Position numbers and translations under genes: made by a program. This document shows positions 1-37,886 of a stretch of DNA of 37,886 nucleotides, piece by piece. Within the stretch, counting starts at the first letter, position 1; each line of letters opens with the position of its first letter. The notes under the pieces were generated by a model. That model searched no databases. It saw only the letters and a list, made by a program, of their open reading frames with translations, and was not told the origin of the DNA. The DNA is from Deltaproteobacteria bacterium (GTDB lineage Bacteria; Desulfobacterota; Binatia; Binatales; Binataceae). Location of the stretch: positions 1-37,886 of the forward strand of contig PLDK01000031.1 in assembly GCA_003135135.1 (NCBI GenBank), in the 5' to 3' direction.

Positions 1-30
1 TTCTCACTGGGTGCAGGGGTCACCCGTGCC

Positions 31-69
31 CAGGGAAGTGTGAAACCCACGGTGGGTTTCGCATCCCTG
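31..69. repeat. Imperfect inverted repeat / hairpin
   Basis: Outer arms of 6 bp (31-36 with 64-69) enclose a nearly uninterrupted inner inverted repeat (42-50 with 52-60, GAAACCCAC/GTGGGTTTC). There is no T-tract after it, so it is not a textbook intrinsic terminator. It lies 75 bp upstream of the M20 peptidase and could be the end of the preceding transcript or a leader structure. Confidence 0.4.
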
Positions 70-144
70 CCGAGCAGTTGACGCCGGGCCCGCGACGGTG
101 TTCCCTCATTCCGTGATCGAAAACATCTTCAACCTCGGCCCGCA

Positions 145-1605
145 ATGAACCGCGCATCCGCGATTGCCGCGGCATGGATGCTGGCGTGGGTTGCTCTATC
201 CGGCTCCGCCTTGGCCGCCCCGCCGGCCTCGCCCAACATCCTGCCATCTGAGTCGATGGGGGTGTCGAAGGCGCCGCCTCCGCAACCGATCAATTGGGAC
301 AAGGTCACCCAGGAAGCGACCGACCTGCTTTCCAGGTACATCCAGCTCAACACCACCAATCCGCCGGGCAACGAGATCGAAGCGGCGCGGATGCTCAGGG
401 AAAAATTTCTGACCGACGGGATTCCCGCCACGACCTGGGAGCCGCAGCATGGGCGCGGAATTGTCGCGGCGCGCCTGCGCGGGATCGGCAAGCATACCAA
501 GTCGATCATCCTGCTGAGCCACATGGACGTGGTGCCCGCCAACCCCAAGGAATGGGAGGTGGCGCCGTTCTCGGGCGCCGTCAAGGACGGAAAAATCTGG
601 GGACGCGGCTCGATCGACGACAAGGGCCCCGGCGTGATCGAGCTGATGGCGATGCTTGCGATCAAGCGCGCGGGCATCCTGCTCGATCGCGACGTGCTGT
701 TTGTCGCCACCGGCGACGAGGAAGCAGGCGGCAAGAACGGCGCCGGATGGTTCGTCGATCACGAGGCCAACGTCTTCTCCGACGCCGGCTATCTGATCAA
801 CGAAGGCGGCGGGATTCGCGCGCTATCCGACAGCAAGCGCAAGGTTTACGTGGTGTCCGTCACCGAAAAGACGCCGCTATGGCTGCGGGTTACCGCCAGT
901 GGCCCGGCCGGGCACGCATCCGATCCGCCCGCGGAAACCGCGGTCACGCGGCTGGTGCGCGCGCTGGATAAATTGAGCGAGTACAAAACGCCCATCCGCG
1001 TCATCGGGCCGGTGAATGATTACTACCACACGATGACGGAGCTCGATCACGGCCCCAGGCAGCTTCTCGATCTCGCCGCCGCGCTGAAGAATCCCGCCTA
1101 CCTCAAGGAATTTCTCGACGACCCCGGCCAGAACGCGCGCGTGCGCGACACGATCACCCCGACGGTGCTGTCTGCCAGCGATAAGACCAACGTGATCTCC
1201 GAGACGGCGTACGCCGAAGTCGATTGCCGCCTGCTGCCGGGCAGCGATCCCAAGACGGTCATGAACGACATCAAAAAGGTGATCGCCGACGACACCATCA
1301 AGCTCGACGTGATCCTCAATTTTCCGCCGATCTCGTCGCCGTCGCGCTCGCCGCTGATGACCGCGATTGCGACGCTGGCCAAAGACCACGACCGGGCCAC
1401 CGTCGTCCCCTCGATGATCATCGGATTCACCGACAGCCATTACTTCCGCCATAAAAAGATCGTCTCCTACGGTTTCATTCCGGTCGAAGTAAATCCCGCC
1501 GAAGCAAAAGGCGTCCACGGAATCAATGAGCGAATCGGCGTGAAGGAACTCACTGACGGGATTCAACGGATGGTCGAGTTGCTGCGGATTTTCGGGAGCC
1601 GGTAG
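145..1605 (+). CDS. Secreted M20-family metallopeptidase
   Basis: A 486-residue zinc-dependent exopeptidase/amidohydrolase of the M20/M25/M40 (carboxypeptidase G2, ArgE/DapE) family. The first ~25 residues form a Sec signal peptide with a probable cut after ALA (ALA|APP), so it probably acts outside the cytoplasm. Visible metal and catalytic residues: HMDVVP (H126, D128), GRGSIDDKG (D158/D159), GDEEAGG (E192 as general base, E193 as ligand) and a late VHGINE histidine. An internal dimerisation-type domain follows about residue 240 (GPAGHASDPP). The length is normal for the family. The next gene starts 11 bp downstream, so the two may be co-transcribed. The substrate (dipeptide, acyl-amino acid or other amide) cannot be read from the sequence. 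Confidence 0.9.
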   Translation: MNRASAIAAAWMLAWVALSGSALAAPPASPNILPSESMGVSKAPPPQPINWDKVTQEATDLLSRYIQLNTTNPPGNEIEAARMLREKFLTDGIPATTWEPQHGRGIVAARLRGIGKHTKSIILLSHMDVVPANPKEWEVAPFSGAVKDGKIWGRGSIDDKGPGVIELMAMLAIKRAGILLDRDVLFVATGDEEAGGKNGAGWFVDHEANVFSDAGYLINEGGGIRALSDSKRKVYVVSVTEKTPLWLRVTASGPAGHASDPPAETAVTRLVRALDKLSEYKTPIRVIGPVNDYYHTMTELDHGPRQLLDLAAALKNPAYLKEFLDDPGQNARVRDTITPTVLSASDKTNVISETAYAEVDCRLLPGSDPKTVMNDIKKVIADDTIKLDVILNFPPISSPSRSPLMTAIATLAKDHDRATVVPSMIIGFTDSHYFRHKKIVSYGFIPVEVNPAEAKGVHGINERIGVKELTDGIQRMVELLRIFGSR

Positions 1606-1616
1606 CAGGTGATGGG

Positions 1617-2798
1617 ATGATTCGAGCCGGCGTCGGTTTCTCGACTGCGCCCAATCCGCGGAGCGCCGCCGCCGAGGCCACCGCCGCCGCGCTCGCGCAG
1701 GCGGGGCTGAGCCGCGCCAACGGCGCGCTTTGTTTCGCGACTCCAGCCTACGGCGCAGCGTATCCGATGATCTTGCGCACGGTGGTTTCCCAAGCGCATA
1801 CGCGCGAAGTCGCGGGATGCTCGAGCATGGGCGTCATCGCGGGCGAAACCGAAATCGAATCGGGAAACGCGCTGGCCGTGATGGTGTTCGGCGGCGAAGA
1901 CATTCACGCAACCCGATTCTTCGTGCCTACCCCTCGCGGCCGCCCCGCAGGCGTGGCGGCGGAAGTGGCGTCCGCAGTGCGCTCGCAACTCGGCAAATCG
2001 AACCTGCTGATTCTTTTTGCCGATACTTACAACTTCGAAGCTGAGGCGACGCTCGAAGCGCTCGGGACTGAACTGCCCGGCGTGATGATTGCGGGTGGCG
2101 GTGCGAGCGAGGACGGCTCGATCGGCGAGACCTTTGTTTTCTGCGGCGATACTGTCAGCTCGAACGCGGTCTCCGGGATGCTGCTCGCGGGAGACTTCGA
2201 GCCGACTGTGGCGAGCTCGCTCGCATGCGGCCCGATCGGAACGGCGCATCGCGTGACCGCCGCGCGCGACAACATACTGATCGAACTCGACGGCCGGCCG
2301 GCTTACCAGGTCTTCGCCGAGACCGTCGGCCCCCTGGCCGACGACCTGCGCCGCGCGCTGAGCTACGTCTTCGTTGCGATTCCGGTGTACGAGAACGCAC
2401 AGGCGATCGAGCGTGGACAATTTGTCGTGCGCAATATCGTCGGTGCCAGCGAGGAACACGGCGTTATCGCGGTCGCATTCCAGCCCAAGGTGGGCGACAC
2501 GGTCGGTTTCGTGTTGCGCGATGCCGAGCTATCACGCCAGGACTTGAAGGCGACGCTGGAAGAATTGAACGACCGCCTCGACGCGCCTCCCGCGTTCGGT
2601 CTGTACTTCGATTGCGTCTCGCGCGGCGCCGGGCTCTACAACATCCCGGGTCACGATTCCGCATACATCAGGCGCTACCTTGGACCCGTTCCGATCGCGG
2701 GGTTCTTCACCGGTTTCGAAATCGGCTCGCTCGCGGAGCAGACCTCTGTGCTCCAATACTCGGGCGTCCTCGCGCTGATATCGGGAAGAAAAACTTAA
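1617..2798 (+). CDS. FIST N- and C-domain protein
   Basis: A 393-residue protein with FIST-family layout: an N-terminal FIST domain (about residues 1-210; AGCSSMGVIAGETEIESG and MIAGGGASEDGSIGETFVF) and a C-terminal FIST_C part (about 220-385; GRPAYQVFAETVG, GLYFDCVSRGAGLY, GFFTGFEIG). FIST proteins are thought to bind small ligands such as amino acids and are often linked to signalling; here no kinase or cyclase is fused, so it would act alone or with an unseen partner. It starts 11 bp after the M20 peptidase. Its stop overlaps the stop of the convergent methyltransferase in one shared TTAA (2795-2798). The start is an ATG following a GTGATGGG context; no strong Shine-Dalgarno is visible. 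Confidence 0.85.
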   Translation: MIRAGVGFSTAPNPRSAAAEATAAALAQAGLSRANGALCFATPAYGAAYPMILRTVVSQAHTREVAGCSSMGVIAGETEIESGNALAVMVFGGEDIHATRFFVPTPRGRPAGVAAEVASAVRSQLGKSNLLILFADTYNFEAEATLEALGTELPGVMIAGGGASEDGSIGETFVFCGDTVSSNAVSGMLLAGDFEPTVASSLACGPIGTAHRVTAARDNILIELDGRPAYQVFAETVGPLADDLRRALSYVFVAIPVYENAQAIERGQFVVRNIVGASEEHGVIAVAFQPKVGDTVGFVLRDAELSRQDLKATLEELNDRLDAPPAFGLYFDCVSRGAGLYNIPGHDSAYIRRYLGPVPIAGFFTGFEIGSLAEQTSVLQYSGVLALISGRKT

Positions 2799-3580
2799 AG
2801 AACGCGCGCCGGCAGCTTGCGCGTCACCAGCATCGCGATCCGATAGGTGAAATGCAGTTCGCCGTCGATTCGCACAGGACGCGCGCCGCGTAGATCTTCG
2901 TCCGCATCCCGCTGGACCATCGCGATTGCTTTCGCTGCGCGCTCCGGCGACGTATGCGCCGCCTTGATCCATTGCGAGACCGGGATGCGGTAGCCGTGCG
3001 ACGTAAACCTCACTATCTCGAGGCCGGCCGCGCCCATCATCCGGATTAGTTCGCTCATCGCAAGCGCATTGGTATGCGACGTGTCGCGCAGCCTTTCGAA
3101 TTGGTTGTAGTACGCGGCACGCTCGGGCTGTTCGCTGGCGATCAAGTCCTCGATCGCCACCAGTCCGTCAGTGCGACACACTCGCGCCATCTCGGCGATC
3201 ACTTTCTCCGGCGCGGCGAAATGATGAATCGCAAACCGGCACACGACGACATCGAATTCGCCGTCGTTGAACGGCAAGCGTGACTCGACGTCGCCCTTCT
3301 GGAAGCGGACGTTGGCCAGTCCCCGCTCCGAGCGCATCTGCTCGGCAATCTTGAGCGGCGCCTCGGTGAGATCGATGCCGACGACTTCGCGGCACAGCGG
3401 CGCAAATGCCATCGCGACGTGCCCCGGTCCGGTGGCGACTTCCAGAACGCGCGCATCGGCAGGCGGCGCGACAATCTCGACCAGCTTGCGCAGATGTTCG
3501 ATGTCAACTATCGCAGGGGCGGTCGCGTAGTCAGCCGCCTGCCGCGTGAATTCCTCGCGGACGAGATCTTTGTGTTCCAT
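2795..3580 (-). CDS. Class I SAM-dependent methyltransferase
   Basis: A 261-residue methyltransferase of the UbiE/Methyltransf_11 type. Motif I is VLEVATGPGHVA (about residues 45-56), followed by an acidic motif II in VVGIDLTEAPLKIA; the post-motif segments FNDGEFDVVVCRFAIHHF and EMARVCRTDGLVAIEDL are typical of small-molecule methyltransferases. The acceptor is unknown. It is convergent with the FIST gene, sharing a TTAA over both stops. The 222 bp upstream, shared with the divergent acyl-CoA dehydrogenase, hold both promoters, but no strong consensus was seen there. Confidence 0.85.
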   Translation of the reverse strand: MEHKDLVREEFTRQAADYATAPAIVDIEHLRKLVEIVAPPADARVLEVATGPGHVAMAFAPLCREVVGIDLTEAPLKIAEQMRSERGLANVRFQKGDVESRLPFNDGEFDVVVCRFAIHHFAAPEKVIAEMARVCRTDGLVAIEDLIASEQPERAAYYNQFERLRDTSHTNALAMSELIRMMGAAGLEIVRFTSHGYRIPVSQWIKAAHTSPERAAKAIAMVQRDADEDLRGARPVRIDGELHFTYRIAMLVTRKLPARVL

Positions 3581-3802
3581 ATGAGCGGTGCGCGGCGCCG
3601 ATGGCCGAGCCCTCTGATGATTCCAGTTAGTTGATTCCGATGCGGCTATTGTCGCGGTTCCCGGGCGCGAATCAAGCGCGCAACCGGCTGCGTCGCGGGG
3701 TTCCCGGCGCTTGCACGCCCGAAAGCCTTAGTGGTACCTGAAAGATGGATCTAAGCGGTTTCAACCGCAGGATTCCCCATCGAGAAAACGGAGGAACGCA
3801 AA

Positions 3803-4930
3803 TTGGATTTCGGATTCTCTGAAGAACAAGAGATGCTTCGGGATGCGGCCAAGCGCTTTCTGGCCGACAACTGCCCGTCCAAGTTTGTTCGCCAGATGAT
3901 GGCGGATGCGACCGCGCACGACCCCGCCTTCTGGAAAAAGCTGGTCGATCTCGGATGGCCCGGGCTGCTCATCCCGGAGAGTTACGGCGGCCAGGGTGGC
4001 GGTTTCCTCGACATGACGGTGATTGCCGAAGAAGCCGGCAAGGTTCTGGTGCCGGGACCCCTCTTCACCTCCGCGCTGCTCGCGGCGCCGCTGCTTATAG
4101 AAGGCGGCTCGGACGAGCAGAAAAAAAACCTCCTGCCGCGCATGGCGAAGGGCGAATATATCGGCACCGTCGCGATCGCCGAAGCCTCGGGCCGCTTCGA
4201 CGCCGAGGGAGTCCAGCTCAAGGCGACCAAGAGCGGCAAGGAATACACGATCACCGGCGAGAAGTTTTTTGTGCCCGATGCGCACGTGGCCAACGGGATG
4301 GCGGTTGCAGTCCGCACCGGCGGCAGCGGCGAAAAAGGAATCACGATTCTGACCGTTCCCACCACCGCGAAAGGCCTCACGATCACCCAGCTCAAGACGG
4401 TCGATATGACGCGGCGGCTATGCCACGTGAAGTTCGACAATGTGAAAACCTCCGAACTTATCGGCAAGGAAGGCGAAGGATGGCCGATCCTGCGGCGCAC
4501 GCTCGACATCGCAACCGCGGGGCTGGCGGCCGAGATGGTCGGGACGGCGCAGCGGGCGCTCGACATGTCGGTCGAATACGCCAAGACGCGCGTGCAATTC
4601 GGCAAGCCGATCGGATCGTTTCAAGCCGTCAAGCATAAGTGCGTGGACATGATGGTCGCGGTCGAGAACGCGCGCTCGCTGACCTACTACGCGTGCTGGA
4701 CCGTCGATACCAATAGCGCAGAGGCGGCGACTGCGGTGCCGATGGCGAAAGCGTACGCGTCCGACATGGCGAAGAACGTCACGTCGGAGGCGATCCAGGT
4801 GCACGGCGGCATCGGATTCACCTGGGAGCACGACATGCACCTGTATCATCGGCGCGCGCTGGCCGGAGAAGCCAATTTCGGCAACGCCCCGGTGCATCGC
4901 GAGACCGTAGCGAAGTCCCTGCTGGGCTGA
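3803..4930 (+). CDS. Acyl-CoA dehydrogenase lacking the canonical catalytic Glu
   Basis: A 375-residue FAD-dependent acyl-CoA dehydrogenase fold: N-terminal helical domain, beta domain around residues 120-215 and C-terminal helical domain with RVQFGKPIGSFQAVKH and VHGGIGFTWEHDMHLYHRR. The usual C-terminal YEGT motif carrying the catalytic base (Glu376 in MCAD) is replaced: ungapped alignment by eye puts F359 at that position (ANFGN). This resembles non-catalytic-type subunits of heteromeric dehydrogenases such as the FadE/ChsE pairs of steroid-degrading actinobacteria, though no partner gene is adjacent. The start is a TTG at 3803 behind a good GGAGG (about 3790-3794). It ends 20 bp before a strong terminator and is apparently monocistronic. 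Confidence 0.9.
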   Translation: MDFGFSEEQEMLRDAAKRFLADNCPSKFVRQMMADATAHDPAFWKKLVDLGWPGLLIPESYGGQGGGFLDMTVIAEEAGKVLVPGPLFTSALLAAPLLIEGGSDEQKKNLLPRMAKGEYIGTVAIAEASGRFDAEGVQLKATKSGKEYTITGEKFFVPDAHVANGMAVAVRTGGSGEKGITILTVPTTAKGLTITQLKTVDMTRRLCHVKFDNVKTSELIGKEGEGWPILRRTLDIATAGLAAEMVGTAQRALDMSVEYAKTRVQFGKPIGSFQAVKHKCVDMMVAVENARSLTYYACWTVDTNSAEAATAVPMAKAYASDMAKNVTSEAIQVHGGIGFTWEHDMHLYHRRALAGEANFGNAPVHRETVAKSLLG

Positions 4931-4950
4931 TCGAAGCGAACCGAACACCA

Positions 4951-4986
4951 GAAGAGCCGCGAGACTGAACGCGGCTCTTCCGTTTT
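4951..4986 (+). terminator. Intrinsic terminator
   Basis: A perfect 11-bp stem (4951-4961 with 4970-4980, GAAGAGCCGCG/CGCGGCTCTTC), 8-nt loop and a following CGTTTT. It closes the acyl-CoA dehydrogenase transcript and insulates the DUF5131-TcmP unit. Confidence 0.9.
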
Positions 4987-5004
4987 GAAGAGGCAACACG
5001 CGGG

Positions 5005-5033
5005 TTGACGCTGACCAAGTTTCGCTTTATATT
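5005..5033 (+). promoter_or_regulatory. Sigma70-like promoter of the DUF5131-TcmP unit
   Basis: TTGACG (5005-5010), 17-bp spacer, TATATT (5028-5033). The predicted start near 5040 leaves an ~18-nt leader that holds GGAGG (5046-5050), 7 nt before the GTG start at 5058. It is a near-consensus housekeeping promoter, which fits a constitutively expressed stand-alone module. Confidence 0.75.
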
Positions 5034-5057
5034 CGCCTATAAGCCGGAGGTCATCTC

Positions 5058-5819
5058 GTGAGTGATCGCAGTGCGATCGAGTGGACTGATGCCACGTGGA
5101 ACCCGGTGCGCGGCTGTACCAAGATCAGTCCAGGCTGCAAGCACTGCTACGCGGAAAGATTTGCCGAACGATTCCGCGGCGTACCCGGCCATCCATTCGA
5201 ACAGGGCTTCGACATCCGGCTCGTGCCCGAGAAGCTGGAGCAACCACTTCGATGGCGCTCATCTCGCCGGATCTTTGTAAATTCAATGAGCGATTTGTTC
5301 CATGACCGCGTGCCGACGGAATACATATCTCGGGTCGGCCGCGTCATGCAGGGCGCCGGGTGGCATACGTTTCAAGTTCTCACGAAACGCCACGATCGAC
5401 TGCGATCGTTGTTGAATGGCGAACTCGATTGGATGGGTTCGCTATCGAATGTTTGGTGGGGCGTGAGCGTAGAAAACCGAGAGCACGGCCTGCCGAGGAT
5501 CGACTCGCTGCGATCAACGAACGCTCGTGTCCGTTTCTTGTCCATTGAGCCGCTCCTGGAAAATTTAGGCAAGATCAATCTGTCGGGAATTGATTGGGTG
5601 ATCGTCGGCGGCGAAAGCGGCCCCCATTTCCGAACGATGGCTGCTGCTTGGGCTGAGGGAATACGAGATCAATGTCTCGAGGCACGAGTACCATTCTTCT
5701 TTAAGCAATGGGGGGGGCGTAGTCCTAAACAACTTGGTCGTATGCTAGACAGCCGTGAATGGAACGGAATGCCGGTACCTTCAATCTCCAATCCGGCCGC
5801 GTCCTACGCCGCCCCGTGA
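5058..5819 (+). CDS. DUF5131 / phage Gp37-Gp68 family three-Cys protein
   Basis: A 253-residue member of the DUF5131 family (PF07505, also annotated phage Gp37/Gp68). The N-terminus carries the family's three-cysteine motif NPVRGCTKISPGCKHCYAE (C20, C27, C30; CX6CX2C), which looks like a variant radical-SAM iron-sulphur site. Other conserved blocks: WGVSVEN, FLSIEPLL, DWVIVGGESG and PFFFKQWGG. The gene uses a GTG start with GGAGG 7 nt upstream and is followed by the TcmP gene through a 4-nt GTGA overlap, so the two are almost certainly translationally coupled. The family is known to pair with TcmP and to occur in phages and islands; its reaction is not established. Base composition is visibly less GC-rich than the flanks, suggesting acquisition. 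Confidence 0.92.
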   Translation: MSDRSAIEWTDATWNPVRGCTKISPGCKHCYAERFAERFRGVPGHPFEQGFDIRLVPEKLEQPLRWRSSRRIFVNSMSDLFHDRVPTEYISRVGRVMQGAGWHTFQVLTKRHDRLRSLLNGELDWMGSLSNVWWGVSVENREHGLPRIDSLRSTNARVRFLSIEPLLENLGKINLSGIDWVIVGGESGPHFRTMAAAWAEGIRDQCLEARVPFFFKQWGGRSPKQLGRMLDSREWNGMPVPSISNPAASYAAP

Positions 5820-6664
5820 AACTTCTCGGAAGCGATGGACTGCCGGCGCGTCGCGCACGGATTTGGACTCGCGAGAAACTCAGATACCTGCAGAAATACG
5901 CGCAAGCGTTTATGACGGCGATGGCGCCGAAGCGGTCGCAGGGAAAGTGGGAGCATCTGGACTATATCGATCTGCTATCCGGCCCGGGGCTCAGCATTGT
6001 TCGCGAGACGAAAGAAGAATTCGATGGCTCGCCGCTAATTGCTTTGAAGATTAAACCAGCCTTTGATCATCTTTACTTCGCGGATCTGAATGCTAAAAAC
6101 ATAACTGCTCTAAAGAGTAGGGTCTCCGCCAAAGATGCTGATCGAGTGACGTTCAGCGCAGGTGACTGCAACATCGTGGTCGATGAGGTCTTGAAACAAA
6201 TATCGAGTCGCACCCTCGGGCTCGCATTCATTGATCCCGAGGGCTTCGAAGTCGATTTTGAGACCTTGACTAAATTAGCCAAAAAGAGAATCGACCTACT
6301 CTATCTCTTCGCGAGCGGAATCGGAGTTCGACGCAACTTGAAAAATGCACTCTCTGTTGCGAATAGCCGTTTGGATAAGTGGTGGGGAGGAAAAGATTGG
6401 CGCGATCTCCCGGCGGCGAGATGGGCCGCAGGCAAATTTTCCGAGGAACCGAGCGAGAAGGTATTACAATCGTTCGTGTCAGCGTTTCGGAAAAAGGTCG
6501 CCAGCGCGGGATTTCAATTTCAGGATGAAGAGGCTCTACCGTTCACTAATACGAAAAACGCACAAATATACCACCTGCTGTTCTTTTCTCACGATCAGGC
6601 CGGGTTGACGATTTGGAACAACATAAAGAAGATCGCTCCGGGCGGCCAAAGAACGCTTCTCTGA
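5816..6664 (+). CDS. tcmP: Three-Cys-motif partner protein TcmP
   Basis: A 282-residue protein from the GTG at 5816, chosen because GTGA overlaps the upstream stop; an ATG at 5759 in the same frame would add 19 residues inside the DUF5131 gene and has no visible ribosome-binding site. Near the N-terminus comes a W-T-R-E-K-L..L-Q-K-Y segment, then DYIDLLSGPG, which resembles the (F/L)AGPG motif of TcmP and the glycine-rich loop of SAM methyltransferases. The order continues with GSPLIAL, FADLN (acidic, ribose-binding type) and LAFIDPEGFEV (a DPxG motif at the place of DPPY-like catalytic motifs). A methyltransferase-like activity coupled to the DUF5131 protein is inference from these motifs. 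The gene ends 20 bp before the convergent transporter; a 12-bp palindrome (6681-6692) lies between. Confidence 0.85.
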   Translation: MKLLGSDGLPARRARIWTREKLRYLQKYAQAFMTAMAPKRSQGKWEHLDYIDLLSGPGLSIVRETKEEFDGSPLIALKIKPAFDHLYFADLNAKNITALKSRVSAKDADRVTFSAGDCNIVVDEVLKQISSRTLGLAFIDPEGFEVDFETLTKLAKKRIDLLYLFASGIGVRRNLKNALSVANSRLDKWWGGKDWRDLPAARWAAGKFSEEPSEKVLQSFVSAFRKKVASAGFQFQDEEALPFTNTKNAQIYHLLFFSHDQAGLTIWNNIKKIAPGGQRTLL

Positions 6665-6684
6665 TCGATCGAAAGAACACCCGC

Positions 6685-8067
6685 CTAGGCGGTGGACTTT
6701 GCTTTTTCTTCTTCTTCGGCGGCGGCGGCGTTGCGCGCGGCGAGCCGATCGCGCATCGCGCGATGGCTCTCGCGGGTGATTGGATAGCGCGAGAAAACCA
6801 GCGCACTGAGCAAGTAGAGCGACGCGGGTCCGAGCGCAAAGAGCGCGCGCAGATTCTGCCCCGCTTGCTCCGTGATCCCGCCAACGCCGGGCTTGTAACC
6901 GACCCAGGACAGGACCGGGCCGACCAGCAGCAGCGAAACCGCGAGCGCCATCTTTATCGACATCGAGGTGATTCCGCCGTAGGCGCCCTCCTGGCGCTGG
7001 CCGGTACGCTCCTGGTCCCATTCGATCACGTCCGCCGACGCCGAAATTTGCGTGACCCAAATCCCGATGGCCGAGAATCCGCTGAACGCCATCAAAAAAT
7101 ATAGCGCCCAAGTGCTTTGCCGGGTCAGCAGCATCAACAGCAGCGAGCCGATCGCGTTGCAGATCATCGCGACCACAAAGGCCGGCTTCTTTTCGAACCT
7201 GACCGTGATCCTGAACCAGAACGGATATGAGACCGCCGATCCGACGAAGTACGCCATCAACCATCGCGCCGCCGCGTCCTCGTCGTGATACCAGTACTTG
7301 GCCAGGAAGCGCATCAGGACGGTCGGAATGTTGATGGCCATCACGGCCAGCGTGGTGGCGATCAGCAGAATGACAAACGGCCGATTGCCTGCGACCGATT
7401 TGAGCGACGCGAACAGCCTGGAACGCTCGCGCGTGGAAAATTCGGCGCGTTCGCGAAGACCCGCGTACGCGAGCATCGCACCGCCGGCGACCACCAGACC
7501 GCAGATCGCGCCGGTGACTTTGAAATCAGTGCCGCGCGCGAACAGGTACGAAGCAGCAAATGGCAACAACGCTCCGCTGATGTCGCCGACCGTGCCCAAC
7601 AGCTGGCGGAAGGTGGAGAGCTTGGTGCGTTCGTCGTAGTCGAGCGTGAGTTCCGGCATCAGCGCGCCGTACGCGGTTTCAAAGAACTTCCGCGACGTGA
7701 GCATCAGGAAGTAGAAACCGATAAACCACGCAAACAGCCCCGCGCCCCGCAGCTGCGGCGGCGACAGCAGCAGGTAGTAGCAGACCGCCATCGGAATTGA
7801 CGCGATAAAAAACGGCCGGCGCCGTCCCGACTTGAAGCGCGCGCGATCGGATATATTGCCAACCAACGGGTCGGTCAGCGCGTCGATCACGAGCGCCAGG
7901 AAGAATGCAAGCCCGGCCAGCGATGGAGAGAGCCCATTGCGATCGGTATAGAAATAGAGCAGGTGAAGCCCGAGCAGGGTCGCGCACAGGTTGAGGCCGG
8001 TCTGCGCCTGCGCGTAGATTAACAGGGGACGAAGGCCAATCTTTTCGCTCAAATCCCGGTTTGCCAC
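6685..8067 (-). CDS. GPH-family (MelB-like) sugar-cation symporter
   Basis: A 460-residue, 12-helix inner-membrane transporter of the glycoside-pentoside-hexuronide:cation symporter family (MFS_2). The diagnostic stretch is DALTDPLVGNISDRARFKSGRRRPF (about residues 60-85, given here only as the family signature DP.VG..SDR.....GRRRPF), matching the cation-site aspartates of MelB and the cytoplasmic loop 2-3. The C-terminus is a charged tail rich in Glu and Lys. Substrate is unknown; no glycosidase is adjacent. The start ATG is 75 bp from the divergent lipoprotein gene. Confidence 0.87.
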   Translation of the reverse strand: MANRDLSEKIGLRPLLIYAQAQTGLNLCATLLGLHLLYFYTDRNGLSPSLAGLAFFLALVIDALTDPLVGNISDRARFKSGRRRPFFIASIPMAVCYYLLLSPPQLRGAGLFAWFIGFYFLMLTSRKFFETAYGALMPELTLDYDERTKLSTFRQLLGTVGDISGALLPFAASYLFARGTDFKVTGAICGLVVAGGAMLAYAGLRERAEFSTRERSRLFASLKSVAGNRPFVILLIATTLAVMAINIPTVLMRFLAKYWYHDEDAAARWLMAYFVGSAVSYPFWFRITVRFEKKPAFVVAMICNAIGSLLLMLLTRQSTWALYFLMAFSGFSAIGIWVTQISASADVIEWDQERTGQRQEGAYGGITSMSIKMALAVSLLLVGPVLSWVGYKPGVGGITEQAGQNLRALFALGPASLYLLSALVFSRYPITRESHRAMRDRLAARNAAAAEEEEKAKSTA

Positions 8068-8142
8068 AGGCCGCAGAGACTACCCGATAGACATGCCTAC
8101 TTACAAAGCGATTGCAATTTCCGGTCGGATTCGACTATCGAG

Positions 8143-8889
8143 ATGGCGATGAGAACTATCGACCGCACACCGCTGCGTGAATGCCGACTGCTACTGTGGC
8201 CGGTCGCACTGCTTTTGACACTGGCGCTGGCGACGCAGGGATGCTCGTACGTCAAGTCGCTGTGGGATTCCGGCGACGACACCGATCTCGACGATGCGGC
8301 CTACGCCAACGAAGGTGAACCGCTGCCGCCTCCCATCGCCAACGTCGCGATCAGCTACCGGCGTCCCGGCGATGCGCTCGCACGCGCGACCGTAATCAAG
8401 TATTTCGGCGCCGAAGTGATCGCGAACCATCAGCGTGACGCGTCGCATACCGAGTCGGTGGTGCGATTCGATGGCGGCGTTCCGATCTGGGAGTTCAAAG
8501 CCGACGAAGGCACATTTGGTTCGATCACCGGCGTCGGGGCGGCCAAGTACACGCTCAAGAATATCGAGTACGCGAAACTGCCCCCGCACTTTACGCAGAT
8601 ACTTCCCGAGGAAGGACCGCCCGAGCCGCTCGATCGCGGCGCTTACTACGTCTTTCAGATCGAGCGTCAGTCGGGCTCGGCCAGCTACCAGGCGGTCAAG
8701 GTGCAAGCCGATGGGTCGCTTCAGGCCTACAACGCTCAACCGCGGGCGGGCAGCAGTTACCTGCTGTGTTGCAACGTCACGGCGGATTTCCCCGAGCCGG
8801 TGATCCTGCCCGATACGACTCAAGACACCGGAGCCGCGAACGCGCCGCCCGAGGAATCTCCCGACCAATCCGGCGCTCCTCCGAACTAA
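8143..8889 (+). CDS. Putative lipoprotein, unknown function
   Basis: A 248-residue protein with an N-terminal hydrophobic segment (LLLWPVALLLTLALA) ending in ATQGC (C34), a non-canonical lipobox, so export as a lipoprotein is likely but not certain. The mature part is mostly polar, with paired prolines at the end (ESPDQSGAPPN) suggesting a disordered tail. I recognise no domain. It is divergent from the sugar transporter, with 75 bp between the starts, and is followed by an AT-rich regulatory region belonging to the TetR gene. Confidence 0.7.
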   Translation: MAMRTIDRTPLRECRLLLWPVALLLTLALATQGCSYVKSLWDSGDDTDLDDAAYANEGEPLPPPIANVAISYRRPGDALARATVIKYFGAEVIANHQRDASHTESVVRFDGGVPIWEFKADEGTFGSITGVGAAKYTLKNIEYAKLPPHFTQILPEEGPPEPLDRGAYYVFQIERQSGSASYQAVKVQADGSLQAYNAQPRAGSSYLLCCNVTADFPEPVILPDTTQDTGAANAPPEESPDQSGAPPN

Positions 8890-9012
8890 CCGGACGCTTC
8901 TGTGAGCGGCACGTCATAGCGCTCTTTTCCGGCCTCTGACCGCCTGATTAGACTCCAACTGATTTCAAGATTCTCCAATGAATCGGCTTGGTTCGGCGGT
9001 CCTGAGGGGTGT

Positions 9013-9042
9013 TTCATTCATGAATTTATATTCAGTAATGAA
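9013..9042. promoter_or_regulatory. Twin TTCA-N4-TGAA operator
   Basis: Two copies of TTCA-N4-TGAA (9013-9024 and 9031-9042) with centres 18 bp apart, just upstream of the TetR promoter; an 8-bp direct repeat TCAGTAAT (9032-9039, 9043-9050) overlaps the second. Paired palindromes near a tetR-type gene are the usual autoregulatory operator arrangement; binding is inferred. Confidence 0.5.
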
Positions 9043-9055
9043 TCAGTAATCGTAA

Positions 9056-9084
9056 TTGACTCAGAATTCATTTTCGACTAATAG
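9056..9084 (+). promoter_or_regulatory. Sigma70-like promoter of the TetR gene
   Basis: TTGACT (9056-9061), 17-bp spacer, TAATAG (9079-9084). The predicted transcription start is near 9091, within about 2 nt of the GTG start at 9093, so the mRNA would be leaderless. Confidence 0.65.
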
Positions 9085-9092
9085 TTGCATTA

Positions 9093-9704
9093 GTGGGTCA
9101 AGTTAATCGAGAACTAGGCGATGCTCCGAATCGATTCGATCGGCGCCGTGAGAAGACGCGTGTCGATCTGATCCAGGCGGCCGAATGCATCATCTCAAGG
9201 AAGGGGTACCATCAGACGCGAATCGCCGACATCGCGACTGAAGCCGACGTGGGGCTGGGCACCTTCTACCTGCACTTCAAGACCAAGAACGAAATTTTTA
9301 TCGAGCTGATCGAGCATGGCGCGGCTGAATTGCGGCGCGAACTCGCCGAGGCGAAGGCTGGGGTCCATACGCCGGCCGAGAAGCTCAAAGTCACGATCGA
9401 TACGATTCTCGACGCGGCGGCCGAGGCACCCGAACTGTTTCGGATAGTGTTCGGCCATAGCCCTGCGTTTCTGGATCTGATGGTCCGCGTCCACGATGTA
9501 TTCATCGATGACCTGCGCGACGAGCTGGCTCCCGCGGTCGGTGATCGCGCCGATGCGATTGCGCATCTCACGATCGGGATGTTGTCGCAGGCGATTTCAT
9601 GGCTGCTCGCCAGCGGCGATCTTTCCCACGCGGAACTGAAAAACGTCACCGTAAATTTTGCCCTGGGCGGACTCGAGCGCGCGGCACGGCTCGGCGCCCC
9701 TTGA
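9093..9704 (+). CDS. TetR/AcrR-family transcriptional regulator
   Basis: A 203-residue regulator with an N-terminal TetR helix-turn-helix (about residues 25-70; IADIATEADVGLGTFYLHF is the recognition region) and a C-terminal ligand-binding domain. The start is a GTG with no Shine-Dalgarno upstream; no other in-frame ATG, GTG or TTG occurs before the HTH, and the promoter places the transcript 5' end almost at this codon. The next gene begins 18 bp after the stop, with GGAGG in the gap, so the regulator and the di-iron protein form one operon. It probably represses itself through the paired inverted repeats at 9013-9042. The inducer is unknown, perhaps the substrate of the di-iron enzyme. Confidence 0.92.
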   Translation: MGQVNRELGDAPNRFDRRREKTRVDLIQAAECIISRKGYHQTRIADIATEADVGLGTFYLHFKTKNEIFIELIEHGAAELRRELAEAKAGVHTPAEKLKVTIDTILDAAAEAPELFRIVFGHSPAFLDLMVRVHDVFIDDLRDELAPAVGDRADAIAHLTIGMLSQAISWLLASGDLSHAELKNVTVNFALGGLERAARLGAP

Positions 9705-9722
9705 ATCTGGAGGATTCTCACG

Positions 9723-10721
9723 ATGGCTCAAGAACGCACCGTTGTCAGCACACCGCTCGAAAGCATTTTCCACTGGGACTACAGCGTGAAGTTCCCGCAG
9801 ATGGATAAGCTGTACGAGAACGCCAAGCGCGATCAGTGGAACGTCTCGACGACAATCAACTGGGACCGCCCGATCGAGAAGGAAGTCCTGGACATGACCA
9901 TGATGCCGATGTTCCAGACCGAGCTTTATAAATCGCTCAGCGAGGAGAACAAGTACCAGCTCGGCCGCAAGTTCGCCGCGTGGCGGCTCTCGCAATTCCT
10001 GCACGGCGAGCAAGGCGCGCTGATGGTCTGCGGACAGTTGGTTGACGCGGTGCCGGACCTCGACGCCAAAATGAATGCGGCGGCGCAGGTCTTCGACGAA
10101 GCGCGTCACGTGGAAGGCTTCCGCAAGTACATCACCAAGCTCGATCGCATCTACCCGATCGATCCGACCCTCGAGCGGCTGCTGCGCGCAATCCTGGAGC
10201 ACGATCGTTGGGAGCCGAAGTACGTCGGGATGCAAATCGTCGCAGAGGGACTGGCGATCGCGGCGTTCCGTTTCATGCAGCGCGAGACCAAGGACGAGCT
10301 GCTCAAGGAACTGCTCGAGTACATCATGAAGGACGAAGCGCGCCACATCGGCTTCGGGATGCTCGCGCTGCGCGACGCCGTCACCAAGCTCAAGGGCAAG
10401 GACAAGAAGGACCTCGAGGACTTCGCCTTCACGGCGTGCGACATGATGGTGACCAAGGTCGTCGACGGCAAACCGAAGGACGGCTTCCTGTCGGGCACGG
10501 ACGTGTTCGAGGAAGTTGGCATCTCGATCAAGGACATCGAGGACGAGCTGCATCGCAACCCGGCGTGGGCGGCGGCGGAGAACGACATGGAAAAGCAGTT
10601 CAACTCGTTCCTGTTCGTCGATACGATCATCCCATGCCTGCGGCAAATCGATCTGATCAACGATCGCACCGAGTCGTGGTATCAGCAGCTCGGCGTGATG
10701 CAGATGGCGTCAGCCGCATAG
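9723..10721 (+). CDS. Ferritin-like di-iron oxidase (R2/AurF-like)
   Basis: A 332-residue helical protein with the full carboxylate-bridged di-iron ligand set in the order of ribonucleotide-reductase R2-like and AurF-like oxygenases: E96 (HGEQGAL), E126 and H129 (DEARHVE), E175 (VAEGLA), E205 and H208 (KDEARHIGFG). These EXXH pairs indicate an O2-activating site, so an oxygenase or oxidase role is likely. It is not a normal class I NrdB: no adjacent nrdA and the length and surrounding motifs differ. Preceded 18 bp upstream by the TetR gene and followed by a strong terminator, so the pair is a complete operon. The substrate is unknown. Confidence 0.8.
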   Translation: MAQERTVVSTPLESIFHWDYSVKFPQMDKLYENAKRDQWNVSTTINWDRPIEKEVLDMTMMPMFQTELYKSLSEENKYQLGRKFAAWRLSQFLHGEQGALMVCGQLVDAVPDLDAKMNAAAQVFDEARHVEGFRKYITKLDRIYPIDPTLERLLRAILEHDRWEPKYVGMQIVAEGLAIAAFRFMQRETKDELLKELLEYIMKDEARHIGFGMLALRDAVTKLKGKDKKDLEDFAFTACDMMVTKVVDGKPKDGFLSGTDVFEEVGISIKDIEDELHRNPAWAAAENDMEKQFNSFLFVDTIIPCLRQIDLINDRTESWYQQLGVMQMASAA

Positions 10722-10748
10722 CTCGCAATCAGCACACTGTGAATGATG

Positions 10749-10782
10749 AAGGGCCGGTCGTCCTCGACCGGCCCTTTCTTTT
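10749..10782 (+). terminator. Intrinsic terminator
   Basis: A perfect 12-bp stem (10749-10760 with 10765-10776), TCCT loop, then a T-rich run TTTCTTTT. It ends the TetR-di-iron operon. Confidence 0.92.
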
Positions 10783-10834
10783 GTCTCGCGGCGCGAGTTC
10801 CTTCGTGTCATCCTGACCGGAGCGGGTATTTTTC

Positions 10835-11110
10835 ATGCAGCCTTTGGAGCCTTTATGGATACGGGTACTGATGGTCCTTGTCGTCATGCTCGTGTGCATA
10901 TCAATTTCATGGCAATGCCTCTTTCGAACACGTCAGCTTCAGCGAATGGCTATGGAACGACTCCGTCGCGATGGAGAGAGACCAACGTCTACGTGGGGGA
11001 GAGTTCTATCGCCATATTATTTGTGGGAAATACGCTTTGCAGGCCTAGGGGCGGGTATCATGGCGGTCTTTTCAGTCTATGCGTTGATCAGAACCTTGGT
11101 CGGGCACTAA
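10835..11110 (+). CDS. Small two-helix membrane protein
   Basis: A 91-residue hypothetical protein with two predicted transmembrane segments (about residues 8-26, VLMVLVVMLVCISISW; and 68-88, GLGAGIMAVFSVYALI) separated by a basic, Arg-rich loop (FRTRQLQRMAMERLRR). The ATG has only a weak GGAGC some 10 nt upstream. An overlapping +2 frame of similar length has no membrane pattern and is rejected. Codon use is less GC-biased than the neighbours, so the gene may be an accessory orphan. No function recognised. Confidence 0.55.
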   Translation: MQPLEPLWIRVLMVLVVMLVCISISWQCLFRTRQLQRMAMERLRRDGERPTSTWGRVLSPYYLWEIRFAGLGAGIMAVFSVYALIRTLVGH

Positions 11111-11140
11111 AGGCTCGCATCGACTGACAGAGAAGCGGCG

Positions 11141-11644
11141 CTACTTTCGAAACTTTGCGAGCGCTGCGCCGGAGAGCTTGTAGTTAGGCTCGCCGAATTC
11201 TTCATCGATTCCGCCCGTCGGCTCGAAGCCGATGCTGTTGTACAGTGCCGCGGCAGCGGTATTGGCGCGAAAGCAGGTTAGCTGCACGGCGCGGCATCTG
11301 GGATAGCGCGCGACGATCATCTTGATCGTCTCCGCCACCGCGGCGCGTCCGTAGCCTTTACGCTGATGCGCCGCGTCGATCATGATGTCGTCGATCCAAT
11401 AATCGTCGGCACTGGCCGGGTCGCATACGGTGGTCGCGTATCCGACTACCTCGCCTGCGGCCACAATGAGATGCGGCAGATGCTCGAATCGGTCGCCGAA
11501 CAGGCGCACGTAGCACCGCGCAAGCGTCCATCGCGGCGGCGTGACGAAACTGATCTGCTCGGGCCGAAGCTGCATCATGAACAGCTTGCGGTAATTGCTC
11601 CGATCGACAGGCTCGAGAACGACTTCGCGGTCGGCGGGCTTCAT
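11141..11644 (-). CDS. GNAT-family N-acetyltransferase
   Basis: A 167-residue acetyltransferase. The acetyl-CoA binding motif A is clear in MIDAAHQRKGYGRAAVAE (Q/RxxGxG/A type), followed by AVQLTCFRANTAAAALYNSIGFEP, the classic motif B. Acceptor unknown (amine, protein N-terminus or antibiotic). Its start codon overlaps the stop of the upstream VWA gene by 4 nt (11641-11644), so the two are translationally coupled and likely act in related processes. Confidence 0.87.
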   Translation of the reverse strand: MKPADREVVLEPVDRSNYRKLFMMQLRPEQISFVTPPRWTLARCYVRLFGDRFEHLPHLIVAAGEVVGYATTVCDPASADDYWIDDIMIDAAHQRKGYGRAAVAETIKMIVARYPRCRAVQLTCFRANTAAAALYNSIGFEPTGGIDEEFGEPNYKLSGAALAKFRK

Positions 11645-13263
11645 GATTGCATTTGCACGAAGATGTCGCGGGCGTGCTCGTCGCTGATGCGCTTGACAGA
11701 GGTAATTCGATCCGCGAACTGCGCCAGCGACGACATCTCCGCCGAGCCCACGTCAACCAGCACCGCAAAGATCGAGAAATCCAATTCGTCCTTGCGCTCG
11801 CGCAGCCGCGCCAGCCAATCCGGACTGACCTGCGATTCACCGTCGGTGATGATCACGATGTCGCCGCGCTTGAGTTTCTTTTCGCCAAGCAGTTTGACCG
11901 CCGCGTCGATTGGCGCCTCGAAGTCGGTGCCGCCGCCGGGGAAGTACTCGGCCATCTCGACGACTTTGTTCAAGTCGGGCTGGTAGCGCCGCTGGCGATT
12001 GAGGTCGAGCACCTTGAGGCTCACGTCGCCCGAGGAAAACATGACGGCGCGGAACAGCCGGCGCTGGCGCCGCGCGATATCCATCAGCGTCAGCGCTACG
12101 GCCTTGGACCACATCTCCTTGTCGCCCTGCATCGAGGAGCTCACGTCGATACACACGACCATCGGGCCCCTGCCCTTTTGCTCGTCGTCGCGCAGCCGGT
12201 ACTGAAGGACGGCGCCTTCGAGCACGCGGCGATGGAAATCGCGCTTGAGCACGGGATGATGCATCGCGAGCAGCTCGGCGGGAATCAGGCGTCCGAGCTC
12301 GGAGCCGAGCTCGATGTCGTAGGCTTCGGCGACGCCGCGCTCGAGCGTTTTGCGCTTTAGCGCGCGCGCGTCCTGCTTGAACCGCCCGACCATCCGCGCC
12401 AGCTCGCCGAGTTTTTTGTTTCGCGCCAGGCGCCGCCCGAGCTCGAGGCGCGCACCGGCCGCGACGCGTCCGCCCTGGCCGAATTCGCGGCTGAAGTCGT
12501 GACTGTCCTCGGCGGCTTGATCGATTTCCCGGGCCAGCTCGGCGGTCTTGAGCTGCATGCGCTTGAGCGCACTCTGATCCGCGCCCTTGAGTTGAGTTTC
12601 GAACTGCCGCGACTTCTGATTGAGCCGCGCCTCGGAGACCTTGGCCGCGCGTTCGGCCGCATCGGCCATCTCCGCGAGCTCCTTTTGCGTTTCCGTTGCC
12701 CGCGCTTTTTTTTCTTCGCCGGGATCGGATTGGTTTTCGTTGTCTTTCGATTCCTGGATTTCGTTGACGGCCTTCATCGCCTCGGCACGGGCTTCGAGAT
12801 CCTGCTCCTGGCGCGCGAGATCCCACAAGTCGAGCATCTCACCGCGATTGATGAGCGTCTCGGATTTAATCATCTGGAGCGCATGCTCGCTCATCACTAT
12901 CGCGGCGATCGCGGCCTTGTCTTCTTCGAGTGCGGTGCGCGATCGCAGCGCCTGGAACGGCGCTGACGGGACGATTTGCTCGAGGATAGTGCGGTTGAGC
13001 GCCGCCGCTTGGCGCACGTCGCCGGATTTGCGCAAGACCGGATTCATCTTGAACAGTGCGAAAAAGAGATCCTGCACCAGTGCGCCGAAATGAGGGACCA
13101 GCCGCCCGCCGGATTCAGCGAGATCGGCGATCGAGGGAGCGTCGGCGACGATTTCATTCCACGTGCGCCGGTCGTAGCTGTCGCTCTCGAACCACGACGC
13201 ATCAGCAGGCACCACCGGGATATATCGGCGTCGCGGCTGGATGATTTTGGCTTTACGCGCCAT
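11641..13263 (-). CDS. VWA-domain protein (ViaA/CoxE-like)
   Basis: A 540-residue cytoplasmic protein. Residues 1-300 are helical and highly charged, with a long coiled-coil-like segment (about 150-260, rich in Glu, Lys and Ala). The C-terminal von Willebrand A domain has an intact MIDAS: DVSSS (D373, S375, S377), T446 (GGGTDFEAP) and D474 (ITDGES). The layout matches ViaA and CoxE-type proteins, which normally work with a MoxR/RavA AAA+ ATPase; none is in this window. The gene is followed by a GNAT gene through a 4-nt overlap and is divergent from hrcA, 181 bp away. Function is inferred to be metal-dependent assembly or chaperone-like work. Confidence 0.85.
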   Translation of the reverse strand: MARKAKIIQPRRRYIPVVPADASWFESDSYDRRTWNEIVADAPSIADLAESGGRLVPHFGALVQDLFFALFKMNPVLRKSGDVRQAAALNRTILEQIVPSAPFQALRSRTALEEDKAAIAAIVMSEHALQMIKSETLINRGEMLDLWDLARQEQDLEARAEAMKAVNEIQESKDNENQSDPGEEKKARATETQKELAEMADAAERAAKVSEARLNQKSRQFETQLKGADQSALKRMQLKTAELAREIDQAAEDSHDFSREFGQGGRVAAGARLELGRRLARNKKLGELARMVGRFKQDARALKRKTLERGVAEAYDIELGSELGRLIPAELLAMHHPVLKRDFHRRVLEGAVLQYRLRDDEQKGRGPMVVCIDVSSSMQGDKEMWSKAVALTLMDIARRQRRLFRAVMFSSGDVSLKVLDLNRQRRYQPDLNKVVEMAEYFPGGGTDFEAPIDAAVKLLGEKKLKRGDIVIITDGESQVSPDWLARLRERKDELDFSIFAVLVDVGSAEMSSLAQFADRITSVKRISDEHARDIFVQMQS

Positions 13264-13444
13264 CGGGATCCGATCCTACGTCACTGAAAACCGCGCCGCC
13301 ACGGCTGAAATCGCCGCCATTGCGTCACGATAGTGCTTGAATGTATCGCTGGATGCGTAACACAATTGAAACATGCGCTGCGCCGCGGATAGTTGGACCC
13401 GGTGAAAAAGCGAAAAGTGAACTTCGCGCGCCAGCGCCAACGAG

Positions 13445-14491
13445 ATGACGCAGGAATCTGAAAGCAACCCGCTCTCGAACCGGCAACACGCGTTGATCCT
13501 CGCGGCGGTGCAGGAGTTCATCTCGACCGCCGAGCCTGTAGGTTCGGCGCAGATCGTCGCGCGCCATCAACTGGGCGTGCGCGCCGCGATGGTGCGCAAC
13601 ATGATGGCCGAGCTGGAAGACGGCGGTTACCTGCGTCAGCCGCACACCTCGGCGGGCAGGGTCCCGACCGAGAAGGCGTTTCGCTACTACGTCGATCATC
13701 TCGCCGCGGCGACCAGGATCGGCTTCGAGGATCGCGCGCAGATTGAGCTCCATTATTCGACCGCCGTGCGCAACCTCGGCGAAGTCCTGCGTGACACACC
13801 GCGGCTGCTCTCGATCCTGACGGGACAGGCGGCGCTGGTGATGGCGCCGCGGCTGGAGGCCTTGATCCTCGAGCGCGTCAACTTCGTGCGCCTGCGCGAT
13901 AAGCAAGTGCTGGCGGTCTTCGTCGCCGCCAAAGGCGCGATGCAGAACCGGATTGTCGATACCGAGCGCGACCATTCGCAGGACGAACTCGATCGCATGG
14001 CGCGCTACCTCAACGAGTCGCTCGAAGGACGCACGCTCGACGAGGCGCGCAGGTGGATCGAGACGCAACTGCACCAGGAGCGGGCCAACTACGATCGCTT
14101 CATGCACGACGCGCTCGCACTGGGCGAGGCGATCGCGGACTACATCGGGCGTCCGGAGCTGTACGTCGAGGGCAGCCTGCAGGCGCTCGAGCAGCCGGAG
14201 TTCTCGGATCGCAATAAGATGCGCGAGCTGTTGCGCGCGCTCGACGATAAAACCGCGCTGCTCGAATTGCTCGAGCGCAGTCTGACCCACGCCGGGCTGA
14301 CGGTGTCGATCGGCTCGGAGAACTACGACCCGCGCCTGTCGTCGTTGAGCGTGGTTGCGGCGTCGTACGCCAGTGGTTCGAGCGCGCTGGGCAGCCTGGC
14401 GATCGTGGGTCCGGTGCGGATGGACTACGACCGGGTGATACCGCTGGTCGAGTACACTGCGCGCGCATTGTCGCGCTTGATGGAGTACTGA
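13445..14491 (+). CDS. hrcA: Heat-inducible transcription repressor HrcA
   Basis: A 348-residue HrcA, of normal length. The N-terminal winged helix (about 10-80) is conserved: STAEPVGSAQIV, GVRAAMVRNMMAELEDGGYLRQPHTSAGRVPTEKAFRYYVD. The GAF-like and C-terminal parts follow, with GNVGP-type region YASGSSALGSLAIVGPVRMDY near the end. HrcA normally binds CIRCE and represses groESL and dnaK operons. It heads a grpE-dnaK-dnaJ cluster, the classic arrangement. No convincing CIRCE was found in front of hrcA, grpE or dnaK, so the operator may be degenerate, or lie elsewhere (for example before groESL). Confidence 0.95.
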   Translation: MTQESESNPLSNRQHALILAAVQEFISTAEPVGSAQIVARHQLGVRAAMVRNMMAELEDGGYLRQPHTSAGRVPTEKAFRYYVDHLAAATRIGFEDRAQIELHYSTAVRNLGEVLRDTPRLLSILTGQAALVMAPRLEALILERVNFVRLRDKQVLAVFVAAKGAMQNRIVDTERDHSQDELDRMARYLNESLEGRTLDEARRWIETQLHQERANYDRFMHDALALGEAIADYIGRPELYVEGSLQALEQPEFSDRNKMRELLRALDDKTALLELLERSLTHAGLTVSIGSENYDPRLSSLSVVAASYASGSSALGSLAIVGPVRMDYDRVIPLVEYTARALSRLMEY

Positions 14492-14641
14492 GCCCCCTCT
14501 TCCCCCGCTCCCTTCCTTCCGCCTGGCTTTGTAGGCCGCGCCGACCCACAAAACTCGACGAAAATCCAACGATTCCGCCCTTACCGGCACTGGCACGAGC
14601 GTAAATGATGCTTACGTTTAGGTTCGGTGCGGTTTTACCAA

Positions 14642-15298
14642 ATGAGCAAGCGACACAAGCAACCCCAGGACGAAAATCCCGCCGTGGATGGGCGTGGCGA
14701 TCAGGCAGACGCTGGCGCTGAATCAGTGCACGGCGAGGGCAGCCATACCTCGGCGGGGATCGAGAGCGAACTGGATCCCTTACGCGCGCAGATCGCCGAA
14801 AAAGACAAGGAAATCGCCGAGCTGAAGGACAAGTATCTTCGCACGCTCGCCGACTCTGAAAATGCGCGCAAGCGAATCCGCCAGCAGAGCGAGGAATCGA
14901 TCCGCATCCAGCGCGAGGCGATTCTCCGCGACCTGCTGCCGATCATCGACAACCTCGAGCGCGCGCTCGCGGCCGCCCGCAATGGCAATGACGCCAGGAC
15001 GATCGTCGATGGCGTCGAGATGACAGTGCGGGCGCTGATCGATTTCCTGCGTGCGCAAGGCGTGACACCGCTGCAGTCGGTCGGCCAGGCATTCGATCCC
15101 AATCGGCATGAGGCGGTCGATCACGTGGCGTCGCAGGTGCATCCGCCCAACACCGTCGTCGATGAATTCCATCGCGGCTATCTGATCGGTGACCGGATTT
15201 TGCGTCCGGCCCGCGTGTCGGTTGCCAAGGAGAGCGTGACCGATTCGGGAAGGCGAAACGGAGGCGAAAGCGACGCCTCCGACGTTGAAAACGACTGA
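14642..15298 (+). CDS. grpE: Nucleotide exchange factor GrpE
   Basis: A 218-residue GrpE, cofactor that releases ADP from DnaK. The acidic, low-complexity N-terminus is followed by the long coiled coil (about 50-110; AQIAEKDKEIAELKDKYLRTLADSENARKR) and the beta-rich head with GQAFDPNRHEAVDHV and VVDEFHRGYLIGDRILRPARVSV, the family signature. The ATG at 14642 is preferred; a GTG 15 nt earlier (14627) is in frame and would add MRFYQ. No clear Shine-Dalgarno precedes either. The 150 bp between hrcA and grpE contain a short inverted repeat CGTAA-N7-TTACG (14600-14616). dnaK follows after 37 bp. Confidence 0.94.
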   Translation: MSKRHKQPQDENPAVDGRGDQADAGAESVHGEGSHTSAGIESELDPLRAQIAEKDKEIAELKDKYLRTLADSENARKRIRQQSEESIRIQREAILRDLLPIIDNLERALAAARNGNDARTIVDGVEMTVRALIDFLRAQGVTPLQSVGQAFDPNRHEAVDHVASQVHPPNTVVDEFHRGYLIGDRILRPARVSVAKESVTDSGRRNGGESDASDVEND

Positions 15299-15335
15299 AG
15301 CATGATTATCTCAATATCAGAGGATCTTTAGGAAA

Positions 15336-17279
15336 ATGGCAAAAGTTATCGGTATCGACTTGGGCACGACGAATAGTTGCGTCGCGATCATGGAGGGTGG
15401 CGATCCCGTAGTCATCGCCAACTCCGAGGGCAGTCGCACGACGCCGTCAGTCGTCGCATTTACAGAAGCAGGCGAGCGGCTGGTCGGCCAGATCGCCAAG
15501 CGCCAGTCGATCACCAATCCAACCAATACGGTGTCCGCAATCAAACGCCTGATGGGCCGGCGTTTCGATGACGCCGAAGTTCAGAAGGCGCTCAAGGTGC
15601 TGCCGTACAAGGTCGTGAAGGCCGACGATGGCGCGGCGTGGGTCGAACTCCGCGGCAAGAAATATAGCCCCGCGGAAATTTCGGCGTTCGTTCTGCAGAA
15701 GATGAAGCAGACCGCCGAGGACTATCTCGGCGAGAAAGTCACCGAGGCGGTTATCACCGTGCCCGCGTATTTCAACGACAGCCAGCGCCAGGCCACCAAG
15801 GATGCGGGCCGCATCGCGGGCCTTACCGTGCTGCGGATCATCAACGAGCCGACGGCGGCGTCACTGGCCTACGGTCTCGACAAGAAGAAGGACGAGAAGA
15901 TCGCCGTGTTCGATCTCGGCGGCGGCACGTTCGATATTTCAATTCTTGAACTGGGTGAGGGAGTCTTCGAGGTCAAGGCGACCAACGGCGACACCTTCCT
16001 GGGCGGCGAAGATTTCGATCAGCGGGTCATCGACTACCTGGCCGACGAGTTCCGCAAGGACCAGGGATTCGATCTGCGCAAAGATCGGATGGCGCTGCAG
16101 CGGCTCAAGGAAGCCGCCGAGAAGGCCAAGACTGAGCTCTCCACCGTGACCGAGACCGACATCAATCTGCCCTTCATCACCGCGGATCAGTCCGGCCCCA
16201 AGCATCTCAACATCAAGCTGTCGCGCGCCAAGCTCGAGGCGCTGTGCGCCGACCTGCTCGACCGGCTCGACGCGCCATGCGTGACCGCGCTTCGCGATGC
16301 CGGCCTCAAGGCGAGCGAGATCGACGAGATCGTCCTGGTCGGCGGCATGACCCGGATGCCCGCGGTGCAGGAGCGCGTGAAGCGCCTGTTCGGCAAAGAG
16401 GGGCACAAGGGCGTCAACCCCGACGAGGTGGTCGCGATCGGCGCCGCAATTCAGGCGGGCGTGCTCAAGGGCGAAGTCAAAGACGTCCTGCTGCTCGACG
16501 TGACTCCTCTGTCGCTCGGAATCGAAACGCTCGGCGGCGTGTTCACCAAGCTCATCGAGAAGAACACGACCATCCCCACCCGCAAGAGCCAGGTGTTCTC
16601 GACCGCGCAGGACAATCAGACCGCAGTCACGATTCGCGTCTTCCAGGGCGAGCGCGAGATGGCGTCGGACAACAAGCTGCTCGGCCAGTTCGACTTGATC
16701 GGAATCCCACCTGCCCCGCGCGGGCTGCCGCAGGTCGAGGTCACGTTCGACATCGATGCGAACGGCATCGTCAACGTGCATGCCAAGGACCTCGGCACCA
16801 ACAAGGAGCAGTCGATCAAGATAACCGCGTCGTCCGGACTCAACGAGGAAGAGATCAAGAAGATGGTGCGCGAGGCCGAGGCGCATGCCGCCGACGACCA
16901 TGCTCGCCGTCAGCAGGCCGAGGCGCGCAACAAGCTCGACAACCTGATCTATACGACTGAGAAGACGCTCAAAGAGCACGGCGCCAATGTTGACGAGGCG
17001 GGACGCAAGCAGGTCGAGGATGCGCTCGCGGAAGCCAGGACCAAGCTCGAGTCCAAGGACGCCGACGAGATTAACCGCGCGGCCGAGGCGCTCGCCAACG
17101 CGTCGCACAAACTGGCGGAGGCGATGTACAGCAAGACCAAGGCAGGGGCAGGAGCGCAAGCCGGCGCCGGCCCACAGGATGGCGCCAGCGGGCAAAGTGG
17201 CTCTCAGGGCGGAAATGGCGAAAGCGGCGCGAAGGAAGACGTAGTCGATGCGGACTACAAAGAAGTCAAGGATCAGTAG
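15336..17279 (+). CDS. dnaK: Molecular chaperone DnaK (Hsp70)
   Basis: A 647-residue Hsp70. The ATPase domain starts with [13 protein letters not shown] and has the second and third signatures [16 protein letters not shown] and [17 protein letters not shown]. The linker [15 protein letters not shown] leads to the substrate-binding domain and helical lid; the C-terminus is Gly/Ala/Gln-rich, ending in VVDADYKEV, as in bacterial DnaK. The ATG follows a weak AGGA. It lies in the order grpE-dnaK-dnaJ, 37 bp after grpE and 85 bp before dnaJ, with a stable hairpin in the latter gap. Confidence 0.98.
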
Positions 17280-17285
17280 CGACAG

Positions 17286-17309
17286 GCGGGGCCGCGCGAG
17301 CGGCCCCGC
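17286..17309 (+). other. GNRA-loop hairpin between dnaK and dnaJ
   Basis: A perfect 10-bp GC stem (17286-17295 with 17300-17309) with a GCGA tetraloop, directly after the dnaK stop. There is no following T-run, so it is more likely a partial terminator or an mRNA-stabilising barrier that sets DnaK above DnaJ output than a full terminator. Confidence 0.6.
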
Positions 17310-17364
17310 TCGTATGGAACGGACAATGGCGTCGCCTCGGATGTTCGCATAGAATCTGTGCGCG

Positions 17365-18498
17365 ATGCCGCCAGCACATAAACGCGACTATTACGAAATC
17401 CTCGGTGTCAATCGCGGCGCCGGCGAAGACGAACTGAAAAAGGCCTACCGTCGTCTCGCCATTCAGTTTCATCCCGATCGCAATCCCGGCAACAAAGAAT
17501 CCGAGGAGCGATTCAAGGAACTCAACGAGGCTTATCAGGTCCTCTCCGATCCCGAGCGGCGCGCGCAGTATGACCGCTTCGGTCACGCCGCCTTCCAGGG
17601 ACCGCAGGGTCCGGGCGGATTCGGCGGTTTCGACTTCAGTCAGGGCTTCGAGGAAGTTTTCTCCGACATCTTCGGCGATTTTTTCGGCACCGGTCGCGGA
17701 CGCTCGCGTTCGCGCACCCGGCGCGGCGACGACCTGCGCTACGATCTTGAAATCGAATTCGAAGAAGCGGCGCGCGGTATCGAGAAAGTCGTAAAGTTCC
17801 AGCGCCTGACTCAATGCGAAGCCTGCAACGGCACGCGCGCCCGCGGCGGCTCCAGCGGCGCGCGCCAGTGTCCCAATTGCCGCGGCAGCGGCCAGGTCCG
17901 CACGCAGCAGGGATTCTTTTCTATCTCAACCACCTGCGGGCAATGCCGCGGCGAGGGCATGATCATCTCCGACCCGTGCCCGAAGTGCCAGGGGCAGGGG
18001 CGAATCCGCAAGCACGAATCGCTCGCGGTGAAAATTCCGCCGGGCGTGGACAACGGCTCGCGGCTCAAGCTGCGCGGCGAGGGCGAGGCAGGCTACGGCG
18101 GCGGACCGCAAGGCGATCTCTACGTCGTCATTCACGTAAAAGAGCACCCGATGTTCGTGCGCCAGGACAACGACGTGATAATCGAAGCGCCGATCAGCTT
18201 CCCGCAGGCGGCGGTCGGCACCGAGATCGACGTGCCGACGCTCGAAGGCAAAGTCAAGCTCAAGATTCCGCCCGCCACGCAATCGGGAAAAATCCTGCGC
18301 CTCAAGGGCAAGGGCATCGTCGACCTTCATGGCTACGGCCGCGGCGATCAGCTCATCAAGGTAATCGTCGAAACGCCGCGCAGCTTGACCCCGCGCCAGC
18401 GCGAACTGCTCGAGGAGTTCGCCCAGCTCGACGGCAAGGCCGTCAACCATCCGCTCTCCAAAGGCTTCGTGGACAAGCTCAAGGAGATGTTCGGCTAA
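17365..18498 (+). CDS. dnaJ: Chaperone DnaJ (Hsp40, type I)
   Basis: A 377-residue full-length type I DnaJ. The J-domain (1-70) has YYEILGVNRGAGEDELKKAYRRLA and HPD (FHPDRNPGN). A Gly/Phe-rich region follows (GPQGPGGFGGFDFSQGF), then the zinc-binding domain with four motifs (CEACNGT, CPNCRGSG, CGQCRGEG, CPKCQGQG), then the two C-terminal substrate-binding domains. The first zinc motif is CxxCxGT rather than CxxCxGxG, a mild deviation. It is the last gene of the heat-shock cluster; the convergent aroE stop is only 14 bp away. Confidence 0.97.
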   Translation: MPPAHKRDYYEILGVNRGAGEDELKKAYRRLAIQFHPDRNPGNKESEERFKELNEAYQVLSDPERRAQYDRFGHAAFQGPQGPGGFGGFDFSQGFEEVFSDIFGDFFGTGRGRSRSRTRRGDDLRYDLEIEFEEAARGIEKVVKFQRLTQCEACNGTRARGGSSGARQCPNCRGSGQVRTQQGFFSISTTCGQCRGEGMIISDPCPKCQGQGRIRKHESLAVKIPPGVDNGSRLKLRGEGEAGYGGGPQGDLYVVIHVKEHPMFVRQDNDVIIEAPISFPQAAVGTEIDVPTLEGKVKLKIPPATQSGKILRLKGKGIVDLHGYGRGDQLIKVIVETPRSLTPRQRELLEEFAQLDGKAVNHPLSKGFVDKLKEMFG

Positions 18499-18512
18499 GC
18501 CTCTGCGTGCAG

Positions 18513-19391
18513 CTAACTTTGTGTCCGGCCCAGCTCGTTGAACAAAGCCGCGCGCATCACGCCCGCCGGCGGCGCGACTCGATTGAACAACTTGAACGCG
18601 AGCTCGCCCTGATTCACCAGCATCCCGGCGCCATCTACCGCGCGCCGGCCGGCGGCAATTGCAGGCTTCAGGAACGCGGTCGGCTCCCGCGAATAGATCA
18701 GATCGTAAAACAGACAATCGCCAGCGGTTGAACTGTAGTCGATTCGCGCGAATCGGCCCGTGGTCAGACCCATCGACGTCGCATTGACGATCAATCGCGC
18801 GTCGGAGAGCAGCTTGGAGTCCGTGAGCGCGTCCAGGCCACGAGGCTCGATTGCCCCTCGCACTATGCTCTTCGCCGAGAAGCGGCGCGCCAATGCCACG
18901 GCGCGAGCAGGGGTGCGATTGGCGATCATGACCCGATTCGCGCCCAGCCGGAAGCACGCGAGGACCGATGACGCCGCGCCACCGCCCGCGCCGATCACGA
19001 TCGCAAGCCGCCCGCGCAACTCGCATCCGAGATCGCGTAAGTCGCGCTCCAGCCCGCGCGCATCGGTATTGTCGCCGCGGAGTGCGCCGCGCCGATTCAC
19101 AACGCAATTGACGGCGCCGAGCATGCGCGCTTCTCCACTGAGGTCCTTGATGAGCCGGGCGGCAACTTCCTTGTGCGGCACGGTCAGATTTACGCCAATG
19201 ATTCCGAGCGGATGAATCGCACGAAGCGCTGCCGCGAGATTTTCGGACCTGACGCGAAACGCCACGTACGTTCGGTTTATGCCAAGCGCCGCGTAAGCGG
19301 CGTTGTGCATTGCGGGCGACTTGGAATGCCCGACGGGATCGCCAAAAATCGCCGCGACCGCGGCATCGGCATTGATTGCTGAAGATTTCAT
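18513..19391 (-). CDS. aroE: Shikimate dehydrogenase
   Basis: A 292-residue AroE, which reduces 3-dehydroshikimate to shikimate with NADPH in the aromatic amino acid pathway. Shikimate-binding residues are visible in GHSKSPAMHN (S23, S25), NLTVPHK (catalytic K74) and NTDARGLERDL (D110). The NADPH loop is IVIGAGGGAA followed by ANRTPARA (the NRT/R phosphate-binding motif), and NATSMGL is present. pyrE lies 48 bp upstream on the same strand, so the two may share a transcript. Confidence 0.96.
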   Translation of the reverse strand: MKSSAINADAAVAAIFGDPVGHSKSPAMHNAAYAALGINRTYVAFRVRSENLAAALRAIHPLGIIGVNLTVPHKEVAARLIKDLSGEARMLGAVNCVVNRRGALRGDNTDARGLERDLRDLGCELRGRLAIVIGAGGGAASSVLACFRLGANRVMIANRTPARAVALARRFSAKSIVRGAIEPRGLDALTDSKLLSDARLIVNATSMGLTTGRFARIDYSSTAGDCLFYDLIYSREPTAFLKPAIAAGRRAVDGAGMLVNQGELAFKLFNRVAPPAGVMRAALFNELGRTQS

Positions 19392-19439
19392 GGGCTGCCG
19401 GCCAGAACCGTTCGATCGGATCGTCAGTAAAAAGTGAAA

Positions 19440-20006
19440 TCAGACGGGATGAGCGGCGCGCTCGGCGCGCACCTCTTCCGCGGTGAATACCCAGCTGTAT
19501 TTCAATCCCGCGCGCGCAAACGCCTCGACCGCGCCCTCGCCGCGTTCCACCAGCGCGATTGCCGCGATTACGTTTGCGCCCGCCTCGCGCATCGCAGCCA
19601 CCGCTTGCAGGCTCGATCCTCCGGTAGTGATCGTATCGTCGATCACGGCGGTCTTCAGGCCGGGCTTGAACGCGCCCTCGATGATTTGTTGCAGCCCGTG
19701 CTGCTTGGTTTCCTTGCGCACGAAAAACCCGCGAAGATTGATGCCGCCGCGATGCGCCGCCGCCATCACCGCGTCAGTCACGGGCAACGCGCCGACCGCC
19801 ATGCCGCCGATTTGTTCGACGCCCGCCGCCGTCGCGAGTTCCAGCACCAGTTCTCCGGCCAGGTACGCGCCACGCGGAATGTACAGCGTGCGTTTGCAAT
19901 CAACGTAGTAGTTGGACGCGCGTCCCGATGAGAGCGTGAGCTGGCGCTCGAAATACGACTCCCGGGCGAGCATCGCAAGCAGTTCGCGGCGTTCTTCGGA
20001 TCTCAT
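19440..20006 (-). CDS. pyrE: Orotate phosphoribosyltransferase
   Basis: A 188-residue PyrE, which makes orotidine monophosphate from orotate and PRPP in pyrimidine synthesis. The N-terminal hood (LTLSSGRASNYYVDCKRTL) and the PRPP loop VIDDTITTGGSS (D123, D124) are both intact; FFVRKETKQHG is the catalytic flexible loop. Length is normal for the family. It precedes aroE and is divergent from the type III polyketide synthase, with 193 bp between. Confidence 0.96.
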   Translation of the reverse strand: MRSEERRELLAMLARESYFERQLTLSSGRASNYYVDCKRTLYIPRGAYLAGELVLELATAAGVEQIGGMAVGALPVTDAVMAAAHRGGINLRGFFVRKETKQHGLQQIIEGAFKPGLKTAVIDDTITTGGSSLQAVAAMREAGANVIAAIALVERGEGAVEAFARAGLKYSWVFTAEEVRAERAAHPV

Positions 20007-20052
20007 AATTGAAGGGTGATCTTAACGGATGTAACGCGGGGTACAAGAGCGG

Positions 20053-20058
20053 TATAAT
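20053..20058 (+). promoter_or_regulatory. Candidate -10 element upstream of the type III PKS
   Basis: A perfect TATAAT in the 193-bp divergent gap. With a 17-bp spacer the -35 would be TGTAAC, which is weak, so the promoter may need an activator. The leader to the ATG at 20200 would be ~135 nt; an AAGGAG at 20155-20160 lies too far from it to serve as its ribosome-binding site. Confidence 0.4.
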
Positions 20059-20199
20059 AAATGTCATCCTGTTGATAGCGTCAAACACGCCCGAACCGAA
20101 CCCTGACCGAATAGCTCCAGCTCAACGGATCGTGTTAGGGTTCGCCGGGCAGCAAAGGAGAGGCATCGCTGTCGCCACGGGTTCCGCAACTCGGGCGCC

Positions 20200-21279
20200 A
20201 TGCGACCATCAGTGATTAGCAACGATTCACCCCGTGTGATCGGAACCGGCACTGCGTTACCCGTCAACTACGTCGATCAGGAAGAACTGACCTCGCGCCT
20301 GCGCGAGCTATGGGAGAAGCGCTACTCGGATCTGCGCCGCTTCGACAAAATCCAGGGCGCGCTCGGAATCACCGGGCGCCATCTTGCCCTGCCCATCGAG
20401 GAATACCTCCCGCTCGACACCTTCGCCAAGACCAACGACGCGTGGCTGCGCGTTGCGCCCGAAATCGGAACCGTGGCGGCTGAACTCGCACTCGAACGCG
20501 CCGGCCTGAAGCCTCGCGACGTCGATCATTTATTCTTCGTCACCGTCACTGGCATCGCCGTTCCGAGCATCGACACTCGCGTCATCAGTGCGCTTGGGAT
20601 GCGCAAGGAAATCAAGCGCACTCCGATCTTCGGGCTCGGATGCGTGGCGGGAGCGGCCGGCACGGCACGCGCGGCAGACTATATCCGCGCGTATCCGTCG
20701 GAAGTCGCGATGCTGCTGTCGGTCGAGTTGTGCTCGCTCACGCTGCAACGCGAGGATCTTTCGATAGCCAACGTTATCGCGTCCGGGCTGTTCGGCGACG
20801 GCGCCGCCGCGATGCTGATAGGCGGCAATACCCCGGCGGCGACCGGCCCGCAGGTAATCGCGACGCGTTCGCTCGTCTTTCCAAACACCGAAGAGATTCT
20901 CGGCTGGGAGATCGTGGACAGCGGCTTCAAAATCGTTCTGTCGTCGAAGCTCACCGACCTCGTCCGCGCCAATATCCTCGACGAAGTTGATTCATTCCTT
21001 GCGACGCAACAAATCGACCGCTCGGATATCCGCCACTGGATCGCGCACGCCGGCGGCCCCAAGGTGCTCGAGACCCTCGAGGGCGCGCTGGCTCTCCCCG
21101 AGGCCGCGCTGGCGCGTTCGTGGCGCTCGCTGCAATCGGTCGGAAATCTCTCGTCCGCGTCGGTGATGTTCATTCTCGACGAATTGCTGGAGGACAACGC
21201 CGCCGCTCCCGGCGACTACGGCCTGATCATCGGGATGGGTCCGGGGTTCTCGGTCGAGCTGGTTCTTCTGAAGTGGTGA
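20200..21279 (+). CDS. Type III polyketide synthase
   Basis: A 359-residue chalcone/stilbene synthase-fold ketosynthase, which condenses an acyl-CoA starter with malonyl-CoA units without an acyl carrier protein. The catalytic triad is intact: C148 in FGLGCVAGAAG, H283 in IAHAGGPKVL and N316 in SVGNLSSASV. The C-terminal GMGPGF loop is present. Bacterial enzymes of this type often make alkylpyrones or alkylresorcinols. An isoprenylcysteine-methyltransferase-like gene starts only 10 bp later, the same pairing as Bacillus BpsA-BpsB, whose products are alkylpyrone methyl ethers; the product here is inferred by that analogy. An in-frame GTG (20212) is an alternative start. Confidence 0.93.
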   Translation: MRPSVISNDSPRVIGTGTALPVNYVDQEELTSRLRELWEKRYSDLRRFDKIQGALGITGRHLALPIEEYLPLDTFAKTNDAWLRVAPEIGTVAAELALERAGLKPRDVDHLFFVTVTGIAVPSIDTRVISALGMRKEIKRTPIFGLGCVAGAAGTARAADYIRAYPSEVAMLLSVELCSLTLQREDLSIANVIASGLFGDGAAAMLIGGNTPAATGPQVIATRSLVFPNTEEILGWEIVDSGFKIVLSSKLTDLVRANILDEVDSFLATQQIDRSDIRHWIAHAGGPKVLETLEGALALPEAALARSWRSLQSVGNLSSASVMFILDELLEDNAAAPGDYGLIIGMGPGFSVELVLLKW

Positions 21280-21289
21280 TCGAGCTTAA

Positions 21290-21868
21290 GTGTTGATCTC
21301 GCTTCGCACCTATCTGCTGATCCTCGCGCTGCTGGTCGTCGAGCGGGTCTTCGAGATCGATCGCGCGCGCCGCAATGCGCGCCGTGCGTTCCAGCACGGT
21401 GCTGTCGAAGTCGGGCAGGCGCACTATTGCGTGATGGTCGTATTTCACGCTCTGTTCATCGTGTCATGCGCAGCCGAGGCGGCATTTTTTCCGCACGCAT
21501 TTGCGCCCGCGGTGGCGTGGCTCGCGCTGTCGGCTGAAATCGTCGCGCAAGCGCTTCGCTACTGGGCGGTTGTGACTCTCGGCGATCGATGGAACACGCG
21601 AATCATCGTGAGTCCCGACCGCGCCCCCGCGACCGACGGACCCTATCGCTTCATGCGCCATCCCAACTATCTTGCGGTCGTCGTCGAGATCGCGGCCGTG
21701 CCGATGATCGGCGGCGCGATCTTCACGGCGATCGCGTTCTCGATAGGCAACGCTCTGATTCTCGCCGTGCGAATTCCGGCCGAGGAATGCGCGATGGGCG
21801 GGCGATACGCCGACGCGCTCGGCTCGCGCCGCCGTTTTTTCCCCGGCTTGCGGCACGGGCCAGGATAG
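21290..21868 (+). CDS. Isoprenylcysteine-carboxyl-methyltransferase-like membrane protein
   Basis: A 192-residue integral membrane protein of the ICMT/phospholipid-methyltransferase group. It has four or so hydrophobic segments, and the conserved SAM-binding region near the C-terminus: RWNTRIIV, GPYRFMRHPNYLAVVVE, PAEECAMGGRYAD. Start is GTG at 21290 (TTG at 21293 is in frame). It follows the type III PKS by 10 bp and most likely O-methylates its pyrone or resorcinol product, as BpsB does in Bacillus; that is inference from synteny. Confidence 0.82.
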   Translation: MLISLRTYLLILALLVVERVFEIDRARRNARRAFQHGAVEVGQAHYCVMVVFHALFIVSCAAEAAFFPHAFAPAVAWLALSAEIVAQALRYWAVVTLGDRWNTRIIVSPDRAPATDGPYRFMRHPNYLAVVVEIAAVPMIGGAIFTAIAFSIGNALILAVRIPAEECAMGGRYADALGSRRRFFPGLRHGPG

Positions 21869-21941
21869 CCGCGCAATATCGCGCCCTGCTGCGCGATTGC
21901 GCAACATTCGCTCTGCGCGCGATGCCTGCTATCATCGCGCC

Positions 21942-22619
21942 GTGTTTTTCGCGCCATTCCTCTTTTTCTACGCGATCGTCTTCTTCTTCGTCCTCGCGTT
22001 CTTTTTTCTCCTGCTCGAAATCCACGTCATCAACTACGCATTCGTGACGATCGGCCTGCCACCCGAACTGGCCTTCACCGCTCTGCTCGTGAGTCTCGTC
22101 GGCAGTTACATCAATATTCCCATCGCGCGCATTGCCACCGGCCGGCCGCATCCCGCCGCGGTGATCCGCAGTTTCGGTGTTCGCTACAGAGTGCCGATTC
22201 GCTACGCCACCGACTCGACCATCATCGCCGTAAATGTCGGCGGTGCGATCGTGCCCGTACTGATCTCGGCGTACTTGCTGATGCAGATGCCGGCGATAAT
22301 CGTCCCCGCGTTGATCGGAGTCGCGATCGTTACTGCCATCGTGCATCGTTTCGCGATGCCGGTTCCCGGGCTGGGAATCGCGACCCCGATGTTGATTCCG
22401 CCGATCGTCGCCGCCGCCTGCGGCTACTTCCTCGGCTCTTCACAGCATCATCGCGACGCCGTCGCATTCGTCAGCGGCGTGATAGGCACGCTCGTCGGCG
22501 CGGACCTGCTCAACCTGCGCAACCTGCGCAATTTGGGCGCGCCGGTCACTTCGATTGGCGGCGCCGGCACCTTCGACGGGATCTTCCTGACCGGAATCGT
22601 CGCTGTGCTATTGGCGTGA
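21942..22619 (+). CDS. DUF1614 membrane protein
   Basis: A ~225-residue, highly hydrophobic protein of the DUF1614 family (recognised by the repeated LVGSYINIPIAR and GGAIVPVLISAYLL patterns). The start is set at the GTG 21942; an upstream in-frame TTG (21897) gives a basic, non-membrane lead that overlaps no conserved part. The last residues, GGAGTFDGIFLTGIVAVLLA, are a typical DUF1614 end. Function unknown. It follows the PKS pair by 73 bp on the same strand; whether it belongs to that operon is uncertain. The end is 10 bp from the convergent DUF35 gene. Confidence 0.8.
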   Translation: MFFAPFLFFYAIVFFFVLAFFFLLLEIHVINYAFVTIGLPPELAFTALLVSLVGSYINIPIARIATGRPHPAAVIRSFGVRYRVPIRYATDSTIIAVNVGGAIVPVLISAYLLMQMPAIIVPALIGVAIVTAIVHRFAMPVPGLGIATPMLIPPIVAAACGYFLGSSQHHRDAVAFVSGVIGTLVGADLLNLRNLRNLGAPVTSIGGAGTFDGIFLTGIVAVLLA

Positions 22620-22629
22620 GCGCGGAAAT

Positions 22630-23031
22630 TTACGCCGGCTTGAACTTCACCAGCGTGTGATCCGGCGTCACATCGTCGAAGCAGACCTCGACCGGCATCT
22701 CGACGCGCACATCCTCCGGCGACGCGACGATATTACTCGTCATGCGCGGCCCCTCGGCCAGTTCGACGATCGCCAGCACGTACGGCGCGTCGGAAAACGC
22801 CCGGCTCGACGCTCGCCGCACGACCGTAAAGCTGTACACCTTGCCGCGCCCGCTCACGCGCTCCCACGCAAGCTTGTCCGAGAAGCATTTTGGACATCGA
22901 TCGCGCGGATAGTAGATGAACGCGCGGCACGCGCCGCAGCGCTGAAGCGTCAGCTCGTGGCGCCGCGCCGCCTCCCAAAACGGCCGGCTGGTTGGCGATG
23001 GCTTCGGAAGCGGTTTGTAGTACTCGCTCAT
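22630..23031 (-). CDS. DUF35 zinc-ribbon/OB-fold acyl-CoA-associated protein
   Basis: A 133-residue protein of the DUF35 (ChsH2 C-terminal type) family. The rubredoxin-like zinc ribbon is RCGACRAFIYYPRDRCPKC (C32, C35, C46, C49), followed by an OB-fold with WERVSGRGKVYSFTVV and VCFDDVTPDHTLVKF. The ATG at 23031 overlaps the stop of the thiolase-like gene (ATGA), so the two proteins are made together. DUF35 domains are known to form complexes with thiolase-fold Ltp proteins and to be needed for their activity (ChsH2/Ltp2), which fits here. Confidence 0.92.
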   Translation of the reverse strand: MSEYYKPLPKPSPTSRPFWEAARRHELTLQRCGACRAFIYYPRDRCPKCFSDKLAWERVSGRGKVYSFTVVRRASSRAFSDAPYVLAIVELAEGPRMTSNIVASPEDVRVEMPVEVCFDDVTPDHTLVKFKPA

Positions 23032-24185
23032 GATCTGCGCTCCAGCACGAGACTTGACTGCTCGCTCATGATTCCGCCGTTGCCGTTGACGTAGCCGAGC
23101 GCCGCGCCCTTGACCTGGCGCTCGCCGCCGCGTCCCATCAACTGCCTTATCGCTTCCGTCACGTGACTCATGCCGCCCGCCAGCCCCGCCTGGCCGAACG
23201 ACAATTGCCCGCCGTGCGTGTTGCACGGAAAGTCCCCCGCGTACGTCAGGTCGTGCTCCATCACGAACGGTCCGCCCTGGCCCTTCTTGCAAAAGCCCGC
23301 GTCCTCGAGCGTGACGATCACGGTGATCGTGTAGCAGTCGTAGGGACACGCGATGTCCATGTCCTTCGGTTGCAGACCCGCCATCTTGAACGCGGCGGCC
23401 GCCGCCGGCTTAATCGGCGATTCGGTGATCGACGGCGCATACGTGATCGTCGAATGATTGGCGTACTCGCCCGCCCCGAGCAGCCATATCGGCGGATTCT
23501 TTGCGCGCTTCGCCAGCTCGGGCGACGCGACAATTATCGCTGCGCCGCCGCTCACCGGGCTTACGATTTCATATAGATGAAGCGGATCGACGATCATCCG
23601 CGAGTTCAGCACGTCGTCGATCGTAAGCGCCTTGTCATTGAATGTCGCCAGCGGATTCTTGAGCGCGCTGGTTCGCTGATCGACCGCGACCTTCGCCATC
23701 TGCCGCGCCGTGGTGCCGTATTCATGCATATGGCGATGCGCGATCATCGCGTAGCCGCAATTGGCGCCGATATTCCCATACGGCGCCTCGAACTCGCGCT
23801 GCACCGATATCACCGGCGGGCGCTGGTCGCCGACCTTGTTCAAATCCGCGACGATGCACAACACCGCGTTGCACATTCCCGCGTCGATCGCCGCCGCCGC
23901 GCGCCAGATCATCCCAGCCGGGCTCGCGCCGCCGATATCGACCTGGTTCAGCATCCGCACGTTCAGCCCCAGCACCTCGGCCGCGCTCGCCGGGTAAATC
24001 ATCCCCGGGTCCGAAAACGGCACGCCGACGAGGAAGCCGTCGATGTCTTTCTTCTCCAGCCCCGCGTCCGCGATCGCTTCGGCCGCCACCCGCGCCATCA
24101 GTCCGAGCGCGGTGAGGTCGCCGGGTTCCTTGACCGGTTTGAGTTCGCCAATTCCAATTGCCGCGGCTTTTCCCTTCAGACTCAA
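23028..24185 (-). CDS. Thiolase-fold lipid-transfer protein without catalytic Cys/His (Ltp2-like)
   Basis: A 385-residue thiolase-superfamily protein of the Ltp/SCP2 branch. By alignment with the intact thiolase at 26323-27519, the nucleophilic Cys position is G86 (DIGGASPAG), the NEAF/HDCF-type His is Y282 (PYDCYT), and the GHP histidine is Q332 (SFGQAGLAGG). It thus cannot be a normal thiolase and resembles Ltp2 retro-aldolases, in which tyrosines are catalytic. The adjacent DUF35 gene supports this: Ltp2-DUF35 complexes cleave beta-hydroxy acyl-CoA side chains (e.g. steroid 17-hydroxy intermediates). Start TTG with GGAGG 10 nt upstream. Substrate unknown; the aldolase call is inference. 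Confidence 0.88.
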   Translation of the reverse strand: MSLKGKAAAIGIGELKPVKEPGDLTALGLMARVAAEAIADAGLEKKDIDGFLVGVPFSDPGMIYPASAAEVLGLNVRMLNQVDIGGASPAGMIWRAAAAIDAGMCNAVLCIVADLNKVGDQRPPVISVQREFEAPYGNIGANCGYAMIAHRHMHEYGTTARQMAKVAVDQRTSALKNPLATFNDKALTIDDVLNSRMIVDPLHLYEIVSPVSGGAAIIVASPELAKRAKNPPIWLLGAGEYANHSTITYAPSITESPIKPAAAAAFKMAGLQPKDMDIACPYDCYTITVIVTLEDAGFCKKGQGGPFVMEHDLTYAGDFPCNTHGGQLSFGQAGLAGGMSHVTEAIRQLMGRGGERQVKGAALGYVNGNGGIMSEQSSLVLERRS

Positions 24186-24341
24186 TTCGCATCCACCTCC
24201 CGCGTTTGCGTTTTCAAGTTCGCGCGTGGGCGCATCTCGATCACGATTACCACAAATTGCGTCTTGGGGGTCTGCCGCCCACGCGGTTCAATTCGGTGAA
24301 AAAATCTTGTAGTTTTGTTTGTTCGAGGTGCTTTTAACGAA

Positions 24342-24521
24342 ATGGCATTTATCATCTGTGACGACCATAACCTTGACGTCGAGGCCGACGGGATCGACAA
24401 CGCCGTCGCGAAGCAGTTGATGCTGACCGACGCAAAACCAGGCGCAACCCCGATCGAAAAAGAGATCATCGAGTTCGGGATTAAACATCGCAACTGCAGC
24501 ATCCGGATTCTCGCCGGCTAG
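24342..24521 (+). CDS. Small hypothetical protein
   Basis: A 59-residue acidic/basic mixed protein (MAFIICDDHNLDVEADG..., ending HRNCSIRILAG). The ATG at 24342 has GAGGTG about 11 nt upstream. It sits between the divergent Ltp-like gene and the tRNA. No domain recognised; it could be a small regulatory or accessory protein, and the call rests on start context and codon composition only. Confidence 0.4.
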   Translation: MAFIICDDHNLDVEADGIDNAVAKQLMLTDAKPGATPIEKEIIEFGIKHRNCSIRILAG

Positions 24522-24614
24522 TTTTGGATCGGAATCGAGTCCGCGACGCAATCGCCGGCTCGATTCCGGGAGCATGGCTTCCACACGCCCGCGCGCATTT
24601 TAATGCGTTCGATG

Positions 24615-24642
24615 TTGACCGGCTGACCGACCGGCAGATACA
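24615..24642 (+). promoter_or_regulatory. Candidate tRNA promoter
   Basis: TTGACC (24615-24620), 16-bp spacer, GATACA (24637-24642). The -10 is weak (3/6). A 7-bp inverted repeat (24631-24637 with 24643-24649) overlaps it. The predicted start coincides with the first tRNA base, 24650. Confidence 0.35.
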
Positions 24643-24649
24643 CTGCCGG

Positions 24650-24726
24650 GGCGGGGTGGAGCAGTCTGGTAGCTCGCCGGGCTCATAACCCGGAGGTCGA
24701 AGGTTCAAATCCTTCCCCCGCAACCA
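24650..24726 (+). tRNA. Initiator tRNA-fMet (CAT)
   Basis: A 77-nt tRNA with encoded CCA (24724-24726). Anticodon CAT at 24684-24686. Initiator features are all present: three consecutive G:C pairs next to the anticodon loop (CCGGG/CCCGG), A11:T24 in the D stem (GAGC/GCTC), and a non-pairing 1:72 position. The 1:72 mismatch is G:A here rather than the common C:A. The acceptor arm (positions 2-7 with 66-71), T arm and D arm all pair perfectly. It is a single copy in this window and borders an accessory patch. Confidence 0.97.
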
Positions 24727-24769
24727 TTCGACCCGGTCGGACATCAGACTTTGAAATTTTAATCGCGCG

Positions 24770-25375
24770 ATGAAATCATCAGAACAGAAGGCGCAAAAGG
24801 CATTCGAGCTTCGTGATTCGCGCGATATGCTCAAGAAATCGCATTCGTAATTGAACAACCTGTTCTGCCGCCAGCGTTATGACGTTGAGGCGTGCCGGTA
24901 TCACGCATTTAATTGTGCCGTCACCGCATGGCACGTGACGAACTGGTTATGGTGGGACATCACTCCCGATGTAAAGGCCAGACTAGAGGAGAAGATTCAA
25001 AGGAAGCTGAATCGGTTTGAGAAATTTCAAGACTATGTTGGTGAGGATTGCCCGTCGCTCAACCTGTGCCGTCAGATCGCGAACGGCTCGAAGCATTGCC
25101 TACTGATGCATAACCCCGACCCGGCGATTTCGGCAAGCATTAGCAAAGGCGAAGGATACAACTACGGCAATCCGATCATCAAGGAAGGCGACACCCCGCA
25201 TCTGGCGGACAAGGTATTTTTCGCTGGATTATTTTGGTTTCAGGCATTTCTCCGCGAATGGAATATTTTCCCTGAGGAGCCGTTCGCGCCGTCCGGTGAT
25301 GGGCCTAACGGCCGAGATCGGTCAAAACAAATTCGTACGCCCAAGATAGTTGCCCGGTCTTATCCTCACTTATAG
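24770..25375 (+). pseudogene. Hypothetical gene interrupted by an in-frame stop
   Basis: From ATG 24770 the frame reads 26 codons (starting MKSSEQKAQKAFELRD), meets TAA at 24848-24850 and continues in the same frame for another 174 codons to the stop at 25375. The downstream part is clearly coding (HAFNCAVTAWHVTNWLW, LCRQIANGSKH), and the upstream part fits as its N-terminus. Either a nonsense mutation has split the gene, or the second part initiates at the TTG right after the stop (no Shine-Dalgarno). The composition is lower in GC than its neighbours. It sits 43 bp downstream of tRNA-fMet. The family is not one I can name; the AFN..VTAWH.x.W pattern resembles uncharacterised accessory proteins. 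Confidence 0.6.
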
Positions 25376-25620
25376 GCTATGACGGCACGCGCGCGAAGCC
25401 GGCGGCTTGTTTGGCCGGCAGGCCGCCAACCAGATTGGCGCCGTTTCAGCGAATGTCGGCCTCGGCCAATGCCTGCCCCCGCGACCAATCGAATTTGCAA
25501 TCCAGGGCATGGACATCTTCTGTGACGCGCGCAACGCGAAGCGCACCTCAGATCTGGGCCTCGCCTCAGCCTACTCTATCTGCTACCATTACTCGTACCA
25601 ATGGTAGGAACAATTCGCCG

Positions 25621-25845
25621 ATGAGTGCCGCAAAACTTTCGGTATCGCTTCCTCGCTCACTAGCTGGATTCGTTGAGAACTATCGAAAAAGGCGGGGTTT
25701 GAAGAGCCGATCCCAGGTCTTCGAGGAAGCAGTCATCCTGCTCCGAAGCCGCGAGTTGGAAACTGCTTACCGCCAAGCGAACTCGGAATTCGACAAGGCC
25801 TGGGACACCGCGACTTCAGATGGGCTGTCCGATGAGACGTGGTGA
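25621..25845 (+). CDS. Ribbon-helix-helix antitoxin (MazE-like)
   Basis: A 74-residue protein whose N-terminus (AKLSVSLPRSLAGFVENYRKRRGLKSRSQVFEEAV) is a ribbon-helix-helix DNA-binding domain; the acidic tail would neutralise the toxin. ATG at 25621 with AGGAAC upstream; a longer in-frame reading from 25411 is unsupported. The toxin start overlaps its last codons (14 nt), typical of coupled toxin-antitoxin operons. It should repress its own promoter, which must lie in 25376-25620. Confidence 0.82.
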   Translation: MSAAKLSVSLPRSLAGFVENYRKRRGLKSRSQVFEEAVILLRSRELETAYRQANSEFDKAWDTATSDGLSDETW

Positions 25846-26167
25846 AATCTACTTCGCCGACTTAAGCCCAATTATCGGCACGGAGATAAACAAGCGCCGC
25901 CCGGTGCTCATCGTCAGTAACGAAGCGAATAACCGGGCCTCAAACACGGTGACCGTCCTGCCCATCACTTCCAACGTCAGCAGGATATATCCGTTTGAAA
26001 TTGCACTGTCCCCTAAAGATAGTGGCCTGCCGAAGCCCTCGAAGGGTCAAGCGCAGCAGATCCGAACTATCTCCAAGGAACGAATCCGAGGCGCAGCGTT
26101 GGGCCGTCTCAATGCAACCGTTATGAGCAAAGCTGCAGACGCAATGCGTCTTCACCTTGATCTCTAG
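25832..26167 (+). CDS. MazF/PemK-family endoribonuclease toxin
   Basis: A 111-residue type II toxin. The N-terminus MRRGEIYFADLSPIIGTEINKRRPVLIVSN is the family signature (GEI.W...L.P..G.E..K.RP..V), with conserved R in KRRP and T in PIT.NV; a KGQAQQIRTI segment matches the substrate-binding loop. It would cleave mRNA when freed from the antitoxin. ATG 25832 is preferred over 25820 because of the family start. It overlaps the antitoxin gene by 14 nt. Confidence 0.9.
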   Translation: MRRGEIYFADLSPIIGTEINKRRPVLIVSNEANNRASNTVTVLPITSNVSRIYPFEIALSPKDSGLPKPSKGQAQQIRTISKERIRGAALGRLNATVMSKAADAMRLHLDL

Positions 26168-26322
26168 ATCACTTCGACCGGTCCTCGATCAAATCTGCAA
26201 CCCACCAGGACGGGCACGCCGGCGATGCTGCGGTGCTGAACTTCAAAACTCTGGACTTCTTACCGCTTTTGGAGTTTTAGTAGCCACAGCCGCGCAAGTG
26301 CGGCCATCAGGGAGAGAAAAAA

Positions 26323-27519
26323 ATGGGACGCAAAGTGTACGTCGTAGGCGTCGGCATGACCAAGTTCGAGAAGCCGGGTTCGCGGGCTTGGGACTATCCC
26401 GACATGGCGAAGGAATCCGGCACCAAGGCTCTGCAGGACGCCGGGATCGCCTACGAAAACGTCGAGCAGGCGGTGGTCGGCTACTGCTACGGAGAATCGA
26501 CTTCCGGCGAGCGCGCGCTCTACGGACTCGGGATGACCGGCATCCCGATTTACAACGTCAACAACAACTGCTCGACCGGATCGACCGCGCTGTTCATGGC
26601 CAAACAATTCGTCGAGGGCGGTATCGCGGACTGCGTGATGGCGCTCGGCTTCGAGAAGATGGAGAAGGGCTCGCTCGGCGCCAAGTACACGGACCGCACC
26701 AATCCGATGGACAAACACATCGCGCTAATGGCCGACCTGCGCGGCTTCGCGCCGGCGCCGCCGGCGGCGCAGATGTTCGGCAACGCCGGACGCGAGCACA
26801 TGGATCGCTACGGCACGACCGCGTTGCAGTTCGCAAAAATCGGATGGAAGAACCACAAGCATTCGGTGAACAACCCTTACTCGCAATTCCAGGATGAGTA
26901 TTCACTGGAAGGAATCCTCAGCGCGCCTATGGTGTATGAGCCGCTCACCAAGCTGCAGTGCTGCCCGACCTCCGACGGCTCGGGCGCGGCAATCCTGGCC
27001 AGCGCCGACTTCGTCAAGAAGCATGGCCTCGAGCACAAGGCCGTCGAGATTCTCGGGATGGCGATGGCGACCGATTTTGCCAGCACGTTTTCCGAGCGTA
27101 GCTGCATCAAGATGGTCGGCTCTGACCTGTCGAAGGCTGCCGCGCATAAGGTCTATGAGCAAAGCGGTCTGGGACCCGAGAACGTCGACGTGGTCGAACT
27201 CCACGACTGCTTCTCGTGCAACGAACTGATCACTTATGAGGCGCTAGGGCTATGCCCCGAGGGCAAGGGCGGTGAATTTGTCGACGCGGGCGCCAACACC
27301 TACGGTGGCAAAGTGGTCGTGAATCCATCGGGCGGGCTGATTTCCAAGGGCCATCCCTTGGGCGCAACCGGCCTGGCGCAGTGCGCGGAACTCAACTGGC
27401 AATTGCGGGGCGAAGCGGCCAAGCGGCAGGTATCGGGCGCCAAGGTCGCCCTCCAGCACAATCTCGGGCTTGGAGGAGCCGCGGTCGTCACGATGTATCG
27501 CCGCGCAAACCTGGCCTGA
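26323..27519 (+). CDS. SCP2-type thiolase (acetyl-CoA acetyltransferase-like)
   Basis: A 398-residue thiolase of the SCPx/lipid-transfer branch, with all catalytic residues: C83 in [10 protein letters not shown]294 in ELHDCF and H344 in [10 protein letters not shown]. This makes a functional acyl-CoA thiolase likely, cleaving a 3-ketoacyl-CoA in a degradative pathway. An AGGGAGAG lies 11 nt before the ATG. It has no DUF35 gene beside it, unlike the Cys-less paralogue at 23028-24185. The gap before it holds no recognised gene. Confidence 0.92.
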
Positions 27520-27532
27520 GTTTCGCGCGCGT

Positions 27533-28393
27533 TCAACCCGCGCCGAGATGAGACCGCAACATTCCGATCGCCGCCAACGCGAACAGCGCGACGTCCATCG
27601 ACGCGTGCGCGAGCATCGAGGCTTCCAGTCCGCGACGCAAGTATAGGCGCCCGAACACGACACCCTCCCACGTCTGCGGCATCACCAAGCCACCGATCAG
27701 AAATTTCGACGTGCTATGGAACAGCGCCCCGCCCACCGGCATCAGGTGAATTATTCCGAACAGGTAGCCTTGGGCTATCGTGATTATCCAAAGCGCGCGG
27801 CGTCCCGGGTAGCCACTTGAGTCGCGTGATATCAGCCGCCCGATCCATCCGAAGATCGCATACATCACCAGTCGAAACTGGATCTCCTCGCTAACCGCAG
27901 CCGCGATTGCGACCGACGCTCCGACGATCGCGATACGGCCCGGCGCCACCGTCAGCATCGGCGGCTTCGGAAGGCTGATGCCGGCGCCGCCGCGCGCGAT
28001 AAAAACCAGCGGCACGATCACAATCATGAGCACGCCCGCGCCTGCCGCCGCGGCCAGTATCGCGTAGCCGATCGAGACTCTCGCCAGGCTGCGAATTGAA
28101 AAATGGATTTTCGCGCCCGCGATCTTTGCCGCGATCAGCGGCGCACCGGGCAACCCGAGCTGTCCGTTGATTCGAAGCGCTACCGGTACCAGCGATGCGA
28201 GCACGAGAGTGACGCCGAGGAACGGGATCACGCGCCAGATTTCCGATCCGTCGATCGGCTTAATCGCCATCGCGAGCGGATACTCGGCCGCCGCGCCGGC
28301 TATCGCCAGCGCGATCAGCAGCGCCGACTCGCGCCGCCACGCCGAGTGAGGCGCCCGCGCGCCGCCGGAGCCATCGACGGACGGCTCGATCAC
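27533..28393 (-). CDS. CPBP-family intramembrane metalloprotease
   Basis: A 286-residue polytopic membrane protein of the CPBP (CAAX protease and bacteriocin-processing) family. Family motifs are in order: SEEIQFR (E169, E170, R174), LFGIIH (F212, H216) and HASMD (H263, D267). The GTG at 28393 overlaps the stop of the upstream crotonase by 4 nt (GTGA), which fixes the start; the longer in-frame lead would run through the crotonase gene. The coupling to a crotonase is odd, since the two functions are not known to be linked. Confidence 0.83.
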   Translation of the reverse strand: MIEPSVDGSGGARAPHSAWRRESALLIALAIAGAAAEYPLAMAIKPIDGSEIWRVIPFLGVTLVLASLVPVALRINGQLGLPGAPLIAAKIAGAKIHFSIRSLARVSIGYAILAAAAGAGVLMIVIVPLVFIARGGAGISLPKPPMLTVAPGRIAIVGASVAIAAAVSEEIQFRLVMYAIFGWIGRLISRDSSGYPGRRALWIITIAQGYLFGIIHLMPVGGALFHSTSKFLIGGLVMPQTWEGVVFGRLYLRRGLEASMLAHASMDVALFALAAIGMLRSHLGAG

Positions 28394-29214
28394 TTGATTG
28401 CCGGGATAAATTTGGGGATGTCCTTCGACGGCTTCATCTTCCACCTGGGCTTGCGCTTCTCGACAAACGCGCTGACGCCTTCGTACGCGTCCGGCTGCTT
28501 GCCGGCCCACACGAACGCCTTCGTATCTACAGCCTGCGCCTTCTCCGCCTCGGGCTCCGCGAGCAGTGCGTAGATTAGCCGCTTGGTTATCGCGACCGAC
28601 ACCGGCGCCGTATTACGGGCGATATCGAGCGCCATCTCGCGCACCTTCGCCATGAACTCAGCGTCGGGCCATACGTGACTCACGATTCCGAATTCGAGCG
28701 CCTCGCGCGCGCTGATTATCCGCCCGGTCATCAGCAGTTCGTTGGCCTTGGCCAGTCCGATCATTCGCGGGACGGTCCACAGGCTGAGCGCCTCCGGAGT
28801 TATTCCGCGCCGCACGAACACGAATCCGATTCGCGCGCTCTCGGCCGCGACGCGGATGTCCCATTGCATCGGCAGCGTGATTCCCATTCCGACCGCCGGC
28901 CCGTTGATCGCCGCGATGATCGGTTTGCGCACGTTCCACGGCCGAATCGCAGGCGCCGGCCGTTCGCGGCGCTCCGCACGCGCGTCGGCGTCAAACGTGT
29001 TGCCGCCGCCCGACAGATCCGCGCCCGCGCTGAACGCACGGCCCGCGCCGGTGACGACGATCACGCGGACCTCGTCATCCTGGTCGTATTCGGCAAACGC
29101 CGCATAAAGCTCCGCGGCCATCGTGCCCGAGAATGCGTTGAGTTTCTCGGGGCGATTGAGCGTGATAGTCGCGACGCCGTCTTTCACTTCCTTCAAAACG
29201 TGTCCGCTGGCCAT
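28390..29214 (-). CDS. Enoyl-CoA hydratase/isomerase-family protein (crotonase fold)
   Basis: A 274-residue crotonase. The oxyanion-hole segments are clear: SAGADLSGGG and AINGPAVGMGITLPMQWDI. By eye the two hydratase glutamates (E144, E164 of rat crotonase) are Thr and Phe here; instead a Glu lies in RRGITPEALSLW, the position used by isomerase-like and other crotonases. An isomerase, hydrolase or specialised lyase is thus as likely as a hydratase. AAGGAG lies about 9 nt upstream of the ATG. It overlaps the CPBP gene in GTGA. Confidence 0.9.
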   Translation of the reverse strand: MASGHVLKEVKDGVATITLNRPEKLNAFSGTMAAELYAAFAEYDQDDEVRVIVVTGAGRAFSAGADLSGGGNTFDADARAERRERPAPAIRPWNVRKPIIAAINGPAVGMGITLPMQWDIRVAAESARIGFVFVRRGITPEALSLWTVPRMIGLAKANELLMTGRIISAREALEFGIVSHVWPDAEFMAKVREMALDIARNTAPVSVAITKRLIYALLAEPEAEKAQAVDTKAFVWAGKQPDAYEGVSAFVEKRKPRWKMKPSKDIPKFIPAIK

Positions 29215-29369
29215 GTGACTAGCTCCTTGTGGGGGAGATTCCCGATTCTCTCATCGGGATTTATAGCCCGCCGCGGCGCAATCACAAAACCCGCGCACTC
29301 GCCACCGCAGGTGAGTTCCATTGCCCTAAGAATACGGCCGATGGTCTGTTGCGACCGTTAGATTACGCG

Positions 29370-29654
29370 GTGACTCAAACGGTTCACACCATTCGAAAGA
29401 ATCGTGGCGAACAAACGATCGATACTGTGAAAGGGGTCTTCGTCGAAGGTGGACCCACCGACGAAGGTTCCGGCTTCGATGAAAAGACCCACATTCAGAT
29501 CACCGTCTGCAATCCGGGCTGCACCAAGGGTATCTTCCGCGCTCCGGATTCTCAGCTCACAAGCCGCAAGAGAATGAACGCGTTGATTGCTCAGCCATTT
29601 GCAATAGACCTGTCAATTGAGTACACGTCTAGTCACAATTGGGCACACTTGTAG
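29370..29654 (+). CDS. Small hypothetical protein (possibly degraded)
   Basis: A 94-residue reading from GTG 29370. The core TIDTVKGVFVEGGPTDEGSGFDEKTHIQITVCNPGCTKGIFRAP looks protein-like and resembles small uncharacterised proteins with a VFVE-G-P-xxGSGF-xxxTHIQIxVxNP pattern I have seen in other bacteria, but I cannot name the family. No Shine-Dalgarno precedes the start, and the C-terminal part is poor in structure, so it may be a relic. Confidence in a functional gene is low. Confidence 0.4.
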   Translation: MTQTVHTIRKNRGEQTIDTVKGVFVEGGPTDEGSGFDEKTHIQITVCNPGCTKGIFRAPDSQLTSRKRMNALIAQPFAIDLSIEYTSSHNWAHL

Positions 29655-29978
29655 TCATACACGCGGGCATACCGACACCGCCGTCCCCGCACAGACACAG
29701 AAGGAGACAGATACAAGGCTGACACACCCAAGCGAAACAGGCATGTTCATCGCGGAAAACCGGAAACACTGTGCGATAGCGCACAGAGCGGTTGAAATCG
29801 AGGAACGAGAACCTCAGAAGGAGAATTGGCCAGGGTGGGGAGTGGAATCAGGTCAAAGCACATACGCCTAGCCTGATGAAGCTCGTAATAGCCGGAATCG
29901 TCCAGGTCAACTGCAAACCAAATCGCCCGAGTTATGTACAAGCTTTGGGGAAATCGGCTCGAATGGGGAGAAGAAGAT
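29655..29978. other. Non-coding stretch, no gene seen
   Basis: These 324 bp lie between a small ORF and the secreted-protein gene. Short readings exist but none has a plausible start signal or protein-like composition. A GGAGAAG at 29967-29973 belongs to the gene starting at 29979. Confidence 0.5.
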
Positions 29979-30482
29979 ATGAAACTGTCAAAAATGTTGT
30001 GCGCGTCACTTGTGGCTTTGGCGGCGTTGGCGCTGTCCGCCGATGGCGCGTTTGCTCAGAACAACAACACGTGTTGGGAATTTGTTACTTGGAACGCGGT
30101 GACATGGACTGGGAGTGCCCCAAATTCTCACGGTTGCGCGCCAATCGGTAGCACGATGACGGGAACGACCTGCGCCACCGCGGGCGGAGGGCAGCCAGTC
30201 AGTGGCACCACCATTGAGGTTGCTGCCTCTCAGTGTCATGAGGACACGCGCAAGGCTTTCCAAGCGAGCACATTGTGGGCAACTGCAGCGTTGGCCTGTC
30301 CTAGATTCCCAGGCCAGACGCTCGAAGCGTTGGCAATTGACCGCTTCAAAGAAATCGCGGAGACCCCCCAGCTCTATAATAGAGTGGACGGGTTTAAAGT
30401 TAAGTGCGATCTTACCGGCGTGCCCGTCCCACACACTGAGGCTCCATACACTGGGCTAGTCGGCGATGTGCCACCATATTAA
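29979..30482 (+). CDS. Secreted cysteine-containing protein, unknown function
   Basis: A 167-residue protein with a clear Sec signal peptide (MKLSKMLCASLVALAALALS, cut after AFA before QNN). The mature part has six cysteines (in NTCWEF, HGCAP, TTCATA, SQCHED, LACPRF, VKCDLT), an even number consistent with disulphides in an extracytoplasmic protein. No domain recognised. The ATG at 29979 has GGAGAAG upstream. It ends before a strong terminator at 30548-30576, so it is probably monocistronic. Confidence 0.65.
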   Translation: MKLSKMLCASLVALAALALSADGAFAQNNNTCWEFVTWNAVTWTGSAPNSHGCAPIGSTMTGTTCATAGGGQPVSGTTIEVAASQCHEDTRKAFQASTLWATAALACPRFPGQTLEALAIDRFKEIAETPQLYNRVDGFKVKCDLTGVPVPHTEAPYTGLVGDVPPY

Positions 30483-30849
30483 GGGTCAAGTCCGCGGCTT
30501 GCTGGATAAACGAGTAGCGTCCTAGTTTGAAATTGAGTGGACGGCAGACGGCGCCGGAGCGATCCGGCGCCGTTTTGCGTTCAAGGTGCTGCCATATCTG
30601 GTGCTTGAGTGGTGAAATCTACTAACCCGATCCAAGCTCGCGCTATCGGTCTCCGAGATCAAATTTGCTCTCTCTTTTACTTCCTGAAATCGATCGGTTG
30701 CGGGCAGTATGCGCGGGTTTGCGCCGCGTCCCGGCGTGGCTAGCGCGTCTCGCAGCAATCGCAAAATCCGCCGCCGCGCGAGACTATTCTTGGGAACTGT
30801 TTCCTGCTCAGATGCGCGTTGAGGTCTGGCACGTCGGAGGAGTTCAGAG
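30483..30849. other. Non-coding stretch between secreted protein and AhpD-like gene
   Basis: Besides the terminator at 30548-30576 nothing here looks like a gene; short readings on both strands lack starts or cross the terminator. A good GGAGGAG sits at about 30835, serving the ATG at 30850. Confidence 0.6.
30548..30576 (+). terminator. Intrinsic terminator
   Basis: A perfect 11-bp stem (30548-30558 with 30563-30573) with a GCGA tetraloop and a short T-run. It ends the secreted-protein transcript. Confidence 0.85.
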
Positions 30850-31197
30850 ATGAAAGAGTTACCGGGGCGATATCGGGATTTCAAGCGGCAATTTCCCGCA
30901 ATCAGCGGAGCCTACGACGATCTCGGACGTATGATCGCCGAGGCCGGCCCGCTGGACGAAAAGCATAGCCAGCTCATCAAGCTCGCGATGGCGGTCGCAT
31001 CCGGACAGGAAGGCGCGGTCCATTCCCATGCTCGGCGCGCGTTGGAAGCAGGCGCCAAGCCCGAAGAGATCCGGCAGGTCGCGCTCCTCGCCATGACCAC
31101 GGTCGGGTTTCCGCGGATGATGGCTGGTTTGTCGTGGATTGACGACGTGCTCAAGGGCGGCCTCGGAGGCAAACGCAAGGCGCGCCGGACGAGGTAA
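30850..31197 (+). CDS. Carboxymuconolactone decarboxylase/AhpD-like protein
   Basis: A 115-residue protein of the CMD/AhpD fold. It has the usual helical bundle with GPLDEKHSQLIKLAMAVASGQEGAVHSHARRALEAGAKPEEI, where the family's redox CxxC position reads SGQEGAVHSH. The lack of CxxC argues against a peroxidase role; a decarboxylase-like or unknown role is left. GGAGGAG precedes the ATG. It begins an operon with an acyl-CoA dehydrogenase (3 bp later) and an SDR. Confidence 0.8.
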   Translation: MKELPGRYRDFKRQFPAISGAYDDLGRMIAEAGPLDEKHSQLIKLAMAVASGQEGAVHSHARRALEAGAKPEEIRQVALLAMTTVGFPRMMAGLSWIDDVLKGGLGGKRKARRTR

Positions 31198-31200
31198 TTG

Positions 31201-32367
31201 ATGGACTTCGAATTGAACGAAGAGCAGCGGATGTTCCGGGACAGCTTGCGGAAATTCCTCGACGCGGAGGTCCGCCCGCTCGACGATCGGTGGGGCGACC
31301 TCGAGATGACCGCCGAGCGCGCCAAGCCGCTGCTCAAGATGCTCATACCGTGGGGCTATGCGGACGCCGAAGGAATCCTTGCCGGCGGCTCCGACCCGAT
31401 CATCGGATGCGTCCAGAGCGAAGAACTGTCGGCCACTTTCCCGGGCCTGTCCGGGATGTCGGGGATAACCTCCGGCGCGGCCTCGCTGATTGCCGCCAGT
31501 GCGCATCCCGACCTGGCGCGGCGGCTGGTTGCACCACTCTCTCACGCCGATCTGATCGGATGCATCGCGACCACTGAGCCCGAAGCGGGTTCCGATCCGT
31601 CGGGGATCCGAAGCCGAGCCGAGCGCAAGGGCAACCATTGGGTGATCAACGGCGCGAAGACCTGGATCAGCAACGGGAGCGTCGCCGACATCGCGGTGGT
31701 GCTGGCGCAGACCGATCCCGCCAAAGGGCCCTTGGGATTCCGCCATTTCGTAATTGACCGGCGGGAGTCTCCGTTCGACAGCCGCGAGATCCAGACGATC
31801 GGGCTGCGCTCCTTTCCCACCTCGGAAATGTTCTTCAACGATGTCGAAGTGCCGGAAACGAACGTGCTCGGCGGATGGAGCAGCGAAACCGTGTCGCCGG
31901 AACGCGCGTTCCAGCGTACGCTTGCGTTGTTTTCGCATGCGCGCGCGGGCACCGGGATGATGGCGGTAGGGATCGCGCGCCGCGCCTACGAAATCGCGCT
32001 CAAGTACGTGCAGATACGAAAACAGTTCGGCAAGGAAATCATCCGCCATCAGCTGGTCGCCGCGATGGTTGCCGAGATGGCGACCGAGATCGACGCGGCG
32101 CGCCTGCTATGCAATCGGGCCTATCTCGCGCTGCGGCGCGGACGCGCGGACGTGGAAGCCTCGATGGCGAAATGGTATGCGACGGAAGCGGCGGTCAAAG
32201 TGGCGTCGACCGCGATCCAGTGCATGGGGGCGAACGGACTCGCCACCGAAAACCGGGTCGAGCGATGCCTGCGTGACGCACGGATGCTGACCATGCCGGA
32301 CGGAACAACCCAGATTCAAAAGCTGATCATCGGCCGCGCGTTGACCGGGAAATCGGCGATTCGATGA
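31201..32367 (+). CDS. Acyl-CoA dehydrogenase with Asp in place of catalytic Glu
   Basis: A 388-residue FAD-linked acyl-CoA dehydrogenase: N-terminal helical domain, beta domain (TTEPEAGSDPSGIR, NGAKTWISNG) and C-terminal domain (RKQFGKEIIRHQLV, CMGANGLATENRVERCLRDARM). The catalytic YEGT motif reads PDGTTQIQ, so D367 takes the place of MCAD Glu376. The substrate is thus likely not a simple straight-chain acyl-CoA. An in-frame TTG just before (31198) is an alternative start. It follows the AhpD-like gene by 3 bp and overlaps the SDR frame by an ATGA at 32364. Confidence 0.92.
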   Translation: MDFELNEEQRMFRDSLRKFLDAEVRPLDDRWGDLEMTAERAKPLLKMLIPWGYADAEGILAGGSDPIIGCVQSEELSATFPGLSGMSGITSGAASLIAASAHPDLARRLVAPLSHADLIGCIATTEPEAGSDPSGIRSRAERKGNHWVINGAKTWISNGSVADIAVVLAQTDPAKGPLGFRHFVIDRRESPFDSREIQTIGLRSFPTSEMFFNDVEVPETNVLGGWSSETVSPERAFQRTLALFSHARAGTGMMAVGIARRAYEIALKYVQIRKQFGKEIIRHQLVAAMVAEMATEIDAARLLCNRAYLALRRGRADVEASMAKWYATEAAVKVASTAIQCMGANGLATENRVERCLRDARMLTMPDGTTQIQKLIIGRALTGKSAIR

Positions 32368-32378
32368 AGGAGCAGACC

Positions 32379-33170
32379 ATGGCAGGCGGAATACTCGATC
32401 TGAAAGGCCGCATCGGTCTCGTGACCGGCGCGGGACAGGGCGTCGGAAGGCAAATCGCGCTGCATCTGGCCGCCAACGGCGCGGGCGGCGTGGTGGTGAA
32501 TGACTATTACGAGGAACGCGCGAAGGCGGTCGCAGCGGAAGTAGAAAAGCTCGGATGCAAGGGGCTCGCCGCCAGTTGCGACGTGACCGATTTCGCGGGC
32601 GTGATGGGCGCGTTCGAGCAGGCCGTGCGCGCGTTGGGTCGGGTCGACATCCTGGTCAACAACGCCGGGAATTACGGACCCGATCCGCGCAACATTTCCC
32701 GCAAGCCGTTCTGGGAGCAGTCGCCAGACGAATGGCAGGCTGCCCTGCAGACCAATTTCTTCGGCGTGCTGAACTGCACCCGCGCGGCGCTGCCCGGTAT
32801 GATCGAGCGCGGTTACGGACGGATCGTCACCGTGATTTCCGACGCGGGCCGGGTCGGTGAGCCCAATCTGGAAATATATTCCGGCGCCAAGGCAGGGGCG
32901 GCAGGATTCATCCGCGCGATCGCCAAGGATGTGGGCCGCTATTCAATCACCGCGAACTGCGTGGCGCTCGGTACCACGCGCACGCCGACGACCGCGCGCA
33001 TGCTGGAGGTGGAAGAGTACACGAAAAAAGTACTGCGCCATTACCCGATTCGGCGCTTGGGCGAGCCGGAAGACGCGGCCAACATGGTCCTGTTCCTCGC
33101 CTCCGATGCGTCGAGCTGGATGACGGGGCAGACGATTCCCGTAAACGGCGGCTACTCATTCGCGGTTTAG
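32379..33170 (+). CDS. Short-chain dehydrogenase/reductase (FabG-like)
   Basis: A 263-residue SDR. The cofactor loop GAGQGVGR and the NNAG motif (VDILVNNAG) are intact, and the catalytic Ser-Tyr-Lys is clear (ISDAGRVG, Y and K in EIYSGAKAGAAGF). The C-terminus GGYSFAV follows the typical NGG end. The ATG at 32379 has AAGGAG 6 nt upstream and is preferred; an ATG at 32364 overlapping the previous stop (ATGA) would add five residues. It is the third gene of the AhpD-ACAD-SDR operon and probably oxidises a hydroxyacyl-CoA or an alcohol of the substrate. Confidence 0.93.
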   Translation: MAGGILDLKGRIGLVTGAGQGVGRQIALHLAANGAGGVVVNDYYEERAKAVAAEVEKLGCKGLAASCDVTDFAGVMGAFEQAVRALGRVDILVNNAGNYGPDPRNISRKPFWEQSPDEWQAALQTNFFGVLNCTRAALPGMIERGYGRIVTVISDAGRVGEPNLEIYSGAKAGAAGFIRAIAKDVGRYSITANCVALGTTRTPTTARMLEVEEYTKKVLRHYPIRRLGEPEDAANMVLFLASDASSWMTGQTIPVNGGYSFAV

Positions 33171-33334
33171 GCTCCCCAAGCGCACGCAAAACCAGTTCCA
33201 TTTCTAGCGCACTGTAGCCGCCGCGCGCAGCTTTCAGGTTAGCCCGGTTTGCCGGAAGCGTGAAACAAACTTATCCTCTACTCCGTGGATTTCAGGCGCC
33301 GAGATTCTGAAGTCTATTCACAGAGGGGGGAACG

Positions 33335-33781
33335 ATGTTTCGGATAAGCCCTAATATGCATCGAGTTCTGGCTGTGGTGGCGACGGCGACCGCCGTGGCC
33401 GGCTTCGGGTGCCAAACCGGCGGCAGCCCTGTCACATCCGGACCAGGCGGCCGCCAAGAGCCTGCCGCGGTGGTCGTCATCAGCGACGCACCGGCCGAGT
33501 TCATGCCGAGCGCACTGACGATACGGGCCGGCGACACCGTGGAATGGAGAAACACCGGCGGCATCGCCCACAGCGTCGAGTTCGTTGGCGAGGCTGCTCC
33601 GGAGGGCACGGCATCATCGCAGTCGGGAATCATGGCGCCTAATGAAATCTACAGTTACACGTTCAAGGCGCCCGGCACTTACACATACGTCTGCCGGTTC
33701 CATGTGATTAACGGAATGATCGGCAAAGTCGTCGTGCTTGCCGACGAGCCGGCCTCTGGAACCACGGCCGACACGCGCTAG
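33335..33781 (+). CDS. Cupredoxin-domain protein, exported (lipoprotein-like)
   Basis: A 148-residue blue-copper-like protein. The N-terminus is a signal sequence ending VAGFGCQTGG, with a possible lipobox Cys. The cupredoxin core includes ALTIRAGDTVEWRNTGGIAHSV (first His ligand), TYVCRFHVINGMIG (Cys, His and Met ligands), matching a type 1 copper site of the plastocyanin/pseudoazurin kind. It should act as an electron carrier outside the cytoplasm. An AGAGGGGGGA lies just upstream of the ATG. It is separate from the SDR operon by 164 bp and convergent with the nitroreductase. Confidence 0.88.
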   Translation: MFRISPNMHRVLAVVATATAVAGFGCQTGGSPVTSGPGGRQEPAAVVVISDAPAEFMPSALTIRAGDTVEWRNTGGIAHSVEFVGEAAPEGTASSQSGIMAPNEIYSYTFKAPGTYTYVCRFHVINGMIGKVVVLADEPASGTTADTR

Positions 33782-33802
33782 ACGGCGCTCATGAACCCGC
33801 GA

Positions 33803-34585
33803 TCACTCCGGCAGATTCAACTGTTTTGCGAGGCGACGGAGTTCCTCCTTGCGGCCCGGAAGCGGCGCCGGCGCTTGCAGCATCTTGGACTTCTTCAGTT
33901 CCTCGACGACTTTAGGATCGCGCGGGAACGGATTTCCGTACTTGCCGAGGAAGTACTGCTCCTCGAACGGAGGCCGCGGCCGCTGCCCGCCCGCTTCGCG
34001 AGACTCCAGCGAATAACCGATGTTGAGCTGGTAGAGCGGGAACCAATCCGCCGGCGGCTTGGTGATCGCGCCGATGATAGGTGCGGCGAACGCGGTAAGG
34101 CACGCGCCGAGCCCTTGTTCATACGCCATCAGCAGGCCCTGGCACGCGGCGATGCCACAATCGAAAGCGGCCATGGCGGGATAGTGCGGCGATTCGGTCA
34201 TCGGCTTGAGGATATACGGATACACGACCTCATCGACGAACTTGACGCTCCAGCCGTGGGTCGAAGCGATGATATTTGCATTGACTAACTCTTTGAGACG
34301 GGCGCCCTTGACCCGATTCACGACGCCGAGATCGGCATAGAAGTAGATATGCACCGAGGCGAGTTCGATAACGATGGCCTGCACGGGGTTCTTCAGCTTC
34401 TCGAGTTCGGCCTTCGGTATGTCGTCGCGTTTGACGACGATTGCACGAAGCCAGTGCGCATTGACGGCGCATGAAGCGACGAGGCAGGCCTCCAGAATTT
34501 TCTGAATCTTTTCCTGTTCGACGGGTCGCTTGGGATCGAAAAAGCGAATCGAACGTCGCGTGCCGATTAATTCCTGATATTCCAT
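33803..34585 (-). CDS. Nitroreductase-family flavoprotein
   Basis: A 260-residue nitroreductase-fold FMN protein, longer than the minimal ~200-residue family because of a ~40-residue C-terminal tail. It begins MEYQELIGTRRSIRFFD, the family's TRRSxRxF motif that binds FMN phosphate; the second conserved part is QGLLMAYEQGLGACLTAFAAP. The ATG at 34585 is preceded by GAGGAGGG. It is the last gene of a minus-strand set with an acyl-CoA ligase (59 bp upstream) and an acyl-CoA dehydrogenase, so it may reduce or dehydrogenate a pathway intermediate; the substrate is unknown. Confidence 0.88.
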   Translation of the reverse strand: MEYQELIGTRRSIRFFDPKRPVEQEKIQKILEACLVASCAVNAHWLRAIVVKRDDIPKAELEKLKNPVQAIVIELASVHIYFYADLGVVNRVKGARLKELVNANIIASTHGWSVKFVDEVVYPYILKPMTESPHYPAMAAFDCGIAACQGLLMAYEQGLGACLTAFAAPIIGAITKPPADWFPLYQLNIGYSLESREAGGQRPRPPFEEQYFLGKYGNPFPRDPKVVEELKKSKMLQAPAPLPGRKEELRRLAKQLNLPE

Positions 34586-34644
34586 TGTCCCTCCTCGGGT
34601 CGCGGAAGTTGTACCGCCATTGCGCCGCCTCGATGGCGGCTGGT

Positions 34645-36216
34645 TCATGCCGGCGTGCGTGTTCGTTCGACCTTGATGCCTGCCTGCTCGCGATCCCACG
34701 CGCCTGCGACGCCCCGCGCCTTCAGGGCCGCATATTGGATTCGCTGAGTGCCGGTCTTGGGAAGCTCGTCGATAAATTCGATGAAACGAGGCACCGCATA
34801 GTAGGCCATCCGGTCGCGGCAAAACTCGATGAGATCTTCGGGGCGAAGTTTCGCGTCGGGCGCCAGCACGACCGCGATCTTGACTTCATCCTCACCGAGT
34901 TCCGACGGTACCGCATAGGCCGCCGACTCCAGCACTGCGGGATGCTGATTAACGACGGTCTCGATCTCCCAGGCGGAAATGTTCTCGCCGCGGCGCCGGA
35001 TCGACGCCTTCTTGCGTCCGCAGAAATAATAGAAACCGTCCTCGTCGGTCCTGGCGAGATCGCCCGAATGAAACCATCCGTTGCGGTATGCCTCCGTGGT
35101 CGCATCGGGAAGCTTGTGATAATGACTTAGCTGCCCCTTGGGATGACGGAACACGAGCTCGCCGATCTTGCCCGCCGGGAGCGGATTGTCGTTGTCGTCG
35201 ACCACGCGGAACTCTACCTCGCCGACCGGCTTGCCCATCGACCCGACCCGGTCAACGTCGTTCATAAGGAAACCCGGCGAATCGACCATTCCATAAACTT
35301 CGATGATTTTGACGCCGAAACGATCCTCGAATTCCTTCCACACCGATGGCGGACATGCTGCCGAGAGCACCACCCGCACTTCGTGCTTGCGATCGTCGGG
35401 ACGCGGCGGCTGCTTGAGCAGAATCGGAATCATGCCGCCCAGGGTGTTGAACTCGACCGCGTGGTACTTGCGGCATTCGTCCCAGAATCGCGACGCGCTG
35501 AAGCGCTCGGCGATCGCGAATTTAGCATCGAGCAGCATCGAGCCGAATCCCGAGATCATTAGCGCGTTGCCGTGAAACAGCGGCAGCGCCGTGTAGATGG
35601 TTTCGCCGGGACGCAGCTTGATGGCGCCCAGCACCGCAGCGAGCGCGGTAGTATCCCCGCCGCTGGCGATGACTCCCTTCGGAGGCCCGGTGGTGCCCGA
35701 GGTGTACATCATGTTTGCGCCACCGGCGCCTGAGCCGACATCGACGTCGGGCTCCCGATCGGGGTGCGCCATCAGGGCATCCAGCGTCGTATCTACTCCC
35801 TTGCCGGTCTTGCCGTCGGCTACCACGGTAGCTTTCAGGCTCGGGAGCGAGTCCTTTACCGCCATCACCGAATCGCGCAGCAGCTCTTCGAAGATCACCG
35901 CCGCGGAATCGGAGTCTGCGAGCACGTGATGCAATGTCACGCCGCGCTGCGAGGTGTTGACGGGAACGCTCACCGCGCCGATGAAACCGATCGCGAAGTG
36001 TATCCACAAAAATTCGGGGCGATTCCCCATCATGATCGCCACGCGGTCACCGGGCGCGATGCCCAGAGCAAGCAAGCCGTTGGCGGCGCGATGAATGTTG
36101 CTCAACACTTGCTCCCACGAAAATTCCTGGTCTTTGAACTTGAGCCAGGTTTCGTGCGGATGCTGCTTCATGCGCAGTCTGATTAGCTGCTCAATCGCTC
36201 CCTGTGCACGCGCCAT
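34645..36216 (-). CDS. AMP-dependent acyl-CoA synthetase/ligase
   Basis: A 523-residue member of the ANL adenylate-forming family. Motif A3 is MMYTSGTTGPPKGV, with the later motifs EVYGMVDSPG, RTDEDGFYYFCGRKKASIRRRGENIS (A8 region) and the C-terminal catalytic-lysine region around PKTGTQRIQ. It would activate a carboxylic acid to its CoA thioester, the entry step of a degradation route. It is preceded 41 bp upstream by an acyl-CoA dehydrogenase and followed by a nitroreductase. Substrate cannot be deduced. Confidence 0.93.
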   Translation of the reverse strand: MARAQGAIEQLIRLRMKQHPHETWLKFKDQEFSWEQVLSNIHRAANGLLALGIAPGDRVAIMMGNRPEFLWIHFAIGFIGAVSVPVNTSQRGVTLHHVLADSDSAAVIFEELLRDSVMAVKDSLPSLKATVVADGKTGKGVDTTLDALMAHPDREPDVDVGSGAGGANMMYTSGTTGPPKGVIASGGDTTALAAVLGAIKLRPGETIYTALPLFHGNALMISGFGSMLLDAKFAIAERFSASRFWDECRKYHAVEFNTLGGMIPILLKQPPRPDDRKHEVRVVLSAACPPSVWKEFEDRFGVKIIEVYGMVDSPGFLMNDVDRVGSMGKPVGEVEFRVVDDNDNPLPAGKIGELVFRHPKGQLSHYHKLPDATTEAYRNGWFHSGDLARTDEDGFYYFCGRKKASIRRRGENISAWEIETVVNQHPAVLESAAYAVPSELGEDEVKIAVVLAPDAKLRPEDLIEFCRDRMAYYAVPRFIEFIDELPKTGTQRIQYAALKARGVAGAWDREQAGIKVERTRTPA

Positions 36217-36257
36217 CTGCTACCTCCATCGCGACCGGCTAAATGCGACCGTAGCTG

Positions 36258-37529
36258 CTATGCGTGCCCGTGGCCATCGCCCTCGGCCAGGATGTGCCGC
36301 GCGCCAGCCAGGCTCAGGACCTCGTTGGTGCCGTCCTCGATTAGCGAGGCGCGCGCATCGCGGAACAACTTCTCGATCGGATATTCCTTGCTCAGCCCAT
36401 TGCCGCCGAAAATCTGCAAGGCGTCGTTGGCCACCTCGAACGAGGCCTGCGTGCAGAAGGTCTTCGCGGCGATCGCATGCTGCAGCGAAGGCGCCCCAGA
36501 CGAGCTGTTGTAAACGGTGACCGCTCGCGACAGCGCGCGGCATGCCTCGACCTTGGTGAACATTTCGAACAGGCGCTTCTGCACCAGCTGATGCTCACAG
36601 ATGGGACGTCCGCCCTGGATGCGTTCCTTCGAATAGTCCAGTGCAATCTCATATGCGGCGCGGGCAAGCCCGGTAAATGCGGTGGACATGCCGCCGTTGG
36701 CCATGGTCAGGGTCGCCATCGTCTGTTGCTCATAGGTATCGGAGTTCACGACCATGTAATGGCGCGGGATGCGCACGTTCTCGAAAAAGATCTCGCCCTG
36801 GTTGAGCGCGCGCTGCCCCATTTTGTTCAGCGGCTTGCCCTTCGACACTCCCGGCAGGTTCAGCGGAACCACTGCGACGCCGCCGCCGGACATTCCTGTT
36901 GCTGCACCAGGCGATCCGGATTCGATCCTCAGATAGAGCGCCGCGTGAGTCGCGATGGTGCCGTTGGAAACCCACGCTGCCTTCTGGCCGCTGATGACGT
37001 AGGAGTCGCCTTCGGTACGCGCGACGACTTCGCCCTTCACCTTAGGATCGTGAAACTCGGGCGTGCCTACCATCAACTGATCGGATCCATGGTTGGGCTC
37101 GGTGATCGCCCAGCATCCTATGAACGCGGCTTCGCGGTCCTCGATGAACGGCTTCATGATGGTTTCGTACAGATCGGCATTGCCGCTGAGGCCGGCGATC
37201 ATGGCCGGAAAACCCGCGACACCGATTGCTATCGACAAATCAACCGATCCCCACGCCAGTTCCTCATGCAGGATGTGACTGCCGAGCGGATCGAGTCCCA
37301 GCCCGCCCAGCGCGACCGGGATTCCCGCCACATGATAGCCAAGGCCGTACGCCTTCTTCATAACCTGTCTTAGCGGGGAATTCGGCGCGATGACGTCCTT
37401 GGGATCGGCCATCCGGTCGAGTTCGATCGCGGCCGGACGCATCACTTCTTTCGCGAAGCGATGAGCGGTCGCGCGGATCGACTCGTACTCTTTCGGGATC
37501 CCGATAGAGAGTTCACGGTAAGTATCCAT
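36258..37529 (-). CDS. Acyl-CoA dehydrogenase with Glu-Asp variant motif
   Basis: A 423-residue acyl-CoA dehydrogenase family protein, slightly longer than the 380-residue norm. Conserved blocks: TEPNHGSDQ, VISGQKAAWVSNGTIATHAALYLR, RIQGGRPICEHQLVQKRLFEM and IFGGNGLSKEYPIEKLFRDARA. The catalytic YEGT reads IEDGTNEV: D399 aligns with MCAD Glu376, with E398 next to it. A GAGGAG lies about 9 nt upstream of the ATG. It is the first gene of the ACAD-ligase-nitroreductase operon. Confidence 0.92.
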   Translation of the reverse strand: MDTYRELSIGIPKEYESIRATAHRFAKEVMRPAAIELDRMADPKDVIAPNSPLRQVMKKAYGLGYHVAGIPVALGGLGLDPLGSHILHEELAWGSVDLSIAIGVAGFPAMIAGLSGNADLYETIMKPFIEDREAAFIGCWAITEPNHGSDQLMVGTPEFHDPKVKGEVVARTEGDSYVISGQKAAWVSNGTIATHAALYLRIESGSPGAATGMSGGGVAVVPLNLPGVSKGKPLNKMGQRALNQGEIFFENVRIPRHYMVVNSDTYEQQTMATLTMANGGMSTAFTGLARAAYEIALDYSKERIQGGRPICEHQLVQKRLFEMFTKVEACRALSRAVTVYNSSSGAPSLQHAIAAKTFCTQASFEVANDALQIFGGNGLSKEYPIEKLFRDARASLIEDGTNEVLSLAGARHILAEGDGHGHA

Positions 37530-37595
37530 CGGCCTGTCTTCTCCTCGCTATGCGGCTCGAGAGAGTCGCTGGCGCTTAATTGATCGGTTTTGACT

Positions 37596-37615
37596 TTCGA
37601 TAGCTGAGCATCGAA
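37596..37615. promoter_or_regulatory. Short inverted repeat in divergent gap
   Basis: TTCGAT-N8-ATCGAA (37596-37601 with 37610-37615) next to a TTGACT (37590-37595). It lies in the 249-bp gap between the minus-strand acyl-CoA dehydrogenase operon and the partial rightward gene. A possible operator; no good -10 follows at 17 bp. Confidence 0.3.
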
Positions 37616-37778
37616 CGTGCCATGCGTGCCCGCACCAGACTTCGCGCAAACGCGTTAGATGCTTTATCCGGCAATACAATCGGCGAGTCCAGACCCGATG
37701 GAGCGAAAAGGCTCACGTGGGTGCTTTCGATACAAATTGCCCAATACGGTGGCGGATACCTCGCTTGGAGGAATACGC

Positions 37779-37886
37779 GTGGTGCGCAAACTCAAGCACC
37801 TGGGGTTCGAGCGCTGCGCTCCAAGGGTGATTGTCAGCGACAACGACGCGGGAACTAGCCAGCTGCGCAGTCTTGCGCTGGGCCAC
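37779..37886 (+). CDS. Possible 5' end of a gene cut by the window edge
   Basis: GTG at 37779 with GGAGG (37767-37771) 7 nt upstream opens a reading frame of 36 codons to the edge without a stop (starts MVRKLKHLGFERCAPRVIV). The ribosome-binding site is the main support. Too little is present to name a function. Confidence 0.35.
   Translation, partial: MVRKLKHLGFERCAPRVIVSDNDAGTSQLRSLALGH

Follow-up and report, generated by a model that had tools for sequence, protein, structure and literature searches.

In this work, two neighbouring genes encoding a DUF5131 protein and TcmP were analysed, which sit between an upstream acyl-CoA dehydrogenase gene and an MFS gene in the window (the whole analysed stretch of 37,886 nucleotides from a Deltaproteobacteria bacterium of the Binataceae), and the locus raises the question of what this pair does and how it came to lie there. 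An earlier note, made from the DNA letters, had named both genes, and the family matches confirm them. The DUF5131 protein matches PF07505 with 324.2 bits (curated cut-off 28.9, E 6.7e-97), and TcmP matches TIGR04474 (TcmP, three-Cys-motif partner) with 163.6 bits (cut-off 53), so both are members well above cut-off. The DUF5131 protein also matches the phage family phrog_2045 (E 1.5e-94), and TcmP has no Pfam match of any kind at E 1. The note had further held that the pair has no established function. Some classification exists, however, as PADLOC-DB 2.0.0 already carries models for both genes under PDC-M41/PDC-M30 (A, TcmP-like; B, DUF5131), so the pair is not a new system, although PDC is a candidate label only. 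The window genes match these models as adjacent, co-oriented genes with a 4-base overlap (DUF5131 to PDC-M41B, E 3.5e-101, and to M30B; TcmP to PDC-M41A, E 1.5e-32). PMC12988326 states that most PDCs in general still await validation, and cites Payne et al. 2024 as their source. Literature searches, preprints excluded, gave no match for 'DUF5131' or 'PDC-M41', none for 'Gp68 family' beyond a 'Gp37Gp68' mention, and no experiment on the pair; the passages of PMC10250203 mention nothing on it. What is new here is the folds and the partner rules, for a pair already listed as a phage-defence candidate.

Predicted folds of the two proteins

The names of the two family models give neither fold nor function, and the folds are added here. 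The AF2 model of the DUF5131 protein (pLDDT 87.6) has the radical-SAM partial TIM-barrel, as judged from its structure matches, and its top structural families are spore photoproduct lyase, SuiB, viperin-like enzymes, and RlmN. Spore photoproduct lyase takes the first six places in both the Foldseek and the VIA ranking; it superposes on residues 1-217 (Z 13.2, rmsd 3.0, 195 aligned) with a Foldseek E of 3.5e-3 only. Spore photoproduct lyase, a radical-SAM DNA repair enzyme, shares with the DUF5131 protein the fold and a cysteine triad near the N-terminus. In contrast, its triad has the canonical C-x3-C-x2-C spacing, whereas the window protein has C-x6-C-x2-C, and the identity is 12%. Sequence-level membership in the lyase family was not found, since the DUF5131 profile matched no PDB chain at E 10; PDB searches with the single proteins gave chance matches only. 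The three cysteines are kept in 42/42 and 46/46 aligned DUF5131 homologues, and the canonical spacing occurs in some TcmP partners (e.g., L107, L126, L084, L142). By its model, the assignment of DUF5131 to the radical-SAM proteins, with a fold like that of spore photoproduct lyase, is well supported, and its cysteines are predicted to bind an Fe-S cluster.

The TcmP model (pLDDT 92.3) has the fold of RlmJ, the 23S rRNA A2030 N6-methyltransferase (DUF519; 23S rRNA modification according to PDB entry titles), with Z 17.2, rmsd 3.0, 209 aligned residues, and a Foldseek E of 2e-7. Moreover, a profile of 51 TcmP sequences matches RlmJ chains with E 3.1e-5, and the SAM-binding glycines and the DP motif are aligned. 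The two proteins differ in that their identity is 13% and in motif IV, where RlmJ has DPPY and TcmP has DPEG at 140-143, the Asp-Pro of which is aligned to the DPP of RlmJ. The modelled structure and the profile support TcmP well as an RlmJ-like SAM-dependent class I methyltransferase, which is probably specific for N6-adenine, and both proteins are predicted to be catalytic. The suggestion that the pair is a nucleic-acid-modification unit agrees with the models, in that both predicted folds would suit such a role.

The folds also bear on a viperin-like antiviral activity, in which DUF5131 would make a modified nucleotide or another small molecule and TcmP would methylate the product. Viperins are radical-SAM enzymes making nucleotide analogues, and viperin-like structures rank third among the fold families matching DUF5131 (Z 11.4). 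That viperins are validated antiviral systems, as stated in PMC12988326, also counts in its favour. On the other hand, spore photoproduct lyase scores 1.8 Z higher, and the closest fold neighbours of TcmP are methyltransferases acting on large RNA (RlmJ, Trm1) and not small-molecule ones, so we regard this explanation as highly improbable.

Layout and arrival of the pair

The features of the locus are collected in Table 1. The claimed start/stop overlap of the two genes was seen, and the genes of homologous pairs, too, usually overlap or are separated by a few bases. The near-consensus promoter of the earlier note is present as a match, but a scan found two sites of such quality against 1.0 +/- 1.0 in shuffles, so it is not beyond chance by its match alone, and it is its position rather than its score that argues for a promoter role. 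The strong terminator proposed in front of the pair is likewise a real hairpin, but it belongs to the upstream dehydrogenase and lies outside the module, because G001, a genome of the same genus without the pair, keeps an equivalent hairpin (-29.9 kcal/mol) after the same dehydrogenase gene. An Rfam search of 4500-7300 gave no match.

Table 1. Features of the DUF5131-tcmP locus, in window positions.
Feature	Positions	Strand	Basis or remark
Stretch between flanks alignable to relatives	4934..6682	.	blastn against L003 (G001), L035 (G005), L007 (G002)
Hairpin before the pair, terminator of the upstream acyl-CoA dehydrogenase	4951..4980	+	fold -21.4 kcal/mol, z -4.7
Promoter-like site TTGACG-17-TATATT	5005..5033	+	10/12 consensus positions
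GGAGG ribosome-binding-site-like sequence	5046..5050	+	read from sequence; 7 bases before GTG start
DUF5131 gene, 253 aa, C20-x6-C27-x2-C30	5058..5819	+	PF07505 match; predicted radical-SAM fold
GTGA start/stop overlap (DUF5131 TGA, TcmP GTG start at 5816)	5816..5819	+	sequence
tcmP gene, 282 aa; K21, D52, G56, D140-P141	5816..6664	+	TIGR04474 match; predicted RlmJ-like class I methyltransferase

The lower GC attributed to the pair was borne out numerically. The GC content is 0.567 for the DUF5131 gene and 0.510 for tcmP, and among the 31 window genes TcmP has the lowest GC3 (z -3.2) and DUF5131 the third lowest (z -2.6), with similarly low GC3 in two further window genes, the 174-aa and 182-aa ORFs. 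The junction was found without the insert in three of the six other genomes of the genus, in which 90 bp (G001), 93 bp (G005), and 173 bp (G002) stand in place of 4934..6682. The junction of G006 holds 1013 bp with a different, unrelated gene, and the junction is unreadable in G003 and G004, whose dehydrogenase and MFS genes are split between contigs. TcmP is present in 3/7 genomes of the genus, 8/41 of the family, and 51/395 of the phylum, and the pair is spread over distant phyla. In the tree, the DUF5131 of the window is placed within a group of mainly Acidobacteriota sequences, and that of G006 falls in another clade.

A related pair in G004 adjoins the same MFS gene, with an identity of 77% for DUF5131 and 64% for TcmP. 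The synonymous divergence (NG86) between G004 and the window reaches 3.9 for DUF5131 and is saturated, and hence undefined, for TcmP, far above the values for MFS (0.73) and the dehydrogenase (0.57). Vertical descent of the pair from the genus ancestor is therefore disfavoured, and independent arrival or replacement favoured, neither of them strongly. The window pair looks like a horizontally acquired, patchily present two-gene operon, which retains half of the earlier idea of an independently moving cargo. The other half fell away: the insert contains two genes only, no recombinase or transposase was found in it, and its two borders share no common word of at least 8 bases, direct or inverted, as a terminal repeat or target duplication, so it is not supported as an autonomous mobile element. 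Elsewhere, the genes of the pair are carried on plasmids and temperate phages, with DUF5131 matches in 387 of 72,556 plasmid records and 159 of 50,697 phage records (E 1e-10). As the earlier note had stated, no phage genes were seen by eye among the neighbours of the window pair, the phage-family search having covered the pair only.

Partnership of DUF5131 and TcmP

The co-occurrence of the two genes held and could be stated as a rule. In 48 of 51 TcmP loci, DUF5131 or another three-cysteine protein is adjacent or fused, and in this TcmP contrasts with RlmJ in having a radical-SAM-type partner. A DUF5131-profile gene accounts for 42 of the 51 (fused in 2, otherwise adjacent), five further loci have an adjacent C-x3-C-x2-C[YF] protein, one has a fusion to such a protein, and the remaining three are close to contig ends or truncated. 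Conversely, TcmP stands alongside DUF5131 in 66 of the best 80 DUF5131 loci. The plasmid pCAR1 is among the carriers of such an adjacent pair. DUF5131 can also work without TcmP, because 57 of 80 viral loci have it alone and one Burkholderia plasmid carries, beside conjugation genes, a second DUF5131 gene without an annotated TcmP. Where phage DUF5131 lacks TcmP, the annotated neighbours are most often DNA methylase domains, with 9 matches in 102 adjacent genes vs 3 in 102 random distant genes (p 0.067; control genes drawn from a pool of 304 lying further away within these loci, and one protein may count under two families), an enrichment which is suggestive only.

These rules bear on a selfish addiction or abortive pair, in which one enzyme would poison an essential nucleic acid and the other protect it. 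The tight gene overlap, the plasmid and temperate-phage spread, and the presence and absence at one junction would fit it. However, Pfam and fold searches of both proteins revealed neither a toxin nor a nuclease domain, the fusions of both halves (L114, L116, L117) argue for joint action rather than antagonism, and the viral loci with DUF5131 alone also speak against it, so it appears improbable.

Neighbourhoods and the role of the pair

Defence enrichment of the homologues, for which the earlier note had proposed a search, was seen on plasmids, but the window copy itself is not in a defence island. Of 17 TcmP-matching plasmid records, 13 were examined, and 11 had a control (none for pSymA, which has no annotation, or Deinococcus, the plasmid of which is too small). 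Defence genes, judged by eye from product names, lay within 8 kb in 7/11 pair loci vs 2/11 same-plasmid controls (one-sided Fisher p 0.040, two-sided 0.08; paired sign test 6 to 1, p 0.06). For the first eight plasmids with a control, before Burkholderia, Natronosalvus, and Halocatena were added, the counts were 7/8 vs 1/8 (p 0.005). The two control positives are a reverse transcriptase (Leisingera) and a cas6 at the edge of the stretch (Natronosalvus). Toxin-antitoxin genes (Halocatena test; Nostoc, Acetobacter, and Natronosalvus controls), lone helicases, and lone DNA methyltransferases (Deinococcus; Acetobacter at the edge of the stretch) were not counted as defence; with the Acetobacter edge methyltransferase counted, the value becomes 8/11 (p 0.015). 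Furthermore, the pair of Leptospira p74 has a type ISP restriction enzyme next to it, and one paper lists S. meliloti tcmP SMa2243 directly after the defence gene hna SMa2245.

No defence gene was found near the window copy, and a PADLOC scan of ten other window proteins gave one match only, of an ordinary-looking methyltransferase to the generic model mad2. Around the chromosomal pairs of 66 close relatives, the flanking genes form a mixed and mostly ordinary set, which includes five carboxyltransferases, and part of these copies may thus be settled residents. A PADLOC scan of these flanks (at most two genes per side, genes above 1500 aa dropped in both sets, longest-ORF gene calling) gave 262 and 76 models (242 genes, 66 pairs) vs 22 (117 genes, nine control regions), which are counts of redundant models and not of genes. 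It was set aside as defence evidence because of this redundancy, because mad2, the most frequent flank model (5 and 2), also hits the window methyltransferase, and because an AbiE-like pair occurs within the control set.

The same surroundings weigh on two further explanations. DUF5131 might use radical chemistry to reverse a DNA photoproduct or base lesion, in the manner of spore photoproduct lyase. TcmP would then be an auxiliary subunit for DNA binding or methylation, and the pair would travel on mobile elements since repair aids the survival of incoming DNA. The closest fold to DUF5131 would fit such lesion repair, as would the error-prone polymerase and imuA genes adjoining the Burkholderia plasmid copy and the UvrD-type helicases in the Nocardioides and Rhizobium rhizogenes stretches. 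Nevertheless, restriction, BREX, and Abi genes are the commoner ones in the plasmid stretches viewed, and near-obligate pairing with a methyltransferase is not required by a repair lyase, which makes lesion repair unlikely. Alternatively, the pair could perform an ordinary host RNA or DNA modification, with no role in conflict, and be passed around as an accessory trait. The 23S rRNA substrate of RlmJ points that way, as does the position of the window copy and many chromosomal copies among ordinary genes, but the patchiness even within the genus, the spread over distant phyla, and the defence-rich plasmid surroundings tell against it, and we hold it to be rather unlikely.

We hypothesize, at about even odds (roughly 0.5), that the pair is a module for nucleic-acid modification, which spreads by horizontal transfer and serves in host-virus conflict. 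The DUF5131 protein, of the radical-SAM type, would carry a [4Fe-4S] cluster at its three cysteines and perform radical chemistry, TcmP would transfer a methyl group, probably to N6 of adenine, and both would act on the same nucleic acid, DNA or RNA, a common substrate which we infer. By writing a modification (or undoing a lesion), the pair would change the outcome of infection by phages or other mobile elements; this defence role is a candidate one, based on the neighbourhoods and the PADLOC candidate list. More tentatively, and with the chances rather against it, the two proteins could form a two-step hypermodification machine. Its product would be a base modification not described so far, probably of adenine, by which invading elements are blocked or marked, and in phages TcmP may be replaced by a DNA methylase.

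DUF5131 is widespread on plasmids and phages, and all that PADLOC gives for the pair is a candidate label. A defence chemistry of a radical-SAM enzyme with a methyltransferase would be unusual, if true. The folds give testable residue predictions, namely the cluster cysteines 20, 27, and 30 and the methyltransferase residues 21, 52, and 140. An entry of unknown function plus partner thus becomes a concrete question, that is, which nucleic acid is modified and whether the modification stops phages.

Gene pair and its junction

The two window genes (table below) share the GTGA overlap that had been read from the sequence, and they match PADLOC-DB 2.0.0 models of phage-defence candidates, PDC-M41B/M30B for DUF5131 and PDC-M41A for TcmP. 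The gene pair is thus a further member of an already listed candidate and is not new as a pair. The composition differs from the flanks, as the earlier note had proposed: in a ranking of the 31 window genes by GC3, TcmP comes last and DUF5131 third from last, and the codon-adaptation z-scores are -2.57 for TcmP and -2.45 for DUF5131. The near-consensus promoter stood as a match (10 of 12 positions), but about one such site is expected by chance in the scanned stretch. The strong terminator in front, counted earlier as part of the module, was reassigned to the upstream dehydrogenase, because an equivalent hairpin follows the same dehydrogenase in the same-genus genome G001 (folds of -21.4 kcal/mol upstream of the pair and -29.9 kcal/mol in G001).

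Coordinates of the features in the window and in fetched loci
Feature	Stretch	Positions	Strand	Characteristics
Putative promoter	window	5005-5033
DUF5131 gene	window	5058-5819	+	PF07505, E 6.7e-97; phage family phrog_2045
tcmP gene ('three-Cys-motif partner')	window	5816-6664	+	TIGR04474, 163.6 bits (cut-off 53)
tRNA-Met	window	24650-24726
Low-GC stretch	window	24750-26150		GC about 0.55
182-aa ORF	window	29934-30482		signal-peptide-like stretch
279-aa ORF	L005 (G006 junction)	2721-3560	opposite	secreted-looking
Split TcmP frame	L082	8929-9804		one in-frame TAG
Second 'phage Gp37/Gp68' gene	L347 (B. glumae p79s2p)	723-1778		DUF5131-type

The aligned dehydrogenase-side and MFS-side flanks lie 1749 bp apart in the window and only 90, 93 and 173 bp apart in G001, G005 and G002, respectively. 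In G006 they are separated by 1013 bp with an unrelated ORF, so the junction seems to accept different inserts. The two flanking genes lie on separate contigs in G003 and G004. No direct or inverted repeats of at least 8 bases common to both insert borders were found. In G004, a related pair adjoins the same MFS gene in the same orientation, with pilus-assembly-like genes (judged by eye) upstream in place of the dehydrogenase. This genome contains three different pairs (L337, L343 and L344), whose DUF5131 proteins share 81, 55 and 64% tblastn identity with that of the window, respectively.

TcmP above the cut-off was detected in 51 of 395 genomes sampled from the phylum, in 8 of 41 family genomes and in 3 of 7 genus genomes; DUF5131 was detected in four of these seven. 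In a quick-method tree of 83 DUF5131 proteins, with SH-aLRT as the only support, the window and G004 proteins cluster with those of six Acidobacteriota and one Myxococcota, nine proteins in all (starred support 99). The G006 protein belongs to a different group, in which nine of the 15 members are from Pseudomonadota (94, not starred). Horizontal transfer of the pair is the simplest reading of this distribution and tree. The NG86 synonymous divergence between the window and G004 is 3.9 for DUF5131 and saturated for TcmP, against 0.73 for MFS and 0.57 for the dehydrogenase.

Two other window features were observed. The 182-aa ORF has the lowest codon adaptation of the 31 genes and no match in the PADLOC scan. 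The low-GC stretch beside tRNA-Met contains a 174-aa ORF with no match in the Pfam search; its DNA is absent from five of the six other same-genus genomes, and the sixth matches only a 143-bp piece. A small tRNA-associated island is a possible reading.

Partners of TcmP

Outside the genome of the window, 51 TcmP loci in 50 genomes exceeded the cut-off, and all were fetched. A DUF5131-profile gene adjoins or is fused to TcmP in 42 of them (37 with TcmP first, 3 with DUF5131 first and 2 fused); the partners in L107, L120 and L126, aligned among these 42, are distant relatives, with a canonical C-x3-C-x2-C in L107 and L126. In five of the remaining nine, the adjacent gene encodes a protein of 357-385 aa with C-x3-C-x2-C[YF], and in L117 TcmP is fused to such a protein. 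The last three are limited by their contigs: only 457 bp separate L090 from the end of its contig, L121 continues past its contig boundary, and in L101, whose contig measures 3.4 kb, TcmP is truncated. Moreover, the partner on two haloarchaeal plasmids and one Nostoc plasmid carries a radical SAM annotation. From these counts and annotations, we infer that the partner of TcmP is a radical-SAM-type protein with three cysteines, and that DUF5131 represents its C-x6-C-x2-C variant.

In the reverse direction, the best 80 of at least 584 relatives confirmed in a named-genome scan with the window DUF5131 include 66 with TcmP alongside (44 DUF5131 first, 20 TcmP first, 2 opposite) and 14 with none, four of these near a contig end. 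Among the matches listed for viral contigs, TcmP is present in 23 of 80 DUF5131 loci and absent in 57 (6 near a contig end). DUF5131 therefore occurs also without TcmP, above all in phages.

Six proteobacterial plasmids (L136, L137, L139, L140, L306 and L308) carry one DUF5131 and two TcmP genes, one short (258-308 aa) and one long (415-427 aa), which suggests a three-gene version of the system. In L082 the TcmP frame is split and the adjoining DUF5131 is open throughout; either the copy is decaying or the assembly is in error. The L347 gene, with no annotated TcmP, lies among F-type conjugation genes (traK, traE, traL and trbI-like). Since Burkholderia is also the commonest genus of DUF5131 plasmids (82 of 387), a conjugation-linked form may exist.

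Neighbourhoods on plasmids, phages and chromosomes

Plasmid TcmP loci lie beside DUF262 genes in Paraburkholderia and Rhizobium rhizogenes (the latter also with a type ISP enzyme), and in Acidovorax beside a DNA methyltransferase-helicase-GIY-YIG group. Nearby genes include McrC with an N-6 methylase in Nocardioides, BREX genes in Nostoc, two Abi genes in Leisingera, and DUF1837 with a helicase, which we take to be Hachiman-like, in Agrobacterium. No counted defence gene was present in the Burkholderia, Acetobacter, Natronosalvus and Halocatena stretches; a DNA methyltransferase lies at the edge of the Acetobacter stretch and a toxin-antitoxin pair in that of Halocatena. With defence genes called by eye from product names, 7 of 11 TcmP stretches scored, compared with two defence-like cases in 11 control stretches about 50-70 kb distant on the same plasmids (Fisher p 0.040 one-sided, 0.08 two-sided; paired sign test 0.06).

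Furthermore, the pair on Leptospira biflexa p74 has a type ISP restriction enzyme as its neighbour, the pCAR1 pair comes after an integrase, and the pSymA stretch contains two TcmP genes and one DUF5131. For S. meliloti, a table arranged by putative transcription units, which are marked by shading, lists tcmP (SMa2243) in the row below the phage-defence gene hna (SMa2245) (PMC12445080). The TcmP gene of the temperate phage BaxterFox sits next to the immunity repressor, and in two actinobacterial phages with DUF5131 and no TcmP, a DNA methylase gene precedes DUF5131, directly in one and across a 129-bp ORF in the other.

The chromosomal contexts are more mixed than those on plasmids. Pfam tallies around 66 pairs include type I and other methylases, AbiEii-like ATPases and many ordinary genes; five carboxyltransferase genes suggest a common locus in some Acidobacteriota. 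For the window copy, no neighbouring defence gene was found among the other window proteins scanned against PADLOC.

Predicted folds and proposed function

For structure prediction, each window protein was aligned with homologues from the fetched loci, 50 of 78 for TcmP and 45 of 79 for DUF5131 (pLDDT of the models 92.3 and 87.6, respectively). The best matches of the TcmP model are structures of RlmJ, the 23S rRNA A2030 N6-methyltransferase (Foldseek E 2e-7; Z 17.2, rmsd 3.0, 209 aligned), followed by the Trm1 family (Z 15.1), and a profile of 51 TcmP sequences also matches RlmJ chains (E 3.1e-5). The SAM-binding glycine motif and the motif IV Asp-Pro align with RlmJ, although the window protein has DPEG where RlmJ has DPPY. 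K21 is invariant in the 51 sequences, and D52, G56 and D140 are conserved in at least 90%. For DUF5131, structures of spore photoproduct lyase take the first six places (Foldseek E 3.5e-3; Z 13.2, rmsd 3.0, 195 aligned), ahead of SuiB (Z 11.8), viperin-like (11.4) and RlmN (11.1) structures; its sequence profile had no match among PDB chains. C20, C27 and C30 are kept in 42 of 42 and 46 of 46 aligned homologues.

Both predicted folds would use SAM, TcmP like an RNA-adenine methylating enzyme and DUF5131 like a radical-chemistry DNA-repair enzyme, and the two are kept together through operon, overlap and fusion. Nucleic acid would then be their likeliest common substrate. No nuclease or toxin domain was found in either protein in the domain and fold searches made, which favours modification over cutting. 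Such a modification could be placed on DNA or on RNA, and could either shield the host or damage the invading element. A search of published, largely open-access papers yielded neither these fold assignments nor the evidence from partner swaps and fusions. The enzyme classes assigned from the models are very probably correct, and a role of the pair in conflict or defence is slightly favoured. We put at about 0.50 the probability that the pair combines these predicted SAM-dependent enzyme classes with such a role.
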